Source of the DNA: Nitrospirota bacterium
GTDB lineage: Bacteria; Nitrospirota; Thermodesulfovibrionia; UBA6902
Length of the DNA: 62,828 nucleotides
Direction of reading: 5' to 3'
Assembly (NCBI GenBank): GCA_016213945.1
Contig: JACQZF010000015.1
Coordinates: forward strand, 1-62,828
Part shown: positions 1 to 62,828 of the stretch, piece by piece
Numbering within the stretch: the first letter of the stretch is position 1
Layout of the letters: every line of letters begins with the position of its first letter
The notes under the pieces: generated by a model
Database searches by the model: none
Told to the model about the DNA's origin: nothing
Seen by the model: the letters and a program-made list of their open reading frames with translations, nothing else
Position numbers and translations under genes: made by a program

Positions 1-91
1 GGACGAACTTCGCTTAGCCTTGACTTCAACGTTTCGGAGCATTCAAAGAAATCCTTCTCAGGTTATGGGGTACCTACAACCGTATCAATAA

Positions 92-2014
92 TGCACAGTA
101 TTAATAATATTATGTAGCTTTATTTATGCAAGGATATATAGCTCCGAGTTTACTGTTCCAGAAGGCGTCATTACCCAGTATGCTGACATTTACTTCATTG
201 TCATCCATGTACAGGAGATTGATTTAGTTTTGGCAAGGCGTCGTGACGGCGCAAGAGCCTTTATCAAGGATGAATCTGATGAAAACTCAGTAGCTGATTC
301 CAAGCTCTTCAAACGCGCATACTTTAATGAGGACTATTTCTTATCTCTTGCTGACTTCAAAAAAGAGTTGGGCCGGTGGTTTGGTCTAAGGATTACGGAT
401 GCCGAGGAAAATTTAACCGACAGAAAGTATCGAGGCAGTAAAGATGCAAGCCCGTCGATACGAAGTTTTGCCTCTTTCTTGTTGCAACATCAAAATCTCG
501 TTGCAAATAAGCATGCTATCTTTTACCGGTTTGATGAGAAGGAAAAGCGCGAACAGGCTATTGAGCACTTTAAGGTGTTTGCAGGATTCGCGGACCAGAC
601 ATATTTTATAAAATCGCAAGAACTGAATGAATTAAAGGCATCCGAAAGGGTCATCGGACTTCAGATTCCAAAAGCATCTGACCTGAAGAAAAAAGCTGAA
701 GTTATATTACAAAGTGCACTTGCAGATTATGTCGCGATTAGTGGTAATGCACTGGAGATTGGGAATATATCTGACGTAGTATCCAATCCAAGGCCGGTCC
801 TGGATGTCTTGCGAGATACGACAGTATCGGTCGTTGCTGTTTCGGATGAGCATGTGCGATTAAAGCAAGAGCTGGAGAGAGAACGCAGTAGATTAATCGG
901 AGAGCTGCGACGTGCCCAGCAAAAGCTATCGGCGATTAGATCATCAATGGAATTTGCAAAGAGTTACACGGATGAGGCTGGGGCGGTCTCTGTTCCAACG
1001 GAGGCTGAACTACATGCATCCAGATGCCCTTTCTGCTACACGCACTATTCAACTGTGGAACGTGAGGCCAACAAGTTAAACGATGCAATCGTGTGGCTGA
1101 ATGAGGAATTGGGAAGATCCAAATATCTCTTTGAGTCATTTGAGGAACAAGAGCAAAAGACAATCCGTGAGGTTAAGGAGAAAAAGGTCGCTGTTGATTC
1201 GGCTGATGAAAAAATCGCCAATATTGATAAGCAGATTGTAGAGCTTGAAAGGTACAAGACGCAATACGAACTCGCACTGAAATCGAAGCTTCGAATAGAA
1301 GCGGTTTTGGAGCAATTACTTGAAAGGCCTGACCAGAAGATCGAGGAACAACTTAAAGAGATACAGGGAAAGATTGCTGCAATTGTTACCTTTTTGAAAG
1401 AACACTATGATATTGAAAAGAAGCTAAGGGATGCTGAGAGAGAAATCAATTCTTATATGTCAGATCTCGGCGGTCGCTTTGAATTCGAAGATTCGTACCG
1501 ACCGATCAACCTACACTTTTCGTTGGACACCTTTGACTTATGGCATGCGTCTGCTGAAAGGAAAGTTTTCCTCAGGTCTATGGGAAGCGGTGCGAATTGG
1601 TTGTATTGCCATATCACGTTGTTTTTAGCGCTGCATCGCTATTTTTGCAGGCTGGGTGACCGTTGCTCTATACCATCTATTCTGTTTTTTGACCAGCCAA
1701 GCCAAGTTTATTTTCCAAGCGTGCTGGATACCGGCAACGAGTTTTCTCCTCAGGAACTTGCAGACAAGGAGGGCAATGCCCGGAAGCGTCCTGTAGATGA
1801 TGATATCAAGGCGGTGACGAACCTTTATTCACAATTACTTAAGTATTGTGAAGAGACGCTGAAGGAGACCGGTATTGAACCGCAAATCATTGTAACGGAC
1901 CATGCGGATAACCTCACACTGGATGGAGGAATTCCGTTTGAATCATTGGTGCAGAACCGGAGATGGCGGACACGAGGCTTTATTGAAATCAATAACACTA
2001 ATCAGACTCAATGA
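92..2014 (+). pseudogene. DUF3732 Rad50-like ATPase, 5' end lost
   Basis: The protein reads as the middle and C-terminal part of a DUF3732 protein, the SMC/Rad50-like ATPase of ABC-three-component defence-type systems. Counting from a TTG at 230 (594 aa), there are long coiled coils around a CPFC zinc-hook-like motif (C266, C269), an ABC-signature-like GSGANWLYCHITLFL near residue 450 and a Walker-B-like ILFFDQPSQ near 485. Family-like sequence (EFTVPEGVI) continues in frame upstream of the TTG, back to a stop at 89-91. The P-loop segment that should come before it is absent, and no ribosome-binding site fits the TTG. I therefore read it as a truncated gene. The usual partner genes are missing, which fits island debris next to the truncated BRO-N gene. 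Confidence 0.7.
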
Positions 2015-2296
2015 ACTCTCATGCAGTATTATGCAACAATCTGTAGCAATATCCTGATTACGTTTTGCAAGGAGAGGAACATTTATTCATTTCAAAGGGT
2101 GGGGCAAATTGCCACCCACCCCTACAAAATCGGATGCTGAACGGGTAGCATTGCTCTTCGATCTTTACCACAAATACACAAGTCTGCTGCCCGCGCCGGA
2201 AACGCCGTCTCGCCGAAAGAAAAAAAGGATTTAGGGGCATTTAATCTTTGACAACAATTGTGAATAATAAAAACACATAGGGGACAGGAGGTCAAT
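2015..2296. other. Intergenic gap with a possible C-terminal gene fragment
   Basis: No intact gene is visible. On the plus strand, 2116-2235 reads as an open tail of about 38 codons ending in a lysine/arginine-rich stretch (SRRKKKRI, then stop), which looks like the C-terminus of a lost gene; I do not recognise the family. An inverted repeat (GGCAAATTGCC with GTGG/CCAC flanks) lies near 2098-2122. The end of the gap carries the ribosome-binding site AGGAGG of the next gene. Confidence 0.35.
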
Positions 2297-2857
2297 ATGA
2301 CTGAAACACACTTAGCGGTTTTTAAAGGCAGGAAGATCAGGAAAACAATTCATAACAATGAATGGTGGTTTGTGATTAACGATGTTATTGAATCATTGAC
2401 TGATTCAAATGATCCGGCTCAATATTTTAAACGATTAAAGCAAAGGGATGAGGAGCTTGCAAAGCTTACTGATAAAGGGGGGGTACAATTTGTACCACCC
2501 CTTATGATAGACATAGAAACTACCGGCGGAAAACAAAAGATGTATTGCTGGAACACTGAAGGTATATTTCGTCTTATTCAATCCATTCCCTCCCCCAAGG
2601 CCGAACCCTTCAAGCGTTGGCTGGCAAAGGTCGGCTATGAGCGTGTGCAGGAAATCGAAGACCCTTTATGCTTATCCTCAATAAACCCATCCCCCGTACT
2701 CCCACTGGTAGAATTCATTGCGGTTAAAATATACAAAGTTCTCTATCTTCCAGATGGGTTTTTTCGAGCCGAGCCGCTCGACCGGGAGGCGGACCTTTTC
2801 GCCCGGACCGCCTGCCCCGTATCCGGTCACCCTGACCATCAACCCGACCTTTCCTGA
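2297..2857 (+). pseudogene. BRO-N (phage antirepressor-like) gene, truncated
   Basis: About the first 123 residues match the BRO-N domain of phage/baculovirus-type antirepressors and their chromosomal relatives (WWFVINDVIESLTDSNDPAQYF, then YCWNTEGIFRLIQSIPSPKAEPFKRWL within the domain; ending KVGYERVQEIEDP). The good ATG at 2297 has AGGAGG upstream. After about position 2665 the family sequence stops abruptly; full-length relatives run to about 280 aa. The rest of the frame to 2857 is antisense to the lipoprotein gene on the other strand, so it is read-through and not real C-terminus. Probably a DNA-binding remnant of a mobile element that lost its 3' half when it joined the neighbouring operon. 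Confidence 0.7.
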
Positions 2858-3169
2858 TGCGTCCCTGAAAAGCACGGGCTTGCTGAGTGTTATTGCCTCG
2901 GCTCCCGGAACCAGGCTTTTGACATCCTTGTTCTGAAAATATATTTTCGCGAACATTATCCCGTCTTCAACATATTGCCGCGCCTCATCAGTTGATACTT
3001 CCTCTTTTGTAACGTTGACGTAATCACACCCTAATAACGTCACGCCGGAAGTGTCGACAGGGAAAGACATCCCGTGAGACTGGAAATAATCTTTCACGGT
3101 ATCTTGCGAGCACGAAAGCATGATCATGCACACACAAAGAACCCCGGTTATTGAGAAGCGTTTCTTAAT
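2678..3169 (-). CDS. Putative lipoprotein of unknown function (AUU start)
   Basis: I do not recognise the family. The first conventional start in this frame is a GTG at 3133, but extending to an ATT at 3167-3169 gives MKKRFSITGVLCVCMIMLSC, a textbook lipoprotein signal with a lipobox cysteine, and a GGAGG at 3177-3181 spaced 7 nt from that ATT. I therefore choose the ATT. The mature part (about 143 aa) has no obvious motif and ends in aromatic residues (QWEYGGWVY). It overlaps the end of the upstream exported-protein gene by 22 nt, which implies translational coupling in the minus-strand run from the diadenylate cyclase. Likely outer- or inner-membrane-anchored in the periplasm. Confidence 0.6.
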   Translation of the reverse strand: MKKRFSITGVLCVCMIMLSCSQDTVKDYFQSHGMSFPVDTSGVTLLGCDYVNVTKEEVSTDEARQYVEDGIMFAKIYFQNKDVKSLVPGAEAITLSKPVLFRDASGKVGLMVRVTGYGAGGPGEKVRLPVERLGSKKPIWKIENFVYFNRNEFYQWEYGGWVY

Positions 3170-4227
3170 TGCCTGACCTCCTCTGCGGCCTTGCTATAGT
3201 ATTCTGAAGACGACTCAAGATAAGTTAGCGCCGCGGAGAAATCCTCTAATGCCTTTGCCTTTTGTCCTTCTTTTTTCAGGGACAAACCTGACATGTAGTA
3301 ATCCCTCCCAATGGCGTTCTTGTGTTTGCCGGTTTTGTACTGGAACAATTTCAGGGCGTCATTTCTCATGCTGATCGCCTTTTCCCAGTCCTGTTTAATT
3401 TCGTATGATCCGGCGGTAGCATCGAAAGGGTCAAGGTTTAAAGATAAAAGATAACGCGTATCATCCCCTTTGCCGGGGTTATAGAGGCTTATTATTTTCA
3501 ACCCCTCCAGAAGCACTTCATCCTGATTCTGTATCTTTTGCTTCAAATAAAGATCAAGAAGCAGGGCGCGAAGCGGGACCGAATCCGGGAATGAATAAAC
3601 AAGCCCTTTGATCTTTTCAAGGACCACGGGATAAGTGTACGTGCCTCCCATAAAGCGCCTTACATACTCCTCTGCTTCATTTACCGCGCTCTCACCTTTC
3701 AGCAAATTAGCTATCAAGCTGGCTGTTTCAGATAATCCCTTCCGGATCTCATCATCACTAAGCCCGCTGACGGGAAATGATCTTTGAGAACAAGTGTCAT
3801 TCCCTTCCATCAAACGGACATCAAAGTTCCATCTGCTGCCTGCTCTTGCCACGTCGCCGTAAATTGAGTAATCCGCCGAGACGCTCTTATTCACTTCTTC
3901 TATAAGGACCGGCCGAATGGTCCAGAGTATGCCGCCCTTTTTTTGACCAGCGTCCTTCCCGGTCCATAAGAAAGAAGGCTCAACCTCGTAGAGTCTCGTT
4001 GTAATGGTTTCAACCGGGACTATTTCAAGAAATTCATATCCCGACAACGCCGCTTTCAATATTAAAGGAATACCTTTATCAAGAGTCTGAGAATCCATGT
4101 CATTGAAAGGGAAGAGCGCGACTGTGAGTTTTGGCGTGTCAGAGCTTTCCGCATTTAAAAGGGGGGCGTGCAGGACTGTGCACAATAGAAATAAAAGTAT
4201 TAAGAGTGTCTTTTCTTTTTTTAGCAT
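3148..4227 (-). CDS. Exported protein, CsgG/TPR-like, unknown function
   Basis: The 359-aa protein starts with a clear Sec signal (LLILLFLLCTVLHAPLLNAES). The N-terminal half (KLTVALFPFNDMD... to about residue 185) resembles the nucleotide-binding-like fold of CsgG/FlgO/TolB-type periplasmic proteins that open with 'VAVLPFxN'. The C-terminal half is helical with a TPR-like unit near residues 315-345 (AIGRDYYMSGLSLKKEGQKA, then KALEDFSAAL). Function is not known. It lies 12 nt after the diadenylate cyclase gene and overlaps the lipoprotein gene downstream, so the three probably form one transcript. Confidence 0.6.
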   Translation of the reverse strand: MLKKEKTLLILLFLLCTVLHAPLLNAESSDTPKLTVALFPFNDMDSQTLDKGIPLILKAALSGYEFLEIVPVETITTRLYEVEPSFLWTGKDAGQKKGGILWTIRPVLIEEVNKSVSADYSIYGDVARAGSRWNFDVRLMEGNDTCSQRSFPVSGLSDDEIRKGLSETASLIANLLKGESAVNEAEEYVRRFMGGTYTYPVVLEKIKGLVYSFPDSVPLRALLLDLYLKQKIQNQDEVLLEGLKIISLYNPGKGDDTRYLLSLNLDPFDATAGSYEIKQDWEKAISMRNDALKLFQYKTGKHKNAIGRDYYMSGLSLKKEGQKAKALEDFSAALTYLESSSEYYSKAAEEVRQLRNASQ

Positions 4228-4239
4228 TTCGCCAAACCC

Positions 4240-5130
4240 TCAAACCAGGCGCGTGCTTATTAACGGTTCAAGCGTTGACACAATACGCCCGTTTTCAAAA
4301 ATGGTGACCCTTCCGGTGCTTTCAGATACGACAACCGCAACTGCCTTAGTCATCTTTGTTATTCCCGCGGCAGCCCTGTGCCTTGAGCCGAAACCCTTCA
4401 ACTGTCTGGTCATCACGCTCCTTGCGTCAAGATGTCTCCCCGCCGCCTCTACAATGCCTGTGTCAGAGATGATAAAGGCCCCATCCAGTTTTGCGAGCTC
4501 CTTCATGCTCTCAACAACCTCTGACCTGCTTATCAGTCTTTCTCTGGGGGAGTATCCCTTGAACGGATTGAACACCGCCTGATGTGACAATTGCATGACC
4601 CTCTTCATATCGCCTATTACAAAAGTCGTCCCGACAGGTTTTCCCTCTCTTCCAAGCGCGCCAATATCAAGGGCTATATCGATGATAGCAAGAATTGTCT
4701 TGAAGGCTTTATTATGCATTATTGAGCGCGGGTCAAACGGAAAATCCTCGCTCCATGAAAGGGAAAGGTCATGGATCGCGATGGTATCAAGATGGCTTTT
4801 GCCCCACGGGCCCAGGACACAGACGACCCTGCTGTCGGTCTGGATGGTCCCCTGAGCAACGCCGTGCAGGAACGCATATTTGATTCGTGAAAACCTTGTC
4901 TGGTTCCCTGCCCAACTGCGTATCGCCGCTATCTTGTCTTTTGGAAGGGAATCCCCCATCTTTAATTCCCTCGGTATTACAAGCACGATCTTGTTCTTTT
5001 CCGAAATTCCCGACTTCAGGAACCAGCGGCAATCTTTTGCCGTATCAAGGAACAGAAAAACGCACTGGCTGTTTGTCTCCTTTGCTATGTCCACGGCGTT
5101 TTTTATAATTGATATCTTCTGGTCTTTCAT
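4240..5130 (-). CDS. dacZ: Diadenylate cyclase (DAC domain, DacZ-like)
   Basis: This enzyme is expected to condense two ATP to cyclic di-AMP in the cytoplasm. The C-terminal half carries both diagnostic DAC signatures: DGAFIISDTGIVEAAGRH near residues 218-235 (DGA motif) and GSRHRAAAGITKMTKA near 249-265 (RHR motif). The N-terminal 110 residues have no membrane segment, unlike CdaA, and no DisA helix-hairpin-helix tail follows. They resemble the pyruvate-kinase-C-like N-domain of DacZ enzymes. At 296 aa the length fits DacZ. First gene of a minus-strand run with an exported protein and a lipoprotein; c-di-AMP usually controls potassium/osmotic balance, but no such target is in the window. The DacZ subtype is less certain than the DAC call. 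Confidence 0.85.
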   Translation of the reverse strand: MKDQKISIIKNAVDIAKETNSQCVFLFLDTAKDCRWFLKSGISEKNKIVLVIPRELKMGDSLPKDKIAAIRSWAGNQTRFSRIKYAFLHGVAQGTIQTDSRVVCVLGPWGKSHLDTIAIHDLSLSWSEDFPFDPRSIMHNKAFKTILAIIDIALDIGALGREGKPVGTTFVIGDMKRVMQLSHQAVFNPFKGYSPRERLISRSEVVESMKELAKLDGAFIISDTGIVEAAGRHLDARSVMTRQLKGFGSRHRAAAGITKMTKAVAVVVSESTGRVTIFENGRIVSTLEPLISTRLV

Positions 5131-5453
5131 AGCTGTGACGGACTTAATTAGAGTCTGTCAATAAATTGCTATTTTTTATTTTTGTCATGCCCGAAGTCCT
5201 TAATCGGGCATCCAGAACCTCTTAAGAAGACTGGATTCCCGCTCAACAGACTGCGGGAATGACGGTTTAATGTTCAAGTTTATGGACGGACTTAATTACC
5301 TTGCCCGGGTTTTACAAATATCATAGCACATAACCCCTGTCCTGATACCCGGCAATTCCGGCATATGTTTCGTATTGCCTAATTGAAACTGAAATTTTAT
5401 AATAGTGCGCTTTATCTTATCCGCTGTAATAGTTTAATAAAAATGGAGGCGTA
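5131..5453. repeat. Intergenic region with dispersed palindromic repeats
   Basis: No gene is seen. From about 5186 it holds a block reading 'GTCATGCCCGAAG...AATCGGGCATC' followed at about 5230-5268 by 'CTGGATTCCCGC...GCGGGAATGACGG', both self-complementary. The same composite block recurs at about 41932-42052, and the second half alone at about 19590, 20141 and 44090. These are dispersed repeats with hairpin potential. The right end carries the fabG promoter. Confidence 0.75.
5375..5403 (+). promoter_or_regulatory. Candidate sigma-70 promoter for fabG
   Basis: TTGCCT (5375-5380) and a perfect TATAAT (5398-5403) are separated by 17 bp, about 50 bp upstream of the fabG start. No FadR- or FapR-type operator was recognised. 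Confidence 0.55.
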
Positions 5454-6194
5454 ATGAGACTTGAAGGAAAAAAGGCATTGATCACAGGCGCGGCCCAGGG
5501 CATCGGGAAATCGATCGCGCTGGCAATGGCAAAGGAAGGCGCTGATATAGGGGTAACGGACGTTAACATTGAGAGCGCGGAAAAGACCGCTCAGGAGATC
5601 ATGGCATTGGGGGTAAAAAGCATTGCCCTGAAACTCGACGTTTCCAAACAGCCCGAGGTCACCGGTTGTTTTGAGGCGTTCGTAAAGGCGTTTGGAGCGC
5701 TGGACATACTCGTAAATAACGCGGGGATCACTAAAGACAATGTCCTGCTCAGGATGAAGGAGGAAGACTGGGACGCGGTCATGAACATTAATCTCAAGGG
5801 CTCGTTCCTGTGCTGTAAGGAAGCGGTGAAGATAATGGCGAAACAGCGCTCAGGAAAGATAATAAGCATCTCTTCGGTGGTGGCTTTTATGGGCAATCCC
5901 GGGCAGGCGAACTACAGCTCCTCAAAGGCGGGGCTTATCGGCCTCACAAAAACAATTGCTAAGGAATACGCGAGCCGGGGCGTAAGGGCAAACGCGGTCG
6001 CCCCCGGATTTATCCAGACGGCAATGACCGATGTGCTCACTGACGCGGTCAAGGATGAGATGAAGAGGGCCATCCCTCTCGGACAATTCGGAACGCCGGA
6101 AGACGTGGCGAACGCCGTTATATTCCTTGCATCCAGAGAGTCGGATTACATAACCGGACAGGTGCTGCACATAAACGGCGGCATGTATATGTAA
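5454..6194 (+). CDS. fabG: 3-oxoacyl-[acyl-carrier-protein] reductase
   Basis: FabG reduces beta-ketoacyl-ACP with NADPH in type II fatty-acid synthesis. The 246-aa sequence shows the SDR cofactor motif TGAAQGIG (residues 11-18), NNAG near 87-90, catalytic Ser in ISSVVAF, and YSSSK with the YxxxK pair. Length is typical. ATG has GGAGGC just upstream. It heads the plus-strand fatty-acid run fabG-acpP-fabF-rnc with a candidate promoter 50 bp upstream. Other SDR dehydrogenases are possible on sequence alone, but the neighbours make FabG the clear choice. Confidence 0.95.
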   Translation: MRLEGKKALITGAAQGIGKSIALAMAKEGADIGVTDVNIESAEKTAQEIMALGVKSIALKLDVSKQPEVTGCFEAFVKAFGALDILVNNAGITKDNVLLRMKEEDWDAVMNINLKGSFLCCKEAVKIMAKQRSGKIISISSVVAFMGNPGQANYSSSKAGLIGLTKTIAKEYASRGVRANAVAPGFIQTAMTDVLTDAVKDEMKRAIPLGQFGTPEDVANAVIFLASRESDYITGQVLHINGGMYM

Positions 6195-6202
6195 GTGTCC
6201 GG

Positions 6203-6261
6203 CAGCGGTCAGCCGTCAGCCTTTTTTGTCAGGTGAAAAATTTCAGATAAACTTGTATAAT
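6203..6261 (+). promoter_or_regulatory. fabG-acpP gap: heptamer repeat and candidate -10 box
   Basis: The gap opens with a short heptanucleotide run (CAGCGGT CAGCCGT CAGCC, about 6203-6220). A TATAAT lies at 6256-6261, 58 bp before acpP, but no -35 box sits at normal spacing (TTGTCA is 24 bp away). It may give acpP its own transcript, as is common for this abundant protein. Confidence 0.3.
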
Positions 6262-6318
6262 GGATTTCTTGTAATTTTAGAACTTAATATGTAAATTCTT
6301 GAAAAGCGGAGGTGTTTG

Positions 6319-6555
6319 ATGTCAGTTGAAGCAAAAGTAAAGGACATAATTGCAAAACAGCTTGGTGTTGATATGGAAAAAGTAACCCTCGAATCATCTT
6401 TCGTTGAAGACCTCGGGGCCGACTCTCTTGATACCGTGGAACTCGTAATGGCCTTTGAAGAGGCCTTCAACATTGAGATCCCCGATGAAGACGCGGAAAA
6501 GATCTTAAAGGTCCAGGACGCCATCAAATACATAGAAGAAAAATCAGGAAGCTAA
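6319..6555 (+). CDS. acpP: Acyl carrier protein
   Basis: ACP carries growing acyl chains on a 4'-phosphopantetheine arm in the cytoplasm. The 78-aa acidic protein has the carrier signature [16 protein letters not shown], with the attachment serine in DSLD. I start at the ATG at 6319, preceded by GGAGG at 6308-6312; a TTG three bases earlier is in frame but poorer. It lies between fabG and fabF, the usual order. Confidence 0.97.
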
Positions 6556-6571
6556 AATAAACAACTTACTT

Positions 6572-6720
6572 ACCACAGAGGTCACCGAGTGAGATAGAAG
6601 ATGAGAAGTTGGGAAATTAAGAAGATGGGAGAAAAAATAATTTCTGTCTTTTCTCAACTTCATAACTTCTTATCTTCTCAACTTCTTTTTTTAACTCAGT
6701 GTTCTCTGTGGTTGAAAAAT
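6572..6720. repeat. Imperfect long inverted repeat between acpP and fabF
   Basis: A left arm starting CCACAGAGGTCACCGAGT and a purine-rich run (GAGAAGTTGGGAA...) are answered by a pyrimidine-rich run (CTCAACTTC...) and AACTCAGTG...CTCTGTGG. The element could fold into one long hairpin in the transcript. A related CACAGAGG-type inverted repeat is at 50340-50411 and a fragment at about 18128-18146. Confidence 0.7.
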
Positions 6721-6733
6721 TTCAAATAAACCA

Positions 6734-7972
6734 ATGAAACGAAGAGTCGTTATAACCGGGGTGGGCATGGTGACACCTCTGGGCACAGGCACACAAAAAT
6801 CATGGGAAGGCCTCATTGCAGGCCGCTCCGCCATCAGGAAAATAACCCGCTTTAACGCTGACGGGATGCCGTGTCAGATAGCCGCCGAAGTCCCTGACTT
6901 TGAGATTGATCAGTTTGTAGAGATCAAAGAACAAAAAAAGATGGACAGGTTTATCCATCTGGGGATAGCAGCAGCAACAATGGCGGTGCAGGACTCAGGG
7001 CTTCAGATCACTGAAAGCAACGCGGACAGGACCGGCGTTTGTGTCGGCTCCGGCATTGGCGGATTGCAGGCGATTGAGAATTATACACAGATACTCAATG
7101 AGAAAGGTTTCAGGAGGGTCTCGCCTTTTTTCATTCCCATGACGATAATCAACCTGGCTGCCGGGCAGATATCCATCCGTTTCGGGGCCAAAGGCCCCAA
7201 TCTGGCGCTTGCAACTGCCTGCGCCACAGGCACTCATTCAATCGGGGAGGCCTTCAGGCAAATTCAACACGGCATTGCTGACGCGATGATCTGCGGAGGG
7301 ACGGAAGCGGTAGTAACGCCTCTCGGCATTTCCGGTTTTGCCTCAATGAAGGCGCTTTCCACAAGAAACGATGGACCTGAAAAAGCGAGCAGGCCGTTTG
7401 ATAAGGACAGGGACGGCTTTGTCATGGGCGAAGGCGCCGGCATATTGATAATTGAAGAATTGGAACACGCTGTAAGCAGGGGGGCCAGGATTTATGCGGA
7501 GTTAATTGGTTACGGCCTGAACTCCGACGCTTATCATATAACAAGCCCCGCCCCAAATGGCGAAGGCGCGGCCAGGTGCATGGAATCAACATTGAAGGAT
7601 GCCGGGACCAGCCGTGAAGAAGTGGACTACATAAACGCTCACGGGACCTCGACAAAATACGGCGACGAGATAGAGACAACGGCGATCAAAAAGGTCTTCG
7701 GGCCGCACGCCTACAAATTATGCGTCAGCTCCACAAAGTCGATGATAGGGCATCTCCTTGGGGCATCAGGCGGAGTTGAGGCGGCGATCTGCGCGCTCAG
7801 CATTCACAACAGGATTGTCCCGCCGACTGTCAATCTCGATAATCCCGACACTGAGTGTGATCTCGACTATATACCTCACAAGGCAAGGCCTCTTGAGATA
7901 AATATTGCAATGTCCAATTCTTTCGGTTTCGGCGGAACTAATGCGTGCATCGTCTTCAGAAAATTTAGCTGA
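6734..7972 (+). CDS. fabF: 3-oxoacyl-[acyl-carrier-protein] synthase II
   Basis: FabF condenses malonyl-ACP with acyl-ACP. The 412-aa sequence has the thiolase-fold active site Cys-His-His: the cysteine in ATACATGTHS, the first histidine in NAHGTSTKYGD and the second in KSMIGHLLGASGG. The length is that of the KAS II family and the C-terminus (NSFGFGGTNACIVF) is canonical. It follows acpP after a hairpin-forming gap and its end overlaps the proposed rnc start. Confidence 0.96.
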   Translation: MKRRVVITGVGMVTPLGTGTQKSWEGLIAGRSAIRKITRFNADGMPCQIAAEVPDFEIDQFVEIKEQKKMDRFIHLGIAAATMAVQDSGLQITESNADRTGVCVGSGIGGLQAIENYTQILNEKGFRRVSPFFIPMTIINLAAGQISIRFGAKGPNLALATACATGTHSIGEAFRQIQHGIADAMICGGTEAVVTPLGISGFASMKALSTRNDGPEKASRPFDKDRDGFVMGEGAGILIIEELEHAVSRGARIYAELIGYGLNSDAYHITSPAPNGEGAARCMESTLKDAGTSREEVDYINAHGTSTKYGDEIETTAIKKVFGPHAYKLCVSSTKSMIGHLLGASGGVEAAICALSIHNRIVPPTVNLDNPDTECDLDYIPHKARPLEINIAMSNSFGFGGTNACIVFRKFS

Positions 7973-8663
7973 CTTTGAAATGGCCATAGGCTACAAGTTC
8001 AGGAAAAAGTCTCTGTTAAAAGAGTCACTTACTCACAAGTCCTATGCCCATGAACAACAAAAAAACCATCCCTCTTTCAATGAGCGCATGGAATTTCTCG
8101 GAGACGCCGTACTCGAATTGATCATCAGCGAATACATTTATTCCACTTACCCGGAATATACCGAGGCGGACCTTTCAAGGATCAAGGCATATGCCGTTCA
8201 GGAGGCCACACTGGCCGAGGTCTCAATTGCGATCAACATAGGAGAATATCTCAGTCTCGGCAGGGGAGAGGAAATGACAGGCGGCAGAAAGAAGGCTTCC
8301 CTTCTTGCCGACGCCTTTGAGGCGGTGCTTGCGGCAATATATCTTGACAGCAGCTATAAAAAGGCAAAGGAATTTGTTCTTAAACATCTCGCGCACAAAA
8401 TAGAAGAGCTTACGGTAACGAACTTTATCTTTGACTTTAAAACCAAACTGCAGGAAGTTTCCCAGGCGCAGTTCAGCGTGCTGCCGAGATATATTATTCA
8501 TAAGGAAGAAGGGCCTGAACACAGGAAGACCTTTGAGGTAAAGGTCTTCCTCAACCAGGATTTCTTCGGCTCAGGCAAGGGGAAAACCAAAAAAGCCGCG
8601 GCGCAGAAGGCCGCAGAAGCAGCGCTGAAGAGGATCAAGAAGACCCATGAAACTGACATATAA
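7941..8663 (+). CDS. rnc: Ribonuclease III
   Basis: RNase III cuts double-stranded RNA in rRNA and mRNA maturation. The signature ERMEFLGDAVLELIISEYI sits in the N-terminal catalytic domain, with the second metal-binding acidic cluster in LLADAFEAVLAAIYLD. A double-stranded-RNA-binding domain occupies the last 70 residues (KTKLQEVSQ... GKGKTKKAAAQKAAEAAL). I start at ATG 7941 (GGCGG upstream, 32-nt overlap with fabF); ATG 7980 has no ribosome-binding site. 240 aa is normal. purM overlaps its end by 17 nt. Confidence 0.95.
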   Translation: MRASSSENLADFEMAIGYKFRKKSLLKESLTHKSYAHEQQKNHPSFNERMEFLGDAVLELIISEYIYSTYPEYTEADLSRIKAYAVQEATLAEVSIAINIGEYLSLGRGEEMTGGRKKASLLADAFEAVLAAIYLDSSYKKAKEFVLKHLAHKIEELTVTNFIFDFKTKLQEVSQAQFSVLPRYIIHKEEGPEHRKTFEVKVFLNQDFFGSGKGKTKKAAAQKAAEAALKRIKKTHETDI

Positions 8664-9681
8664 AACATCAGGCGTTGACATTGATAAAGGCAGCAGGCTT
8701 GTTGATATCATTAAGCCGCTTGCTCGCGCGACCTTTTCACCAAACGTTATAAATGAGATAGGCTCCTTCGGCGCATTCTTTAAACTTGATAATTCCAAAT
8801 ATCAGGACCCCGTTCTTGTCAGCGGCACGGACGGCGTGGGCACAAAATTGAAGATCGCTTTCATGATGAACAAACATGACACCGTCGGGATAGACCTTGT
8901 CGCAATGAGTGTGAATGATATCCTTACAAGCGGGGCGAAACCGCTGTTCTTCCTTGATTACTTTGCGACAGGAAAGCTCTCAACAAAGACCGCGGGAGAC
9001 GTCATCAAAGGTATTGCAAACGGCTGCAAGATGTCTGACTGTTCACTCATCGGCGGAGAGACAGCGGAAATGCCGGGGTTTTACAGCGATGGGGAATACG
9101 ACCTTGCCGGATTTGCCGTAGGCATTGTAGACAAGAACAAGATTATAAACGGTTCCGGGATCAAAAACGGAGACATCTTAATAGGCCTTTCATCCAGCGG
9201 GCTTCACAGCAACGGATATTCGCTTGCGAGAAAAGTATTCTTCGATCTGAAAAAATACGGTCCTGGCAAACAGATAAGAGAACTCGGCTGCTCCATCGGT
9301 GAAGAACTGCTGAAGCCGACAAGGATCTACGTGAAAAGCGTCCTGAAGGTCATGCAGAATTTCAGCATCAAAGGGATTGCACATATTACCGGCGGAGGGA
9401 TCACTGAAAACCTCCCGCGAATTACTCCCCAAAGTAAAAGATTAAAGTTCATCATTAAAAACGACAGTTGGCCGGTCCATGAAATATTTCAGCTTATCCA
9501 GCAGATGGGCAATGTTGAAAAGACGGAAATGTACAAGACCTTCAATATGGGTATCGGAATGATACTGGTGGTGAATAATTCAGACGCAAGAAAGGTCCTG
9601 CAAAAATTCGAAATGCTTGGTGAAAAGGCCTTCGTTATCGGCTACGTTGATAAAGGCGCGAAATGCGTAGAGTATGTCTGA
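8647..9681 (+). CDS. purM: Phosphoribosylformylglycinamidine cyclo-ligase
   Basis: PurM (AIR synthetase) closes the imidazole ring in purine synthesis. The 344-aa protein has the expected N-terminal KTSGVDIDKGSRLVD, the ATP/FGAM-binding VSGTDGVGTKLKIAF, GGETAEMPG and the C-terminal HITGGGITENLPR. Full-length and apparently intact. In many bacteria purN follows directly; here the next 13.8 kb is the CRISPR-Cas locus, and only the 3' two-thirds of a purN-like gene appears on its far side. Confidence 0.97.
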   Translation: MKLTYKTSGVDIDKGSRLVDIIKPLARATFSPNVINEIGSFGAFFKLDNSKYQDPVLVSGTDGVGTKLKIAFMMNKHDTVGIDLVAMSVNDILTSGAKPLFFLDYFATGKLSTKTAGDVIKGIANGCKMSDCSLIGGETAEMPGFYSDGEYDLAGFAVGIVDKNKIINGSGIKNGDILIGLSSSGLHSNGYSLARKVFFDLKKYGPGKQIRELGCSIGEELLKPTRIYVKSVLKVMQNFSIKGIAHITGGGITENLPRITPQSKRLKFIIKNDSWPVHEIFQLIQQMGNVEKTEMYKTFNMGIGMILVVNNSDARKVLQKFEMLGEKAFVIGYVDKGAKCVEYV

Positions 9682-9734
9682 TTAAATAATACTCACTCTA
9701 TTCTTCAATATTGAAAACTGTTGGCAGGGACACG

Positions 9735-10739
9735 ATGTTGAATATTGAATTTCCGTTCAAGAAATTTGAGTTCCAGTTAGCACCTCAGGAACCAATCCTT
9801 CTCCCGTCTTACAAAGGCTCCACATTAAGAGGCGGCTTCGGCAATGCCTTTAAAAAAGTTGTCTGCGCTATCAGAAGTAAAGAATGCACCGATTGTCTTC
9901 TGAAAGAAAAGTGCGTTTACTCCTACGTCTTTGAGACCCCACCCCTGTCTGACACAAAGATCATGCGTAACTATACCTCAGCGCCGCACCCTTTCATCAT
10001 TGAACCGCCGCCGGAGAAAAGACAGAGTTATACTCCGAAAGACGAGATAACCTTCGGCCTCACCTTAATCGGCAAAGCAATTGATTACCTCCCGTACTTC
10101 GTTTACACCTTTGACGAATTAGGCAAGATGGGAATTGGAAAAGGCAGAGGGAAATATGTGTTGCAAACAGTCAATATTCAAAATTCAAGATTCAAAACAG
10201 ATTCAAAATCCAAAACAATCTATTCTTCCGATACCAAAACTCTCATGCCGTTTGAGCCTTCTTTTTTGAATCTTGAATTTGCAATTTTGAATTCCGAACG
10301 AAGTGAGGGTATCTTGAATCTTCAATCTTCAATCTTGAATTTAAGCTTTCTCACTCCAACTCGCATCATATATGACGGACACCTTACCCTTGACCTCGAA
10401 TTTCACATACTGATACGGCAGTTATTGAGAAGGATTTCACTTCTTGCTTATTTTCACTGCGGCCTTGATACATCGGATTGGGATTTCAAAGGGATTATTG
10501 AAAAGGCAAAAGAGGTGAAGGTTTCTAAACGCACTTTGAAATGGTATGACTGGGAGAGGTATTCTGCACGGCAGGATACAAGGATGAAAATGGGAGGATT
10601 TTTAGGGGAGATAACTTTTGAAGGGGATATTGAACCGTTCATGCCATTGATTGCGGCTGGGGAGATATTGCATGTGGGAAAGGGCACGAGTTTCGGCCTC
10701 GGCCAATTCAAGATTCAAAACTCAAAATTCAAAATATAA
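9735..10739 (+). CDS. cas6: Cas6-family pre-crRNA endoribonuclease with repeat-derived insert
   Basis: Cas6 RAMP proteins cut pre-crRNA within repeats. N-terminal motifs YKGSTLRGGFGNAFKKV and a CxxCxxxxxC cluster (KECTDCLLKEKC), the glycine-rich GKMGIGKGRGKY, and the C-terminal GGFLGEITFEGD and HVGKGTSFGLGQF loop match the PF10040-type Cas6 seen in type III loci. ATG 9735 is chosen because AGGGA precedes it. Codons for roughly residues 150-210 are built from the dispersed heptamer repeat (NIQNSRFKTDSKSK ... AILNSERSEGILNLQ), as is the C-terminal tail (FKIQNSKFKI). Both stay in frame. The insert lies between conserved blocks, so the enzyme may still work. Confidence 0.85.
   Translation: MLNIEFPFKKFEFQLAPQEPILLPSYKGSTLRGGFGNAFKKVVCAIRSKECTDCLLKEKCVYSYVFETPPLSDTKIMRNYTSAPHPFIIEPPPEKRQSYTPKDEITFGLTLIGKAIDYLPYFVYTFDELGKMGIGKGRGKYVLQTVNIQNSRFKTDSKSKTIYSSDTKTLMPFEPSFLNLEFAILNSERSEGILNLQSSILNLSFLTPTRIIYDGHLTLDLEFHILIRQLLRRISLLAYFHCGLDTSDWDFKGIIEKAKEVKVSKRTLKWYDWERYSARQDTRMKMGGFLGEITFEGDIEPFMPLIAAGEILHVGKGTSFGLGQFKIQNSKFKI
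10160..10345 (+). repeat. Heptamer/mini-hairpin repeat inside cas6
   Basis: A left arm of TCAANAT-type heptamers (from about 10170) and a right arm of TTGAATN heptamers (from 10266), ending in the 15-nt mini-hairpin CCGAACGAAGTGAGG at 10294-10308, lie within the cas6 frame. This is the only copy wholly inside a gene. Confidence 0.85.
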
Positions 10740-10868
10740 AGCAGCGGCAGTTTATTTCCGGTCTTGAATTTTAAATATTAAATTTTGAATCCGAGCGAAG
10801 CGAGGCTAAAACATTGCAGAAATATTTCTTTTGTGGAATGAAAAAGAAAAATCAGTTATGGTCTCTAT
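10707..10868 (+). repeat. Heptamer/mini-hairpin repeat between cas6 and the CARF gene
   Basis: The left arm forms the last cas6 codons and the right arm ends in CCGAGCGAAGCGAGG (10792-10806). About 60 bp of A/T-rich DNA follows before the next start at 10869. Confidence 0.85.
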
Positions 10869-12020
10869 ATGAATTCCGTTAAAAGACAGGGCAGGTTCAA
10901 GGAAGTGGCGATATTTGTAGCCGGAACAACGCCCCAGATAATTACAGAAACCATCTATGCCCTTATCCACCAGAAGCCGCCGGTATACCCTGACGAGATT
11001 TATGTCCTTACAACAAAGAAGGGAAAAGAGGTGCTCAAGAGCAATCTTATCGACAGCGGCATATTCAAGACCTTCTGCAAGGAGTTTAAATTCGAAGAAA
11101 CTAAATTTACTGATGATTCTATCGTGGTCATAAAGAATCGTGCAGGTAAAGTCCTTGATGACATTAAAGAGGGAGAAGACAACGAGGCTTTAGGGGATTT
11201 CATAGCAGGGTTCATAAGAGATCATGCAAATGATGAGAGCACAAGACTGCACTGTTCACTTGCCGGCGGAAGAAAGACCATGTCTTTTTACATGGGCTCC
11301 TCGTTACAGCTCTTCGGTCGTCCCTGGGACAAGCTGTATCATGTCCTCGTCACACCTGAGTTTGAATCGAATCCGGCTTTTTATTACAAGCCGAAAAAAG
11401 ATGCTGTCCTAAAAAAGAACGGCAAGAATTTACACACGAAAGACGCCAGAATATATCTCGCTGAACTGCCTTTTATCAGGCTTAGAAGCAAGATATCGCT
11501 TAATGGTAAGGATTTCAGTGAGCTGGTGAGAGAAGGCCAGAAGGAAATAGACATAGCCACCCTTCAACCGGACCTTAGAATTAATTTTTCAGAGCGGACA
11601 GTTTATATTGGCGACAATCTGATTGAGATGGTGCCGGTCCAACTTATGATATATGCCGCCTATCTCCGGTATAAAACAGAACACTGTTCTCATCCGGGCC
11701 GTCCATACTGTGCAGACTGCTTTGCCTGCTTTCCGTCTGTTGCCGACATCACAAGCAAACAGGCGTTTGAAAGCATGGTGAATGAATACAGGAAGATATA
11801 TTCCTTACAGCCAATGCGCGCAGAGGAGTTGCTTGATAAGCATAAAGATGGAATGGATCCATCCGCGATAAGACAAAACATCAGCAAGATCAACAGGTCG
11901 ATCAGGGAACAGTTGAATGATGAAACGTTATTGCCATACTACATTATTAGCTCTGTTAAGAAATATGCGGGAAGCAGGTATGGGGTAAGGGTGGAAAAAA
12001 CTAAAATACAAATAAAATAA
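10869..12020 (+). CDS. NE0113/SSO2081-like CARF protein, putative ring nuclease
   Basis: The N-terminal ~200 residues match the NE0113/SSO2081-type CARF family: VAIFVAGTTPQIITETIYAL at the start and SLAGGRKTMSFYMGSSLQLFG near 135-155. Some members of this family are ring nucleases that cleave cyclic tetra-adenylate and switch type III signalling off. The C-terminal ~180 residues are a helical extension with a possible zinc site (HCSHPGRPYCADCFACF, near residues 272-288). No RNase HEPN motif (RxxxxH) was recognised there. Role here is inferred from family and from the neighbouring Cas10 and Card1-like genes. Whether it degrades or only senses the ring cannot be told. Confidence 0.75.
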   Translation: MNSVKRQGRFKEVAIFVAGTTPQIITETIYALIHQKPPVYPDEIYVLTTKKGKEVLKSNLIDSGIFKTFCKEFKFEETKFTDDSIVVIKNRAGKVLDDIKEGEDNEALGDFIAGFIRDHANDESTRLHCSLAGGRKTMSFYMGSSLQLFGRPWDKLYHVLVTPEFESNPAFYYKPKKDAVLKKNGKNLHTKDARIYLAELPFIRLRSKISLNGKDFSELVREGQKEIDIATLQPDLRINFSERTVYIGDNLIEMVPVQLMIYAAYLRYKTEHCSHPGRPYCADCFACFPSVADITSKQAFESMVNEYRKIYSLQPMRAEELLDKHKDGMDPSAIRQNISKINRSIREQLNDETLLPYYIISSVKKYAGSRYGVRVEKTKIQIK

Positions 12021-12153
12021 TTCAATATTCAAAATTCAAGACCGGAGCTGTTTATTTTGAATCTTGAATATTGAATCTTGAATCCGAACAAAGTGAGGTC
12101 GTTGTCTTGAATATTGAATCTTGAATTTTGAATCCGAGCGAAGCGAGGTTACT
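12021..12153 (+). repeat. Double heptamer/mini-hairpin repeat before the four-helix gene
   Basis: A left arm beginning at the end of the CARF gene is followed by two right arms, ending in CCGAACAAAGTGAGG (12084-12098) and CCGAGCGAAGCGAGG (12134-12148). The second places GAGG 5-6 nt before the ATG at 12154. Confidence 0.85.
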
Positions 12154-12618
12154 ATGCCAAAGAGTTTTGAGGAATTGCCTGTATGGCAGAAGGCAAGGGA
12201 ATTAGTGAATTATACTTACGGACTGACAGGGAACAATTTATTCAGCAGAGACTTCAGCCTCGTGGATCAGATAAGACGGGCGTCCGCGTCTGTTATGTCT
12301 AATATAGCTGAGGGATTCGAGAGAGGCAGCAATGCTGAGTTTATTCATTTTCTTTATATAGCCAAAGGCTCAGCAGGCGAGGTAAGGACGCAGCTTTATA
12401 TAGCGCTCGACCAGAACTATATTTCAGATACTGAATTCAGAAAAGGGTATAATCTCAGCAAGGATATTTCAGGACAGTTGAGCGGGTTCATTGATTATCT
12501 GAAAAGCTCTCGCATGAAGGGTGAAAAGTTTAATGTGAAGCATAAAAGCTGGAGGGAGGAAGTGGAGGACTTTACAAAGCAATTCAATATTCAAAATTCA
12601 AGATTCAAGAAGGAATAA
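12154..12618 (+). CDS. Four-helix-bundle protein (23S rRNA intervening-sequence type)
   Basis: The 154-aa protein matches the S23-type four-helix-bundle family: FEELPVWQKARELV at the start, then DQIRRASASVMSNIAEGFERG and FLYIAKGSAGEVRTQL. The molecular function of this widespread family is unknown; its genes often travel as passengers in defence or repeat-rich DNA. ATG 12154 is preceded by the GAGG of the repeat. The upstream in-frame MNFESERSEV is repeat-encoded and is left out. The last residues (FNIQNSRFKKE) are also repeat-encoded. Confidence 0.85.
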   Translation: MPKSFEELPVWQKARELVNYTYGLTGNNLFSRDFSLVDQIRRASASVMSNIAEGFERGSNAEFIHFLYIAKGSAGEVRTQLYIALDQNYISDTEFRKGYNLSKDISGQLSGFIDYLKSSRMKGEKFNVKHKSWREEVEDFTKQFNIQNSRFKKE

Positions 12619-12758
12619 AGCAGTTTTGAATTTTGAATATTGTATTTTAAATTCCGAACGAAGTGAGGCTGTTGAATCTTGAATATTGAATTCCGAGCGA
12701 AGCGAGGCTGTTGTTTTGAATTTTAAATATTGAATTTTGAATCCGAACGAAGTGAGGT
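12581..12758 (+). repeat. Triple heptamer/mini-hairpin repeat before csm1
   Basis: A left arm overlaps the end of the four-helix gene. Three successive right arms end in mini-hairpins at 12654-12668 (AC/GT type), 12693-12707 (GC/GC type) and 12743-12757 (AC/GT type). The csm1 start at 12769 follows with its own TGAGG. Confidence 0.85.
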
Positions 12759-12768
12759 TGAGGTAAAT

Positions 12769-15189
12769 ATGAAAGATTTTAATCAAAAAGAATATCAGAC
12801 GGTTATTTTAGGCGCGTTGCTGCATGACGTGGGGAAGATGCTGCAAAGGGGAAATTTTAGATCGCTTGATACAAAAGGTAAACATCCGCAGGTATCTTCA
12901 GTTTTTGTCAGCGCCTTCAAAGATTTCTTTTCCAGATTTGTAGATGTCGATTTACTTCAAACTCTTGTCCAGCGACATCATGAGGATTCGAGATTAGGCG
13001 AAAACCTGATCTGCCAGAATGCTCCCGAAAAATACAGGGCTTTGAGCTATCTTGTAAGTCGGGCTGACAATTATTCATCATCGGAGCGAGGTGAAAAGGC
13101 AGAAGATTATCAGGATTTCAAATCAGTCCCTCTGGTCTCCATATTCAGCCGTATTGATATCGGCAAAGCATTACCTGAAAAACTCAGATACCGTGCCAAG
13201 CCATTGAATCCTGAAGAAACCTTTCCTGAGAAATTCGATGAGTACGACTCTGATGAACTGAATAATCATCTTCAATATTTCGGGGAAGAGTTTAGTATGC
13301 TTGTCAAAGACGCAGAACATACAACTCAGGGTGATTTCTACAATATGTTCGCCAACATTTTTACAATTTTAATGCGGTATACATGGTGCATTCCAAGCAA
13401 CACACAGGAGGAAATTCCTGATGTCTCACTCTTTGACCATCTGAAGACTACCTGCGCCATTGCCGCATGCCTTTATCAATATCACTTTCCTGATTTAAAA
13501 GAAAGTGAGATCAAAAATGACAAAACAGATAAATTTATTCTTCTGGTCAGTGACTTATCAGGTATTCAAAACTATATATTCAACGTCACACACATCGGAG
13601 CGGGCGGGGTTGCTAAACGATTGAGAGCGAGATCCTTTCAGATCAACTTGCTCTCTGAAATTGTAAGCCACAAGATATTACATGTCTTCAACCTGCCTTT
13701 AGCTAATATACTGATGTCATCCGGTGGTAAGTTCTATATATTGCTGCCTAATGTTGGGGACGGAAACAGCAGGATAACAGCACTCAAGAAAGAAATAGAC
13801 ACCTGGTTTTATAAGAAGTTCAATGCCGAAATCAATCTGAACATTGAAACGACATGTTTATCAGGTGATGCTTTTGACAACTACGGAGAAATTTTGCGGA
13901 AGCTGAACCAGTCGCTGCAAAGGATGAAGAAGAAACCTTTCAATGAACTTCTGACAGGGAACGGTTTGTGGAATGAAAATATGGCAGCGCTTAACATTGA
14001 TTTCGGCGATGAGGAGAAACTTTGCAAGGCGTGTAATAAATTCCCCGGTGAAATGAGAGACGGTAAGTTTATCTGCGATAAATGTGAAGACGATAAAATA
14101 ATCGGGCAGAAACTTCCAAAGATAAAATATATCGTGTTTTATAAAAACAATACCGGTGAATTTAAAAATTATCTCGACTACTCCTTTGACTTATTAGATG
14201 ATGTAAGCCATGTAAAATATGGCGCTTATCTCATATTAAGCATAGAGGAATTTATAACTGATTCAAGACTGCCTATGGCTCACCGTTTTATAGCAAACTA
14301 TATATCAACATTCATAAGTATTGACGAATGCTCAGACTGTAAAGACAATATCGTGTGCAGTGAAAAAGATCATGCGCGTGAGGGACAGCCGAAATTCTTT
14401 GAGTGTATTGCCAATGAAAGCACCGGACGCAAGATGCTCGGATACCTAAAGGCTGACGTAGACAATTTGGGCGGTGTATTTGCCTGTGGGCTTAGAGATG
14501 GACAGAAAGACATTGGCACAGTCTCTCGCATTGCTACCTTGAGCAGAATGCTGGATATATTTTTCTCAGGGTATATGCAAAAACTTATTGAGGACAATTA
14601 TCCGGAGCTTTATACTGTCTATTCTGGCGGTGACGATTTGCTTGTTATAGGGCCGTGGGATTCGATAATAAAGTTTGCAGATGAGTTGAACTCTGAATTC
14701 AGAAGGTTTACCTGCAATAACAAAAACCTAACCCTTTCAGCAGGGATAGCATTTGTCAAACACAGCTATCCTGTTTTCAGGGCTGTTGAAATGGCGAATA
14801 ATTACCTCAACATCTCGAAGGCTAATACGGGAAAGGACAGTTTGATGGTTTTCGGACAAACAATAAAATGGAGAGAGGTTCCTGAAATAATCAAAGAGTC
14901 TGAAAAGCTATCAAATTGGCTCAAAGACAAACAGATATCTTCAGGTTTTGCCAACAACCTTCTTTATTATTCACAGATGAACAATAAGTTCAGAGAAAAT
15001 CGACAGACAGAATATCTTCGTTTCCTGCCGCTAATGACCTATGATATTGCAAGAAATATCTCAATTGAGAAACGGGAAATCAGGACTTGGGCTGAAAGCC
15101 TGAAAGATTTAAATAATACAGTGCTGCTAAATCTCGGCATAATCGCAAGCTTTGCATTGACTGCAAATAGAGGTAAAAAAGATGAGTGA
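12769..15189 (+). CDS. csm1: Cas10/Csm1, type III-A signature subunit
   Basis: Csm1 is the large subunit of the type III-A effector: its HD domain cuts ssDNA and its palm domain makes cyclic oligoadenylates on target-RNA binding. HD residues H19-D20 lie in GALLHDVGKM; a zinc-ribbon-like CKAC...CDKC is near residues 420-440; the cyclase motif SGGDDLL has G620-G621-D622-D623. Both activities therefore look intact. 806 aa is a normal length. I take the ATG at 12769 (TGAGGTAAAT upstream); the longer frame starting with MNFESERSEV is repeat-encoded. csm2 starts at or just after its end. Confidence 0.95.
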   Translation: MKDFNQKEYQTVILGALLHDVGKMLQRGNFRSLDTKGKHPQVSSVFVSAFKDFFSRFVDVDLLQTLVQRHHEDSRLGENLICQNAPEKYRALSYLVSRADNYSSSERGEKAEDYQDFKSVPLVSIFSRIDIGKALPEKLRYRAKPLNPEETFPEKFDEYDSDELNNHLQYFGEEFSMLVKDAEHTTQGDFYNMFANIFTILMRYTWCIPSNTQEEIPDVSLFDHLKTTCAIAACLYQYHFPDLKESEIKNDKTDKFILLVSDLSGIQNYIFNVTHIGAGGVAKRLRARSFQINLLSEIVSHKILHVFNLPLANILMSSGGKFYILLPNVGDGNSRITALKKEIDTWFYKKFNAEINLNIETTCLSGDAFDNYGEILRKLNQSLQRMKKKPFNELLTGNGLWNENMAALNIDFGDEEKLCKACNKFPGEMRDGKFICDKCEDDKIIGQKLPKIKYIVFYKNNTGEFKNYLDYSFDLLDDVSHVKYGAYLILSIEEFITDSRLPMAHRFIANYISTFISIDECSDCKDNIVCSEKDHAREGQPKFFECIANESTGRKMLGYLKADVDNLGGVFACGLRDGQKDIGTVSRIATLSRMLDIFFSGYMQKLIEDNYPELYTVYSGGDDLLVIGPWDSIIKFADELNSEFRRFTCNNKNLTLSAGIAFVKHSYPVFRAVEMANNYLNISKANTGKDSLMVFGQTIKWREVPEIIKESEKLSNWLKDKQISSGFANNLLYYSQMNNKFRENRQTEYLRFLPLMTYDIARNISIEKREIRTWAESLKDLNNTVLLNLGIIASFALTANRGKKDE

Positions 15190-15241
15190 CTGGAGAGATA
15201 AACTGAAAAATTCAGAATTATATAAAGCAGGAGGTGGAGGA

Positions 15242-15754
15242 ATGAAAAAAACATGTCTGGACTGCGGGAAAGAATTTGTTCCTAAAGAACAACATCATAA
15301 AATTTGTTTTGACTGCAATAAGAAGAAACATGAGGGGGCAGGCGGTACTGATAAGACAAGATTAAAACTGCCTGATGATTATCTGGCTAAAAGTTATTTT
15401 GACGAAAAAGGACATTTAAGGGAAGGGATATTTAAAGATGATGCAAAGGAGGTAGCAAGAGTATTGGCATCTTTAAGAATGAGTCCTACATCATTGAGAG
15501 CCTTTTACAACAAGTTGATAGCAATAGAAAACAAGTTTAAAAGCTCAGATAATAATTTTGATTTGATCAAACCCAATATTTATGCATTTGAGAGAGATGT
15601 TGCATATCAGGTAAGCAGAGGGGTGGTATCCGAAGAATTTCGTAAGTTCATAAATAAGAATGCCGAACTTGCAAAGAAAGGTCCGAAAGAATTTAAAGGA
15701 TTCAAAGAACACTTCTTAAGTGTTTTAGCATATTTCAAAGATGTATCAAGATAA
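15242..15754 (+). CDS. csm2: Csm2 (Cas11) small subunit with N-terminal zinc ribbon
   Basis: The C-terminal ~120 residues (from LPDDYLAKSYFDEKG to LAYFKDVSR) match Csm2, the helical small subunit lining the crRNA-target duplex. An extra N-terminal zinc-ribbon-like segment (TCLDCGKEF ... KICFDCNKK; C5, C8, C22, C25) precedes it. I choose ATG 15242, after a very strong AGGAGGTGGAGG. An ATG at 15182 overlapping the csm1 stop gives 20 more residues and cannot be excluded. 170 aa compares with about 130-150 for many Csm2. Confidence 0.85.
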   Translation: MKKTCLDCGKEFVPKEQHHKICFDCNKKKHEGAGGTDKTRLKLPDDYLAKSYFDEKGHLREGIFKDDAKEVARVLASLRMSPTSLRAFYNKLIAIENKFKSSDNNFDLIKPNIYAFERDVAYQVSRGVVSEEFRKFINKNAELAKKGPKEFKGFKEHFLSVLAYFKDVSR

Positions 15755-15774
15755 ATAATATAGGAGGAACACAG

Positions 15775-16440
15775 ATGAAACTAAATCAGTTTGTTTCAAT
15801 CACAGGGACTATCCATTGTTTAACTCAGTTGAGAATTGGAGGAACAAAAGAAGGTATTGTTGATCCAGGGGGGGCAGAAAATACAATAATCAGACATCCG
15901 ATAACCTCACTGCCTTATATTCCCGGCTCCTCTTTAAAAGGAAAGATGCGCTCACTATTAGAACTGGATAAATCAAGTGGCGCTGATATCAAAGATGATG
16001 GGAAACCTTGTGGATGCGGGAAATGTTTTGTCTGCAAAATATTTGGATCACATGCGATGTCAAATAAAGAAATTACTCGAATTTTAGTAAGAGATAGTTC
16101 CCTTACAGAGAATTCTGAAGCTATGTTAAGAACAGCACAGGAAGAAAAGGGTATAAACTTCGCCGGAATTAAAAGTGAGAACATAATAAATAGAAGGACA
16201 GGTACTGCTGCTGACAAAGGATTAAGAACACAAGAAACTGTTCCAGCAGGTACAGAGTTTAAGTTAGATATTACAATTAAATTGTTTCACTCTGAATCAG
16301 GTAATGATGATAAAGCCGGAGTAATTGATTTTGTAAAAAAGGGTTTAGACCTTCTACAAAAAGATTACTTAGGAGGTTCTGGTAGTCGGGGTTACGGGAA
16401 AATAAAGATAAATAATTTAGAAGTAAATGACTTAGCGTAG
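15775..16440 (+). CDS. csm3: Csm3 (Cas7) backbone subunit
   Basis: Csm3 forms the crRNA-binding filament and cleaves target RNA every 6 nt in type III-A complexes. Motifs: LRIGGTKEGIVDPGGAENTI, PYIPGSSLKGKMRS near residues 46-59, the CGCGKCFVCKIFG cluster near 80-92, and the C-terminal GGSGSRGYGKIK. 221 aa is typical. In characterised Csm3 the catalytic aspartate lies in a G-G-x-D-N-P-V context; here the aligned residue appears to be glutamate (GGAENTI), which could weaken target-RNA cutting. Strong ribosome-binding site AGGAGG. Visibly A/T-rich compared with the flanking housekeeping genes. Confidence 0.93.
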   Translation: MKLNQFVSITGTIHCLTQLRIGGTKEGIVDPGGAENTIIRHPITSLPYIPGSSLKGKMRSLLELDKSSGADIKDDGKPCGCGKCFVCKIFGSHAMSNKEITRILVRDSSLTENSEAMLRTAQEEKGINFAGIKSENIINRRTGTAADKGLRTQETVPAGTEFKLDITIKLFHSESGNDDKAGVIDFVKKGLDLLQKDYLGGSGSRGYGKIKINNLEVNDLA

Positions 16441-16448
16441 AGGCATCT

Positions 16449-17363
16449 ATGAAAACCTATCGTTTAAAGATCAAACCTCAAAGCAGTTTTCTCACTCCGT
16501 GGCAGGCGGATACGATATTCGGCAATCTTTGTTGGATTATGGCATGGCGAGAAGGCGACGATGCACTAAAAGAGTTTCTTGAACAATACAAAAACGGCAA
16601 TCCTGTGTTTGTTATGTCGGATGGTATGCCAGGAGACCTTTTGCCTTCGCCAGCACATTTATCTTTGGCGGAACAAAAAGAAAAAGGTTTTGACGCTTTT
16701 AAAACAGCCAAAGAGTTGAAAAAGGTAGCTTGGCTTTCCCAGGATGTATTTGAATCAGTACGAGTAGGCAATTTAGAGATTGAACTATCTACTCCTATTA
16801 AAACATTTAAAACCTTTACAACACTTCACAGCTCGATAAACAGACTGTCCGGAACTACAGGGGAAGAAGGTTCATTATTTGAGCTTCCTGAGTATGCTTT
16901 TGAGCAAAATGATATTTCTATCTATCTCAAGATAAAAGACGGCTGGGAAGAAAAAGTCTTTGCGCTTTTTAAAGACCTGTCCTTAACCGGATACGGCAAG
17001 AAAAAGTCTGTCGGCAAGGGAGCGTTTGAGATTATCGGACAGCTTGAGCCGTTTGATAGGTTTGATGGCTTTGACGAAGCAAATGGCTTTATGTCTTTAT
17101 CAAACTTTGTTCCGGCAAAGAATGATCCCACAGATGGCTTCTACAAGACATTAGTTAAATATGGAAAACTCGGTGGTGAATTTACCTTTTGTGGTAAGCC
17201 GTTTAAAAAACCGCTCATGATGCTTACCACCGGATCAAGTTTTAGGGTAAATGGAAACATTAAACCGTTCTACGGTCGAATGGTAAAAGGTATTGCACCT
17301 GCTAAACTGGAGGTTGTTCAGTACGGTTATGCATTTGCAGTACCGGTCGTCGTTAGCATTTAA
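16449..17363 (+). CDS. csm4: Csm4 (Cas5-like) RAMP subunit
   Basis: Csm4 binds the 5' handle of crRNA and contacts Cas10. The 304-aa RAMP has SSFLTPWQADTIFGNLCW at the start, the glycine-rich GYGKKKSVGKGAFEI near 180-195, and the family-typical end (GRMVKGIAPAK ... VQYGYAFAVPV). It follows csm3 by 8 nt. The gene usually next in type III-A operons, csm5, is absent; the following 128 bp encodes nothing recognisable. Confidence 0.9.
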   Translation: MKTYRLKIKPQSSFLTPWQADTIFGNLCWIMAWREGDDALKEFLEQYKNGNPVFVMSDGMPGDLLPSPAHLSLAEQKEKGFDAFKTAKELKKVAWLSQDVFESVRVGNLEIELSTPIKTFKTFTTLHSSINRLSGTTGEEGSLFELPEYAFEQNDISIYLKIKDGWEEKVFALFKDLSLTGYGKKKSVGKGAFEIIGQLEPFDRFDGFDEANGFMSLSNFVPAKNDPTDGFYKTLVKYGKLGGEFTFCGKPFKKPLMMLTTGSSFRVNGNIKPFYGRMVKGIAPAKLEVVQYGYAFAVPVVVSI

Positions 17364-17491
17364 CTCCCCTTCGGCTGGGCGGTGCTGGAAGTGGTGGAGT
17401 AGAATGAGATCACTGTCGAGCAAACAGGTAATGCGTTCAAAATTATCAGGATTGGGAGTAGAGTTTTGTTACAATAGCTAAAGGAACATCC

Positions 17492-18127
17492 ATGGACTTC
17501 AAACACGTACTTGAAAAACTTTTAACAGCCTTCAAAGATCAGGACATCCGCTACGCCCTGATGGGCGGGATGGCGCTTGGGGCGTGGGGTGTTCCGCGGG
17601 GGACTGTAGATATTGATTTTCTTGTGCATCGTGAAGACATGCAGAAAGTTGACGGAATAATGAGAGCGCTTGGATACGAGTATAAATACCGCAGTGAAAA
17701 TGTTACTCAATACCTGTCTCCTCTTAAAATATTCGGTGAGGTTGATTTCCTTCATGCTTTCAGGGTGCCTTCATTAAGTATGCTGCAGCGCACTGTTGAT
17801 AAGCAGATGTTTGACGGATCAGTATCTGTTAAGGTACTGAAGGTAGAAGATTTGATAGGTTTTAAGCTGCAGGGGATGGTAATAAACTCATGGAGAAATA
17901 TGGCGATGCTTAATGCAGGTGAGAAAGAAGAACTGATAAGGCTTGCGAACTCGTCATCGATGAAGGAAGATATGAGATATTTATCTGACCACAGGCATAA
18001 TCCTGTAATGATTGCGGGTCAGGTTAGCATGGACAGGCTGCTTGATTTTCTTAACGACTTCAATGAATTCATCAACCATGAACCAAAGCCTTTCAAGCCG
18101 ATGATTGAGAAGGAGATGAAGCTGTGA
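17492..18127 (+). CDS. Nucleotidyltransferase-fold protein
   Basis: The first 70 residues have the minimal-nucleotidyltransferase pattern GGMALGAWGVPRGTVDIDFLV: GG with a catalytic D-x-D (DID). The remainder (KVLKVEDLIGFKLQGMV...) is like the AbiEii/DUF6036-type enzymes that transfer nucleotides or act in toxin-antitoxin pairs. No HEPN or AbiEi partner is adjacent. It takes the place where csm5 would be expected. Whether it serves the CRISPR system or is a passenger cannot be decided. Substrate unknown. Confidence 0.75.
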   Translation: MDFKHVLEKLLTAFKDQDIRYALMGGMALGAWGVPRGTVDIDFLVHREDMQKVDGIMRALGYEYKYRSENVTQYLSPLKIFGEVDFLHAFRVPSLSMLQRTVDKQMFDGSVSVKVLKVEDLIGFKLQGMVINSWRNMAMLNAGEKEELIRLANSSSMKEDMRYLSDHRHNPVMIAGQVSMDRLLDFLNDFNEFINHEPKPFKPMIEKEMKL

Positions 18128-18179
18128 GCCATAGAGGTCACAGAGGGGAAATGAGAAGAAGAGATGAAAGGGGGCAGCT

Positions 18180-19307
18180 ATGAGCCATATTCATGTGTGT
18201 TTGGTATCGGATCAACCGATACCGAATCTGACAACAGCTTTACAGCTTAATCCGGACAAGGTTGTTCTTTTGGTCTCTAAGGAGATGAAAGAAAAGGCAG
18301 AAATGCTGGGCAATGTTTTAAACAACAGGGGATTTGAAACCGAAGCCGTTTCCATTGATGCGTATGACATTAATGATGTAATCAGCGTCAGCGAATCGCT
18401 GATTACTAAATGTAAGTCCTGCGACGTCACGCTCAACATTACCGGAGGGACAAAGATTCAAACATTGGGAACTTTCCAGGCATTTTACACGCGTGAGAAA
18501 GCCATCTACTACGTAGATACAAAAAACAACAAAGTATTAAAACTGTTTCCCGAGAACGAACAGGCTGAACACCCGATAACAATATCAATCCCCATAAAAG
18601 ATTATCTTGCAGCCTATGGATTTAGCGTTCATGCCTACATACAAAACGATACCTATATCTACAAGAGAAAAGAGCTAACGAATTATCTTGCACACATCGC
18701 CAGTCGTAATGACCGTAGCATCGGTTCAATAAATCATGCTCTCCACAATTATGATGAGAAAAGTCCTTTGCCAGTTATAGCCGAAATTCCTAAAGACGAT
18801 AAATTGCAACAGTTGCTATTAACGTTGGATGATGTAGAGAAAGACAAGAAAAGCAACATTAGAATAAATAATCATAACTCATTGCGTTACTTGAAGGGCT
18901 TGTGGTTTGAGGAGTATGTTTATATGACAGTCAAAGCGCTTGGCGTCGCTGAAGCATTATTGAATGTTGAAGGGAAGTGGGTTTCCAAAGGATCTAAACC
19001 GCCCAAAAATGAATTTGATGTCCTGTTATCAAAAAAGAACAGACTGTTTTATATTTCATGCAAGACCGCGAATCCGGACAGGATTATTGATGATTCAGAA
19101 GAGTCAGTTACTAGAGAATATCTTTACGAGTTGCTTGCTCTGGGTGACAGGGCACTTGGTCTTTTCGGTGAAAAAATGCTGGCTTCAGCAAGACCAATCA
19201 CTAACGACTATGTAAGAAAGAGAGCTGAAGTTATGAAGATAAGATTAATTGACGGTAAAAATATTGCAACAATAAAGGAAAATCTTAAACAATGGCTGAA
19301 CAAATAA
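18180..19307 (+). CDS. Card1/Can2-like CARF nuclease (DUF1887)
   Basis: The N-terminal CARF domain has the family motif LNITGGTKIQTLGTF near residues 85-100. The C-terminal domain has a PD-(D/E)xK-type nuclease motif NEFDVLLSKKNRLFYISCKT near 278-297. Such proteins bind cyclic tetra-adenylate and then nick nucleic acids, giving the infected cell a broad defence response. The E-x-K position reads S-C-K here; some DUF1887 proteins share this, so loss of activity should not be assumed. 375 aa fits the family. ATG follows GGGGGCAGCT; the csx3-like gene overlaps its end by 16 nt. Confidence 0.85.
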   Translation: MSHIHVCLVSDQPIPNLTTALQLNPDKVVLLVSKEMKEKAEMLGNVLNNRGFETEAVSIDAYDINDVISVSESLITKCKSCDVTLNITGGTKIQTLGTFQAFYTREKAIYYVDTKNNKVLKLFPENEQAEHPITISIPIKDYLAAYGFSVHAYIQNDTYIYKRKELTNYLAHIASRNDRSIGSINHALHNYDEKSPLPVIAEIPKDDKLQQLLLTLDDVEKDKKSNIRINNHNSLRYLKGLWFEEYVYMTVKALGVAEALLNVEGKWVSKGSKPPKNEFDVLLSKKNRLFYISCKTANPDRIIDDSEESVTREYLYELLALGDRALGLFGEKMLASARPITNDYVRKRAEVMKIRLIDGKNIATIKENLKQWLNK

Positions 19308-19546
19308 CACTCAATCTCGAATCCCTCTATGCCTCTACTGACACTGCCAAGCTCTCCGAACTCGAATTCTACATCCAGAAAGCCAAAGAGCTTGCCGGTG
19401 AGGGGAATGACGTTATTCTTACGGGCGCAGGCCCTGTTTGGCTCTATCTTAAAGTTGCTCACGCACTTCACGGAAAAGCAAGAAGGTTGATATACAGGAG
19501 TCCGGTTACAGGTGATGTGGTGATCTTTGATCACAGTCCGGATTAA
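19292..19546 (+). CDS. csx3: Short Csx3-like protein, putative ring nuclease
   Basis: The 84-aa protein ends in LTGAGPVWLYLKVAHALHG and VTGDVVIFDHS. These align by eye with the Csx3 core (SGxGPIWLxxxLAHxxxH... DPRLGxVVVxSHS). Csx3/Crn3 degrades cyclic tetra-adenylate. The histidine after ALHG matches the conserved one; the aspartate of the DPR motif is not obvious (RSPVTGD). It is shorter than archaeal Csx3 (about 110 aa). The 16-nt overlap with the Card1-like nuclease suggests co-translation of effector and off-switch. Confidence 0.6.
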   Translation: MAEQITLNLESLYASTDTAKLSELEFYIQKAKELAGEGNDVILTGAGPVWLYLKVAHALHGKARRLIYRSPVTGDVVIFDHSPD

Positions 19547-19821
19547 TTTAAAAAGAATTCAAAATTCAATATTCAAAATTCAAAAGGACCTGGATTCCCG
19601 CTAACAAACTGCGGGAATTACAAGTTGACGGTTTTGAATATTGAATATTGAATCCGTCGCCAGGCGGAACGTTCTTTGACAACTGAAGAAAAAGAAATGT
19701 TTCTGAAATGTTTCTTTTCGTGACAAGCTCCCGCCGCGTGTTTTATCCTCAACTTAAGGATGAGCCCCTTCGACAGGCTCAGGGTGACAATCTTGAATTT
19801 TGAATTCCGAACGGAGTGAGG
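19547..19821 (+). repeat. Composite repeat region between csx3 and cas2a
   Basis: From left to right: a left arm of TTCAANA heptamers (about 19556-19585); a 'CTGGATTCCCGC...GCGGGAATTAC' palindrome (19590-19622); a right arm ending in the variant hairpin CCGTCGCCAGGCGG (19654-19667); a GAGCCCCTTCGACAGGCTC inverted repeat (about 19761-19779); and a second right arm ending in CCGAACGGAGTGAGG (19807-19821), which abuts the cas2a ATG and supplies its Shine-Dalgarno. No gene is seen. Confidence 0.85.
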
Positions 19822-20100
19822 ATGCGGACGCTTTTTCTAATCGCCTACGACATTACTGATGACAGGAGGCTGACCCAGACGAGGGAATTTCTCAAGGGCT
19901 ACAGCACCGGCGGGCAGAAGTCTGTGTATGAGTGTTTTCTGACAGACGGTGAACTTGTTCACGTTAAAAGAGCCATTGACGGGATCATTGACGAGGAAGA
20001 CGACAGGGTGCACATCTTCACAATGGATGGAAGGAGCAGGACGCATACGCTTGGCATCGGTGTCCAGCCAAAAGATCCGGAGTATTTTTATATTGGATAA
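19822..20100 (+). CDS. cas2: Cas2 (first copy)
   Basis: Cas2 is the dimeric core of the spacer-integration complex. The 92-aa sequence has LFLIAYDITDDRRL with the conserved first-strand aspartate, GGQKSVYECFL, and the C-terminal strand EYFYIG. I use the ATG at 19822 directly behind the repeat-borne GGAGTGAGG; a GTG two codons earlier also lies in the repeat. It is separated from cas1a by another repeat block, so unlike cas2b it is not translationally coupled to a cas1. Confidence 0.92.
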   Translation: MRTLFLIAYDITDDRRLTQTREFLKGYSTGGQKSVYECFLTDGELVHVKRAIDGIIDEEDDRVHIFTMDGRSRTHTLGIGVQPKDPEYFYIG

Positions 20101-20282
20101 AAAACAAATTCAATATTCAAAATTCAAGATTCAAAAAGAACTGGATTCCCGCTTACAACCTGCGGGAATGACGATTTTCCGGTTTTGAATTTTGAATTTG
20201 AAATTTTGAATCCCGAACGAAGTGAGGTTAACGTGGTTTTGAATATTGAATGTTGAATTTTGAATCCGAACGAAGTGAGGTT
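20101..20282 (+). repeat. Composite repeat between cas2a and cas1a
   Basis: It contains a left arm (about 20108-20135), a 'CTGGATTCCCGC...GCGGGAATGACG' palindrome (20141-20173), and two right arms with mini-hairpins at 20213-20227 and 20266-20280 (both AC/GT type). The last places GAGG 3 nt before the cas1a ATG and adds an in-frame MLNFESERSEV upstream. Confidence 0.85.
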
Positions 20283-21356
20283 ATGGGAACACTTTACATT
20301 GACAGAAAAGAACTTCACGTAAGGCTGGACGGCGATGCCCTGGCGTTTTATGCAAACGGCGAACGCGAAGGTATTGTCCCGATACATCCATTGAAGCGGG
20401 TGATCATGGTCGGCAATATTACGATTGAAACATCTGTGCTGAACAGGCTTGCCAATGACAATATCAGCGTGCTGTTCATCTCCGGCAAGCGAAACAGGTT
20501 CTGCGGGATGCTTCATGGGAAGATGCATAACAATGGTTTACTGAGGGTGAAACAATATGAGAAAGTTTCAGGGAATCTCCCCTCGCCCCTCTTTGCCAAA
20601 GAGGGGAACAACACACCCCTGCCCCCTCTTGATAGAAGGGAACAAATAACTCCCCCTTTGGAAAAGGGGGATAGAGGGGGATTTTCCATACAGTTTTCGC
20701 TCAATATTGTACAAAGAAAAGTTGAAGGTCAGCGTGAATTGCTTCTTTACATCAGGGAGCAGCGGCCTGATTTGCGCTTAAGAATGACAGCAGCAGCTCA
20801 GGTATTTGAAAGGATTCTTGAAGAGCTGCAAAAGCCTGATATTGGGATGGATACGTTAAGGGGCTTTGAAGGCGGCGCTTCGGCAACTTATTTCGGAGCC
20901 TATACGGAGGCCTTTCCTGGTTCGCTTGAGTTTACGGGAAGAAACAGACGTCCGCCTGAGGACCCTGTGAATGCTATTCTGTCGCTTTGCTACACCCTTG
21001 TGCATTTCGATATAGTTCGCGAGATTGAGGTGATAGGCCTTGATCCGGTTATAGGTTTTTATCATCAGTTCGACTACGGCCGTGAATCTCTTGCATGCGA
21101 TCTTATAGAACCGTATCGTCCGATGGTTGACAGGTTTGCATGGGAGATATTCCGAGAAAGGACATTCACGATCAGGGATTTCGCGATGAATGACGAACGT
21201 CCAGGATGCTATCTGAAGAAGGAGAGCCGGAAAAGATTTTATCCCATGTATGAAGAATGGGTGCAGAATACACGACCGCTGTGGGTCGAAGATGTGAGAG
21301 AGCTTGCAAGGAGGATAATGGATGGGCAGGACACTGTACATAAATCAGACGAGTAA
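20283..21356 (+). CDS. cas1: Cas1 (first copy, catalytic residues present)
   Basis: Cas1 is the integrase that inserts new spacers. The metal ligands expected for the family are E196 (GFEGGASATYF), H261 (FYHQFDYGRES) and E276 (CDLIEPYRP). Residues about 98-137 are encoded by two palindromic repeats (SPLFAKEGNNT, PPLEKGDRGGF) in frame, between the N-terminal beta domain and the helical domain, so 357 aa would be about 317 without them. I start at ATG 20283; the upstream MLNFESERSEV is repeat-encoded. cas1b overlaps its end by 35 nt. Confidence 0.92.
   Translation: MGTLYIDRKELHVRLDGDALAFYANGEREGIVPIHPLKRVIMVGNITIETSVLNRLANDNISVLFISGKRNRFCGMLHGKMHNNGLLRVKQYEKVSGNLPSPLFAKEGNNTPLPPLDRREQITPPLEKGDRGGFSIQFSLNIVQRKVEGQRELLLYIREQRPDLRLRMTAAAQVFERILEELQKPDIGMDTLRGFEGGASATYFGAYTEAFPGSLEFTGRNRRPPEDPVNAILSLCYTLVHFDIVREIEVIGLDPVIGFYHQFDYGRESLACDLIEPYRPMVDRFAWEIFRERTFTIRDFAMNDERPGCYLKKESRKRFYPMYEEWVQNTRPLWVEDVRELARRIMDGQDTVHKSDE
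20574..20692. repeat. Palindromic repeats inserted in frame in cas1a
   Basis: Two neighbouring inverted repeats (CCCCTCTTTGCCAAAGAGGGG and CCCCCTTTGG.AAAAGGGGG types) encode PLFAKEGN and PPLEKGDRGGF. Related sequences lie in frame in the activase gene (about 26405-26455) and livF (about 41520-41565). Confidence 0.8.
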
Positions 21357-22152
21357 ACCGGTAATCTTCAGAGATGGCCCTTCAATATGGGTTGAGGAGG
21401 AGGGCAAGGCCGGGAGGCGTATACCTGCGAGATTGGTTGGACGGGTAATAATCATCGGCAATGTAAAACTCGATTCCGGCACAATCACCCTTTTTGCTGA
21501 AAACAACACGCCAATTACTTTTATGAATAACAGAACGGACGAAACAGCGGTAGTCATTCCCTATAATCACAGGCTGCCTGATCATTATAAAGAACAAAAG
21601 ATATTTCTCGATTCAAAAGAGAACATTGAACATTTCGAACAGTGGGCCAATTCAAAACGTGCACTGTTGCAGATGGCGTTACTCAGGAGATTCCTGCCGA
21701 AACTGATGCCGAGATTTGAAACCGTCGGCTTTGGCGAAGGTAATTATCAGGAGATTCTCAAGACTCTGAGAAAAGTCGGGGACCGGAAATGGCTTGCTGC
21801 AAACGGCATCATCAATAATATTTTCCGAAATATGATTGTAGAACATATGATTAAGTCCGGCCTGGACCCGCATTTAGGCGTCCTTCACAGAAGGCACAAC
21901 TTCGGACTGGCCCTCGACCTTTGCTATATCATGTCCGGGATGAGCGATTTGCAGACCTTGCAGTTTTTCCACACCTGCAAGGACAATAATTTTATTGAGA
22001 AAGACCGTGAGAACTGGTTCGTCACCGACGCAGGCATAAGGAACATCATTCATCGATTTGAGAACAGGCGCGCCGCTATGCAGGAGAAGGTCGAGAATAT
22101 TCTGGATGAGCTGTTTGCTTTAATAAGGGAGATGCTTACAAATGAAAGCTGA
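21322..22152 (+). CDS. cas1: Cas1 paralogue lacking a metal-ligand glutamate
   Basis: The 276-aa protein is Cas1-like: N-terminal LYINQTSKPVIFRDG beta domain, NGIINNIF, and GLDPHLGVLHRRHNFGLALDL. The ligand histidine is present (H189). Fifteen residues on, where Cas1a has E276 in DLIEP, this protein has Y202 in ALDLCYIM. The first glutamate may be E139 in FGEGNYQEI, but the normal loop after it is about 15 residues shorter. It is probably inactive or altered as an integrase and could be a structural partner of Cas1a. GGAGG lies 7 nt before the ATG; it overlaps both cas1a (35 nt) and cas2b (11 nt). Confidence 0.85.
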   Translation: MGRTLYINQTSKPVIFRDGPSIWVEEEGKAGRRIPARLVGRVIIIGNVKLDSGTITLFAENNTPITFMNNRTDETAVVIPYNHRLPDHYKEQKIFLDSKENIEHFEQWANSKRALLQMALLRRFLPKLMPRFETVGFGEGNYQEILKTLRKVGDRKWLAANGIINNIFRNMIVEHMIKSGLDPHLGVLHRRHNFGLALDLCYIMSGMSDLQTLQFFHTCKDNNFIEKDRENWFVTDAGIRNIIHRFENRRAAMQEKVENILDELFALIREMLTNES

Positions 22153-22420
22153 TTATCTGGTATGCTACGACATAGCCGATCCGAGGCGCCTCGGAAGGGT
22201 CTACAAGTTTATGGCCGGCAAGGGTAAGCACCTTCAGTACTCCGTCTTTCACTGCTCTCTGACGTGGCAGGAACTGCAAATTATGAAAGAAAAGCTTAAT
22301 GCCTTGATTGAAGAAGACGAAGACGATATCCGGATATATCCGCTGCCCGCAAGCGGCAAGGTGTTCACAATGGGATGCGGCGACAGACTGCCGGAGGGCG
22401 TAGAAATTTTTATGGAGTAA
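22142..22420 (+). CDS. cas2: Cas2 (second copy)
   Basis: The 92-aa protein shows YLVCYDIADPRRLGRVYKFM with the conserved aspartate, GKHLQYSVFHCSL and a charged DEDDIRIYPLP strand, all typical of Cas2. It differs widely from cas2a, so this is not a recent duplication. Overlapping start with cas1b implies the two are made together. It is the cas gene next to the leader. Confidence 0.93.
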   Translation: MKADYLVCYDIADPRRLGRVYKFMAGKGKHLQYSVFHCSLTWQELQIMKEKLNALIEEDEDDIRIYPLPASGKVFTMGCGDRLPEGVEIFME

Positions 22421-22644
22421 AAATCCTACACCGATTCAAAATTCAAAATGTTTTGAATCTTGAATTTTGAATATTGAATCCCAAACAAAGTGAGGGTATA
22501 GTCTTGAATTTTGAATATTGAATTTTGAATCCAGCCGAAGGCTGGTTAAAAGGAGGTGAAAGTAGGTTGCTACTAAACAAGACAAAAATCTGCACAACCG
22601 TCGCTGTAATTCAAAGAAATATAAAAACAAATGGCATGTGGGCG
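22421..22644 (+). promoter_or_regulatory. CRISPR leader with two heptamer/mini-hairpin repeats
   Basis: The gap between cas2b and the first repeat starts with a left arm (about 22435-22449) and two right arms ending in CCAAACAAAGTGAGG (22481-22495) and the fully paired hairpin CCAGCCGAAGGCTGG (22531-22545). About 100 bp of A-rich unique DNA follows (22546-22644) with a strong but orphan AGGAGGTGA at 22551-22559. The array reads rightward because repeats end in ATTGCGAC (like the usual ATTGAAAC handle) and decay at the right end. Confidence 0.6.
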
Positions 22645-23462
22645 GAATCAAAGAAGACCTTATGAAAAAGGGATTGCGACGCGCAATTACGCCAGAAAAG
22701 CGATTTTTAAGCGAATCAAAGAAGACCTTATGAAAAAGGGATTGCGACCGGCCTTTGCTGCGACTTCTGTGTACTTTTTCATAGAATCAAAGAAGACCTT
22801 ATGAAAAAGGGATTGCGACATTACTGTTTACGTGTTTCCATAAGGCTTCGAGAATCAAAGAAGACCTTATGAAAAAGGGATTGCGACTTATAAGAGTTTC
22901 GTCTGTTATTGTTGGAAAGCTGTGAATCAAAGAAGACCTTATGAAAAAGGGATTGCGACATTACCGTAAGTGCGATCAATACTCTTCTCGTTGAATCAAA
23001 GAAGACCTTATGAAAAAGGGATTGCGGAATCAAAGAAGACCTTATGAAAAAGGGATTGCGACCCGTGTACTCATGCCTGTCCGATAGTCTCGGCGAATCA
23101 AAGAAGACCTTATGAAAAAGGGATTGCGACTTTTCGTCACACTCTTCCACTTACGGTAATTACCGGAATCAAAGAAGACCTTATGAAAAAGGGATTGCGA
23201 CCGTACTTCTTGCCGGATTTCTTATCCGTACCGTGAATCAAAGAAGACCTTATGAAAAAGGGATTGCGACTCCTTTTCAGGACAGTCAAAGGCAGTATGC
23301 AAATCGAATCAAAGAAGACCTTATGAAAAAGGGATTGCGACATCCATTTTTTTCTCCTTTTTTCATTTTTATTAAGAATCAAAGAAGACCTTATGCAAAA
23401 GGGATTGCGACACTGCTTTAAACCCGGAGACGCCGATAGTTGAGCGAATCAAAGAAGACCTT
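22645..23462 (+). CRISPR. CRISPR array: 12 repeats plus a 17-nt partial, 11 spacers
   Basis: The repeat is 36 nt, starts GAATCAAAGAAGACC and ends AAAAGGGATTGCGAC. Repeats begin at 22645, 22713, 22784, 22852, 22924, 22993, 23027, 23095, 23166, 23235, 23306, 23376 and 23446. Spacers are 32-36 nt. The sixth repeat lacks its last two bases and abuts the seventh with no spacer. The twelfth has one substitution (ATGCAAAA), and the thirteenth stops after 17 nt and runs straight into purN-like coding sequence. The terminal decay marks the right end as the oldest, leader-distal end. One spacer (23342-23375) is almost pure A/T pyrimidine tract. Spacer targets are unknown. Confidence 0.98.
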
Positions 23463-23931
23463 GTACTACTCTCATATCGCTGAGGAATTGAAAAAGAGGG
23501 ACGTTGAATTGGTTGTCCTCGCGGGCTTCATGAGAGTGGTCGGCAAGGCGCTCATTGATCAGTACCGGAATAAGATCATGAACATCCACCCTGCCCTGCT
23601 CCCGTCATTCCCCGGACTTCACGGACAGAAACAGGCTGTTGATTACGGGGTGAAGATCTCCGGCTGCACAGTGCATTTCGTGGACGAAGGAATGGACACC
23701 GGGGCGATAATCATCCAGGCCGCGGTCCCGGCATATCATGATGATACTGAAGAAACCCTTTCGGAAAGAATATTGAAACAGGAACACAGGATATTCCCGT
23801 ATGCTATCAAGCTTTACTCAGAAGGCAGGATCTCAGTTGAAGGCCGAAAGGTGATCATCAAAGGGGACAGGGAAGATTCCTCACTCATAAACCCGCCGTT
23901 CTCTCCATACATTCTCCAGCCTGGTGCATAA
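23463..23931 (+). pseudogene. purN: purN fragment, 5' third missing
   Basis: From YYSHIAEELKKRDVELVVLAGFMR onward this is glycinamide ribonucleotide (GAR) formyltransferase, the formyl-tetrahydrofolate-dependent third step of purine synthesis. The catalytic region NIHPALLPSFPGLHG and SGCTVHFVDEGMDTGAII are present. The first ~75 residues (phosphate-binding GSGSN loop) are missing: the CRISPR array's partial repeat joins directly to the coding sequence. A TTG at 23440, inside the last spacer, is in frame but lacks a convincing ribosome-binding site. The purM gene on the other side of the CRISPR locus indicates that purM and purN were once neighbours. Probably non-functional unless another purN or purT exists. 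Its end overlaps the convergent activase gene. Confidence 0.88.
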
Positions 23932-26900
23932 AAGCCTCAAGCTGTATCTCGGAGCAGGTTGTCTCCGCGCCGTCGAATGCGACGCTGAGACACGGTAGTG
24001 ATGCGTCCTGTTTGAGTCCTTTCAGCAAGGCGCTGACGATGGTGCCGGGCATACAGCCGAAAGGCATTGCGCTGATGATCCCCGATGCGCCGTGTTTAAC
24101 AAAATCCACTGCCTTGCCCATGCTCAGGACAGCCTCACCTTCAAAGGAATCATGGAGATACGGAGAGGCATTTTTCAATATTTCGGAGGTGGAAGGTTCT
24201 TTCACCGTCTTTAGAAATCCTTTAAACGGCTTTGCAAATTTGTGTTCTATCCTGTTCTGAACAAATCTTGTGGCTACCGTGCTCAGTAAATCCTTTGCGA
24301 GCTGCTGGGTGAACAGATCACTGCGCAGCCTTACGAGTGATTTCCTTAGCGACATAAGGTTCACATAATAGATCCATTCTTCCACCGGGGCCAGCCATAC
24401 CTCTCCGCCCAGGGCCTCGATCTTTCTGATAAGGTTTTCATTTGCAAACGTATTGTGCCTGACAAATATTTCTCCAATGATCCCGATGAGCGGCCTTTTC
24501 TCTCCGCTCTTTTTTATCTCTGAAAAATCCCTGCGCATATCGCTGAAAAGCGCGTCCATCGCGCCGTTATCGCTCTTCAGGGCCGTGCTTATCTTTTTCA
24601 GATACTCCTGATACAGGCGGTCTGTCCCGCCTTTATTGATCTCATAGGGCCTTGTCTCATGAAGACATTTCATCAGGAGCTCAACTGCGATGATCCCTCT
24701 CCATGCCTGTTTTGTAAAGTCCTTTCCGACCATCCCGAGCACAGTATAAAGGGACTCATCCTGGTTGGGGGAAAAAATCGGGACATCAGGAAAGCCCACC
24801 TCATCAAGCACCAGCCTGTGGAAGACATTATATTGCCCGAAACGGCACGGGCCCGCGCCTGACGGCATGAAAAAGGCGGCCCTGTCAGGTTCGAAATCCT
24901 TTGACATGGTTTTCTTCACCATATCGCCTGTCGTAATCGCGCACGGGTAACATTCTTTCCCGGAGACATGACGCCTCCCGATCTTGACGGTCTCCGTGTC
25001 GGGGATATTCATTACCTCGGCATCAAGACCGCACTTCTCAAAGGCGGCGGCAATGCCGAACGCATGGTCCGACATACGAGGTATATAAACAATCCGTTTA
25101 TGAAGCGCGGAAGAATCTTTCACTTTTTTTATTTTCTTTTCTTCTGTATTCTGACTTCTGACTTCTGACTTCTGACTTCCGCCTTCTGCCCTCTGCCCGT
25201 CGATGCTGTCAAGAAACGCCTCGCATCTTGTGATGACCCCGGCGTCTGCGCTGTGTTCATCGATCTCTATATGCAGAAACGGCTTGCCCGCCATGGTCTC
25301 ATTAAAAAAGTGATGAATGAACGAATCCGGGCCGCAGGAAAAATTGCCGATGTAGAGCGCGAATAATTTAGGGTTGTCCTTTATTATCTCGGCGGCCCTC
25401 AGAATATTCTGCCCTGACCTCCAGTACATGTTGGCCCACCTGCCTGAGATGTCAACAGAATCTAACGGTAAGTAGTCCATGGGGATTGAAAACACTCCGA
25501 GCGCCGCAAGCTTCTTCGGTATCTCGAGATTGATCCCGTTATCAAAGGCATTGTAGGGACGGCCAAGAATAACTATCGTCCTTCCGGTTATGTTTGCCAG
25601 GACCTCCTCGCCGCGTTTTTTTATGGCGGAGGCAAACTCCTTCTGCGCGCGCTCCGCTTTTTCAAGCGCTTCCTTTATGGCGGTCTTTGTTATGCGAAAG
25701 GTTTTGAGATATTTAAACAGTTCATCTACGAGATACTGCCTTCCCCGGTCATGGTTGATTATCGGCTTGAGCAGTCTGACATTTCTAAAGGCTATCCCCG
25801 CAAGATAAGGCATGGTCTGAGCGTATGGACAGGCAAAGCTCCGGACGGATTCACTGTCGGGATTGAAGTTTATAAAACTCGGCAGGAATATCGCGTCGAC
25901 ATTTTTGTCCATCAGGTCTTTTATATGGCCGTGCGCAACTTTGTGCGGGAAGCAGCTTTCTGAAAGGATATTCTCAACGCCCTTGTTTATTATCTGCCTG
26001 TTCGTGTTGTTTGAAAGTTCAACTTCAAAACCGAGCTCCCAGAGAAGCGTGCTCCATAACGGCAGGTGATCGTGGAAGAAAAATATCCTCGGAATGCCTA
26101 TCCGAATATTATTTGGTCTTTGACTTCTGACTTCTGACTTCTGACTTCTGACTTTTTCATATTCCCTGTGCGCTCTCGTGAGCAGCTCTTCTCTTTCGGC
26201 AAACAGGTCAGGCATGTTCTGCGAAGAAACCTTCTGCTTTCGCTTGACGTCATATTTTTCGCACCTGCTGCCATAGTAGAGAGGTTCTTTCTCTCCCTCC
26301 ACCTGGACCCTGTTTATCTCGCACAGATTATCGCAGCCCCTGCACATGAAGGACTTGATTTCGTAACTTCTCTTTGACAGGTCGAAGCCCTTGAACCGTG
26401 AAGAGGTATCACCCCCCCTGTATCCCCCCTTAGTAAGGGGGGAATTTAAGGGGGGTGACTTCTGACTACTGACTACTGACTTCTGGCTTTCCATATGTCT
26501 CTTCGCTATTATCGCCATGCCGATCGCGCCTGTTACGTCATGATGGGGCGGCACGATGATCTCCCTGCCGACATAATTTTCAAAGGCGGCAACAACGGAT
26601 TTATTGAAAGCAACACCGCCCTGGAAAAATATCTTTTTGCCGACAGCCCTGTCGCTGACAACGCGGTTAATGTAATTCTGGACTATGGAGTAAGCGAGCC
26701 CCGCAGTGAGGTCTTCTTTTGCGGCGCCCTTCTGTTGTTTTGACAGGAGAGAATTTTCCATGAACACAGTGCATCTCTCACCAAGGGAACAGGGCTTTTC
26801 AGATTTAAATGCGATCTCGGCAAATTCGTTCTTCACTGCGATGCCGAGCTTCTCAGCCTGTTCCTCAAGGAAAGAGCCGGTCCCGGCTGCGCACGCCTTG

Positions 26901-28234
26901 TTCATTTCAAAATCAACAATGATGCCGTCTCTTATGGAAATATATTTTGAATCCTGCCCGCCTATCTCAAAAATAGTATCTACTTCAGGGTCAATCTCTA
27001 TTGCTGCCTGGGCCTGCGCGGTGATCTCATTCTTAACAATATCCGCACCCACAAAATCCGCGATCATATACCTGCCGGAGCCTGTTGTACCGACACCGCA
27101 GATGTTTACCTTGTCTCCGACTTCAGCCCCTATTTCCTCAAGGCCCTGCTTAACCGCCTCAATGGGCCTTCCCGCAGTCATGAGATATCTCTTTGCGAGC
27201 AGTCTGCCCTCTTCATCAAGGACGGCAAGATTAGTGCTTATTGATCCGATATCAATACCGAGGTAGGCGTTTAAAGGCAGTGACGGGTGACGGGTGACGG
27301 GTGACGAGTTCAAAGATGAATCATATTTTCCGTTTTTCTCCTGACTCCTGACTTCTGACTCCTGACTCCCTGTTTTTCTGAGTGGTTTATGCCCGGCGCT
27401 ATCGTCTTTCAGGGATTCAATCAATAATTTCAGTTTTTCTATTTCAAAAGGATTTTCTTTTCCTTCCTCCATGTCTTTCAGCGCTGCGCCTATCGCCGTC
27501 ATTATCGCGAAGTGTTCAGGGATTATCAGGTTGTCTGCGGACAATACTTCTCTGAACGCCCTGACAACGCCTTTGTTGGCTGCGACCCCGCCCTGAAAAC
27601 TGATGGGCTGAGGCAGTTCCATGTTTTTGCATATGCTCCCTTTGAAATTTCTCGCAACCGCAAAACAAAGCCCCGCGACAATTTCCTCAACAGGCGTAGC
27701 TATCTGCTGAAGATGGATCATGTCCGATTTCGCGAAAACGCTGCACCTGCCGGCGATCCTTGGAGGATGTTTGGATTTCAGAGACATCTCGCTGAATTCC
27801 TCAATGGCGAGGTTCAGCCTCTCCGCCTGCTGGTCGATAAATGACCCCGTGCCTGCCGCACAGGCGGAGTTCATGGAGAATTCTTTGATCGCCCCTTTTT
27901 CAAGGAGGATGAGCTTTGAATCCTCGCCGCCCATTTCCATGACGGTTTTGACATCAGGGAAAAATTTCCTGGTTGAATAACTGATGGCGACGACTTCATT
28001 TACAGGTTTGATGCCGAATGCGCCGGCAATGATCTTACCCGCTGAACCGGTAACGGAGAGTGACAGGTCCGGCCCTGAAGGCAGTGGCGTTATGCCTTTT
28101 AGTAATTCATAAGCAACCGCAAGCGGATTACCCTTGTGCCTGACGTATCTGGTCTCAAGGATATTTCCTGCGATATCCAATATTACAAATTTTACGCTTA
28201 CTGAACCTGCATCAAGTCCTATGAATCTCTTCAT
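23885..28234 (-). CDS. Acyl-CoA dehydratase activase-like fusion (2x BcrAD_BadFG + DUF2229 + HgdB-like)
   Basis: The 1449-aa protein fuses two ASKHA-type activator domains (FIGLDAGSVSVKFVILD at the start; YLGIDIGSISTNLAVLDEEG near 325), each with the ACAAGTGSFxxxQAExL motif, to DUF2229 (FMCRGCDNLCEINRVQ; IGIPRIFFFHDHLPLW) and a HgdB/FldB-like part (SGKECYPCAITTGDM). Activators of 2-hydroxyacyl-CoA dehydratases use ATP to inject an electron from a [4Fe-4S] cluster; the substrate of these long fusions is not established. Four stretches are repeat-encoded, including [10 protein letters not shown]-type linkers (about 25140-25200, 26118-26156, 26405-26490, 27280-27375), all at domain boundaries. 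Cytoplasmic, oxygen-sensitive by family. Confidence 0.85.
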   Translation of the reverse strand: MKRFIGLDAGSVSVKFVILDIAGNILETRYVRHKGNPLAVAYELLKGITPLPSGPDLSLSVTGSAGKIIAGAFGIKPVNEVVAISYSTRKFFPDVKTVMEMGGEDSKLILLEKGAIKEFSMNSACAAGTGSFIDQQAERLNLAIEEFSEMSLKSKHPPRIAGRCSVFAKSDMIHLQQIATPVEEIVAGLCFAVARNFKGSICKNMELPQPISFQGGVAANKGVVRAFREVLSADNLIIPEHFAIMTAIGAALKDMEEGKENPFEIEKLKLLIESLKDDSAGHKPLRKTGSQESEVRSQEKNGKYDSSLNSSPVTRHPSLPLNAYLGIDIGSISTNLAVLDEEGRLLAKRYLMTAGRPIEAVKQGLEEIGAEVGDKVNICGVGTTGSGRYMIADFVGADIVKNEITAQAQAAIEIDPEVDTIFEIGGQDSKYISIRDGIIVDFEMNKACAAGTGSFLEEQAEKLGIAVKNEFAEIAFKSEKPCSLGERCTVFMENSLLSKQQKGAAKEDLTAGLAYSIVQNYINRVVSDRAVGKKIFFQGGVAFNKSVVAAFENYVGREIIVPPHHDVTGAIGMAIIAKRHMESQKSVVSSQKSPPLNSPLTKGGYRGGDTSSRFKGFDLSKRSYEIKSFMCRGCDNLCEINRVQVEGEKEPLYYGSRCEKYDVKRKQKVSSQNMPDLFAEREELLTRAHREYEKVRSQKSEVRSQRPNNIRIGIPRIFFFHDHLPLWSTLLWELGFEVELSNNTNRQIINKGVENILSESCFPHKVAHGHIKDLMDKNVDAIFLPSFINFNPDSESVRSFACPYAQTMPYLAGIAFRNVRLLKPIINHDRGRQYLVDELFKYLKTFRITKTAIKEALEKAERAQKEFASAIKKRGEEVLANITGRTIVILGRPYNAFDNGINLEIPKKLAALGVFSIPMDYLPLDSVDISGRWANMYWRSGQNILRAAEIIKDNPKLFALYIGNFSCGPDSFIHHFFNETMAGKPFLHIEIDEHSADAGVITRCEAFLDSIDGQRAEGGSQKSEVRSQNTEEKKIKKVKDSSALHKRIVYIPRMSDHAFGIAAAFEKCGLDAEVMNIPDTETVKIGRRHVSGKECYPCAITTGDMVKKTMSKDFEPDRAAFFMPSGAGPCRFGQYNVFHRLVLDEVGFPDVPIFSPNQDESLYTVLGMVGKDFTKQAWRGIIAVELLMKCLHETRPYEINKGGTDRLYQEYLKKISTALKSDNGAMDALFSDMRRDFSEIKKSGEKRPLIGIIGEIFVRHNTFANENLIRKIEALGGEVWLAPVEEWIYYVNLMSLRKSLVRLRSDLFTQQLAKDLLSTVATRFVQNRIEHKFAKPFKGFLKTVKEPSTSEILKNASPYLHDSFEGEAVLSMGKAVDFVKHGASGIISAMPFGCMPGTIVSALLKGLKQDASLPCLSVAFDGAETTCSEIQLEAFMHQAGECMERTAGL
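25140..25200 (-). repeat. Heptanucleotide repeats in the activase gene, copy 1
   Basis: Tandem TGACTTC units (7 nt) read on the minus strand as a seven-residue period (SQKSEVR). Frame is kept. Confidence 0.85.
26118..26156 (-). repeat. Heptanucleotide repeats in the activase gene, copy 2
   Basis: About four TGACTTC units in frame, encoding [13 protein letters not shown] between the second activator domain region and DUF2229 parts. Confidence 0.85.
26405..26490 (-). repeat. Palindromic plus heptanucleotide repeat in the activase gene
   Basis: A CCCCCCTTAGTAAGGGGGG-type palindrome encoding NSPLTKGGYRGG is followed by TGACTNC heptamers (SQKSVVSSQKS), all in frame. Confidence 0.85.
27280..27375 (-). 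repeat. Two kinds of heptanucleotide repeats in the activase gene
   Basis: GTGACGG x4 (about 27280-27308, encoding SSPVTRHPS) and CTGACTY units (about 27340-27370, encoding SQESEVRSQE) lie between the two activator domains. Confidence 0.85.
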
Positions 28235-28243
28235 CAGGGCTAC

Positions 28244-28549
28244 CTACTTTTTTAAGGTCTTGCCTAATCTTTTCTCAATGGACTTTACTTTTCCATTGAT
28301 CCTGTCAGGCTTACCTTTTCTGTCGTCAATTGATATTGTCGTATACACCCGGTCTTCAGTCTTTAACACCGTTTGATGGCATTCTTTAATTAACTTCAGG
28401 ATATCACTCCAGTTGCCTTCGATAACGGTGCCCATCGGATTTATTTTATAAGGCAGGCCGCTTTCATCAACTATTTTCAATACCCCGGCAAGCCGGTCGC
28501 CTATGCTGCTGCCAGCGCCTATCGGAATTATACTGAATTCTACGAGCAT
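28244..28549 (-). CDS. MTH1187-family thiamine-binding-like protein
   Basis: The 101-aa protein MLVEFSIIPIGAGSSIGDRL... matches the MTH1187/YqgV family; its fold is ferredoxin-like and some members bind thiamine or its precursors. Conserved features include the GAGSS turn and PMGTVIEG. I start at ATG 28549 because AGAGGGGGAAG precedes it. A longer frame to 28717 runs through a palindromic repeat and is rejected. It lies 9 bp upstream of the activase gene on the same strand. Confidence 0.85.
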   Translation of the reverse strand: MLVEFSIIPIGAGSSIGDRLAGVLKIVDESGLPYKINPMGTVIEGNWSDILKLIKECHQTVLKTEDRVYTTISIDDRKGKPDRINGKVKSIEKRLGKTLKK

Positions 28550-28571
28550 CTTCCCCCTCTTTTTAGAGTTG

Positions 28572-28711
28572 TCAGGATAGTGAATGGTGTCATTCCCGCA
28601 AGCCCCGTACAAGTCGGGACAGGCTCCGCGCGTCGGGAATCCTTCTGAAAACAAAGAAAGATTCCGGACAAGCCAACAGTAGGTCGGACGGAGCCGCCGG
28701 AATGACAAAAG
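28572..28711. repeat. Palindromic intergenic repeat
   Basis: A block bounded by GGTGTCATTCCCGC and GCCGGAATGACA, with internal CGGGACAGGCTCCG and AGATTCCGGACAAGCC segments. It is of the same family as the blocks at about 53960-54060 and inside the pilX-like gene at 59875-59935. No gene is seen. Confidence 0.7.
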
Positions 28712-28772
28712 TGTCATCTTGATTGCAAAGTTGAATTAGTCACCTGAATCATTGCCCCTTTATCCGCTTTTA

Positions 28773-29084
28773 TTAGCCTTTGGAAAGCTTTTCCTTCTCC
28801 TTCTCGTACGCCTCTTTGCCGGCGTCTATCGCAGTGGAAATAAGTGACTTCTTATCTTCAACATAATGCTTGCCGTGCTCTACTGCGGATGTGACTTTTT
28901 CTTTTACTTGCCCGGCATACTCCGTGGCTTTTTTTCTGGTATCGTCAGTAAACTCCTTTATCTTTTCCCTCGTCTCTTTACCAGACTGAGGCGCAGTCAA
29001 TAGTGCGATCCCTGCTCCTACTACCCCTCCTAAAATAAATGCAAGAAGAACACTCCCTGATGAAAATCCTCTGTCGTCGTTCAT
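28773..29084 (-). CDS. YtxH-domain membrane-anchored protein
   Basis: The 103-aa protein has one N-terminal membrane segment (GSVLLAFILGGVVGAGIALL), then the YtxH signature TAPQSGKETREKIKE, and a long charged, amphipathic helix. YtxH/GvpP-like proteins are linked to stress and envelope; no enzyme activity is known. It follows the DUF948 gene by 4 nt, a pair commonly seen together. AGGAGG-type site (TTAAGACAATG region with AGGTTAAGAC) precedes the ATG. Confidence 0.8.
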   Translation of the reverse strand: MNDDRGFSSGSVLLAFILGGVVGAGIALLTAPQSGKETREKIKEFTDDTRKKATEYAGQVKEKVTSAVEHGKHYVEDKKSLISTAIDAGKEAYEKEKEKLSKG

Positions 29085-29088
29085 TGTC

Positions 29089-29478
29089 TTAACCTCCTTT
29101 TTTAATTAACCCTTGCGCCAATACGCTCAGGGCTGTTTTTATTCCGGTCCCAAAACTCGATGTCGAGACCAAAAGTAATGTTTGTATCTTTCTGATAAAG
29201 CTGTTTATATCCCCGATGATCGCCCCTGTCTCACCCACTGCCTTTGTTAAATGCTGTACGTCGCTGATTGACTGGTCCAGCTTTGCGGCAACCTGGTTCG
29301 TTTTGTCCACGGTCTCATTAAGTTTGGCAATCAGCGGAGTTAATGACGCCAGCGTGGTTTTTAAGAATTCTTCGGCAGCCTTCGCAGTCCTTGTAATCTG
29401 CAAGACGGCGGGAATTAAGAATGCCACCAGTACGATTACTGCCCCTGCTATGATTCCCCAGAAAAATTGCGTTTGCAT
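29089..29478 (-). CDS. DUF948 membrane protein
   Basis: The 129-aa protein begins MQTQFFWGIIAGAVIVLVAF with one membrane helix, followed by a coiled-coil-like region (AKLNETVDKTNQVAAKLDQSI) typical of DUF948. I use ATG 29478, with AGAGGAGCGCTTT upstream; the longer frame has no ribosome-binding site and runs antisense into the ftsH leader. Function unknown; co-transcribed with the YtxH gene. Confidence 0.8.
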   Translation of the reverse strand: MQTQFFWGIIAGAVIVLVAFLIPAVLQITRTAKAAEEFLKTTLASLTPLIAKLNETVDKTNQVAAKLDQSISDVQHLTKAVGETGAIIGDINSFIRKIQTLLLVSTSSFGTGIKTALSVLAQGLIKKGG

Positions 29479-29698
29479 AAAGCGCTCCTCTTTGTTCTTT
29501 ATTTTTATGATAATGCAAAGGCCTGTATTCTTAGAAAGCATTTTACCAATATACAGGAAACGTTGCAAGCGATTTTTTCCGTCATTTTTCACCCGCTGCC
29601 GCAATATTTCTTGACTATTGCCGGGAGAATGATAAAATAATGCTAAACAATTATCTTTAAAACGGGTCATTGGAAATTTCAAAAGAGGTGAAAATAAA

Positions 29699-31579
29699 AT
29701 AACTCCTTCCGACGGAAAACCAAAAAATCTGCAGTGGGTATTGGCCTTCGCTCTAATGGCTGCCTCCATTTTCTTTCTTTTATGGGGACCGTGGGGCCAG
29801 TTCGGCAATGTAAAGAGCGAAAAAGAATACATCATCAATTACAGTCAGTTTCTTGAACAGCTCAATTCCGGTAACATCCAATCCGTCACTTTAACAAATT
29901 TACAGGTAAGCGGAGAGTTGAAAATAGAGGCTTCTCTCATAGTTTCTGGAGAAAAAGAACCGCGGTCCATAAAATTTTTTCAGTCCTTCCTCCCGTCCTT
30001 CCAGGGGGAAAACCTGATTTCAAGCCTCAGGGAAAAAGGCGTAGCAATAAGTGTAGTGCCCCCTGAGAAAATGTCCCCCTTCTGGCAATTCATAACCGGC
30101 CTGCTTCCGTGGGTCCTTATTATCGGGGTTTGGATATTGATCATGCGCGGCGCTCAGCGCGTTCAGGGCGGGCCCGGAGGACTTTTTTCATTCGGGGCGA
30201 GCAAGGCAAAACTTCACGATGTGCAAAAATCGCAGGTGACCTTCAAGGACGTCGCAGGTATGGAGAACGCGAAAAAAGAACTTGAGGAGACCATCGAGTT
30301 CCTCAAGAACCCCTCAAGGTTCAAAAGACTCGGCGCAAAGGTGCCAAGAGGCGTCCTTCTCGTAGGGCCTCCGGGCACGGGTAAAACCTTGTTGGCGCGC
30401 GCAGTGGCCGGAGAGGCAGGTGTCCCTTTTTACAGCATCAGCGCGTCGGAGTTTATAGAGATGTTTGTCGGCGTCGGCGCATCGCGTGTCAGGGACATGT
30501 TTCAAAAGGCCAAGGCCAACCCGCCGAGCATTATCTTCATAGATGAAATTGACTCTGTGGGACGCACGCGCGGCGCAGGACTTGGCGGAGGACATGATGA
30601 GAGGGAACAGACTCTGAACCAGCTTTTAAGCGAGCTGGACGGGTTTGAGGCGCATCAGGAGGTAATCGTCATTGCGGCAACAAACAGGCCTGACGTACTC
30701 GACCCTGCCCTTCTGAGACCCGGACGTTTCGACAGGCACGTAATAATTGACAGGCCGGGGCTGAAAGACAGGAAGGCCATTCTTGAAGTGCACGTTAAAA
30801 ACAAGACCCTGTCGGATGATGTTGACCTCGAAAAAATTGCACGGGGCACTCCCGGCATGTCAGGAGCGGACCTGGAAAATCTTGCCAATGAAGCTGCGCT
30901 TACTGCGATAAGGAAGAATAAAGAAAAGATCGGTACGGACGATTTTGAAGAAGCGCGGGATAAAGTCCTGATGGGCACGGTAAGAGAAGAATCCATAAGC
31001 GACCTTGAAAAGCGTATCACGGCATACCACGAGGCAGGACATGCCCTTGTGGCCCATGAACTTCCCGGGACTGACCCGATCCACAAAGTGAGTATTATTC
31101 CGAGAGGCATGGCAATGGGGATGACCCAATTGCTCCCTGAAGAAGACAGGCATTATTATCCCAAAACATATCTCATGAACAAATTAAGCGTAGCGCTTGC
31201 CGGCAGAGTAGCGGAAAAGATCATCTTCAATGACTTGAGCACAGGAGCGCAAAGCGACTTGAAAGAGGCGTCTTCCCTCGCAGAAAAGATGGTTGCTCAA
31301 TGGGGCATGAGCGACAAGGTAGGGCCGATAAGTTTTGGCCGCGGCGAAGAGCATCCGTTCTTAGGCAGGGAGCTGGCACTTCCAAAACGGTACAGCGAAG
31401 ACCTGGCATGGCTCATGGACCAGGAGATAAGGAAATTGATAGTCGAGGCTGAGGCAAAGGCTGAAGAGGTATTAAATGCAAACAGGAATATTCTTGAAAA
31501 ATTAGCAGGAGAACTTATAAAGACCGAAGTGCTGGACAAAGAGGACGTGGAACGGATAATCAGGGCATCCAGGTCTTAG
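29699..31579 (+). CDS. ftsH: ATP-dependent zinc metalloprotease FtsH (AUA start?)
   Basis: FtsH is the membrane AAA+ protease that degrades misassembled membrane proteins and regulators such as LpxC. Two membrane segments (residues ~14-31 and ~125-145), Walker A GPPGTGKT, Walker B IIFIDEID, the SRH region [20 protein letters not shown] and the zinc motif HEAGH are all present. The first standard start is TTG 29741, but that lies inside the first membrane helix. An ATA at 29699 follows AGAGGTG by 8 nt and adds [14 protein letters not shown], a proper cytoplasmic lead. I annotate the ATA start with caution. Final length 626 aa, normal. Confidence 0.9.
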
Positions 31580-31896
31580 TGCAGAGTCCTTACGAAATTC
31601 CTGTATTCTGACGGCGGATCGATGATCTGCAGGCCCACGCTGTTTGTCAGATCATCAGGTGAATTATCAATGGCCCACTTAACATGGCAGTTGAGGTTTA
31701 TTATCTTTCCATTGTGGAGTTCAAGCTCAAGGTCGATTTCCTTGCCGGGGACATATTCATTGTTCTTTGCAGGGGCGGTAGTCATATATATGCCGTCTTC
31801 GGAAAGGTTCTCGATGAACACCGAACAGTTTTTAGTGCAAGAAATACGTTCAGCCTTTAAATTGACCGTTACCCTCTTTGACTGTCTTTTTTCCAT
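31576..31896 (-). CDS. PilZ-domain protein
   Basis: The 106-aa single-domain protein has the c-di-GMP-binding pattern: RxxxR-like KRQSKRVTV at the N-terminus and ENLSEDGIYM (D/NxSxxG). It likely acts as a c-di-GMP receptor; motility, pili or exopolysaccharide are the usual outputs, and the window holds a pilin operon and an HD-GYP phosphodiesterase. Convergent with ftsH with a 4-nt overlap at the stops. Confidence 0.88.
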   Translation of the reverse strand: MEKRQSKRVTVNLKAERISCTKNCSVFIENLSEDGIYMTTAPAKNNEYVPGKEIDLELELHNGKIINLNCHVKWAIDNSPDDLTNSVGLQIIDPPSEYRNFVRTLH

Positions 31897-31985
31897 TTGA
31901 CCCCTTCTCTTTGTTAGTGTTTAAATAAATTGCTGTGTGAGTATATCAAAACGTTTAGAAAAATGGAATTGGTTTTCCCTGTTCA

Positions 31986-32015
31986 TTGACATACTAAAAT
32001 TACAATGGCTAAAAT
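31986..32015 (+). promoter_or_regulatory. Candidate sigma-70 promoter for the fmdB-like gene
   Basis: A perfect TTGACA (31986-31991) and TAAAAT (32010-32015) with 18-bp spacing, 26 bp before the start. Confidence 0.55.
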
Positions 32016-32040
32016 AAATAACATCAATTTGGAGGTAACG

Positions 32041-32250
32041 ATGCCTATTTATGAATATATATGTTTGAAATGCAATAACAGGTTCGCCATGCTTCAGAGT
32101 TTACATCCTGAGGAAAAGAATACGGAATGCCCGAACTGTTCTTCAAGGGAAGTAAAAAAGGCGCTGTCGTCTTTTAGCTGCTCAACCGGGTCGGGAAGCG
32201 GGTTTTCACCTTCAACGCCTTCTCATGGTTTCGGTGGCGGCGGAGGCTGA
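32041..32250 (+). CDS. FmdB-family zinc-ribbon protein
   Basis: The 69-aa protein MPIYEYICLKCNNRF...ECPNCSS has the two CxxC pairs of FmdB-type putative regulatory proteins, followed by a serine/glycine-rich tail. GGAGG lies 5 nt before the ATG. Proposed to act as a regulator in some methylotrophs; no function is established in general. Confidence 0.88.
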   Translation: MPIYEYICLKCNNRFAMLQSLHPEEKNTECPNCSSREVKKALSSFSCSTGSGSGFSPSTPSHGFGGGGG

Positions 32251-32309
32251 GGGGCTTCTCACTGCTGAGCAGGTTGTTCAGTCAGGCTAACACAATATAA
32301 GTCAGCGGA

Positions 32310-32885
32310 TTATTCTTCAAGCCAGTGCTTGACGCACTCGATCTCATCTTCAGTCAATTCCATTATCGGACGGTTTCTTTCTTCCGTTATCAGTGTCATA
32401 GTTTTATCAAATTGCAGCCTGAAAATTCCGAGCGTATCGGCAAATCCCGGTGAAACGGCCCCGCAATACTTTAACGCGGTTTTAAAGTTTTTAACAGCCT
32501 CTTTTTCATTGCCCATCTGCACATAAGCAGAACCCCTTGCAAAATATGCGGCTCCGTGATCAGGCTTCAACTCTATGGTTTTGTCAAAATCTGAAACGGC
32601 TTTTTTAAAATCTTCTTTTGACATACAGGCTATCCCCCGGTAAAAGTGCGCTCGAATATTATTGTCGTTCATATTCACGACCCTGCCGAAATCGTCGATA
32701 GCCTTTTCAACCCGCCCCGTCTGAAGATACGCAACCCCCCTGCTGAGAAATGCGATCTCCGTTGTCGCTCCGGCCTCAATAGCCTCTGTAAAGGCGTCTA
32801 TGCTTTTCTTTTTTTCCCCCTCCATGAAAAGTTGCTGGGCCTTGTGCAACAGGGCCCTTGCGTTTATGTTGCTTCTTCTTTTCAA
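32310..32885 (-). CDS. TPR-repeat protein
   Basis: The 191-aa protein contains three or four tandem tetratricopeptide repeats (AIEAGATTEIAFLSRGVAYL; NIRAHFYRGIACMSKEDFKK; HGAAYFARGSAYVQMGNEKE). No signal peptide, so probably a cytoplasmic scaffold for protein-protein contacts. Partner unknown. Stands alone on the minus strand. Confidence 0.75.
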   Translation of the reverse strand: MKRRSNINARALLHKAQQLFMEGEKKKSIDAFTEAIEAGATTEIAFLSRGVAYLQTGRVEKAIDDFGRVVNMNDNNIRAHFYRGIACMSKEDFKKAVSDFDKTIELKPDHGAAYFARGSAYVQMGNEKEAVKNFKTALKYCGAVSPGFADTLGIFRLQFDKTMTLITEERNRPIMELTEDEIECVKHWLEE

Positions 32886-33059
32886 TATATACTTATTCCA
32901 TCCGGGTAGTTAAAGACAGGTCGTTTGCAGCAACTGTCTTTATTTCATTTATAGCAGATTTAAATTAAATTGCAACTCTCTGCAGGTGTTGAATAGTGTT
33001 TTGCCGGAATTTCCAACAGGGTTGCCTCCCGTATTGTCAAAATCGGTTATAATAATTCT

Positions 33060-33212
33060 GTGGCAACAAAAACAGCTTCCAGAAAACCTGCCAATAAGAA
33101 ATATCCCCGGGAAAAACAATCCGCTCCTGTCTGTTTTAACAGGGACTGCAAGCTGAGAAAACAGAAGGCCTGTATGGGTTTTGAAGGCTGTCCGGGCTTT
33201 AAGGGAAAATAA
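33060..33212 (+). CDS. Small cysteine-containing ORF (50 aa), tentative
   Basis: From GTG 33060 the frame reads MATKTASRKPANKKYPREKQ (basic, disordered) and then a Cys cluster CFNRDCKLRKQKACMGFEGC (C-x4-C-x7-C-x5-C) before the stop at 33212. A TATAAT box (33048-33053) ends 6 nt before the GTG, which would make the message leaderless; there is no ribosome-binding site and no good -35. The cluster could bind zinc. No family recognised. Confidence 0.4.
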   Translation: MATKTASRKPANKKYPREKQSAPVCFNRDCKLRKQKACMGFEGCPGFKGK

Positions 33213-33221
33213 TAGCGATTT

Positions 33222-33512
33222 TCAAAGCCAGAGCCGGTACATGCCTATCCATAAAAGGCATCCTGAGAAGGCGAGCGCCTTTTCAAATCTACTCAAACGC
33301 TCTGTTCTGATTATGAAATAGAGGCTGAACGGAGAGGTAAGAAAGCACGCTGTGATGTAGGTCCATTTAGGGACCCTCTCCTTCTTAGGCGCATCAGGGA
33401 AAAGCGAGCAGAAGGGACACTCAATTTCTCCTTCAAGCCTGTGTCCGCAGCGCGCGCACCGGCTTATCCCAAGTATTTCGTCGTGCTTTTCGTTGTCCAC
33501 CTTATAAACCAA
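33222..33512 (-). CDS. Zinc-ribbon membrane protein
   Basis: The 96-aa protein has an N-terminal zinc ribbon (CARCGHRLEGEIECPFC) and one or two membrane segments (WTYITACFLTSPFSLYFII; ALAFSGCLLWIGMYRLWL). Function unknown. It overlaps the end of the exported methyltransferase gene by 11 nt, so the two are probably co-translated. Confidence 0.65.
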   Translation of the reverse strand: MVYKVDNEKHDEILGISRCARCGHRLEGEIECPFCSLFPDAPKKERVPKWTYITACFLTSPFSLYFIIRTERLSRFEKALAFSGCLLWIGMYRLWL

Positions 33513-34191
33513 ACTCGATAAAATACTGATACGGTAATATACATTGTGAACGGATCACCCGGTAACCCGCATCGTGAAATTCTTTGTAAACCGTTTCCTC
33601 TGACAACTTATGCTCCAGGTCCTGCGGGCCTACGGTGATCGGTTTCTTGTGGAAATCCACAACCACTATCCTCCCGTTGGGTCTCAGGCTTTTAGAAAGC
33701 TTTTGTAAATATGCTACCCTGTTTTCAATGTGGTGGTATGTGTCACATATGAAAACAACGTCCACGGAATCCGGTCCCAGCTCAGGGTCATCAGTTTTAA
33801 TAAGCCTGGCCATATAATTCTTGAGGCCCAGTTTTTTGGCGTCCTGCTCCATATAATTGACCATTGAAGGTTCCACCTCAAGACCAAGGGACTTTCCGGC
33901 CGGGCCGACCGCTGCCGCCAATCGTCTTGTAAAATATCCTGTGCCTGCGCCGAGGTCGGCAACCACATCGCCCTGTCTCAGGTCAAGGGCCTTTACCACT
34001 TCATCGGGTTTCTGCCATTTTTCCCGTTCCGGGTCCTCAAACACCTTGACCCAGTAATGAATGTCGTCAAACCTCTGCTGTGATGCAGGTGTATGCTGTT
34101 GCTGCTGCCCGGCGTAACCTGTAAATGAATACGTCAGGAAAAACAGAACGAACATCGTTCCTATTGCAGTCTTTCTGAGAATGTTAAACAT
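33502..34191 (-). CDS. Exported class I SAM-dependent methyltransferase-like protein
   Basis: A Sec-type N-terminus (GTMFVLFFLTYSFTGYAGQ) precedes a Rossmann-fold methyltransferase: VVADLGAGTGYFTRRLAAAVG (motif I) near 78-98, GLEVEPSMV (acidic residue for the ribose), and FICDTYHH. Such signal-bearing methyltransferases recur in Nitrospirota and Desulfobacterota; how SAM would be available outside the cytoplasm is unclear, so the N-terminus may instead be a membrane anchor facing in. Substrate unknown. Next to two c-type cytochromes on the same strand. Confidence 0.75.
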   Translation of the reverse strand: MFNILRKTAIGTMFVLFFLTYSFTGYAGQQQQHTPASQQRFDDIHYWVKVFEDPEREKWQKPDEVVKALDLRQGDVVADLGAGTGYFTRRLAAAVGPAGKSLGLEVEPSMVNYMEQDAKKLGLKNYMARLIKTDDPELGPDSVDVVFICDTYHHIENRVAYLQKLSKSLRPNGRIVVVDFHKKPITVGPQDLEHKLSEETVYKEFHDAGYRVIRSQCILPYQYFIEFGL

Positions 34192-34205
34192 AATTCTTCC
34201 TCCTC

Positions 34206-34688
34206 TTAAAGTGTATTTAAATATGCAATCAGGTCTTCCACTTCTTTTTCAGGAAGATAATCAAACGAGGGCATCGTGCTGAAAGGCTTCCTTAATTGCA
34301 TTTTAATATTTTCCGGCGTTGCAGGAAGTTTGCTTACTGGAAGTTCCGGGTTTTTAAGTATGCCCATTAGTCCGGGGCCTACAATAGTTTCCGTACTGTA
34401 AGCATAATGGCAAAAGCGGCATTTTGCGTCAAAAAGGTCTTTGCCTTTTTCGATGCTTTCAGTGTCAGTTTTAATCTGGCGTTTAATAGATTCAAGCGGT
34501 TGTTCCGCCTTTTGCAAAGCAAATCTCTTCTCGTACCGGACCGGCTTGTCATAAGTTGTATCAGTGGCGGAGTCAATAACAGAGAGGTCCAGTCTGCTTT
34601 CATCTGTCCCGGCTATTGCGGACATGCATGCCGCAGTCAGTAAGATGTATGTTACTGAGAAAATGTATTTTATAAAGCACATAGACAT
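34206..34688 (-). CDS. Exported monohaem cytochrome c
   Basis: The 160-aa protein has a signal sequence (YIFSVTYILLTAACMSAIAG), a central linker and a C-terminal cytochrome c domain with haem motif CRFCH and a distal-methionine candidate in PFSTMPSFDYLPE. It ends with the typical EVEDLIAYLNTL helix. Likely a periplasmic electron carrier. It lies 14 nt upstream of the methyltransferase gene. Confidence 0.85.
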   Translation of the reverse strand: MSMCFIKYIFSVTYILLTAACMSAIAGTDESRLDLSVIDSATDTTYDKPVRYEKRFALQKAEQPLESIKRQIKTDTESIEKGKDLFDAKCRFCHYAYSTETIVGPGLMGILKNPELPVSKLPATPENIKMQLRKPFSTMPSFDYLPEKEVEDLIAYLNTL

Positions 34689-34705
34689 TCAGGCCCGTAA
34701 AAACA

Positions 34706-34740
34706 AAAAAAGGGAGAGTTATACAAACCCTCCCTTTTAA
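34706..34740 (-). terminator. Rho-independent terminator after the small cytochrome c gene
   Basis: AAAAGGGAG (34708-34716) pairs with CTCCCTTTT (34730-34738); read on the minus strand a run of seven T residues follows the stem. Confidence 0.8.
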
Positions 34741-34750
34741 AAAATTCATT

Positions 34751-35116
34751 TTAATAACCGCCTGTTGCTTTTTTCTTCGGCTTCAGGGATTTGATATAGG
34801 AAACAATATCCTTCATCTCTTCCGATTTTACGTCGATCGCCTTTCCATTGTTTGAATTCTCAACGCAGAAATTGACCGCCTCTTCAAGGTTTGCCTGCTT
34901 CTTGCCCATGATATTGAACTCTTTTTTGTCGGCAGCTTTCTCCAGGCCTTTACCGTCAGGATGACATGAACCGCATGACTTGCCGGCAGTGCCTCCTGCG
35001 AATTTTGCATCATTAAAAAGGGCCTTGCCTTTTTCTGCGGGGCCCGCTGCAAATGCTAATGAGCAGATTAATCCGAGAACCAGCAATGATACCAATGTTA
35101 TCTTTATTGTTTTCAT
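34751..35116 (-). CDS. Small periplasmic cytochrome c
   Basis: The 121-aa protein has a signal peptide (KITLVSLLVLGLICSLAFAAG), one haem-binding motif CGSCH near residue 48 and the C-terminal EMKDIVSYIKSL helix. No second haem site. Probably a soluble electron carrier. It ends at a strong terminator, so the next cytochrome gene downstream needs its own promoter. Confidence 0.85.
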   Translation of the reverse strand: MKTIKITLVSLLVLGLICSLAFAAGPAEKGKALFNDAKFAGGTAGKSCGSCHPDGKGLEKAADKKEFNIMGKKQANLEEAVNFCVENSNNGKAIDVKSEEMKDIVSYIKSLKPKKKATGGY

Positions 35117-35182
35117 TCCTTCTCACCTCCTTCCCGTGTCTTGTTCAGGAATTTTATCAAAGAAAAAAATAAGTTGCAACAT

Positions 35183-36259
35183 ATGAGGTATGTGCAAGTT
35201 AAGTCCGACCTTATTAAAGAAATTATCAACTTATCCGATAAGATAGAAAATATTCAAATAGAAAAAGGCATGGAAAATATATTGGGAATGTCTGATACCG
35301 TTCTGTTTGTAGACGATGATGAATATATTTTAAATTCGATAGACAGGCTTTTGGCCCACAACGGCATAGACATTTTGAGGGCTGCAAACGCAAAGGAGGC
35401 CCTTGATTTTTTCAGTAAATTAGAGATAGCCGTAATTGTCTCGGATAACCAGATGCCTGGAATGAAAGGCACTGAGCTTCTTGCAAAAGTCAAAGAAATC
35501 TCTCCTGACACTTTAAAAATATTAATGACGGCATATGGAGACCTCGCAGTAGCTGTCGATGCGATAAATAAAGGCGAGGTATTCCGTTTTATTACAAAAC
35601 CGTGGGACGACGAAACGCTGGTTCAGACTGTAAAAGAAACAGTCAACCGCTACCAAATTATTCAATCGTTGAAAAAAAATGACGAATCAATACTGCTTTC
35701 CCTTGCGCAAACAATAGAGTTAAAAGATGCGTATACGAGAGGCCATTGTGAGAGAGTTGCTGAATACGCTTTATTAATAGCGGATGCGTTAGGCCTGCCT
35801 GATGACAGAAAAAAAGACCTGTTATACGGAAGCTGGCTGCACGACTGCGGCAAGATAGGAATACCTGAAAGCATACTTAATAAAAAAGCTCCTCTTGAAC
35901 ATGAAGAGTTTGAGATAATAAAACACCACCCGGGATGGGGCGCTGATGTTGTAAGGCAGGCCCGGCTGTCAGAGGCTGTTATAAAAATCATCCTGCATCA
36001 TCATGAAAGATATGACGGCAGCGGTTATCCGGCAGGTTTGGAAAAAAGCGATATCCCTCTTGAAGCAAGGATTGTGTCTGTCGCAGATGTATTCGACGCG
36101 TTAACAAGCGACAGGCCGTATAGAAAGAAATATCCCGAAGAGAAAGCCATCGATATCATGCATTTAATGAAGGCGAGTGTCCTGGACCCTGAAATCGTTG
36201 ACTTCTTTCTTGCTAATTATTTAAAAGTCAAAAAAGCGACCGCCTCTCCATTGGCTTAA
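35183..36259 (+). CDS. HD-GYP response regulator (c-di-GMP phosphodiesterase)
   Basis: A receiver domain (VLFVDDDEYILNSIDRLL; phosphoacceptor Asp in VSDNQMPGM; TAYGD; KPWD) is followed by an HD-GYP domain with HDCGKIGIPE, HHPGWGADV and HHHERYDGSGYPAG. It should hydrolyse c-di-GMP when phosphorylated; the sensor kinase is not in the window. The start is uncertain: ATG 35183 gives a helical 36-residue lead, while ATG 35289 (MSDTVLFV) sits right before the receiver domain. Neither has a strong ribosome-binding site. Confidence 0.88.
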   Translation: MRYVQVKSDLIKEIINLSDKIENIQIEKGMENILGMSDTVLFVDDDEYILNSIDRLLAHNGIDILRAANAKEALDFFSKLEIAVIVSDNQMPGMKGTELLAKVKEISPDTLKILMTAYGDLAVAVDAINKGEVFRFITKPWDDETLVQTVKETVNRYQIIQSLKKNDESILLSLAQTIELKDAYTRGHCERVAEYALLIADALGLPDDRKKDLLYGSWLHDCGKIGIPESILNKKAPLEHEEFEIIKHHPGWGADVVRQARLSEAVIKIILHHHERYDGSGYPAGLEKSDIPLEARIVSVADVFDALTSDRPYRKKYPEEKAIDIMHLMKASVLDPEIVDFFLANYLKVKKATASPLA

Positions 36260-36367
36260 CATCTTTTACTTCACACTTGCCCAACTAATTCATCCTGTTT
36301 TACAGATTTTAATCTTTCCCATTTTTAATGTATACTCTAAGATATTTTTTCAGGAAATGTTTAACCT

Positions 36368-37108
36368 ATGAAACGCTACAGTTGGGAAATTTACTTAGGC
36401 TTATCCTTAGTTGCGCTGTCTTCAGCGTTATATCTCATCCACTATGCAATCTTCAAAGATGTTCATACCACACTATTTTATACGCTTATGGATATTGCTT
36501 TTCTGCCTGTTGAGGTTTTACTTGTAACGATGATACTGCACAGGCTGCTGAATGAGAGGGAAAAGAGCGCCAAACTGGAAAAGCTGAATATGGTGGTAGA
36601 GACTTTTTTCAGCGAAATGGGAACACGGGTGCTGACTTGTTTTTCGGATGTGGACCCGCAACTGGACAAAATCAGAAAAGACCTCCTTGTCACCGACAAA
36701 TGGTCTGATGGAGATTTTTTCAATGTCAGCGGCCGTCTGAGAAATTATAATTATACGGTGAACATCAAGCAGGTTGACTTATCTCATCTGCAGACCTATC
36801 TTGCGGAAAAGAGAAGTTTCATGCTCCGTCTCCTTGAAAACCCGGCCCTGCTGGAGCATGAATCATTCACGGATCTTCTTAGGGCCATCTTTCATCTTAC
36901 GGAAGAACTGGCAATCAGGACAGATATTCAGCATCTGCCGGATACCGATTTGCAGCACATCTCAGGAGATATAAAAAGGGTGTACGGTTTACTCGTCCAT
37001 CAATGGCTGGACTACATGAAATATTTGAAAGTAAATTATCCTTATCTCTTCTCGCTTGCGGTGAGGACCAACCCTTTTGACCTGAGCGCGTCTCCGGTTG
37101 TGAGATAA
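36368..37108 (+). CDS. Membrane protein of unknown function
   Basis: I recognise the type but no named family. Two N-terminal membrane segments (IYLGLSLVALSSALYLIHY; FYTLMDIAFLPVEVLLVTM) are followed by a coiled-coil start (LLNEREKSAKLEKLN) and about 180 cytoplasmic residues rich in helices. It precedes the GT5 gene by 16 nt, but a shared role is only a guess. Confidence 0.6.
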   Translation: MKRYSWEIYLGLSLVALSSALYLIHYAIFKDVHTTLFYTLMDIAFLPVEVLLVTMILHRLLNEREKSAKLEKLNMVVETFFSEMGTRVLTCFSDVDPQLDKIRKDLLVTDKWSDGDFFNVSGRLRNYNYTVNIKQVDLSHLQTYLAEKRSFMLRLLENPALLEHESFTDLLRAIFHLTEELAIRTDIQHLPDTDLQHISGDIKRVYGLLVHQWLDYMKYLKVNYPYLFSLAVRTNPFDLSASPVVR

Positions 37109-37124
37109 CTATCATGAGGGAAAT

Positions 37125-38858
37125 ATGACATTGGACCTGAATGCATGGACAAGAGACTGGGCGTTAATGAGCAGTTTCTTCAGCGCCAAAGAGATCAACA
37201 GGATTTCCGACAGGCTGAAGAAGCTCAAGATACAAAATGCCGTTTTCTGTTCATTTGAAAACAGGTTTGCAAAAAGCGGAGGGCTTGCCGCTGTCACCAC
37301 AAATATCCTGCCTTATTTAAAAGAAATAAACCATATCGCCAATGTTATCTTAATGACCCCTTTCTATCCCTCAATTATGGACAGTAAACTGTTGCAGTCA
37401 ACGGGGAAGAGTTTCAGCGTTCCATTTAACAATAAAATGCTTCAGGCAGAGCTGTACGAATATACATGGCATTACACTAAACCCCGAAGCGGCAGTTTAA
37501 AAGAATATTATCTGAAAGCTGAAGGGTTGTTTGAAACTTCCAAAAACATAAAAGACCCATATCTCTACAGTGAATCCGACACACAGCTCAACGATAACCT
37601 GATGAGACAAAATTCACTGTTCTTTTGCAAGGCCGCCCCTTTGGCCCTGCAAGCGCTGGGCATACGTGAAAACATTGTATTTCATTTGCAGGAGTGGCAA
37701 ACCGCCCTGATTTCTCTTACTGCGAAAGCAGCGATGCTGAACGGCACTCTGGAATCATGCGCAACAGCGCAGACAATGCACAATTCCTACGATTCATTCA
37801 TTCCCTGGGCATCGCTTGCGGGAATCGCAAACGGAAAGGCCAGGCAAAACATCTCTTTGTTTCCAGGCGCCGGCGCAACTGCATACCAGATAGGCCTTCA
37901 GTTGGCAGATGCCCCGGTCACTACTGTGAGCGAACATTACGCGGAAGAATTTACAACCGACATCCTGCAAACCGAGTACTTCGCCCCGCATTTGCAAAAT
38001 ATATTCCTGAAGAGCGGGGTCTATGGAGTAAATAACGGCATGTTCATTGAATTGTCTCCTGAGCTTTCATCCGAAGTAAAGCTTTCCATAGATGAAATCC
38101 GCAAGATCAAATTGAAAAACAGGAAGGCCCTGTTAAAGGTTTTGGCCTCTTACAAACCAAAGGAACGTTTCGGCGAACTGACATACAAAGGCAAGGCCAT
38201 ATCCAGGCTGCCTGACAATATCCCGATTATTGTAATGAGCGGAAGGCTCGATCCCCTTCAAAAGGGTTTTGACATCTTATTGCGCGCAATAGAAAAATTC
38301 GCTGAAGATGAGATAAAGGTTGTCCTTACCCCTATGGCTACCCGCCGCGCGGACCTTGATTACTTTTACGAGGCAGCGTGTAAATGCAAAGGGAACCTGG
38401 CCGTGTTTGCCGGAAGGATGGAAAAGGGGTTCAGCGAGCTGCAGGCCGGCGCAACATTCGGATTGATGCCTTCAATATATGAACCGTTCGGCGCGGCAGT
38501 TGAATATATGGCAAACGGGACGGTGAACATCGGCAGATCCACAGGCGGGCTGGTAGACCAGATTAATTTGAAATGCGGATACCTCTATAAAGAAGACGCC
38601 GTCTTTTACACCCTTGATAATATCAGGGACTTTGTTGAAACAGCGGACATTGTGCAGGCGAGAAAGACAAACCCGTGGGCCCAGAGCATGGCGGATAATT
38701 TATATGAGGTCCTGAAGAAGGCTGTTAACACATATCAAAACAGCCAGGACCAATATTACAAATTGGTCCTTAACGGCCTCAAAAAAGTAAACAACTTCAA
38801 ATGGGAGACAAATGCCCAAAAATATTTTCAAGTCTATGAAAAGATACGCGGTATCTGA
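37125..38858 (+). CDS. GT5-type glycogen/starch synthase-like glycosyltransferase
   Basis: The 577-aa protein has the GT5 pattern: FAKSGGLAAVTTNILPYL near residue 48 (KxGGL nucleotide-sugar loop), FHLQEWQTAL, GRLDPLQKGFDILLRA near 366, and EPFGAAVEYMANGT near 448 (the E-x7-E region). It likely elongates an alpha-1,4-glucan from ADP- or UDP-glucose. It is longer than classic GlgA (about 480 aa) and diverges from it in the middle, so glycogen synthase activity is likely but not certain. Confidence 0.75.
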   Translation: MTLDLNAWTRDWALMSSFFSAKEINRISDRLKKLKIQNAVFCSFENRFAKSGGLAAVTTNILPYLKEINHIANVILMTPFYPSIMDSKLLQSTGKSFSVPFNNKMLQAELYEYTWHYTKPRSGSLKEYYLKAEGLFETSKNIKDPYLYSESDTQLNDNLMRQNSLFFCKAAPLALQALGIRENIVFHLQEWQTALISLTAKAAMLNGTLESCATAQTMHNSYDSFIPWASLAGIANGKARQNISLFPGAGATAYQIGLQLADAPVTTVSEHYAEEFTTDILQTEYFAPHLQNIFLKSGVYGVNNGMFIELSPELSSEVKLSIDEIRKIKLKNRKALLKVLASYKPKERFGELTYKGKAISRLPDNIPIIVMSGRLDPLQKGFDILLRAIEKFAEDEIKVVLTPMATRRADLDYFYEAACKCKGNLAVFAGRMEKGFSELQAGATFGLMPSIYEPFGAAVEYMANGTVNIGRSTGGLVDQINLKCGYLYKEDAVFYTLDNIRDFVETADIVQARKTNPWAQSMADNLYEVLKKAVNTYQNSQDQYYKLVLNGLKKVNNFKWETNAQKYFQVYEKIRGI

Positions 38859-38902
38859 AATCTATGATACAAACCTTATAACACTAAACACTCTTCCTGT
38901 CA

Positions 38903-38930
38903 AAAAAAGGGCGAGGCATCGCCTCGCCCT
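38903..38930 (-). terminator. Strong terminator between convergent genes
   Basis: GGGCGAGGC (38909-38917) and GCCTCGCCC (38921-38929) form a perfect GC-rich stem; the T run lies on the minus strand, so it mainly ends the substrate-binding-protein transcript. Confidence 0.88.
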
Positions 38931-38950
38931 TACTCTGTCAACATCCTTTC

Positions 38951-40060
38951 CTACGGCTTCCAGTATTCTATAAACTTACCGCCTTTTGTAATCCACACTA
39001 CGTAAGGCACAACCGTGACATCGCCTTTTGAATCAAACTTGATATTGCCAAGCGCGCCGTTAAATTCCATGGAATGGAGTATGTCCATAATGGCCTTGCC
39101 TTCAGTTGTCTTAGCGGCATCGATAGCCTTCAGCATGATGTTTCCCGCGTCATAAGCGTAGATCGAATAGGGCCCGATCTCACCGAATTTTTTATTGTAC
39201 TGCTCAATAAATCCCTTTGCGCTTGGGATGTTGATGGGATCAGGACTGAATGTTATATAAGTCCCTTCGACGGACTCTGCTCCAGCAATCTCGATAAATT
39301 TAGGGTCAATGATACCGTCGCCGCCCATGAAAGGGACTGTCATGCCGAGCTCGCGGGACTGCTTCACCAACAGGCCGCCTTCAGGATAAATTCCCCCGAA
39401 AAATATAAGCTCAGGTTTTTTCTCTTTGATGGAGATCAGGACGGTCTTGAAGTCCTTGTCTCCCTGGACAATGCCGCCGTAATAAACGACTTCCGCCTTA
39501 TCGCCAAGGAATTTTTTAAACTCATCGGCAAGCCCCTGCCCGTAAGTGGTCTTGTCATGAAGGACGGCAACTTTTTTCACATTGATCTGGGAAACCGCAA
39601 AATCAGCAGCGACCTTTCCCTGCTGGTCGTCCCTGCCGCATACCCTGAAAACACCGTGATAGCCTTTTTCCGTAAGCTGGGGATTTGTAGAGCCCGGTGA
39701 TATCATCGGGATGCCAGCGCGGTTATATACATCAGAGGCTGGAATAGAGCAGCTTGAGTTGAAATGCCCGATCACTCCGGCCGCGCCCTGTGTTACAAGT
39801 TTATTGGCTACCGAGACCGCCTGCTTAGGGTCCCTCTGGTCATCACCGATAATAAGCTCGATCTTTTTACCGAGGACACCGCCTTTGGCGTTCCACTCCT
39901 CCACTGCAAGGGTCACTCCGTTCTTGAAATCCATGCCCATCTTTGCCTGGTCGCCTGTCATCGGACCGGCAATGCCTATTTTGATTACGTCTTCACCTTT
40001 CCTGACACAGCCAAGCATGACCAGGATTACAAGTGAAAGCAGTAATAATCTTCTTACCAT
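38951..40060 (-). CDS. livK: Branched-chain amino-acid-type ABC substrate-binding lipoprotein
   Basis: The 369-aa protein has a lipoprotein signal (LLLLSLVILVMLGC) and the Leu/Ile/Val-type periplasmic binding fold (IKIGIAGPMTGDQAKMGMD; IMLKAIDAA; the solute could be another amino acid or amide). ATG 40060 has GGAGG at good distance. Membrane permease genes livH/livM and livG are not in the window, and livF lies 1.1 kb away behind alkD and a DUF1059 gene, so the transporter genes are dispersed. Confidence 0.85.
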   Translation of the reverse strand: MVRRLLLLSLVILVMLGCVRKGEDVIKIGIAGPMTGDQAKMGMDFKNGVTLAVEEWNAKGGVLGKKIELIIGDDQRDPKQAVSVANKLVTQGAAGVIGHFNSSCSIPASDVYNRAGIPMISPGSTNPQLTEKGYHGVFRVCGRDDQQGKVAADFAVSQINVKKVAVLHDKTTYGQGLADEFKKFLGDKAEVVYYGGIVQGDKDFKTVLISIKEKKPELIFFGGIYPEGGLLVKQSRELGMTVPFMGGDGIIDPKFIEIAGAESVEGTYITFSPDPINIPSAKGFIEQYNKKFGEIGPYSIYAYDAGNIMLKAIDAAKTTEGKAIMDILHSMEFNGALGNIKFDSKGDVTVVPYVVWITKGGKFIEYWKP

Positions 40061-40125
40061 TTTTTCCTCCGTGTTTTTAAGATTTAGGAATTCTAACAAA
40101 AATCAATTTTGCTTACAAGAAGTTT

Positions 40126-40824
40126 TCAGCCCTGCTTAAGATACGCCCTTCTCTTTCCCTCTTCAAACCTCTCTATCGCATATCTCAGCATCGTCCTCGG
40201 CATCGCCTTATAATGCTTTTTTAGAAATGCCTCTTCTATATTCTGATCTCTTTTTCCCACTTCTCTCAGCATCCAGCCCACAGCCTTTTGAATGAGGTCG
40301 TGTCTGTCTATCAAAAGGACCTCCGCAATCCGCAGCGTGGCTTCAAAGTCGTTCTTTCTGATAAACGCAAAGGTCGACATAACGGCGATCCTTCTCTCCC
40401 AGAGACTTTCCGAATTCGCGAGTTTGTAGAGTATCCGCCTGTCCTTATCAATAAGATAGTCTCCTGAAATATTCGGCGCGGAGAGGTCCACGAGGTCCCA
40501 GTTGTTTATCCGCTGTGTATTGTTAAGATAAAAATCATAGATGGCCTTTTTTCCTTCATCGCCTGCTTTGCCGTATTGAATGATCAGAATGAGAAGGGCA
40601 ACAAGCCTCTCTTCGTGTATTTTACTGTGAAGCAGTTTTTCTATTTCGCTTAATGGCAGGTCAGGATATTTCTTTGCGATCCTGCGCTGTTCAGGAACTT
40701 TAATGCCGAGGAAGACATCTCCTTCGCCGTACTGTCCCTTTCCGGTTTTGAAAAACCGTGAAAGTATCTTCGCCTTTTCCGGATTTGCGAGTTTCCTCAG
40801 ATCTGTTCTTAATTGTTTAAGCAT
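40126..40824 (-). CDS. alkD: AlkD-type DNA alkylation repair glycosylase
   Basis: AlkD enzymes remove bulky N-alkylated purines using a HEAT-repeat solenoid. The 232-aa sequence has FLGIKVPEQRRIAKKY, NNWDLVDLSAPNISGDYL (the W/D region around the active site), SLWERRIAVMSTF and QKAVGWMLREVGKRD. I start at ATG 40824; a TTG 5 codons earlier is also possible. Confidence 0.9.
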   Translation of the reverse strand: MLKQLRTDLRKLANPEKAKILSRFFKTGKGQYGEGDVFLGIKVPEQRRIAKKYPDLPLSEIEKLLHSKIHEERLVALLILIIQYGKAGDEGKKAIYDFYLNNTQRINNWDLVDLSAPNISGDYLIDKDRRILYKLANSESLWERRIAVMSTFAFIRKNDFEATLRIAEVLLIDRHDLIQKAVGWMLREVGKRDQNIEEAFLKKHYKAMPRTMLRYAIERFEEGKRRAYLKQG

Positions 40825-40941
40825 AGGACTTGTGCTCAAGGCAGCTATAATTATACCATTTCCATTCTCCGCACTTTATATTTGCAAACCTTTAATGTTT
40901 TGGTATACTCAGAAATAAGATGTATAAAGAGGAGCAATAAC

Positions 40942-41130
40942 ATGGCGAAGGTATTTTTTTGCAGAGACCTTGAAGTGTCCTGTAAGTGGGGTTGTTCCGG
41001 TGAAACAGCAGAAGATGTTTTAAGGCAGGTCATGGCCCATGCCCTGGAAAAACACGGTTGTAAAAAAATGACAGAAATGATGCTCGAAAGAATAAAGGCC
41101 AAAATCCGCGAGCAGGAACCAACCGATTAA
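40942..41130 (+). CDS. DUF1059-family small protein
   Basis: The 62-aa protein (MAKVFFCRDLEVSCKWGCSG... MAHALEKHGCKKM) matches DUF1059, small cysteine-containing proteins of unknown function. GAGGAG lies upstream of the ATG at proper distance. C8, C14, C18 and a later His-Gly-Cys could bind a metal. Confidence 0.85.
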   Translation: MAKVFFCRDLEVSCKWGCSGETAEDVLRQVMAHALEKHGCKKMTEMMLERIKAKIREQEPTD

Positions 41131-41146
41131 GGCAGGTGGCCGCAAA

Positions 41147-41902
41147 TCATTCTCCAAGATACGCCTTCTTTATATCCGGGTCGTCAAGAAGCTCTCTCCC
41201 CTTCCCTTCTTTTACGACCCTGCCTGATTCAATGACATATCCCCTGTGAGCTAATCTTAAGGCTGCCTTTGCATTCTGCTCGACAAGCAGTATTGTCAGC
41301 CCTGCGGCATTGAGTTCTTTTATGGTCTTGAATATCTTGCTTACTATGATCGGGGCGAGTCCGAGAGAAGGTTCGTCAAGCAAAAGGAGCTTGGGCCTTG
41401 ACATAAGCGCCCTTCCGATCGCGAGCATCTGCTGTTCTCCCCCGCTCAAAGTTCCGCCGAATTGTTTCTGCCTTTCTTTAAGAACTGGGAATAGCGAGAA
41501 GATATATTCCAATTGATCTACCCCTCTATGTCCCCCCTTACCAAGGGGGGAAAAAGGGGGGTGGCTGCCCTCTGCCCTCTGCCCTTTGCCCTTTAGGAAC
41601 GCCCCCATTTCAAGATTTTCCCTTACCGTCAATTTAGGGAATATCCTTCTGCCTTCCGGGACCTGTGATATGCCCCTTGAGACGATCTCATGCGGGGGCA
41701 GGTTTTGGATCTCATTTCCCTCAAAAAATATCTTCCCCTTTGAAGGGCTGAGTATCCTTGATATCGTCATCAGGGTAGTGCTCTTGCCTGCCCCGTTACT
41801 TCCTATGAGACTGACGATCTCTCCCCTGCTGATCTCGAGGTTTATTCCCTTGATCGCCTCAATACGTCCATAAGATGTGTGCACACTTTCAAGTTTAAGC
41901 AT
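41147..41902 (-). CDS. livF: Branched-chain amino-acid ABC transporter ATPase LivF, with repeat insert
   Basis: LivF powers uptake of branched-chain amino acids. Walker A GSNGAGKST, signature LSGGEQQMLAIGRALM, Walker B LLLLDEPSLGLAP and the H-loop region LLVEQNAKAALRLA are present. Between the Q-loop region and the signature about 25 residues (GKGQRAEGSHPPFSPLGKGG and HRGVDQ) are encoded by repeats at about 41520-41590, in frame. The usual length is about 233-240 aa; here 251. I start at ATG 41902 (MLKLESVHTSYG). Confidence 0.92.
   Translation of the reverse strand: MLKLESVHTSYGRIEAIKGINLEISRGEIVSLIGSNGAGKSTTLMTISRILSPSKGKIFFEGNEIQNLPPHEIVSRGISQVPEGRRIFPKLTVRENLEMGAFLKGKGQRAEGSHPPFSPLGKGGHRGVDQLEYIFSLFPVLKERQKQFGGTLSGGEQQMLAIGRALMSRPKLLLLDEPSLGLAPIIVSKIFKTIKELNAAGLTILLVEQNAKAALRLAHRGYVIESGRVVKEGKGRELLDDPDIKKAYLGE
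41520..41592 (-). repeat. Palindromic plus heptamer repeat inside livF
   Basis: A CCCCCCTTACCAAGGGGGG palindrome and CTGCCCT heptamers, read in frame by livF. Confidence 0.85.
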
Positions 41903-41931
41903 AATTACCACTGACTTTTTTATTTTCGTCA

Positions 41932-42060
41932 TGCCCGAAGCCTGCCCTCGAATTTCTTAATCGGGGGTCAGTAATCGGGCATCTTGTAGAGACGCCATTC
42001 AATGGCGTCTCTACAAAACTGGATTCCCGCCCAACAAATTGCGGGAATGACGGACTATCT
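41932..42060. repeat. Composite intergenic palindromes before the PP-loop gene
   Basis: Three elements in a row: GTCATGCCCGAAG...ATCGGGCATC (about 41930-41982), a perfect 16-bp hairpin TTGTAGAGACGCCATT/AATGGCGTCTCTACAA (41984-42016), and CTGGATTCCCGC...GCGGGAATGACGG (42019-42052). The first and third match the block upstream of fabG. Confidence 0.85.
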
Positions 42061-42124
42061 GAACAATATTATCAACAGACTCTAATTATATTAATGCCGC
42101 GACAGATTGTAAACACGTTCATAA

Positions 42125-42154
42125 TTGAAAGTTCAAAGCATATCGTTGTAAAAT
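42125..42154 (+). promoter_or_regulatory. Candidate promoter giving a leaderless message
   Basis: TTGAAA (42125-42130) and TAAAAT (42149-42154), 18-bp spacing. The expected transcription start falls at or next to the ATG at 42161, and no Shine-Dalgarno is present. Confidence 0.45.
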
Positions 42155-42160
42155 CCATCT

Positions 42161-43195
42161 ATGCCTAAAGCAGTAGCGCTATATTCAGGAGGCCTTGACA
42201 GTACCCTCGCCATACTCGTAATGATGAAGCAGGGCATTGATGTCACGGCCATAACATTCCTAAATCACTTCGGCTGCGACATCAGCGACAAATCATCCTG
42301 TTCAAAAGACCCTTTTTCAGCGTCGGTGAAATTCGGTTTTAAGGTAAAGCTTTCACATCTCTCGGATAAATTCCTCGACATAGTGAAAAAACCCCAGCAC
42401 GGTCATGGCAAAAATATGAACCCGTGCATTGACTGCCGGATACTGATGCTGAAAGAGGCAAAGCAGATGATGGACCTCATCGGCGCTGACTTCCTGGTAA
42501 CCGGTGAAGTGCTCGGACAGAGGCCGATGAGCCAGAGGAAAGACTGCTTCCCGATGATCGACAAGGCAGCCGGTGTAAAAGGATTGGTCGTGAGGCCGCT
42601 AAGCGCGAAGTACCTCCCGATCACAATCCCTGAGGAGAAAGGACTGGTCAATCGCGACTTGCTTCTTAATTTCACCGGGCGTTCAAGAAAGCCGCAGATG
42701 GCGCTCGCCAATGAATTCGATTTAACGGAATATCCCATGCCCGCTGGCGGATGCCTCCTCACCGAGCCGATCTACTCTTTCAAATTGAAAGACCTTTTAA
42801 CTTTCGACATCAACCCTGAATATAAAGATATAAACCTTCTGCGTGTCGGCAGGCATTTCAGGTTCTCTCCTGAGTGTAAAATTATTGTCGGAAGACATGA
42901 CCAGGAAAATGAGATCATCAACTCAGTCGCCAGCCCGGATGACTATCTGCTAAGAGTCGATGGCGTCGGCAGCCCTCTCGTTATCCTCCGGGGCAAAGTA
43001 ACAGATGAAGCGCTTAATGTCGCAGCGTCATTGTGCGCGAGATATTCCGATGCGAAGAAACTTGATGAAGTAGATGTGACGGTTTTACTTGGGGACAAAA
43101 CCTCTCATCTGAAAGTTCAGCCTGCAAGTAATGAGTTGATTGAGTTGTTCAGGATTGAGAAGAAACCGCCGTTAAGTTTGTCATCGAGGACTTGA
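42161..43195 (+). CDS. PP-loop tRNA-thiolase-like protein (MnmA/ThiI-like) with DUF814-type tail
   Basis: The N-terminus has the ATP-pyrophosphatase loop YSGGLDSTLA. A first cysteine pair (NPCIDCR, near residue 88) and a second Cys in PAGGCLLTEP (near 196) mirror the catalytic cysteine pair of MnmA-type tRNA 2-thiouridine enzymes. The last ~90 residues look like the NFACT-R/DUF814 RNA-binding module often fused to this group. It probably activates and thiolates a tRNA uridine, but the position is unknown. 344 aa. Confidence 0.75.
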   Translation: MPKAVALYSGGLDSTLAILVMMKQGIDVTAITFLNHFGCDISDKSSCSKDPFSASVKFGFKVKLSHLSDKFLDIVKKPQHGHGKNMNPCIDCRILMLKEAKQMMDLIGADFLVTGEVLGQRPMSQRKDCFPMIDKAAGVKGLVVRPLSAKYLPITIPEEKGLVNRDLLLNFTGRSRKPQMALANEFDLTEYPMPAGGCLLTEPIYSFKLKDLLTFDINPEYKDINLLRVGRHFRFSPECKIIVGRHDQENEIINSVASPDDYLLRVDGVGSPLVILRGKVTDEALNVAASLCARYSDAKKLDEVDVTVLLGDKTSHLKVQPASNELIELFRIEKKPPLSLSSRT

Positions 43196-43447
43196 TGGGG
43201 AACGCCAGTTCCTTATTTTTTGCTCTTAACTCTCGAAGGTGCTTCCCCGGATGTCATCATAGGGATTGCTTAAATGTTTAATGAAGGTTTGACCCCGGTT
43301 GTCTCGTTTATTATTGAAATTATCTTCTTACCTCTTACTTCTTCCCAGTTACGCCAAAGATCCCGAACGCACATAATCAATTCACCCTCCATCACTCAAC
43401 TTCAAAAATATCATACGCAAACACCTCGATAAAGCGCAACAGATTTG
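43196..43447. other. Intergenic region with left direct repeat
   Basis: No gene or promoter is recognised; the right end (43404-43442) is the left copy of the direct repeat around the ORF6N gene. Confidence 0.5.
43404..43442 (+). repeat. Left direct repeat flanking the ORF6N gene
   Basis: It contains AATATCATACGCAAACAC followed by CTCGATAAAGCGCAACAG and matches 44012-44051 at nearly every position, in the same orientation. Confidence 0.85.
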
Positions 43448-43966
43448 TCAGCTTTCAGACTCTCGCTTGAAACCGATTTCCTTTTTCTTCTTCTCCGACG
43501 GAACCATCAATTGCCTTATCGCGTCAAAAACAACCTTGAATTGTTCATCATATTTATTTTCCAGCGATTTCATTTTTCTTGCAAGTGCGGCATTGGAGGC
43601 AAGCATGCTTCGGATCTTTGTAAACGTTCTCATGATTTGTATGTTTACCTGAATTGCTCTTTTGCTGTTTAATACGCTGGATAGCATTGCAACCCCATTC
43701 TCGGTAAAGGCATAAGGAAGGTAACGTTGACCTCCCCAACTTGAGGTGCCAAAATGGTACCTCAAGTTTTCAAGTTCGTCTTTTGTGAGTTGAAGCATAA
43801 AGTCTTCAGGGAAACGATCAATATTTCTTTTGATCGCGCGATTAAGCATCTTGGTCTCAACTCCGTAAAGAGCGGCAAGGTCTTTGTCCAGCATTACCTT
43901 CTTGCCTCTAATGAAAAGTATTTTACTTTCTACAACGTCGTGCGGAATAATTACCGATGTTTCCAC
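43448..43966 (-). CDS. ORF6N-domain DNA-binding protein
   Basis: The 172-aa protein has the ORF6N (KilA-N-related) domain: VVESKILFIRGKKVMLDKDL, ALYGVETKMLNRAIKRNIDR, RYLPYAFTENGVAMLSSVL, then a helical tail. Related domains occur in phage antirepressors and mobile-element genes. The gene lies between two 39-40-bp direct repeats, so it may be the cargo of a small mobile unit. Function unknown. Confidence 0.88.
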   Translation of the reverse strand: METSVIIPHDVVESKILFIRGKKVMLDKDLAALYGVETKMLNRAIKRNIDRFPEDFMLQLTKDELENLRYHFGTSSWGGQRYLPYAFTENGVAMLSSVLNSKRAIQVNIQIMRTFTKIRSMLASNAALARKMKSLENKYDEQFKVVFDAIRQLMVPSEKKKKEIGFKRESES

Positions 43967-44551
43967 ACCATGTCCCCCTCTTTTTTATTACACGATGAAT
44001 TATATGTTGCGGAAAATATCATACGCAAACACAGCAATAAAGCGCAAACAGTTTTTTTCAATGCAAATTGAAGAGCAGTCATAGGAGCTGGATTCCCGCT
44101 TACCACATGCGGGAATGACGGCATTCAGCGGATTGGATATTTCGGACCTGTAAATATCTTTACGATGTCGGGTTTGAAACCCGCCCTGTACAAAAGTGCA
44201 TTAAAATGGACTCAACCGTAGTCGAAATTAATACACAATTAATTAATGAGAAACAGGCATCATAGTTTTGTGTAAATGAATTTGCTTTTAAATTTATAAA
44301 GTTATCAATGAATGTAGATTATGGAATATAAATTGCTTTGATAAATCTATTTGGCAAGAGCAGGAATGATACCTGCCGGGGTGAATACTACAAAATTCTT
44401 GTAACTAAATATACTGCTTGAGCAGGACGTGAAAGTTTCAAAAGGGCAGCGGGGAATGAAAGGAGGTTTCAAAATGTAAAAGCCCGCGACTATGTGATTT
44501 GCTGTTAAACAGGATCTCTACAATGAAGAAAAAACCATTTGGAGGGAAAGA
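43967..44551. other. Long intergenic region with repeats and a start-stop site
   Basis: It holds the right direct repeat (44012-44051), a CTGGATTCCCGC...GCGGGAATGACGG palindrome (44090-44122), a small hairpin (CGGGTTTGAAACCCG, about 44168-44182), then about 280 bp of A/T-rich DNA without a recognised gene. Near the end AGGAGG (44461-44466) is followed at 44474 by ATG and directly TAA. No tRNA or riboswitch was recognised. Confidence 0.6.
44012..44051 (+). repeat. Right direct repeat flanking the ORF6N gene
   Basis: It contains AATATCATACGCAAACAC followed by AGCAATAAAGCGCAAACAG; the partner is at 43404-43442. Confidence 0.85.
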
Positions 44552-44992
44552 ATGAACATCATAGCAAAGAACATAATGTTAATGGGATGTACACGTTTTG
44601 CTTCAAAGAACAACTGGGTGGAACGAAGCACAAATGGAAGGGATATCGCTAATAAATTATTAAGGAGTCGTTTAACGGGCATTCCCGTTGTCGATGATAA
44701 AGAACGCAGGAGGGTTATTGGTATTATAACGGAGATAAACCTCATCGGGATATTCAGAGAGGGGATGGACCCCATCAACTTTACTGCGGATAGAATAATG
44801 TCGGGAGTTCCAAAGACCGCTGATATTGATACGCCGGTTGCAGAGCTGATAGATATAATGGTCGAAAACAATTTCACGGTAATCCCCATCACGAAAAACG
44901 ACAAACTTGTTGGAGTCGTAGACAGATGTTCGCTGATGGATTTTTTCGTTAGCCCGTGCACAGAAAGATATGCTACGGCGATAGGGGGTTAG
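44552..44992 (+). CDS. CBS-domain-pair protein
   Basis: The 146-aa protein consists of two CBS motifs (NKLLRSRLTGIPVVDDKER; LIDIMVENNFTVIPITKND and LVGVVDR), which bind adenosine nucleotides and report energy state. No attached enzyme domain. Ribosome-binding site TGGAGGGAAAG before ATG 44552. A terminator follows. Confidence 0.85.
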   Translation: MNIIAKNIMLMGCTRFASKNNWVERSTNGRDIANKLLRSRLTGIPVVDDKERRRVIGIITEINLIGIFREGMDPINFTADRIMSGVPKTADIDTPVAELIDIMVENNFTVIPITKNDKLVGVVDRCSLMDFFVSPCTERYATAIGG

Positions 44993-45024
44993 TATTATTT
45001 TTTAGTTGCAGCAGTATCAAAGAA

Positions 45025-45057
45025 AAGGGGCGCTTGATATTCAAGCACCCCTTTTTT
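45025..45057. terminator. Terminator between the CBS gene and hisF
   Basis: AAGGGGCGCTTGA and TCAAGCACCCCTT form a stem with one mismatch; a T6 run follows on the plus strand and A-rich sequence on the other, so it can end both convergent transcripts. Confidence 0.8.
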
Positions 45058-45070
45058 AACGGATTAGATT

Positions 45071-45937
45071 CTACAACCTTACCGGGACACCTTGGGACTT
45101 CAGATATTCTTTTGTCTCTTTGATCGTGTATTCCCTGTAGTGGAAGATTGATGCGGCGAGGGCGGCGTCTGCCTTGCCTTCAACAAGCCCTGCGCGTAAA
45201 TGTTCAAGTGTCCCTACCCCGCCGGATGCTACAACGGGAATTGAAACTGCCTCAGCTATCGCGCGTGTCAGTTCAATATCATAACCGTCCTTTGTACCGT
45301 CCCTGTCCATGCTGGTAAGCAATATTTCACCGGAGCCTAATTCTTCCATCTTCTTCGCCCATTTCACGGCGTCAATAAGTCTCATCTTCCTTCCGCCGTG
45401 CGTTGAGATCGCCCAGGTCAAGGACAAGTGAGAAGTGGGAAGTGAGAAGTGGGAAGCAGGCAATTCAAGTCTTACATCATTTAGAAACTGATCATTGAAC
45501 CAGGGTTCATCGGGTTCGAATGCCATGTCCGCTCTGAGCCTTTTTGCGTCAACGGCAACAACAATACATTGGCTGCCGAACCTCTCCGCTGCTTCTCTTA
45601 TGAAGTATGGATTGACAACGGCCGTGGTGTTGATTGAAACCTTATCGCAGCCTGAATTAAGAAGGTTGCGGATGTCTTCAAGAGTCCTGATACCTCCGCC
45701 GACAGTTAACGGCATGAAGACGTCGTTCGCGGTCCTTGCGACGACATCGAGAATGGTTTTCCTTTTTTCATGAGAGGCCGTGATGTCAAGGAACACAAGC
45801 TCGTCAGCGCCCTGCTCATCATAATACTTCGCATTCTCGACAGGGTCTCCCGCATCGACAAGGTTCTTAAAGCTAACGCCCTTTACAACCCTGCCGTCCT
45901 TAACGTCAAGACATGGTATGATCCTCTTAGCTAACAT
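45071..45937 (-). CDS. hisF: Imidazole glycerol phosphate synthase subunit HisF, with insert
   Basis: HisF cyclises PRFAR with ammonia from HisH. Canonical motifs: [14 protein letters not shown] at the start, [40 protein letters not shown] and [14 protein letters not shown]. The usual length is about 253 aa, and this one is 288 because some 35 residues lie between AVDAKR and WAISTHGGR, partly encoded by 7-nt repeats ([13 protein letters not shown]). The insert falls in a surface loop of the barrel, so activity may survive. It follows hisA by 0-1 nt. Confidence 0.95.
45424..45465 (-). repeat. Heptanucleotide repeat inside hisF
   Basis: Alternating GTGAGAA/GTGGGAA units (7 nt each) in frame. 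Confidence 0.85.
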
Positions 45938-46660
45938 CTAATTGCCTTTCGTAAGCCCTATCGCTTCTTTCAAATCCACTGTCCCTGCGTACAATGCTTT
46001 CCCTGTGATCACGCCCCAGAGGTTTTTTATCTGCATGAGATTTTTTATGTCGTTTATTTTCGCGACACCTCCTGAGGCAATGACCGGTACGCTGACAGAG
46101 CTGACCATCTTTGCCATTGCTTCAAGGTTAGGCCCGGAAAGCATTCCGTCTCTTTCAATGTCAGTATAAATAATTCCCGCAGCGCCGTCATCCTGCATCT
46201 TCTTTGCAAATTCAATAGCGTGAAATTCGGTGACCTCTTCCCATCCCCTGATCGCTACCATTCCGTCTTTCGCGTCGATGCCTACGAAAACTTTTCCGGG
46301 GAACTTTTCACAGGCCTTCTTTATCATGTCGGGATTTTTCGCAGCGGAAGTCCCGATGATCACACTGTCAACGCCGAGGCTGATAAGTGTTTCCATTCTT
46401 TCTAAACTCCTGATGCCGCCTCCGACCTCGATCGGGATGTCGATCGCTTTTCTTATTACCTTGATCTCTTCGAGGTTCTTTTGCTCGCCGGTGAATGCGC
46501 CGTCAAGGTCAACGATATGAAGCAGCTCGGCCCCAAGCCCGACCCACTGTTTTGCCATTGCAGCAGGGTCGTCAGAATAAACAGTAACTTCTTCCTTCTT
46601 CCCCTGGAGAAGCCGGACGCACTTGCCGTCTTTAAGATCTATCGCAGGTATAACAATCAT
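45938..46660 (-). CDS. hisA: ProFAR isomerase
   Basis: HisA converts ProFAR to PRFAR, the substrate of HisF. The (beta/alpha)8 protein of 240 aa has [14 protein letters not shown] with the first catalytic Asp, [34 protein letters not shown] with the second catalytic Asp, and PVIASGGV. Full length, no insert. Immediately upstream of hisF. hisH, which completes the HisHF enzyme, is not in the window. Confidence 0.96.
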
Positions 46661-46672
46661 CGTATGAGTATA

Positions 46673-47464
46673 TCAGATAGGTTTTTTATCAATCAACAAC
46701 GGGTCCTCTGCTCCCGCCTCTTTAAAACCCTTTGCCCGGAGCAGGCAACTGTCACAACTTAAACAAGGGACATAGCCGTGATGCGTGATGCGTGATGCGT
46801 GATGTGTATTGGTCTTTAACTCATTACTCATTACGGATAACGCATTACGGTCTTCTTGAGGGTCATAACAGCTCCACGTCAATGCATAGTCAACGCCCAA
46901 CTCAATCCCCTTTTTTATTATTTCGCCTTTGGTGAGTTTGATCAGAGGGGCTTGAATTTTGAACCTGCATTTCCCTTCAACAGACGCCTTTGTTGCGAGG
47001 TTTGCCATGTCCTCAAATGCCTTTATGAACTCCGGCCTGCAATCAGGGTATCCGCTGTAATCAATCGCGTTGGCCCCTATGAAAATATCTTCAGCCTCCA
47101 AAACCTCCGCCCACCCGAGGGCGAAAGAAAGAAATATCGTATTACGCGCCGGAACGTAAGTAACAGGAATGAGTTTAGAGTTCCCTAACTTCTGACTTCT
47201 GACTTCTGACTTCTGCCCTGCTTTTGGCACTTCCATCTCCGATGTGAGCGCGGAGCCGCCGATGTCCCTGAGATCAATATTTATGGTGAGGTGTTTCTTT
47301 GCTCCGAATTTTTCCGCATTCAGGCGGGCCAACTCCAGCTCTATCTTATGCCGTTGCCCGTAATCAAAACTCAGGGCGTATATCTCACCCCCCTGGGCCT
47401 TTGCTATTGCCATTACGGTTGTCGAATCAACCCCGCCGCTTAAAAGTACAACTGCCTTTTTCAT
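46673..47464 (-). CDS. queC: 7-cyano-7-deazaguanine synthase QueC, with two repeat inserts
   Basis: QueC makes preQ0 in queuosine synthesis. Motifs: [15 protein letters not shown] (PP-loop), [24 protein letters not shown] and the zinc site [14 protein letters not shown]. Two insertions: [12 protein letters not shown] near residue 83 (7-nt TGACTTC units, about 47188-47215), and a 25-residue one near 220 ([20 protein letters not shown]; 7-nt ATGCGTG units, about 46778-46850) between the first zinc cysteine and the other three. 263 aa versus about 225-235 in the family. Both keep frame. Confidence 0.94.
46778..46850 (-). repeat. Heptanucleotide repeat inside queC, zinc-site copy
   Basis: ATGCGTG units (about four) plus ATTACTC/GCATTAC-like flanks, in frame, encoding HASRITHHG. 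Confidence 0.8.
47188..47218 (-). repeat. Heptanucleotide repeat inside queC, first copy
   Basis: Four TGACTTC-type units, in frame, encoding QKSEVRSQK. Confidence 0.8.
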
Positions 47465-47564
47465 AATTTCATTTATCCGCAGATTGCACAGATGACACAG
47501 ATTTATAACAATAAATTTTAAGTTGATACATAATCATCATTATTGATCTGCGAAATCTGTGGAT

Positions 47565-48218
47565 TTATTTCTTCTTCCCTATCTTTGACTCTGTTCCCTC
47601 AAGGATTCTCTTAATGTTCTCCTTGTGTCTGAAGACTATCAATACGGCAAGCAGGATTCCAAAAACAATTTTAGCCTTTGAGAAATCCAGCAGCGCAAAA
47701 GTGACCGGCAGTGCGCTTACCGCGGCAACGGCAGCAAGAGAGGAATATTTTGTAATGAAGGCTGTGGCGACCCAGATCAGTAATGTCACAGCCGCTGATG
47801 CAGGACTGTAAGCGGCCAAAACTCCGAAGCCGGTTGCGACACCTTTGCCGCCTTTAAAGGAAAGAAATATCGAAAATATGTGCCCGGCCACAGCCGACAC
47901 TCCCACAAGCCCTCCCCAAAAATCCTGAGCATTCTGAAGCAGCACCGGGTTGTCGGGAATTTTACCGGCAATAATATAATTGCAGATCAACACGGGCGCT
48001 GCGCCTTTGAGCGCGTCACCCAATAATGTCAACAGCGCGGGCCATTTGCCTGCCGTCCTCAGTACATTGGTTGCGCCGATGTTTTTACTCCCCGTGGTCC
48101 TTAGGTCTATCCCTTTTTTCCTTGTCACAAGGAGGCCGAAAGGGACAGAGCCTATTAAAAAAGCAGCGGGTATTAATAAATATAAGGCAGGATAAATCGA
48201 AAGAGGCGGGGGCGTCAT
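47565..48218 (-). CDS. plsY: Glycerol-3-phosphate acyltransferase (acyl-phosphate type)
   Basis: PlsY transfers acyl groups from acyl-phosphate to glycerol-3-phosphate in the inner membrane, the first step of phospholipid synthesis. The 217-aa protein has five or so membrane segments and the family motifs GSVPFGLLV, GSKNIGATNVLRTAGK, GHIFSIFLSFKGGKGVATG and FRHKENIKR. It overlaps pgsA by 4 nt; the two enzymes share glycerolipid metabolism. Confidence 0.95.
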   Translation of the reverse strand: MTPPPLSIYPALYLLIPAAFLIGSVPFGLLVTRKKGIDLRTTGSKNIGATNVLRTAGKWPALLTLLGDALKGAAPVLICNYIIAGKIPDNPVLLQNAQDFWGGLVGVSAVAGHIFSIFLSFKGGKGVATGFGVLAAYSPASAAVTLLIWVATAFITKYSSLAAVAAVSALPVTFALLDFSKAKIVFGILLAVLIVFRHKENIKRILEGTESKIGKKK

Positions 48219-48736
48219 AACCGTTTCCAGAAAGTCATGAAATACTGAACGCCGGATATCACGCCTAAGACCATTGCTATCCAGAGCAATGAGATCCCGA
48301 CAGCGTATAGATCAAAAGGTATTACTGTGTTGTCTATGAACAAAACAAGAATCGATGATATCTGCGCGACCACTTTTATCTTGCCGCCCATCTCGGCCGG
48401 TATCACAATGTCCTTTGAAAGCGCGGCGAACCTCAGCCCCGTAACGACGAATTCCCTGATGATTATCACTATGGCTATCCACGCGGGGATGATGCCTTTA
48501 TCAACAAATATTATCAGCGCTGATATGACTAAAAGCTTGTCCGCTATCGGATCGAGGAGAATGCCGAGCTTTGTTACCTGCTGAGATCTCCTCGCGAGAT
48601 AGCCGTCAAGGAAGTCGGTCATTGCCGCGACTGCAAAAATTATCGCGCCGAACAAAGGGTCCTCTGAAGCGATAAAAACGAACGGGATGATTATTACTAT
48701 CCGGCTGAATGTGATAATGGTAGGAACGTTAACCAA
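48215..48736 (-). CDS. pgsA: CDP-diacylglycerol-glycerol-3-phosphate 3-phosphatidyltransferase
   Basis: PgsA makes phosphatidylglycerol phosphate. The 173-aa polytopic membrane protein has the CDP-alcohol phosphotransferase signature DGYLARR...GILLDPIADK (D-G-x2-A-R-x8-G-x3-D-x3-D). It overlaps kdsC upstream by 8 nt and plsY downstream by 4 nt. Confidence 0.95.
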   Translation of the reverse strand: MVNVPTIITFSRIVIIIPFVFIASEDPLFGAIIFAVAAMTDFLDGYLARRSQQVTKLGILLDPIADKLLVISALIIFVDKGIIPAWIAIVIIIREFVVTGLRFAALSKDIVIPAEMGGKIKVVAQISSILVLFIDNTVIPFDLYAVGISLLWIAMVLGVISGVQYFMTFWKRL

Positions 48737-49331
48737 GAAACTCTCCTGCTACCCTTTCCCAGAGGCCTGATTCTTTCAGGATCAGGTCCGTAAATTCTCT
48801 CACGGCCCCTCTGCCGCCGTTCTTTTTCATTACGAGGTCCGCGTATTTTTTCGTCCCTTCATCCGCGTCGGCAGGCACGGCTGAAAGCCCTGTCCTTTTA
48901 AGAAGCTCAACATCAACGATATCATCTCCCATGAAAGCTACGTCCTCATCCCTGTAATTGTATTTATCAAGCAATTGCCCATACACGACTGATTTCTTAA
49001 ACACCTTCTGATGCACCTCGGCAATGCCAAGCTCCGAGGCCCTCAGGTCAACCACTTTGGATTTTCTTCCTGTAATAATTGCGACCTTTATCCCGAACCT
49101 TTGCAGCATCTTAATGCCGTGACCGTCCCTGACGTTAAATCTTTTAAATTCGTTGCCCTCGTTATCAAGTATAATACTCCCGTCTGTCATGACCCCGTCA
49201 ACATCGAGAATGAGGAGCTTTATTCCCTTCGCCCTGTCTTCGATTGTCTTCGGTCTTCTGGCCGCTGTCTTCTGTTTTCTGTTTCCTGACTTCTGACTTC
49301 TGACTTCTGACTTCTGACTTCTGCTCCTCAT
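48729..49331 (-). CDS. kdsC: KDO-8-phosphate phosphatase with repeat-encoded N-terminus
   Basis: KdsC removes phosphate from KDO-8-phosphate for lipopolysaccharide. HAD motifs: LLILDVDGVMTDG near residues 40-52 and FMGDDIVDVELL near 130. The first ~30 residues ([20 protein letters not shown]...) are encoded by about five TGACTTC heptamers and are not part of the fold. The ATG overlaps the kdsD stop by 4 nt. Because the units are 7 nt and lie between start and fold, slippage would change the frame of the whole gene. Confidence 0.93.
   Translation of the reverse strand: MRSRSQKSEVRSQKSGNRKQKTAARRPKTIEDRAKGIKLLILDVDGVMTDGSIILDNEGNEFKRFNVRDGHGIKMLQRFGIKVAIITGRKSKVVDLRASELGIAEVHQKVFKKSVVYGQLLDKYNYRDEDVAFMGDDIVDVELLKRTGLSAVPADADEGTKKYADLVMKKNGGRGAVREFTDLILKESGLWERVAGEFLG
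49255..49325 (-). repeat. Heptanucleotide repeat at the 5' end of kdsC
   Basis: Near-perfect TGACTTC units (about five, 49287-49321) with degenerate TGTCTTC/TGTTTTC units beyond, right behind the kdsC start codon. Confidence 0.88.
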
Positions 49332-50296
49332 ACTATCCCCGCCTTTAACAGATCGTGCAGATGGATAACGCCCTTTATGTTGTTTTCTTCGTCAGCGACT
49401 ATGAGCACGGTGATGGAATACTTCTCCATTACCGATACCGCCTTTGCCGCAAGCATATTGCTTGTTATTGTCTTGGCCTTGTGGGTCATCACATCTCCGG
49501 CCTTGAGCGAAAAGAAATTTTCACCCCACTTTTCAAGGCCCCTGCGCAGGTCTCCGTCGGTTATAACGCCTGACAGCTTTGAATTGCTGTCCATAACTGC
49601 GGTGATGCCCATCCTCTTGGAAGAGATCTCTATGATGGCATCCTTCATAAGTTTATCAGAATGAACAACCGGGACGGCGTCGCCGGTGTGCATGAGGTCT
49701 TCCACCGTCAAAAGAAGTCTGCGTCCGAGGTTGCCTCCGGGATGGAAGAATGCAAAATCCTCCTCTGTAAATCCCTTCTTGCTGAGCAGTGTGATGGCCA
49801 GCGCATCTCCCATCGCAAGCGCAGCGGTGGTGGAAGCAGTCGGCGCGAGCCCCATCGGACACGCCTCCTCTTTTACGGAAACGTCAAGAGAAACATCGGA
49901 AGTCCTTGCGAGGGTTGACTGCGGGTTCCCTGTCATGGCAATTATTTTTATATCCAGCCTCTTCAGGGTGGGAAGTATCCTGATAACTTCCTCGGTCTCT
50001 CCGCTGTTTGAGATTGCGATCACGACATCGCCTTTTGAAACAACTCCGACATCGCCGTGACTGCCTTCCGCGGGGTTGAGATAAAATGCAGGCGTTCCCG
50101 TGGAGGCAAGTGTTGCGGCAATCTTTTTACCGATTATCCCTGACTTGCCCATTCCGGTGACCACAACCTTCCCGTGGCATGAATACATGAGCTCTATAGC
50201 CTGGATAAAGCTTTCATTGATGCGTTCAATGAGCGCGTGGACCGCCCCGGATTCTATTGTAAGAATGTGCTTTGCCTGTTTGATGATGTCTTTCAT
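49328..50296 (-). CDS. kdsD: Arabinose-5-phosphate isomerase
   Basis: KdsD makes arabinose-5-phosphate from ribulose-5-phosphate, the entry to KDO. The 322-aa protein has a SIS domain (VVTGMGKSGIIGKKIAATLA; EGSHGDVGVVSKGDVVIAIS; FFHPGGNLGRRLL) followed by two CBS motifs. Length and order are typical. It is the second step supplier for kdsA just upstream. Confidence 0.95.
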   Translation of the reverse strand: MKDIIKQAKHILTIESGAVHALIERINESFIQAIELMYSCHGKVVVTGMGKSGIIGKKIAATLASTGTPAFYLNPAEGSHGDVGVVSKGDVVIAISNSGETEEVIRILPTLKRLDIKIIAMTGNPQSTLARTSDVSLDVSVKEEACPMGLAPTASTTAALAMGDALAITLLSKKGFTEEDFAFFHPGGNLGRRLLLTVEDLMHTGDAVPVVHSDKLMKDAIIEISSKRMGITAVMDSNSKLSGVITDGDLRRGLEKWGENFFSLKAGDVMTHKAKTITSNMLAAKAVSVMEKYSITVLIVADEENNIKGVIHLHDLLKAGIV

Positions 50297-50339
50297 TTGT
50301 CTATTAAAGTCCTGCAGCCTTTTCTATTTTAAAGAATAA

Positions 50340-50411
50340 CCACAGAGGCACTGAGACACAGAGTTTGCAAAAATAGAAAGTAGTTAACTCCGTGCCTCTG
50401 TGTCTCTGTGT
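50340..50411. repeat. Inverted repeat between kdsA and kdsD
   Basis: CCACAGAGGCACTGAGACAC and GTGCCTCTGTGTCTCTGTG arms around a 25-bp centre; a long hairpin could form in the transcript. Same family as the acpP-fabF repeat. Confidence 0.8.
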
Positions 50412-50466
50412 TCTAAATTGCATTTTAAAAAGAATGAGTTCTTAAACAAAGCCTGCATTATCGAAA

Positions 50467-51297
50467 CTACTCCCACCTTTTTACCAATTGATTCAATTCC
50501 ACCAGCCTTTTAGCTAATTCAAAAAAACTTTCGAGACCCAGCATATTCGGCCCGTCGCAAAGGGCCTTGTCCGGGTCTTCATGCACTTCCATGAAAACAG
50601 CATCACACCCCGCTGCAACAGCCGCCCTTGCAAGCGGTCCGATGAGTTCCCTCTGCCCGCCAGAACAACTGCCGAGTCCGCCGGGTAACTGCACGCTGTG
50701 TGTCGCGTCATAAACAACCGGGTAACCGAATCCCTGCATGATCGGGACCGAACGCATATCCACAACAAGATTATTATATCCGAACGATACGCCTCTTTCA
50801 GTAATTATTATATTTTCATTTCCAGTGGAACGGGCTTTATCAATTGTGTTTTTCACGTCATGCGGTGAGAGGAACTGCCCCTTCTTTATATTTACTGGCT
50901 TGCCGGTCTTTGCCGCCGCAACAATGATGTCAGTCTGCCTGCAGAGAAACGCCGGTATCTGTAAGACGTCAACCACGTCAGCAGCCTTTTCTGCTTCTTC
51001 CGCTGAATGAATATCGGTAAGAATGGAGACTTTAAGTTCTTCTTTAACTCTTCGCAGGACCCTCAGTCCTTCAGTAATGCCGGGGCCCCTGAAGGAATTC
51101 ACGGAGGTCCTGTTGGCCTTGTCATAAGAGCTTTTAAAAATGAGTGGTATATTTTGCTTTTTTGAATATTCTCTTAGTTTTCCGGCAATCCTTAAAGTTA
51201 TCTCTTCGCTTTCAATAACACAGGGGCCTGCAATGAACGCGAGGGGCTGCTGCCCTCCAATCGTCACGTTGCCTATCTTTATTTCTTTGGTTGGCAT
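50467..51297 (-). CDS. kdsA: KDO-8-phosphate synthase
   Basis: KdsA condenses arabinose-5-phosphate with phosphoenolpyruvate. The 276-aa barrel has AFIAGPCVIESEE, FKSSYDKANRTS, KKGQFLSPHDVKNTI, TERGVSFGYNNLVVDMRS and DATHSVQLPGG. Together with kdsC and kdsD this shows a Gram-negative outer membrane with KDO. Separated from kdsD by an inverted repeat. Confidence 0.96.
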   Translation of the reverse strand: MPTKEIKIGNVTIGGQQPLAFIAGPCVIESEEITLRIAGKLREYSKKQNIPLIFKSSYDKANRTSVNSFRGPGITEGLRVLRRVKEELKVSILTDIHSAEEAEKAADVVDVLQIPAFLCRQTDIIVAAAKTGKPVNIKKGQFLSPHDVKNTIDKARSTGNENIIITERGVSFGYNNLVVDMRSVPIMQGFGYPVVYDATHSVQLPGGLGSCSGGQRELIGPLARAAVAAGCDAVFMEVHEDPDKALCDGPNMLGLESFFELAKRLVELNQLVKRWE

Positions 51298-51311
51298 ATT
51301 AAAAAATAAAT

Positions 51312-51335
51312 GACAGGCGAGACGCCTGTCTTTTT
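51312..51335. terminator. Terminator after lpd
   Basis: GACAGGCG (51312-51319), loop AGA, CGCCTGTC (51323-51330); T-rich on both sides. Confidence 0.8.
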
Positions 51336-51362
51336 AGTTTAAGAAATACTTTAACCTCACTG

Positions 51363-52748
51363 CTACTTTTTCGGCACATGGACTGCCATATTATGAACGT
51401 CTTCCGCAGCTTCCATAATGCCTTCAGCGAGTGTCGGGTGTGCGTGAATGGTGTGTGCGATGTCTTTTACAGTAAGACCGCTTTCCATGGCAACGGCAAC
51501 TTCATGTATCAGGTCTGAGGCATGAGGGCCTATGATATGCGCGCCAAGGATCTTGTCCGTCCCTTCCTCAGCGATTATCTTGAAAAGCCCGGATATCTCT
51601 CCCATTGCGTGGGCCTTTCCAAGCGCCCTGAACTGGAACCTGCCGACTTTATATTTAATGTTCTTCTCTTTAACCTGATGCTCTCTCAGTCCGACCGAGG
51701 CTATTTCGGGGCTTGTAAAAATTGCCGCTGGAATAACATCATATCTTATTTTCGCATTGCCGCCGGTGGCGTTCTCAGCTGCAATAAGCCCCTGCTTTGA
51801 TGCAAGGTGCGCAAGCATGATACCGCCGACAACATCACCTATGGCATAAATCCCTTCAATATTTGTCTGAAGCTTTTCATCGACAATTATCTCCCCTCTC
51901 TTGCCCGTATTCACGCCGATGTCTTCAAGGCCGAGGTCCTTGCTGTTTACCGCCCTGCCGATAGAGACAAGGACCTTTTCAGCGTCAATTGTCTTGCCGT
52001 CTGAAAGCGTAGCAGTGACCCCGTCTTCTTTGACATCGACCTTCTGAACGCCTGTATTGGTTATAAGCTTTATCTTGTTCTTCTTAAGCTCTCTTTCGAG
52101 AAGAACTGAGATCTCCTCGTCCTCGGTTGAAACAGCGCGCGGCATCATCTCAACCATTGTGACTTCGGAGCCGAACTCTCTATAGATAAATGCGAATTCG
52201 CAGCCGATCACCCCGGCGCCGACAACGAGAAGGCTCTTGGGAATAACATCGAGATTTATTGCGTGATCACTGGATAATATTTTTTGCCCGTCAAAAGGGA
52301 ACACCGGGATCTGCGCGGGCCTTGAACCTGTTGCGATAATAATTTTGTCCGTATCAACTTCCGATGTGGAACCGTCCCTGAGGGTGACTTTTATTTTCTT
52401 GGGGCTTGCGATGGTCCCTCTGCCCTCAATAAGCTTGACGCCCCATGATTTGAAAAGTCCGCGGATGCCTTTGACCTGTATGTCCACGACCTTTTTCTTC
52501 CTGTCCATTATCTTCTGGATATTTGGAGAAACGGTACCGTTCAGTTCAAGCCCGAAATCCTCCGCGTTTTTGGTTTTATGGAGGACTTCGGCTGAGGCAA
52601 TTAATGTTTTAGTCGGGATGCATCCCCAGTTAAGGCAGGTGCCGCCCACTTCACTTTCTTCGATAACTGTAACTTCAGCGCCGAGCTGCGCAGCCCTGAG
52701 CGCCGCAACATAACCTCCGGGGCCTGCCCCAATAATTGTAACTTTCAT
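51363..52748 (-). CDS. lpd: Dihydrolipoyl dehydrogenase
   Basis: Lpd reoxidises dihydrolipoyl groups with NAD+. FAD motif TIIGAGPGGYVAALRAAQLG at the start, redox disulfide C38/C43 in GGTCLNWGCIPTK, the NAD-binding LLVVGAGVIGCEFAFIYREF and the C-terminal His-Glu pair HAHPTLAEGIMEA are all visible. 461 aa is normal. Its start overlaps the gcvH stop by 1 nt (TAATG), so it probably serves the glycine-cleavage system, although P and T proteins are not in the window. Confidence 0.96.
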   Translation of the reverse strand: MKVTIIGAGPGGYVAALRAAQLGAEVTVIEESEVGGTCLNWGCIPTKTLIASAEVLHKTKNAEDFGLELNGTVSPNIQKIMDRKKKVVDIQVKGIRGLFKSWGVKLIEGRGTIASPKKIKVTLRDGSTSEVDTDKIIIATGSRPAQIPVFPFDGQKILSSDHAINLDVIPKSLLVVGAGVIGCEFAFIYREFGSEVTMVEMMPRAVSTEDEEISVLLERELKKNKIKLITNTGVQKVDVKEDGVTATLSDGKTIDAEKVLVSIGRAVNSKDLGLEDIGVNTGKRGEIIVDEKLQTNIEGIYAIGDVVGGIMLAHLASKQGLIAAENATGGNAKIRYDVIPAAIFTSPEIASVGLREHQVKEKNIKYKVGRFQFRALGKAHAMGEISGLFKIIAEEGTDKILGAHIIGPHASDLIHEVAVAMESGLTVKDIAHTIHAHPTLAEGIMEAAEDVHNMAVHVPKK

Positions 52749-53140
52749 TATTTAAGTTTTACCTCTTCCTCAAGATATTTTTCATATTCGCCTGCATCCA
52801 TTAATTCATCCAGCTCTGAGTCATCCTCCATTTCAAGGACGGCTATCCAGCCCTTATGATAAGGGTCCTCATTGATTATCTCCGGAGAATCCGTCAGGTC
52901 CTCGTTAAATTCAATGACCGTTCCGCTGACAGGGCTGATTACAGATGAGGTTGCCTTGGTGGATTCAATCTGTGTCAGCTCAGTGCCAGCTTCGACCGTG
53001 GAATCAATTTCGGGCGAATCAATATAAACAATGTCCCCGAGTGACTCCTGAGCGTAGAAAGTAATGCCAACAGTCGCTTTCTTTCCTGATACTTTTACCC
53101 ATGTATGCTCTTTGTGATATTTAAGACCGTCAGGATACAT
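52748..53140 (-). CDS. gcvH: Glycine cleavage system H protein
   Basis: GcvH shuttles the aminomethyl group on a lipoyl arm. The 130-aa protein contains HTWVKVSGKKATVGITFYAQ, GDIVYIDSPEID and the lipoylation site K62 in QIESTKATSSV. It is coupled to lpd by a TAATG overlap. GGAGGGAAAAG precedes the ATG. Confidence 0.95.
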   Translation of the reverse strand: MYPDGLKYHKEHTWVKVSGKKATVGITFYAQESLGDIVYIDSPEIDSTVEAGTELTQIESTKATSSVISPVSGTVIEFNEDLTDSPEIINEDPYHKGWIAVLEMEDDSELDELMDAGEYEKYLEEEVKLK

Positions 53141-53305
53141 CTTTTCCCTCCTTGAAATAAAATATGGTTTCTAAGGTGTGTGAAATTCTAAACAATAGAA
53201 AAAATCTTTGTCAAGAAAATTTACCCGGCCCAGAAAAAAACTTTTCAGCCGTCAATTTCAAAAACAGAAGTATCCGGAATTTTCACCCGGTTTTTGACGG
53301 GTTTA

Positions 53306-53842
53306 CTATTGACTAATTAATTTATCAATCAGTCCCTTTGCGTCCTTGTCTTCCCATTCTACCATACCCATAAACTTGCGGCTGATCTTGCCCTCGCGGT
53401 CAATAAGATACGTTGTCGGCAGGCTCATGACATTATAAGGCACGGCGGCAAAGCCTTCAGTGTCTGATAGTACAATGTATGGGGCAGGATTATATTCCAT
53501 GAATTTTTTAAGGGGCTTCTCCGATCTATCGGTTGAAACAGCGATGATCACCAGATCTTTTCCCTTGTATGCCTCATAGAGGGATTTGAGGTGCGGCCTT
53601 TCCTGCCTGCAGTAAGGACACCATGTGGCCCAGAAATTCAGGAGCACAGGCTTCCCTTTAAATGAAGAAAGGGTCACGCTATTGCCAGACATATCCTTTA
53701 AAGTGAAGTCCGGGGCTTTTTCGCCTATGATTTTTTCAAGCTCAAACGGCAGGAAATTCTGAGCGTAACTATAAGGCGCAATAACAAAGGAGAGAGAGAG
53801 AGCAACGGCTATCATCAGAGCAATTAATTTTCGTTTTATCAT
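53306..53842 (-). CDS. TlpA/ResA-type thiol-disulfide oxidoreductase
   Basis: The 178-aa protein has a signal/anchor (LIALMIAVALSLSFVIAPYS), then a thioredoxin fold with FWATWCPYCRQERPHL (CPYC active site) and the cis-proline loop SLPTTYLIDREG. It is likely a periplasmic reductant for cytochrome c haem cysteines or for pilin-region proteins; several c-type cytochromes are nearby. Confidence 0.9.
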   Translation of the reverse strand: MIKRKLIALMIAVALSLSFVIAPYSYAQNFLPFELEKIIGEKAPDFTLKDMSGNSVTLSSFKGKPVLLNFWATWCPYCRQERPHLKSLYEAYKGKDLVIIAVSTDRSEKPLKKFMEYNPAPYIVLSDTEGFAAVPYNVMSLPTTYLIDREGKISRKFMGMVEWEDKDAKGLIDKLISQ

Positions 53843-53959
53843 GCTGCTTCCTTTTTCGGTTTTTCTGGATTTAAATTATCTTGTTGATATTAGCTAATAA
53901 TGAAGACGTATATCAAGGGTTTTGATATAGTAAATATTTTCCTGAAAGTCGATTTTTTT

Positions 53960-54062
53960 GTTTTTGTCATTCCCGCTTGCCGGGAATCCCTCTCTCAGCC
54001 TCATCTGATTCGCAGAAGAGGGGGGAAGATTCTGGACAAGCCAGAATAACAGAAGTTGTTAT
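53960..54062. repeat. Palindromic intergenic repeat
   Basis: GTCATTCCCGCTTGCCGGGAATC, then AGATTCTGGACAAGCCAGAATAAC; each half is a hairpin. Same family as 28572-28711. Confidence 0.75.
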
Positions 54063-54075
54063 TAAGTGTTACTTA

Positions 54076-55050
54076 TTATTTTTCTGAAGAAGTGATTTTT
54101 GCAGAAAATGGAACAAGCACTTCTCCGCCCTTACTGTCGCTTATCAATACTTTTACATCATGAGATTCTCTGTTACCCTGCGGCACTTTCCATGTGATCA
54201 GCCCGCTTGACGGGTTAATAGTCATTCCGTCAGGGCCCTCTTTAAGCTCGTAAGTCAGCGTGTCTCCGTCAGGGTCGGCTGCTTTTACCTGATACGTAAA
54301 AATATTACCGTTAACTGACGGCTTGCCTTCCGTATAAACAGGAATGATATTGTAAACAGTATTTTTCAATCTGACGGGACTGCCTGTATCTTCACCATCA
54401 AAGGGGGTGACCTCAACCATGATCCTGTCGCCGCCCTTAAGTTCAGTATAGAGAGATTTGTCTTCTCCAATAAAGTTATCGTTTAGATACCATTTATATT
54501 TATACGAAATCCTGTCTTTGTCAAAGTCTTCCGCATTTACATCAACTGTTAATGTGGAAGAAGCCATCGGTAGTGGCGGCAGAAGCTTTGAGTTAATTAT
54601 CACGGGCGGGGTGTTACTGATTGTTATCCCGTTTGAACGGAATTCCTTGTCGTCCTTAACCACCCTGGCGTAAACGATATCTCCCTTTCTGATCTCAGTA
54701 GAAGTAAACCGCACACCTTTTGAAGCTTCATCTCTTATGTCATTTACAAACCATTGAATCTCTCCCTTATTCAGAATGCCGCTGTCTGCCTTTAAGGTCA
54801 TGACAGTTTGCGCTGTGGAGTTTTCAGGCCCAATAGTTACAGCAGAAACAGAGTGGGAAGCCTGCGGCTGAGCAACACCATCTTCTGTTTTTAAACCCTC
54901 ATGTTGTTTGCTGTTAGTCGCCAGAAAAATTGTGAGGCCTATAAGCAGGACGGCAGAAACAGGAAGCATGAAAAAAGAGAGCTTCCGGCCTCTGCCTTCT
55001 GACTTCTGACCTCTGCCTTCTGACTTCTGACCTCTGACTTCTGACTTCAT
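54076..55050 (-). CDS. Membrane-anchored Ig/cadherin-like protein after pilY1
   Basis: The 324-aa protein has an N-terminal anchor (FFMLPVSAVLLIGLTIFLA) preceded by about 22 repeat-encoded residues (MKSEVRGQKSEGRGQKSEGR). The rest contains two beta-sandwich-like domains; the last has the putative-Ig motif AADPDGDTLTYELKEGPDGM. It overlaps the end of pilY1 by 4 nt, so it probably belongs to the pilus-tip operon and may work outside the inner membrane. No enzyme motif. Confidence 0.7.
   Translation of the reverse strand: MKSEVRGQKSEGRGQKSEGRGRKLSFFMLPVSAVLLIGLTIFLATNSKQHEGLKTEDGVAQPQASHSVSAVTIGPENSTAQTVMTLKADSGILNKGEIQWFVNDIRDEASKGVRFTSTEIRKGDIVYARVVKDDKEFRSNGITISNTPPVIINSKLLPPLPMASSTLTVDVNAEDFDKDRISYKYKWYLNDNFIGEDKSLYTELKGGDRIMVEVTPFDGEDTGSPVRLKNTVYNIIPVYTEGKPSVNGNIFTYQVKAADPDGDTLTYELKEGPDGMTINPSSGLITWKVPQGNRESHDVKVLISDSKGGEVLVPFSAKITSSEK
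54985..55045 (-). repeat. Heptanucleotide repeat at the 5' end of the Ig-like gene
   Basis: TGACTTC/TGACCTC/TGCCTTC units (about eight) directly behind the start codon, encoding SEVRGQKSEGRGQKSEG. Confidence 0.88.
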
Positions 55051-58000
55051 TGTATCTCTTCACTCTTCCAGCCGATCAGGCCGCTTTTTAAAGAAACAGG
55101 GGTAATGCTTTCGAGCTGTTGGATAACGCCGGTCGACTGCTGCGCGAACCCTTTTATTGAGCTCGAACCTGAACTGTCTACACTGCCGTTGCATTCACCG
55201 CCTGAGCCAGGGTTTTCCGAACCGGGCTGTGATATTATTTGCGCGCTAAGAGATGAAGGCATGCCCACTCCAAGTTTCATGACCCTGTCAATGACAGCCG
55301 GGGGCTCTGATTTCGGATTCGGATGAAGATCTTCCTGTGTGCTGAACACGTAGTTTTTATAAGCAGTGCCGGTTTTATAAAAGACAGAATATACATTGCT
55401 GTCTCCTTCGTATGAACAGGCGCTGATTCCCGGCACATAACTTGCCCATATTACAAGCCCTCCCAGTACAAGCGGTTTTGCATTCACTCTTTCTCCATTG
55501 TGCTTAAGGACCGTGCCTGTGAAATCCACAGTTTCGCTGAGATTCTTAAAATACATGGCCCATCCGTCACAAGTGTTAGATGCAGTCAGGAGATCAGACC
55601 AGGTATTCGTTGCGCCGCAGTTTCCGATGACACCCGAAACGCTGCCGTCAGTCTTTACGGTTGCGGTTGAAACATCCAGCAGGTTTGAATATGAAAGAGC
55701 ACATGTCCCGTCCCAGCAGCCGTCCTTGATCCCGTAGAAAGCCCCTGTATCTGTCTGGTTCTTGTCATCTGATCCTAAATACTGTCCCGTGCCGAAGTAC
55801 ACGTAGAGATTGGCCATGTCATCCATGGCGGCAGACGGGGCCGCGGTGATTCTCTTGACAACATCTTTAGTCCCTGCAATAGCGCTGATGTCGGCAAATG
55901 TGGACATAGACCACAGGGCCGGACTTCCCTCTGTGCCTTTGTTTGTGGTTATTCTTTTCAAACGGGTGTTCCAGTTGTTCCCCTGCTTGTAGTTCTCTCC
56001 GATATACATCACATCCACATCATTGTCCATATCGACATCAACGGAAATCGGGTCAGCCATGAACGTGCTTGTATTGCCGGTTGATATCTTCCAGTAGTTT
56101 GTGTTTTCAGTCCACGCGCTTATGACCCCGTGGGCGCCTCCTGACATCTTCAGCACAAATATATTGCCGTCCTGAAAGGCTGTCAGGTTTGAATTTACAT
56201 CATAGCCGTTTACATTCCCGTCATATGTGGGCACTGATGAGCTTGCTCCCGATCCGAAGATTGCAAACCACTCGCCTCCAACCTTTGCCACGGATGGATA
56301 AGACATACTCAATCCAAGAACAGGATTGGTAAAGGTCCACAGAAGTCTCGGATTAAGAGGGTCCGTTATGTCAAGGGCGAAATATTCAGGATACCTGTCG
56401 ATGTTGTTTCCGTCCTTGATGTGTTTGCCTCCGTAACGGAAGCCGCCAATCAGTATGGTCCCCCATCCATCGGGATGAGTATCGTCGGAATTAAATATCT
56501 TCACGTCTGTCACCTTCGGTTTCAGATCCACGTAATACACATGGGTATATGTTGGCAGAGTGTCCCATTTCAGATGAGGCAATAATCCGCGCGGTATGAA
56601 AGACCAGAGCTCGTCACCAAGGACGTATGTCCCAACTGTGCAGTTACCGTTATTATCAACAGCCCCGGTGCAGAACTTGTGTTGACCGGAATTATAAAAA
56701 CCTCCGTTAAACGCATGGAGCATCCCGTCATTGGACCCGACAAAGACCACATTTCTTCTTTTTAAGTAAGTGGATCTGAAGTTTGTATAAGTGCCATCTC
56801 CATAGAGAAGATCATAATTTTCCATCGGGCGTCCGACAACAGTTGGAGTAGAATAGATGACGTCGCCAAGCTTCCAGACGTTAACCACATTATTTATGGT
56901 AATGCTTCTCTTTCTGTATCCGCTGGCATGGCCGGCATCAGTTGTACCCGTTAGATCATCGCCGCGAATCCAGTTAATGATATTGGCCGATTCAGTATCA
57001 TCTGCCGCGCGGAGATAAGGTCTTAAAGTAGTCTTACTGGTGTCTTTAAAAGTGATCGCATTAAACCCGTCTGTCGATGTATAGATGGTCCTGTTCGCAG
57101 CAGGGGTCTGCCAGAGTCTTTCGCCCCCCTTCCATATCGCCTTCAGGTCTTCAAGCGCAACTATTGCGACAGGATTATCCGGAGAGTCTTTTTCCCCGTC
57201 ACCGTCTGAGTCGGCGTATCTCTTGATCGTAGTGCCGACTTCAGAGCTGTATTCCATCTCCACGATGTAGTCTGAGGTCATATCAAGTGTTGCGTTAGCA
57301 TTAAAGTCTTCTCTTAAGTTCCCATACTTATCCACAAAAAGCGCCTGAAGATAACCAAGCCATGCCCTGGAATCGGTTTTTTCTAATTTCTCAGGATAGA
57401 AATATGCCTGATAAACCGCTCCTTCTCCTTCACCTGTGGTGGCAAGCACGCTGACGGCTGTGCCCGACGATGCGCGTCTAAGTATGTCCGTAAGCGCGTC
57501 CAGCAGAGACGACTCAAGTAATGCGCCTTCCTGCGCTTCAAAATACGTGTCGGGAACACCGTTGCCGTCTTCATCCCACTCATTCTGCAGGTCGGGTTTA
57601 TTATTCGCATTATAATCTCTGAAGCCGCCGTATTTTGCTGTCTTCTTTAAAAGGTCGCGGCCCACAGCGGAATCATCAAAGGCAAAGACAGTGTATGTGG
57701 TTATATTCTGAGTGCCGGTCCACGTAGGTCTCAGGTCAGTTATGTGTGCCCAGTATGCAACTCCTTCGAGATAATAAGTTCCGTATGAAGTATTGGCGTC
57801 TACGGCCTTCTGGCTGGCCGTGCCTTCATTAGCGGCAATCAAATCCATATACGTTCCCACATTAAAACCCATGGGGTCTGTTACTTTTGTTACCGCAGGG
57901 CTTGCCGTTGAGTTCCAGTTGCCCCCTGGAAGGTTTCTGTCCATGGTCGATTCGCCGTCAGTCAGTATAAGCACAAAATTCTTCTGGCAGTCATATTGCT

Positions 58001-58943
58001 GCGGGTCCACGCCTGCCGCGGAATAGTTGGCGTTACGATATGCGCCGGTAGTGGCCCTGAAGAAACGCGTAGCCTCATAGAATGTTTCCGCCAAGGGTGT
58101 CCATGTCGCCGGGTCGGTATTTTCAATACTCGTTATAAGATTTACGTTTGCCCCCGGGCCGCTGATGTTGTCCTGGATATAACCTCCGTCATAATTCGGG
58201 CTCCCTCCGCTCTCATACTTGCTGCCGTTGACGTTAAAATACATCAGTCCGAATCTTATCCGGTCCCGGGTTTTCTGCACTACGCCAAGCGGCTCTTCAG
58301 TATCGCTGAATTTTATCTTGATGTTAAAAGTGCTCACGCCTCCGTATGAAGCTGTGAAAGAGGAGCAGGAGCCGGTTGTAGAGGTTGAGACGGTTATGGC
58401 TCCATTGCTGTTTTTAAAACATCTCGTGCCTGAAAAAGGCGCGTAGTTGCTGGCGACTGCATACTTTTTGTAATAATCCCTGTCCGGGATGTTAACCAGC
58501 AGATAATTTGGAGAGCTTGAAATTCTCGGAATTGCCTTTCCTCCTATAAGTACCTTTCGCACAACATCCATCCTCCTCATGGTCAGCCAGTTCATGAAGT
58601 TGCCGTTCCAGACGCCTGCCGCGTCCTGGTAGAAATGGCCGCTCGCCGCTGTTGAAAAACTGTATTTCTTTGTGGGATCAAAGTAGCCGTAATAAGAAGT
58701 AGCAGGATTAAAACTCGTGTCAGGCGAACCCGTGGCCCCGCCTGTGCCTGGCGTCTTATAAGCAAACTCATTCATGGAGCCTGACTCGTCAAGCATGATC
58801 AGAACGTTAGGCGGTGTTTGTTGAGACACAAAAGGAGGATACGCGGTATAATCATTCATGTCCTGAGAGCGTGAGAACTCCGCTTTAAACAGCAATGCTA
58901 TAAACATTATTGACGCTAAAATTACTTTTGATTTTCTATTCAT
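55047..58943 (-). CDS. pilY1: PilY1-like type IV pilus tip-associated protein
   Basis: The 1298-aa exported protein starts with a signal sequence (VILASIMFIALLFKAEFSRS), then a vWA domain with MIDAS motif LIMLDESGSMN near residues 49-59, and ends in the PilY1 beta-propeller (FVGSNDGMLHAFNGGFY near 730; a calcium site in DVDMDNDVDVMYIGE). PilY1 primes pilus assembly, caps the pilus tip and mediates adhesion or surface sensing. It lies in an operon with the minor pilins upstream. Both ends look intact. Confidence 0.93.
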   Translation of the reverse strand: MNRKSKVILASIMFIALLFKAEFSRSQDMNDYTAYPPFVSQQTPPNVLIMLDESGSMNEFAYKTPGTGGATGSPDTSFNPATSYYGYFDPTKKYSFSTAASGHFYQDAAGVWNGNFMNWLTMRRMDVVRKVLIGGKAIPRISSSPNYLLVNIPDRDYYKKYAVASNYAPFSGTRCFKNSNGAITVSTSTTGSCSSFTASYGGVSTFNIKIKFSDTEEPLGVVQKTRDRIRFGLMYFNVNGSKYESGGSPNYDGGYIQDNISGPGANVNLITSIENTDPATWTPLAETFYEATRFFRATTGAYRNANYSAAGVDPQQYDCQKNFVLILTDGESTMDRNLPGGNWNSTASPAVTKVTDPMGFNVGTYMDLIAANEGTASQKAVDANTSYGTYYLEGVAYWAHITDLRPTWTGTQNITTYTVFAFDDSAVGRDLLKKTAKYGGFRDYNANNKPDLQNEWDEDGNGVPDTYFEAQEGALLESSLLDALTDILRRASSGTAVSVLATTGEGEGAVYQAYFYPEKLEKTDSRAWLGYLQALFVDKYGNLREDFNANATLDMTSDYIVEMEYSSEVGTTIKRYADSDGDGEKDSPDNPVAIVALEDLKAIWKGGERLWQTPAANRTIYTSTDGFNAITFKDTSKTTLRPYLRAADDTESANIINWIRGDDLTGTTDAGHASGYRKRSITINNVVNVWKLGDVIYSTPTVVGRPMENYDLLYGDGTYTNFRSTYLKRRNVVFVGSNDGMLHAFNGGFYNSGQHKFCTGAVDNNGNCTVGTYVLGDELWSFIPRGLLPHLKWDTLPTYTHVYYVDLKPKVTDVKIFNSDDTHPDGWGTILIGGFRYGGKHIKDGNNIDRYPEYFALDITDPLNPRLLWTFTNPVLGLSMSYPSVAKVGGEWFAIFGSGASSSVPTYDGNVNGYDVNSNLTAFQDGNIFVLKMSGGAHGVISAWTENTNYWKISTGNTSTFMADPISVDVDMDNDVDVMYIGENYKQGNNWNTRLKRITTNKGTEGSPALWSMSTFADISAIAGTKDVVKRITAAPSAAMDDMANLYVYFGTGQYLGSDDKNQTDTGAFYGIKDGCWDGTCALSYSNLLDVSTATVKTDGSVSGVIGNCGATNTWSDLLTASNTCDGWAMYFKNLSETVDFTGTVLKHNGERVNAKPLVLGGLVIWASYVPGISACSYEGDSNVYSVFYKTGTAYKNYVFSTQEDLHPNPKSEPPAVIDRVMKLGVGMPSSLSAQIISQPGSENPGSGGECNGSVDSSGSSSIKGFAQQSTGVIQQLESITPVSLKSGLIGWKSEEIQ

Positions 58944-58954
58944 AAAGTTGCCTC

Positions 58955-59311
58955 CTAATTCCTCAACCTGACTTCTTCAATAACCAGCGTCTTAACAACG
59001 CTTCTTTCAACCAGCGCGTTGACCTTTGCCGATTCAGTGGCCCTAAAAACTCTGATATCCTGAATAATTTCTCCGTCTTCGTATTTTATGATCGTCTCAC
59101 GTGTCAGACTGTATTCCCTGCCTTCTATTACTGCCGACACTTTTGTTATTTTCGTCATGGTCCCTTTGATCCATACAGTCCTTTCATCCATGACATTTTG
59201 AATATCCCGGGCTTTATTTTTCTGGAGCGGCCTTACCTGTTTGCCCCACACGTTTAAAGTGGATATCAATATCAATATCGTCACTATCAAAACTGATAAT
59301 TTCATATTCAT
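58955..59311 (-). CDS. Small exported protein in the pilin operon
   Basis: The 118-aa protein has a signal sequence (LSVLIVTILILISTLNVWG) and a beta-rich mature part (GTMTKITKVSAVIEGREYSL). No family recognised. It is set between pilX and pilY1, 22 and 11 bp from each; a pilus-assembly role is inferred from position only. Confidence 0.65.
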   Translation of the reverse strand: MNMKLSVLIVTILILISTLNVWGKQVRPLQKNKARDIQNVMDERTVWIKGTMTKITKVSAVIEGREYSLTRETIIKYEDGEIIQDIRVFRATESAKVNALVERSVVKTLVIEEVRLRN

Positions 59312-59333
59312 AATTTAACTCCTTATGGATACG

Positions 59334-60002
59334 TTATCTGCCTACGTATCTGTATATGGCCCCGACAGTTGTATTTGAAGCACACTCTGTGCTGTTTGAA
59401 TTTATCCTGTATAACGCATAAATTCCGCTGCTGCCGCTTTTGCCCACGCCCTCGTATCCGGCAGCATATTCTATTGCGGTGCCGTTTATCCATTTTGAGT
59501 ACATCTTGTCTATATCAACATTTACATTCCCTCCATCAACCTGTAAAGTTGCGTCCGGATTTGTGTCCGGCTCATCAGACGCAAAAGACGTGTTCAATAA
59601 TTCAAAAGGCAGATTCTGGTCCATGATTATTCCTGAAAAACACTTGGTGTCCCCATCCGGACCTAACGCCCTCTGGATAATCCCTGTGCTTATACCTATG
59701 CCTCCGGCAGACTTTGAGAGATTTCGCTCCCTGCATTTGATATTCCCCGACATCATGTTCTCGATTGTGCTTGTCCCTATTGCCGTCATACCAACAACTG
59801 TAAGCACAAGCAGGAGAAGGAGCACCGTGATTAGGATATAACCGTGGTCATGTTCTGAAAGTATTTCATTTATGTCATTCCGGCTCGTCCGGAATCTTTT
59901 TTGAGAAAGATTCCCGGCAAGCGGGAATGACAATCTTACATCCTTTCCCAGGATACAATGTCTTATGAATGATGTTATCTTCAACATATATCTCTCCCTC
60001 AC
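59334..60002 (-). CDS. pilX: PilX-like minor pilin with repeat-extended leader
   Basis: A PilX-type membrane helix (GYILITVLLLLLVLTVVGMTA followed by STIENMMSGN) lies at about residues 54-85, then a soluble domain of about 135 residues. The prepilin leader would thus be some 54 residues, of which RLSFPLAGNLSQKRFRTSRN is encoded by a palindromic repeat (59875-59935) that is intergenic elsewhere. The usual glutamate at position 5 of the mature pilin is not seen (YILIT). It may be a repeat-disturbed but working minor pilin. Confidence 0.75.
   Translation of the reverse strand: MRERYMLKITSFIRHCILGKDVRLSFPLAGNLSQKRFRTSRNDINEILSEHDHGYILITVLLLLLVLTVVGMTAIGTSTIENMMSGNIKCRERNLSKSAGGIGISTGIIQRALGPDGDTKCFSGIIMDQNLPFELLNTSFASDEPDTNPDATLQVDGGNVNVDIDKMYSKWINGTAIEYAAGYEGVGKSGSSGIYALYRINSNSTECASNTTVGAIYRYVGR
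59875..59935 (-). repeat. Palindromic repeat inside the pilX leader region
   Basis: GTCATTCCGGCTCGTCCGGAATC and GATTCCCGGCAAGCGGGAATGAC halves, in frame; same family as 28572-28711 and 53960-54062. Confidence 0.85.
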
Positions 60003-61051
60003 TTATTCTTCATAGTTACTATGGTCTGCAACCATCTTCGCCTGAAATTGTCGGTAGCCTGATTGTGAGCGCGGTTTTCAATCGCTGCGGGACGGATACC
60101 CTGGTAGTTCATGTCCTCCCTGTCAGACCTTGCAAGAATATTTACCCGGATGGCACGAATGGTAGATGGGTCGGTTATCACCCCGGGATTTACACCGTCG
60201 TATAAATAATCTTCGGGGCCGAATTCAGATGGTGCTCTCTGGTTATCATTCTGCCCGTCGGCATTAGCATCAACCGCATATGCAAACTGAAGGTCTTCTA
60301 TATTTTCAGCTATAACTTCATCGTCAGATGCGGCTATTCCTGTACAGGTAGTCGGGTCGCCGCCTCCGCGTATTCTTCGGAGAAGAGGCTTATTGATGTC
60401 GGTATTGTCAATGCAATACGTAGCGTCTTCAACGAGATACACAGGCCTGCCTGTATCACATAGACCGTCGCCGTCTGTGTCGACTAATGGGACCGATGTC
60501 TGGGTAATTGTAATAGGAGAAGAAACACAGATACCATTGTCATCGAGGGCGCAGTTCTGGACCTGAACAAAATTCATTCCGTCAAAACTCAGATATCTTT
60601 TATTGCTAATATTAGGGCCGTCTTGGCCGGTATAAATAATACTGATTTGCGTAGCAGTAAAGAATGACATATGGGATGGCGCCGGACAAGAGGTGCCGGG
60701 ACCCGTTCCAACAGGCCAGGCTGTTCCGATCATCCTGAATCCGCCCACAATGGTTATTGCATCAGGAGCATTATTGCCGCCTTCAACAGGAAAGATAACA
60801 GTAGTGAACCCATTTACCGGGTTTTCATTCATATCATCCGGCGTGCCAAAGCCCGCGGTCCTTAAGTCATTTATTATTATGTCATGAGCTACTTTTGATT
60901 GAGTATTTACCTCGGATACATTTTCCTGCACGACAAACGAGCGGTTCTGCGCAATGTATGTCGCTGAAGCAGCAGCCATCAGTATGAGACTGATAGTAAT
61001 GGCTATGATCAGTTCCGTGAGCGTGTATCCTTTATTATTAAGGTATGGCAT
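59999..61051 (-). CDS. pilW: PilW-like minor pilin
   Basis: The 350-aa prepilin has a short leader and cleavage/methylation motif NKGYTLTELIIAITISLILM, with the mature-position-5 glutamate. A long soluble domain follows, with several Asp-rich stretches (LVDTDGDGLCDTG; DANADGQNDNQ) that may bind calcium. Overlaps pilX by 4 nt and pilV by 14 nt. Confidence 0.88.
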   Translation of the reverse strand: MPYLNNKGYTLTELIIAITISLILMAAASATYIAQNRSFVVQENVSEVNTQSKVAHDIIINDLRTAGFGTPDDMNENPVNGFTTVIFPVEGGNNAPDAITIVGGFRMIGTAWPVGTGPGTSCPAPSHMSFFTATQISIIYTGQDGPNISNKRYLSFDGMNFVQVQNCALDDNGICVSSPITITQTSVPLVDTDGDGLCDTGRPVYLVEDATYCIDNTDINKPLLRRIRGGGDPTTCTGIAASDDEVIAENIEDLQFAYAVDANADGQNDNQRAPSEFGPEDYLYDGVNPGVITDPSTIRAIRVNILARSDREDMNYQGIRPAAIENRAHNQATDNFRRRWLQTIVTMKNK

Positions 61052-61619
61052 TTTCTCTCCATCTCAATGTGTCAAGAGTTACGGAATGTATTGTCCCGCT
61101 CTTTGGGTCAGTCCAGCAGGTCCTTGCGCGGATTGCGCAAACCGGGACATTTCTTACCGGATCGGGATCGCCTGTTGCGCTGCATGCCGTCGCTATTGCG
61201 CGATTACATGGATCGTTAGGGTCATCATTTGTTAAATCCAGACTTACGCAGTCCGGCACAACCCACCATGTCCTTGTAAACAGCTCAGCATTTTCGGATG
61301 ATTTCTTTCCTAATAATGCGATCCTGCCGGCTTCATCATTCGGGTCAGGAGGTTTAGGTGTATCCGTCCCACTTGCTAAATTCAAAGTACCATCAGGCTT
61401 TAAGTACGGCATTGCATCCATTTGCTCAACCAGGTCCTCTCCCAGACTTGTAGCTATTCTCATCTCCCTGCTGAATGCATTTCCTGTTACCGCGTAATAC
61501 TGCATACCAATGACTCCAAGCATCCCGACAAGCAGCACCACCAGCGCGACCATTACCTCAACAAGAGTGAAGCCTTTTTCTGTTTTCTGTCTTCTGACTT
61601 CTGTCTTCTGTCTTCTCAT
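61038..61619 (-). CDS. pilV: PilV-like minor pilin
   Basis: The prepilin motif KGFTLVEVMVALVVLLVGML follows a leader (MRRQKTEVRRQKTE) encoded by 7-nt TGTCTTC/TGACTTC repeats. I use ATG 61619; another ATG lies 5 codons upstream in the fimT-like gene. The soluble domain has several Cys residues and is like PilV of type IV pili. Slippage in the heptamers before the motif would switch the gene off. Confidence 0.87.
   Translation of the reverse strand: MRRQKTEVRRQKTEKGFTLVEVMVALVVLLVGMLGVIGMQYYAVTGNAFSREMRIATSLGEDLVEQMDAMPYLKPDGTLNLASGTDTPKPPDPNDEAGRIALLGKKSSENAELFTRTWWVVPDCVSLDLTNDDPNDPCNRAIATACSATGDPDPVRNVPVCAIRARTCWTDPKSGTIHSVTLDTLRWRENAIP
61575..61618 (-). repeat. Heptanucleotide repeat in the pilV leader
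   Basis: Five or so units of TGTCTTC, TGACTTC and TGTTTTC directly behind the start codon. Confidence 0.85.
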
Positions 61620-62281
61620 CTCAGCTCCGGCCATTCGGTTTCGTTAACCTGGTTTGGGTCTGCAGATCCATCCCACATAAAAAGATTGATCGTGCCTGCT
61701 GAATTGGCAAGCTCAACACAAAATGTGTAACCCCTGTCCTGACCGCTGTGCTGGAAATATACTCGCGCCGCTAAGGGTTGCCCGTTTGCATTTATTGAGC
61801 CGTCAGGCAATAACTGAAATGACAGCGCGTCGCTTATCGCAACTCCATTAGGGCCATTAGGCGGATTGGTTGAGAAGTTGGCGCTGCCGACCACAATCTC
61901 ATTTCCATATTCGGTCTGTAAATTAAATACCTTAACTGGAAGGACAGGATTACCGTTAACATCTCTTTCATACCCATCCTTGTTAGCTCCGTTGTTATCA
62001 AGCAGATCACCGTCTCCATTGCCGTCGAAACCTATCCTGTAATTATTAGCGGCTGCGTCAAAGGTAATTAAATAGGCCCCGTTTTCTTTGATCGCCATTG
62101 TCCTTGTAAGCCTCATGTTCTGAAGCAATTCGTCAGCGGCCCTTCTCACTTTGCCCTTAGCGATAAATTGCCCGTATTGCGGGATACCGACAAGCGCGAG
62201 AATTCCTATTATGGCCACCACTATGACCAGCTCAATCAGACTGACGCCTGAATCTTTTTTTATAATATTCATCATCACCAT
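61616..62281 (-). CDS. FimT/GspH-like minor pilin
   Basis: The 221-aa prepilin has the motif SGVSLIELVIVVAIIGILAL (Gly before cleavage, Glu at +5) and a GspH/FimT-type beta domain. First gene of the minor-pilin operon fimT-pilV-pilW-pilX-orf-pilY1. An ATG 9 nt downstream would also serve as a start. Divergent from the TldD/PmbA gene. Confidence 0.87.
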   Translation of the reverse strand: MVMMNIIKKDSGVSLIELVIVVAIIGILALVGIPQYGQFIAKGKVRRAADELLQNMRLTRTMAIKENGAYLITFDAAANNYRIGFDGNGDGDLLDNNGANKDGYERDVNGNPVLPVKVFNLQTEYGNEIVVGSANFSTNPPNGPNGVAISDALSFQLLPDGSINANGQPLAARVYFQHSGQDRGYTFCVELANSAGTINLFMWDGSADPNQVNETEWPELR

Positions 62282-62516
62282 TCCTGAATAAAGCTTATAG
62301 CAATTGTGATGCTAAAAACAGAAGCCATCTCTTTCAAAGAGTTAAACGCCGCATTCAGCAGATCTATGTAATCAGTTCCATAAGTTTGTGTAATCTGCTA
62401 CATGTTGATTTGCAACGCTCTATCACGTTATATTTATCGGCGAATGTTGTTGTATACTTAAAGCTATTAGCTGATAGCTGTCAGCTAATAGCCGAAAACA
62501 TCAAGAGAGAACTAAC
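62282..62516. promoter_or_regulatory. Divergent intergenic region with heptamer hairpin
   Basis: It should hold promoters for both the pilin operon and the protease gene; none is clear, apart from a TATACT at 62453-62458. At 62463-62492 a perfect hairpin GCTATTAGCTGA/TCAGCTAATAGC is built of four AGCTNNN heptamers. Confidence 0.5.
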
Positions 62517-62828
62517 ATGAATAACAACAGTTTTGCTGAAGACATTGTAAAGAAGGCATTGAAGAACGGCTGCGATGCGGCAGAGGTTTTCATAAAAAAC
62601 GTAAAAGGCATTTCCGCGGAGGCGAAAGACGGTAAGGTAGAGGCCTTGAAGGCGTCGCAGGATTATGGCCTGGCCCTGAAGGTCATTAAAAAACAGAGAC
62701 TCGGTTTCGCTTTTACAACTACCGCTGACGATATAGATAAAGTAATCAATGAAGCCGTGGAAGCTTCCGCATGGACAGCGGTTGATGAATATGCCGGTAT
62801 CCCCGATTGCATGCCTTCAGGAGATGTT
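62517..62828 (+). CDS. TldD/PmbA-family metalloprotease, 3' end outside the window
   Basis: The visible 104 residues (FAEDIVKKALKNGCDAAEVF, then ALKASQDYGLALKVIKKQRLG, GFAFTTTADDIDKVINEAVE) match the N-terminal domain of PmbA/TldE more than TldD. This pair degrades unfolded peptides and matures microcin-like peptides. The gene runs past the end of the window. Confidence 0.85.
   Translation, partial: MNNNSFAEDIVKKALKNGCDAAEVFIKNVKGISAEAKDGKVEALKASQDYGLALKVIKKQRLGFAFTTTADDIDKVINEAVEASAWTAVDEYAGIPDCMPSGDV

Follow-up and report, generated by a model that had tools for sequence, protein, structure and literature searches.

The cas6 gene and its CRISPR locus

The window, by which we mean the whole 62.8-kb stretch of Nitrospirota DNA analysed here (62,828 nucleotides), contains a type III-A CRISPR locus headed by cas6. 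The further genes of the locus encode a Csm6-type ring nuclease, a four-helix-bundle protein of the 23S_rRNA_IVP family (PF05635; IVP in the following), Cas10/Csm1, Csm2, Csm3, Csm4, a Card1-like protein and two Cas1 proteins, along with two short genes identified by eye as cas2. A gene two genes upstream of cas6 was likewise identified by eye as rnc, and a CRISPR array with ten exact copies of a 36-nt repeat runs from 22645. The spaces between the genes of this locus repeatedly contain TTGAATN heptamer tracts and a mini-hairpin of 15 nt, both of which are also found within cas6 itself. The features are given below, with (+) for the plus strand.

9747-10739 (+): cas6; residue 1 is E at 9747 as aligned, and the ORF opens at 9711
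10169-10213 (+): site A, heptamers in the ATTCAAN orientation, coding for approximately residues 143-155 (NIQNSRFKTDSKS)
10218-10262 (+): native residues 158-172 (IYSSDTKTLMPFEPS), separating the two repeat blocks
10266-10292 (+): first TTGAATN tract of site B (LNLEFAILN), with GCA at the in-frame TGA slot
10294-10308 (+): mini-hairpin CCGAACGAAGTGAGG, within the codons for SERSEG
10314-10340 (+): second TTGAATN tract of site B (LNLQSSILN), with TCA at the in-frame TGA slot
10706-10732 (+): ATTCAAN heptamers coding for the C-terminal tail of Cas6, approximately the last 10 codons
10764-10805: heptamers and mini-hairpin directly 3' of cas6
12020-12148: mini-hairpins and heptamer arrays of both orientations, preceding the IVP gene
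12154-12618 (+): 23S_rRNA_IVP (PF05635, 1.1e-35) four-helix-bundle gene, whose 3' end reads into an array (QFNIQNSRFKKE)
12582-12757: heptamer arrays in both orientations and mini-hairpins, from the 3' end of the IVP gene to cas10
19557-20280: heptamer arrays and mini-hairpins flanking a short gene identified by eye as cas2, up to cas1
22434-22545: heptamer arrays and the variant hairpin CCAGCCGAAGGCTGG, preceding the CRISPR array

The cas6 gene is a single open frame through to 10739. Its product matches the family HMM PF10040 (3.2e-21; 76.3 bits against a cut-off of 25) and scores 41.5 bits with the NCBIfam equivalog TIGR01877, below the curated cut-off of 58.65. A second cas6, the finding that the initial annotation had set against its own reading, was looked for in the genome and was not found, 9747-10739 being the sole match. 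Structure prediction of the insert-bearing protein, carried out with AlphaFold from 80 sequences, points to an intact fold, with a mean pLDDT of 91 and top Foldseek matches in the PDB that are Cas6 proteins or Cas6 domains (4ill, 6dd5 and 4c9d among them; best E 4.7e-12). The pLDDT reaches 97 over residues 161-170 and is lowest, at 58, over the hairpin-coded residues 181-190, with values of 80-85 in the other blocks of the linker between the two Cas6 halves and of 74 for the last ten residues. Repeat-coded residues 143-144, 173-174 and 196-199 lie at strand ends in the model. In six comparisons the core of Cas6 has a dN of 0.12-0.16 against a dS of 1.4 to saturated, and the linker a dN of 0.41-0.64, lower than its dS of 1.0 to saturated; given this excess of dS over dN, together with the repeat-coded residues at strand ends, the linker is not free of constraint. 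With one copy, a low dN in the core and an intact predicted fold, the cas6 gene looks intact.

Related loci offer several observations on the neighbourhood of the gene. In the window, purN (23440-23931) is without its N-terminal part, as Pfam positions 64-181 of 181 are matched, and adjoins a partial CRISPR repeat; the gene order in the same-genus locus L034 is rnc-purM-cas6 remnant-purN. The order rnc-purM-cas6-csm6 is common to the window and L028/L079, where csm6 is 89% identical and cas1 and cas2 match, but the cas10 of L028/L079 is only 26% identical, so that a differing effector module stands between well-matching parts. The contigs of two genomes of the genus stop at the identical base inside cas6, ahead of the repeat (L032 at its end and L033 at its start), and their last 60 bases are identical.

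Repeat-coded residues, reading frame and mRNA folding

It had been claimed at the outset that cas6 took up the repeat of the CRISPR locus in frame, and the sequence bears this out, since the heptamer tracts and the mini-hairpin all lie within the open frame. The hairpin is indeed located at 10294-10308, and the last ten or so residues are encoded by heptamers in the ATTCAAN orientation (10706-10732), both as the initial annotation had it. The accompanying figure of about 60 repeat-coded residues in mid-protein describes the affected stretch well, which comprises 57 residues (143-199), but overstates its repeat content; only about 40 of these are repeat-coded, in two blocks of approximately 13 (143-155) and 27 residues (173-199) that flank 15 native ones. 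Within the native segment, Y159 is nearly invariant across 80 aligned proteins.

As coding sequence, the two orientations of the heptamer behave differently. None of 192 model ATTCAAN arrays bears a stop codon in any frame; all 192 TTGAATN arrays do so, in every frame, with TGA once per 21 nt. With a unit of 7 nt, the frame is restored after three units. In cas6 both in-frame TGA slots are changed, to GCA and TCA, and TTGA is kept in 38 of the 44 units of 12 intergenic tracts on the same strand. The altered slots of cas6 follow from its frame being open, and they illustrate the constraint without being an independent proof of selection. Arrays in the ATTCAAN orientation would simply be read through, and those in the TTGAATN orientation would survive in genes only where the TGA slot has turned into a sense codon.

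Two readings give the repeats a function at the level of the cas6 mRNA. The initial annotation had speculated on self-regulation, by which Cas6 would bind or cut its own mRNA at the mini-hairpin; this proposal failed on fold energies, on likeness to the CRISPR repeat and on presence in homologs, and has next to no probability left. A small hairpin can be drawn, and all eight exact copies of the genome have G-C or A-T as its inner pair, but seven of these copies lie outside cas6 and the RNA fold is weak (-1.7 kcal/mol, with 129 of 200 shuffles folding as well); no fold was obtained with DNA parameters. The parameters used may underestimate the stability of tandem G.A pairs and GNA loops. Neither the mini-hairpin nor the cas6 linker is more like the CRISPR repeat than it is like shuffled repeats, as shuffles scored as high in 210 of 300 cases (sense) and 300 of 300 (reverse complement) for the former, and in 200 and 54 of 300 for the latter. 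The exact pattern occurs in two of 80 named Cas6 loci, inside cas6 in neither, and with one mismatch allowed the pattern was absent from the 19 other cas6 genes obtained from relatives (L007-L025); among the cas6 genes fetched, that of the window is the only one in which the hairpin was seen. A stronger stem is formed by the heptamer arms themselves (10171-10201 with 10260-10290), which are 31 nt in length and 87% complementary, and the putative rnc lies nearby, which would suit cleavage of this stem by RNase III and thereby a tuning of Cas6. When the whole CDS is folded, the first arm pairs into the second with a mean probability of 0.83, and the interval 10165-10296 folds at -24.8 kcal/mol (z -4.7; -4.4 in a second run). 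These values are, however, window-dependent, with z of -2.35, -0.81 and -0.45 in other folding windows, and when 36 of 82 linkers were folded (median z -0.73), that of the window did not rank in the top ten by z-score, such that regulation by RNase III appears very unlikely.

The repeats in the genome and in Cas6 homologs

The repeat pattern in the locus exceeds chance. The exact hairpin pattern CCGANCGAAGNGAGG occurs in eight copies in the 3.5-Mb genome, all within the CRISPR locus, and a search for three heptamers with at most two mismatches finds 55 matches, which overlap in part; the 12.4-kb locus accounts for 35 of these and ten other contigs for the remaining 20; the backwards control gives 0 in both searches. 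Across 101 genomes searched, the heptamer (at most one mismatch) was present in 52 and the hairpin pattern in 24, counts that include this genome and some chance matches. In the latter 24 genomes the inner hairpin pair is, by eye, almost always G-C or A-T, with 9 exceptions in 141 matches, and in many of the contexts listed from relatives the hairpin forms the core of a different dispersed repeat, GTCATT-hairpin-AATCT. For this last reason, an origin of the hairpin from REP/RAYT elements was set aside, no link having been made to the Y1 transposase genes of the genome (four matches). Viral carriers of the repeat were also rejected, as no relative of Cas6 was found in viral contigs and TTGAAT adjoins the hairpin in two of them, in both cases as a single unit in the stretch shown.

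Among the 80 named Cas6 loci fetched, and the aligned relatives from further genomes, the linker is the variable part of the protein. Its DNA has a 7-nt periodicity in 12 of 79 cas6 genes, the window included, whereas two control regions of these genes score 0 and 1 of 79, and at any other lag from 4 to 12 at most one linker is periodic. The excess is significant by Fisher's test (1e-5, or 3e-5 for the 11 of 78 without the window), with p-values that are too small because the homologs are related. The units themselves vary: TTGAATN is found in the window, L080 and L087, GAGTTAN in L007 and L081, and TTGAACC in L089, with AACTCNG among further units and still others in L137, L124 and L108. Independently of the heptamers, different peptides were recognized by eye in the same linker, namely a VIPAKAGIQ-type at site A in L007, L081, L083, L098 and L102, and an LEKGG/LGKGG-type in L079, L080, L086 and L094. 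The palindrome that encodes VIPAKAGIQ is found genome-wide in two carriers (77 copies in G038 with 1 in the control, and 24 in G028 with 2), and a pattern search for the LEKGG repeat returned nothing in G026, though the cas6 of G026 carries that peptide. The tails of Cas6 in L007 and L107 likewise end in ATTCAAN heptamers. By these sequence comparisons, the Cas6 linker is a recurrent and apparently tolerant landing site for repeats.

Part of site B (LNLES-x-ILN, LNLE.x.ILN) is common to several homologs with changed codons, and may for that reason be an older uptake, or a native motif, that predates the hairpin. Were it an old native motif that merely resembles the heptamer, only the hairpin, the second tract, site A and the tail would count as uptake, and the related motifs with changed codons in L079, L080, L083, L084, L087 and others would be explained. 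Against this, (TTGAATC)n reads LNLES*I, with its stop at the very slot that is variable, and L087 retains a 7-nt periodicity at 0.79; the native motif is thus a rather improbable account of site B. An assembly artefact at the repeats has even less to recommend it. Short-read contigs often break at repeats, and contigs of G002 and G009 end inside cas6, though before the repeat; in the window, however, no tract interrupts the reading frame and the sequence on either side aligns to homologs, which leaves an artefact barely conceivable. The repeat in cas6 is real and lies in frame; it is most likely tolerated, and one case of a recurrent process.

IVP genes and a proposed origin of the heptamer arrays

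The IVP gene of the window (12154-12618) is located between csm6 and cas10, not inside a 23S rRNA gene, and sits amid TTGAATN arrays on both sides and in both orientations, that is, between terminal inverted repeats. An IVP gene of 73-78% identity also follows cas6 in L093, L107, L109 and L111, and three of these loci have it after csm6. TTGAATN arrays border the gene on either side in L093, L107 and L111, and only on its downstream side in L109. Two CRISPR loci with the same heptamer-hairpin composite, L026 and L027, gave no IVP match.

To place this arrangement in a wider frame, PF05635 genes were taken from relatives and from the genome itself, which gave 92 loci, 75 of them usable. In 34 of the 75 a flank reaches a 7-nt periodicity of 0.75, compared with 6 of 75 segments at least 650 nt away; at lag 8 the numbers are 13 and 1, and among the loci fetched after the idea arose they are 22 of 54 and 5 of 54. 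The flanks of other genes in CRISPR loci are periodic in 32 of 910 cases, approximately 13-fold less often (Fisher 4e-24), a control that is not fully matched because its genes come from CRISPR loci and not from whole genomes. Genomes reached via the named loci, mostly of other phyla, have lag-7 flanks at 11 of 23 IVP genes and at 0 of 23 controls. Where both flanks bear arrays (at least 0.64; 39 loci), comparing the upstream unit with the reverse-complemented downstream unit gives a match of 0.65, where units of other loci reach 0.45 (sd 0.10); the inverted comparison beats the direct one in 33 of the 39 and is the best of all partners in 18. A plain alignment test is weaker: in 8 of 75 cases the inverted score of the same locus exceeds the 99th percentile of scores with other loci, and in 40 of 75 it exceeds the highest score from 15 other loci. 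IVP genes, in the window (12020-12757) as in loci L161-L255 and L256-L285 from this class and from other phyla, are often enclosed by gene-specific arrays of 7 and sometimes 8 nt, more often inverted-like than direct. The association of IVP genes with heptamer arrays is strong; these genes may be mobile, and the repeats may have spread from them. The link between the IVP gene and cas6 is drawn from their common unit and their nearness only.

The heptamers may alternatively be generic tandem repeats grown by slippage, with no causal link to IVP genes and merely tolerated by Cas6. At a periodicity threshold of 0.8, the window has 14 arrays with lag 7, whereas lags 5, 6 and 8-11 yield none; 12 of these arrays are found past the 25-kb mark, over 12 kb away from the IVP gene. 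In addition, TTGAATN arrays of this genome occur on contigs C54, C73, C98, C61, C76, C42 and C86 with no IVP match at 1e-8 in stretches of 2-3 kb, the IVP protein of the window serving as query. The 13-fold more frequent flanking of IVP genes speaks against slippage of this kind, as do the paired arrays of one gene, usually more alike in inverted than in direct comparison, and we consider it unlikely. At the other extreme, IVP genes with gene-specific inverted heptamer arrays might be widespread mobile or array-generating cassettes that seed 7-nt repeats into the genes around them, with the linkers of Cas6 and other proteins as fossils of this activity; this broader proposal is tentative, and somewhat more doubtful than not. 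The explanation that we favour is narrower and probable: the linker between the Cas6 halves and the C-terminus would be places where short interspersed repeats, for the most part 7-nt arrays, can land and be tolerated; these would stem from the IVP cassette or from the same process, and a function of the insert is not needed. The repeats of Cas6 do lie in frame, mostly in loops and at the tail of an enzyme that is otherwise intact and conserved, and in other cas6 genes this linker carries heptamers of different units, or peptides from palindromic repeats. The arrays would belong to the heptamer-flanked IVP cassette of the locus and would have spread from there or been produced by the same generating process.

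In-frame uptake of repeats is itself already known. Rickettsia palindromic elements, of about 150 bp and in ten sequence families, occur in frame in unrelated genes (PMC10969869). The repeats of cas6 resemble them as short in-frame repeats within proteins predicted to stay compatible, and as insertions into an otherwise conserved gene; unlike them, they are 7-nt arrays of several units that recur in the linker of one protein, and a single conserved element sequence and peptide is not found, as the units differ between homologs. The tandem repeats of Borgs are also located inside ORFs, commonly as disordered segments, and have units divisible by three (PMC9879509), whereas the unit in cas6 is 7. 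Intervening sequences of 23S rRNA bear an S23p/IVP ORF between inverted repeats, and that of Coxiella has tandem heptamers upstream of the S23p ORF and a 28-bp terminal stem (PMC4990558); the gene described here differs in belonging to a CRISPR locus and in having heptamer arrays on both sides. The TAACTGA repeats of Beggiatoaceae are likewise largely intergenic 7-nt arrays that bear stops in one orientation and are open in the other, but they are centred on one unit, and the terms four helix, S23 and 23S rRNA are absent from the main text of their description (PMC4679880). Cas loci have been reported to contain 18 IVP genes, frequently together with Cas4 and/or Cas6, in a passage that says nothing of flanking repeats (PMC3936711). 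Within the part of the literature covered by the search, nothing was found on repeats inside cas6 or on heptamer arrays around free-standing IVP genes, no paper joins the heptamers of intervening sequences with IVP genes in cas loci, and cassettes of IVP genes with inverted heptamers are not described. What is new here is that one linker is affected again and again, that the unit measures 7 nt and that the arrays are associated with IVP genes.

The repeated uptake of different units by the linker of one catalytic protein amounts to a natural experiment on insertion-tolerant loops. In turn, the frequent position of IVP genes amid gene-specific, usually inverted 7-nt arrays in several phyla opens a testable route to a common protein family whose function is unknown, one that also occurs beside cas genes.

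Heptamer arrays are also encoded elsewhere in the window. A BadF-type activase protein of 1449 residues (23885-28234, minus strand) contains five of the 14 lag-7 arrays, all in frame, at residues ~288-300, 307-319, 582-594, 691-709 and 1012-1033, of SQKSEVR-type and, in one case, CGTCACC-type. All five lie at most 25 residues from the edge of a Pfam match, the stretches shown being 325-577, 711-921 and a weak one below the cut-off at 958-1011. The first Cas1 of the locus carries an in-frame insert at 20550-20700 with a PPLEKGDRGGF-type repeat peptide, and its Pfam match is split in two stretches.

Follow-up and report, generated by a model that had tools for sequence, protein, structure and literature searches.

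A four-gene adaptation cassette beside a type III-A locus

The 62,828-nucleotide stretch of Nitrospirota DNA analysed here (the window) carries two unlike pairs of CRISPR adaptation genes in the order cas2a–cas1a–cas1b–cas2b, with a CRISPR leader and array beyond them (Table 1). All four products score above the Pfam cut-offs for Cas1 or Cas2. The coordinates agree with the gene order and the overlaps described in a first-pass annotation of this DNA; cas1a and cas1b share 35 nt and cas1b and cas2b share 11 nt. Cas1a comprises 357 amino acids counted from the MGTLY start. The dispersed repeat inserted in its gene contributes ~33 extra residues that relatives lack in the alignment, and residues 99–131 of the insert are modelled as disordered (pLDDT <50).

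Upstream of the cassette lie genes for Cas6, a Cas_NE0113 protein, the cas10–csm2–csm3–csm4 effectors, a nucleotidyltransferase-like protein, a Card1-like CARF nuclease and a Csx3-like protein. Matches of Cas10/Csm1, Csm2, Csm3 and Csm4 to NCBIfam equivalogs assign the locus to type III-A (Csm); the proteins scanned in this locus included no recognisable csm5, a divergent form of which is possible. The nucleotidyltransferase-like gene (NTP_transf_5/AbiEii; 17492–18127) is also found near the cassette in loci L039, L040, L041, L044, L048, L053 and L055. Cas1 is encoded at three further places elsewhere in this genome, at one of which it is split into two reading frames. Among named relatives the closest is a Thermodesulfovibrionia MAG, whose Cas1b is 85% identical to that of the window.

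Table 1. Features of the cassette and its surroundings in the window.
Feature	Position	Strand	Basis
cas10–csm2–csm3–csm4, type III-A effectors adjoining the cassette	12730..17363	+	NCBIfam Csm1, Csm2, Csm3, Csm4
cas2a	19822..20100	+	Pfam CRISPR_Cas2, E 7.6e-17; family alignment
cas1a, catalytically intact by residues (E196, H261, E276)	20283..21356	+	Pfam Cas_Cas1, E 1.1e-70
Dispersed genomic repeat, in-frame insertion in cas1a (~residues 97–134)	20571..20684	+	46 genome matches
cas1b, predicted catalytically inactive Cas1 paralogue, Y202 at last metal ligand	21322..22152	+	Pfam Cas_Cas1, E 5.2e-16
cas2b	22142..22420	+	Pfam CRISPR_Cas2, E 1.8e-18; family alignment
CRISPR leader with elements common to cassette loci (AGGTTG; TGCACAAC)	22535..22644	+	Fixed positions, shuffle test
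CRISPR array, 12 repeats (36 nt, GAATCAAAGAAGACCTTATGAAAAAGGGATTGCGAC; one of 34 nt), spacers 32–36 nt	22645..23411	+	Repeat family common to other cassettes

Cas2a and Cas2b are two distinct Cas2 families. Their family alignments yield separate signature motifs, LKGYSTGGQKSVYECFL...DGRS..H.LGI...PKDP.YFYIG in Cas2a and G.H.QYSVF.C..TW...DD.RIYPLP in Cas2b.

The cassette is conserved across several phyla

We found the cassette in more than 50 genomes of Nitrospirota, Planctomycetota, Gammaproteobacteria and the Aminicenantes group; genome counts here are samples rather than censuses, and several of the loci belong to metagenome bins with a possibly wrong taxonomy (for example, bins labelled 'Archaeoglobi' and 'Deferribacteres'). 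A Cas1b search matched 37 of 296 Nitrospirota genomes, 150 of which encode some Cas1. Thirty Nitrospirota loci were retrieved; cas1a and cas2b are in order in all 30 and cas2a in 29, the contig of the remaining locus ending within cas2a so that most of the gene is missing. In addition, 84,980 species genomes were scanned with closer query sequences. This returned 26 loci, every one in the order cas2a–cas1a–cas1b–cas2b, in which cas1a overlaps cas1b in 23 and cas1b overlaps cas2b in 24, usually by 4 nt. The phylum of Candidatus Jettenia gave seven strong matches, some with DNA inserted between the genes and one broken, and the cassette is also present in the phylum of an Aminicenantes MAG. A search of a plasmid collection found no relatives of the cassette. 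Since its frame and four-gene context are kept in dozens of genomes, cas1b is neither a chance reading frame nor a broken gene.

Cas1b has lost the Cas1 active site

The residues assigned to the active site of Cas1a on first inspection, E196, H261 and E276, form an invariant triad, complete in 38/38 aligned relatives; judged by its residues, Cas1a thus has the Glu-His-Glu/Asp metal triad of an active Cas1 integrase. The full triad occurs in none of the 38 aligned Cas1b partners. The first-pass annotation was right that Cas1b of the window keeps H189 and has Y202 in place of the last glutamate, as these residues align with H261 and E276 of Cas1a. The loss of one glutamate is real, but describing the defect in this way understated it. 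The last glutamate is missing in 37/38 Cas1b proteins, replaced by Y, H, L, R, F, Q, V or A, and the only one to retain it (L035) is without the other two ligands. The histidine is retained in 22 and is N, Y, Q, R, F or S in 16. E139, proposed as a possible first glutamate, does lie near that position, but a gap in the profile alignment leaves its placement uncertain; the position is acidic in 32 of the 38 proteins and R, P, Q or G in six. D199, present in 37/38, corresponds to D273 of Cas1a and hence is a shared residue rather than a replacement ligand. In the gammaproteobacterial Cas1b sequences, read by eye, no metal ligands were seen.

Family libraries recognise Cas1b only as a weak generic Cas1. 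It scores 59.1 bits against PF01867 (curated cut-off 22.3; Cas1a, 238.5 bits) and 55.7 bits against the NCBIfam cas1 model, below the cut-off of 71.7.

Cas1b has a predicted Cas1 fold and is under purifying selection

Structure prediction assigns Cas1b a complete Cas1 fold with confidence, N-terminal beta domain and C-terminal helical domain included. The AlphaFold2 single-chain model is confident from end to end (mean pLDDT 90.7), aligns with solved Cas1 over 260–267 residues (Z 24.7; VIA-align 2) and has a best Foldseek E of 1.4e-11.

The rate at which Cas1b diverges is about 1.6 times that of Cas1a. Its dN/dS values are 0.04–0.38 and below 1 in every pair that yielded a value (some gave none); most pairs fall at 0.04–0.19 and the closest pair at 0.38, the values being rough because dS is near saturation in distant pairs. 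By these ratios Cas1b evolves under purifying selection despite the loss of its active site. Degeneration of cas1b was sought in relatives and found in isolated copies only. L133 (G079) has a cas1b cut to 190 aa and a cas2b, no cas1a and an array of three repeats, and cas1b is frame-broken in L120/L145.

Each Cas1 is a single family and the four genes are inherited together

A tree of 126 Cas1 proteins places Cas1a in one group (98) and the 38 core Cas1b proteins in another (100), and with the gammaproteobacterial partners added every Cas1a falls in one clade (100/100). Cas1b of the Gammaproteobacteria has diverged far; direct comparison recognises its N-terminal domain. A profile of these proteins matches Nitrospirota Cas1b along its full length (250 columns, E 1.6e-25) and matches Cas1a over the N-terminal 80 columns only. 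The trees and profiles show that all Cas1b sequences belong to one family and all their Cas1a partners to one clade. With two Cas1 clades and two Cas2 families, the pairs are indeed as unlike as the first-pass annotation had them, and the cassette departs from the canonical complement of one Cas1 and one Cas2 family. A joint clade of Cas1a and Cas1b is compatible with the data (p-AU 0.865); the origin of Cas1b by duplication of a Cas1a ancestor is thus permitted, and unproven because the Cas1b branch is long.

Pairwise distances among the four cassette proteins are correlated (r 0.66–0.80), which, the genes being adjacent, is co-inheritance and no proof of contact between their products. Compared with the window, L039 has a Cas1b 85% identical and a Cas10 34% identical; in L061 the corresponding values are 40% and 68%. 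The cassette hence travels independently of the effector genes.

One lineage (L109/L136) has cas2a–cas1a–cas2b and a 14-repeat array and is without Cas1b. We considered L109 as an ancestral three-gene state and dropped the idea; its Cas1a nests inside the cassette Cas1a clade, which makes secondary loss of Cas1b the likelier history. A Cas1a with two Cas2s can apparently survive on its own, and Cas1b is therefore not strictly needed.

The cassette has a conserved leader and its own repeats

Across 21 leaders, AGGTTG occurs in 12 and TGC[AT]CAA in 11 at fixed distances before the first repeat. Shuffled leaders gave means of 0.24 and 0.04, respectively, and reached the observed counts in 0 of 2000 shuffles. 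Arrays linked to cassettes have repeats of 36–37 nt built on the core GACCT...AAGGGATTGCGAC, separated by spacers of about 30–42 nt. Conserved leader elements together with a repeat family of their own support an integrase with its own target site.

Two repeats of the window's array stand back to back without a spacer (22993–23062, junction near 23026), the first lacking its last two bases. Beyond the array, a purN-like gene (23440–23931) lacks its first ~60 residues and starts within an incomplete CRISPR repeat where the array ends; the genome has one other formyltransferase match, a 322-aa frame resembling fmt. L039 likewise has a purN, a longer one, on the far side of its array.

A proposed division of labour between Cas1a and Cas1b

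Solved integrase structures show a Cas2 dimer between two Cas1 dimers, each of which has a single catalysing subunit. The remaining, inactive Cas1 subunits form the walls of the channel for the CRISPR repeat (PMC12259127), and in an RT-Cas1 structure the catalytic and non-catalytic positions have been named Cas1a and Cas1b (PMC8102632). We think it probable, with appreciable room for doubt, that the cassette encodes an integrase in which Cas1 has divided into a catalytic form, Cas1a, and a dedicated non-catalytic one, Cas1b, and which has two different Cas2s. On the simplest reading, duplication would have given each position a cas1 gene of its own, and Cas2 would have split in parallel. Cas1a would be the catalytic subunit and Cas1b its permanent non-catalytic partner, a Cas1a–Cas1b heterodimer sitting at each end of a Cas2 core that is probably itself a Cas2a–Cas2b heterodimer. 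Such a complex would add spacers to the neighbouring array at its conserved leader; the gain from the split might be, for example, discrimination between ends or orientations. The first-pass annotation had suggested a heteromeric complex with an inactive half. As a proposal this best fits the single origin of each Cas1 family, the co-inheritance, the overlapping frames and the purifying selection on Cas1b; against it speak the L109/L136 lineage, which does without Cas1b, the faster divergence of Cas1b and the lower conservation of its C-terminal domain.

A more specific form of the model is conceivable rather than probable. Here the integrase would be an obligate, asymmetric (Cas1a)2(Cas1b)2–Cas2a–Cas2b assembly in which subunit identity distinguishes the ends of incoming DNA or the leader and spacer sides. 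If true, the orientation of spacers in type III systems could be fixed in this way.

Other roles for Cas1b can be envisaged. Cas1b might not pair with Cas1a at all and instead form a DNA-binding complex of its own, for example with Cas2b, acting in prespacer capture, in leader recognition, a role that the first-pass annotation also raised, or in the regulation of adaptation. The frequent cas1b/cas2b overlap would suit this, as would the basic character of Cas1b (mean pI 9.5 versus 8.6 for Cas1a) and the persistence of Cas1a without Cas1b in L109/L136. However, cas1a and cas1b overlap almost as often, no partner recurs beyond the cassette genes, and it is the N-terminal domain, which makes the dimer in known Cas1, that is the better conserved part of Cas1b (mean identity 49%, against 33% for the C-terminal domain). 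We consider a separate complex unlikely.

A reduced metal site made of E139, H189 and D199 could in principle make Cas1b an active nuclease, such as a prespacer trimmer, and each of the three positions is kept in a majority of the 38 proteins. We judge this improbable. The histidine is exchanged in 16 of them and the E139 position is non-acidic in six, D199 has a counterpart in Cas1a and so replaces nothing, and the gammaproteobacterial genes are retained although their products lack the ligands.

The mirrored order of two encoded pairs could also be read as two separate integrases, Cas1a–Cas2a and Cas1b–Cas2b, serving different arrays or substrates. This is very improbable, as every Cas1b is without the full catalytic set and a single leader and a single type of array follow the cassette in most loci. 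Finally, that Cas1b is a decaying, functionless duplicate is hardly credible, for although its active site is gone, isolated cassettes are broken (the truncated cas1b of L133, lacking cas1a, and the broken frames of L120/L145) and dN/dS reaches its highest value in the closest pair, we rejected this reading on conservation and selection, the protein being intact across several phyla with purifying selection and conserved overlaps.

Comparison with known systems

The cassette resembles type III-A (Csm) systems in its surroundings, where cas10–csm2–csm3–csm4, Cas6 and Card1-like and Csx3-like proteins also adjoin it; standard type III-A adaptation modules have one Cas1 and one Cas2. Loci L101, L102 and L111 encode long Cas1 fusions (489–745 aa), with a pair of different Cas2 genes after each, and are possibly another two-Cas2 integrase. 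Group 1 of the Cas1-solo proteins comprises stand-alone Cas1 without catalytic residues (PMC9939771). Like these, Cas1b lacks a full catalytic set, but it sits in a CRISPR-cas cassette beside an active Cas1, whereas cas1-solo genes lie outside CRISPR-cas loci. RT-Cas1 and Cas6-RT-Cas1-Cas2 integrases (PMC8102632) share the type III association, and the long Cas1 fusions of L101, L102 and L111 with their paired Cas2 genes are a further point of resemblance; there, however, one Cas1 polypeptide occupies both positions, and the cassette genes described here are without a reverse transcriptase.

We found no description of a paired active and inactive Cas1 in the open-access literature, which is weak evidence, or in the family libraries. 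The canonical (Cas1)4(Cas2)2 integrases of types I-E, I-F and II-A have the same folds, the same catalytic triad and a leader-proximal array. To our knowledge, in every CRISPR integrase studied so far a single Cas1 polypeptide and a single Cas2 polypeptide fill all positions, so that no mutation can be confined to the catalytic or to the idle Cas1 position. Separate genes for the two would make their roles separable, and the cassette points to an explanation, open to test, of how type III systems might govern the ends or the orientation of their spacers. It would also be a clear case of an enzyme duplicated into a catalytic and a structural subunit. In the canonical complex two of the four Cas1 subunits are idle; in the cassette the idle and the active role apparently fall to different gene products, accompanied by two Cas2 families, and Cas1b persists across several phyla, probably as the built-in structural half of a spacer-storage machine.
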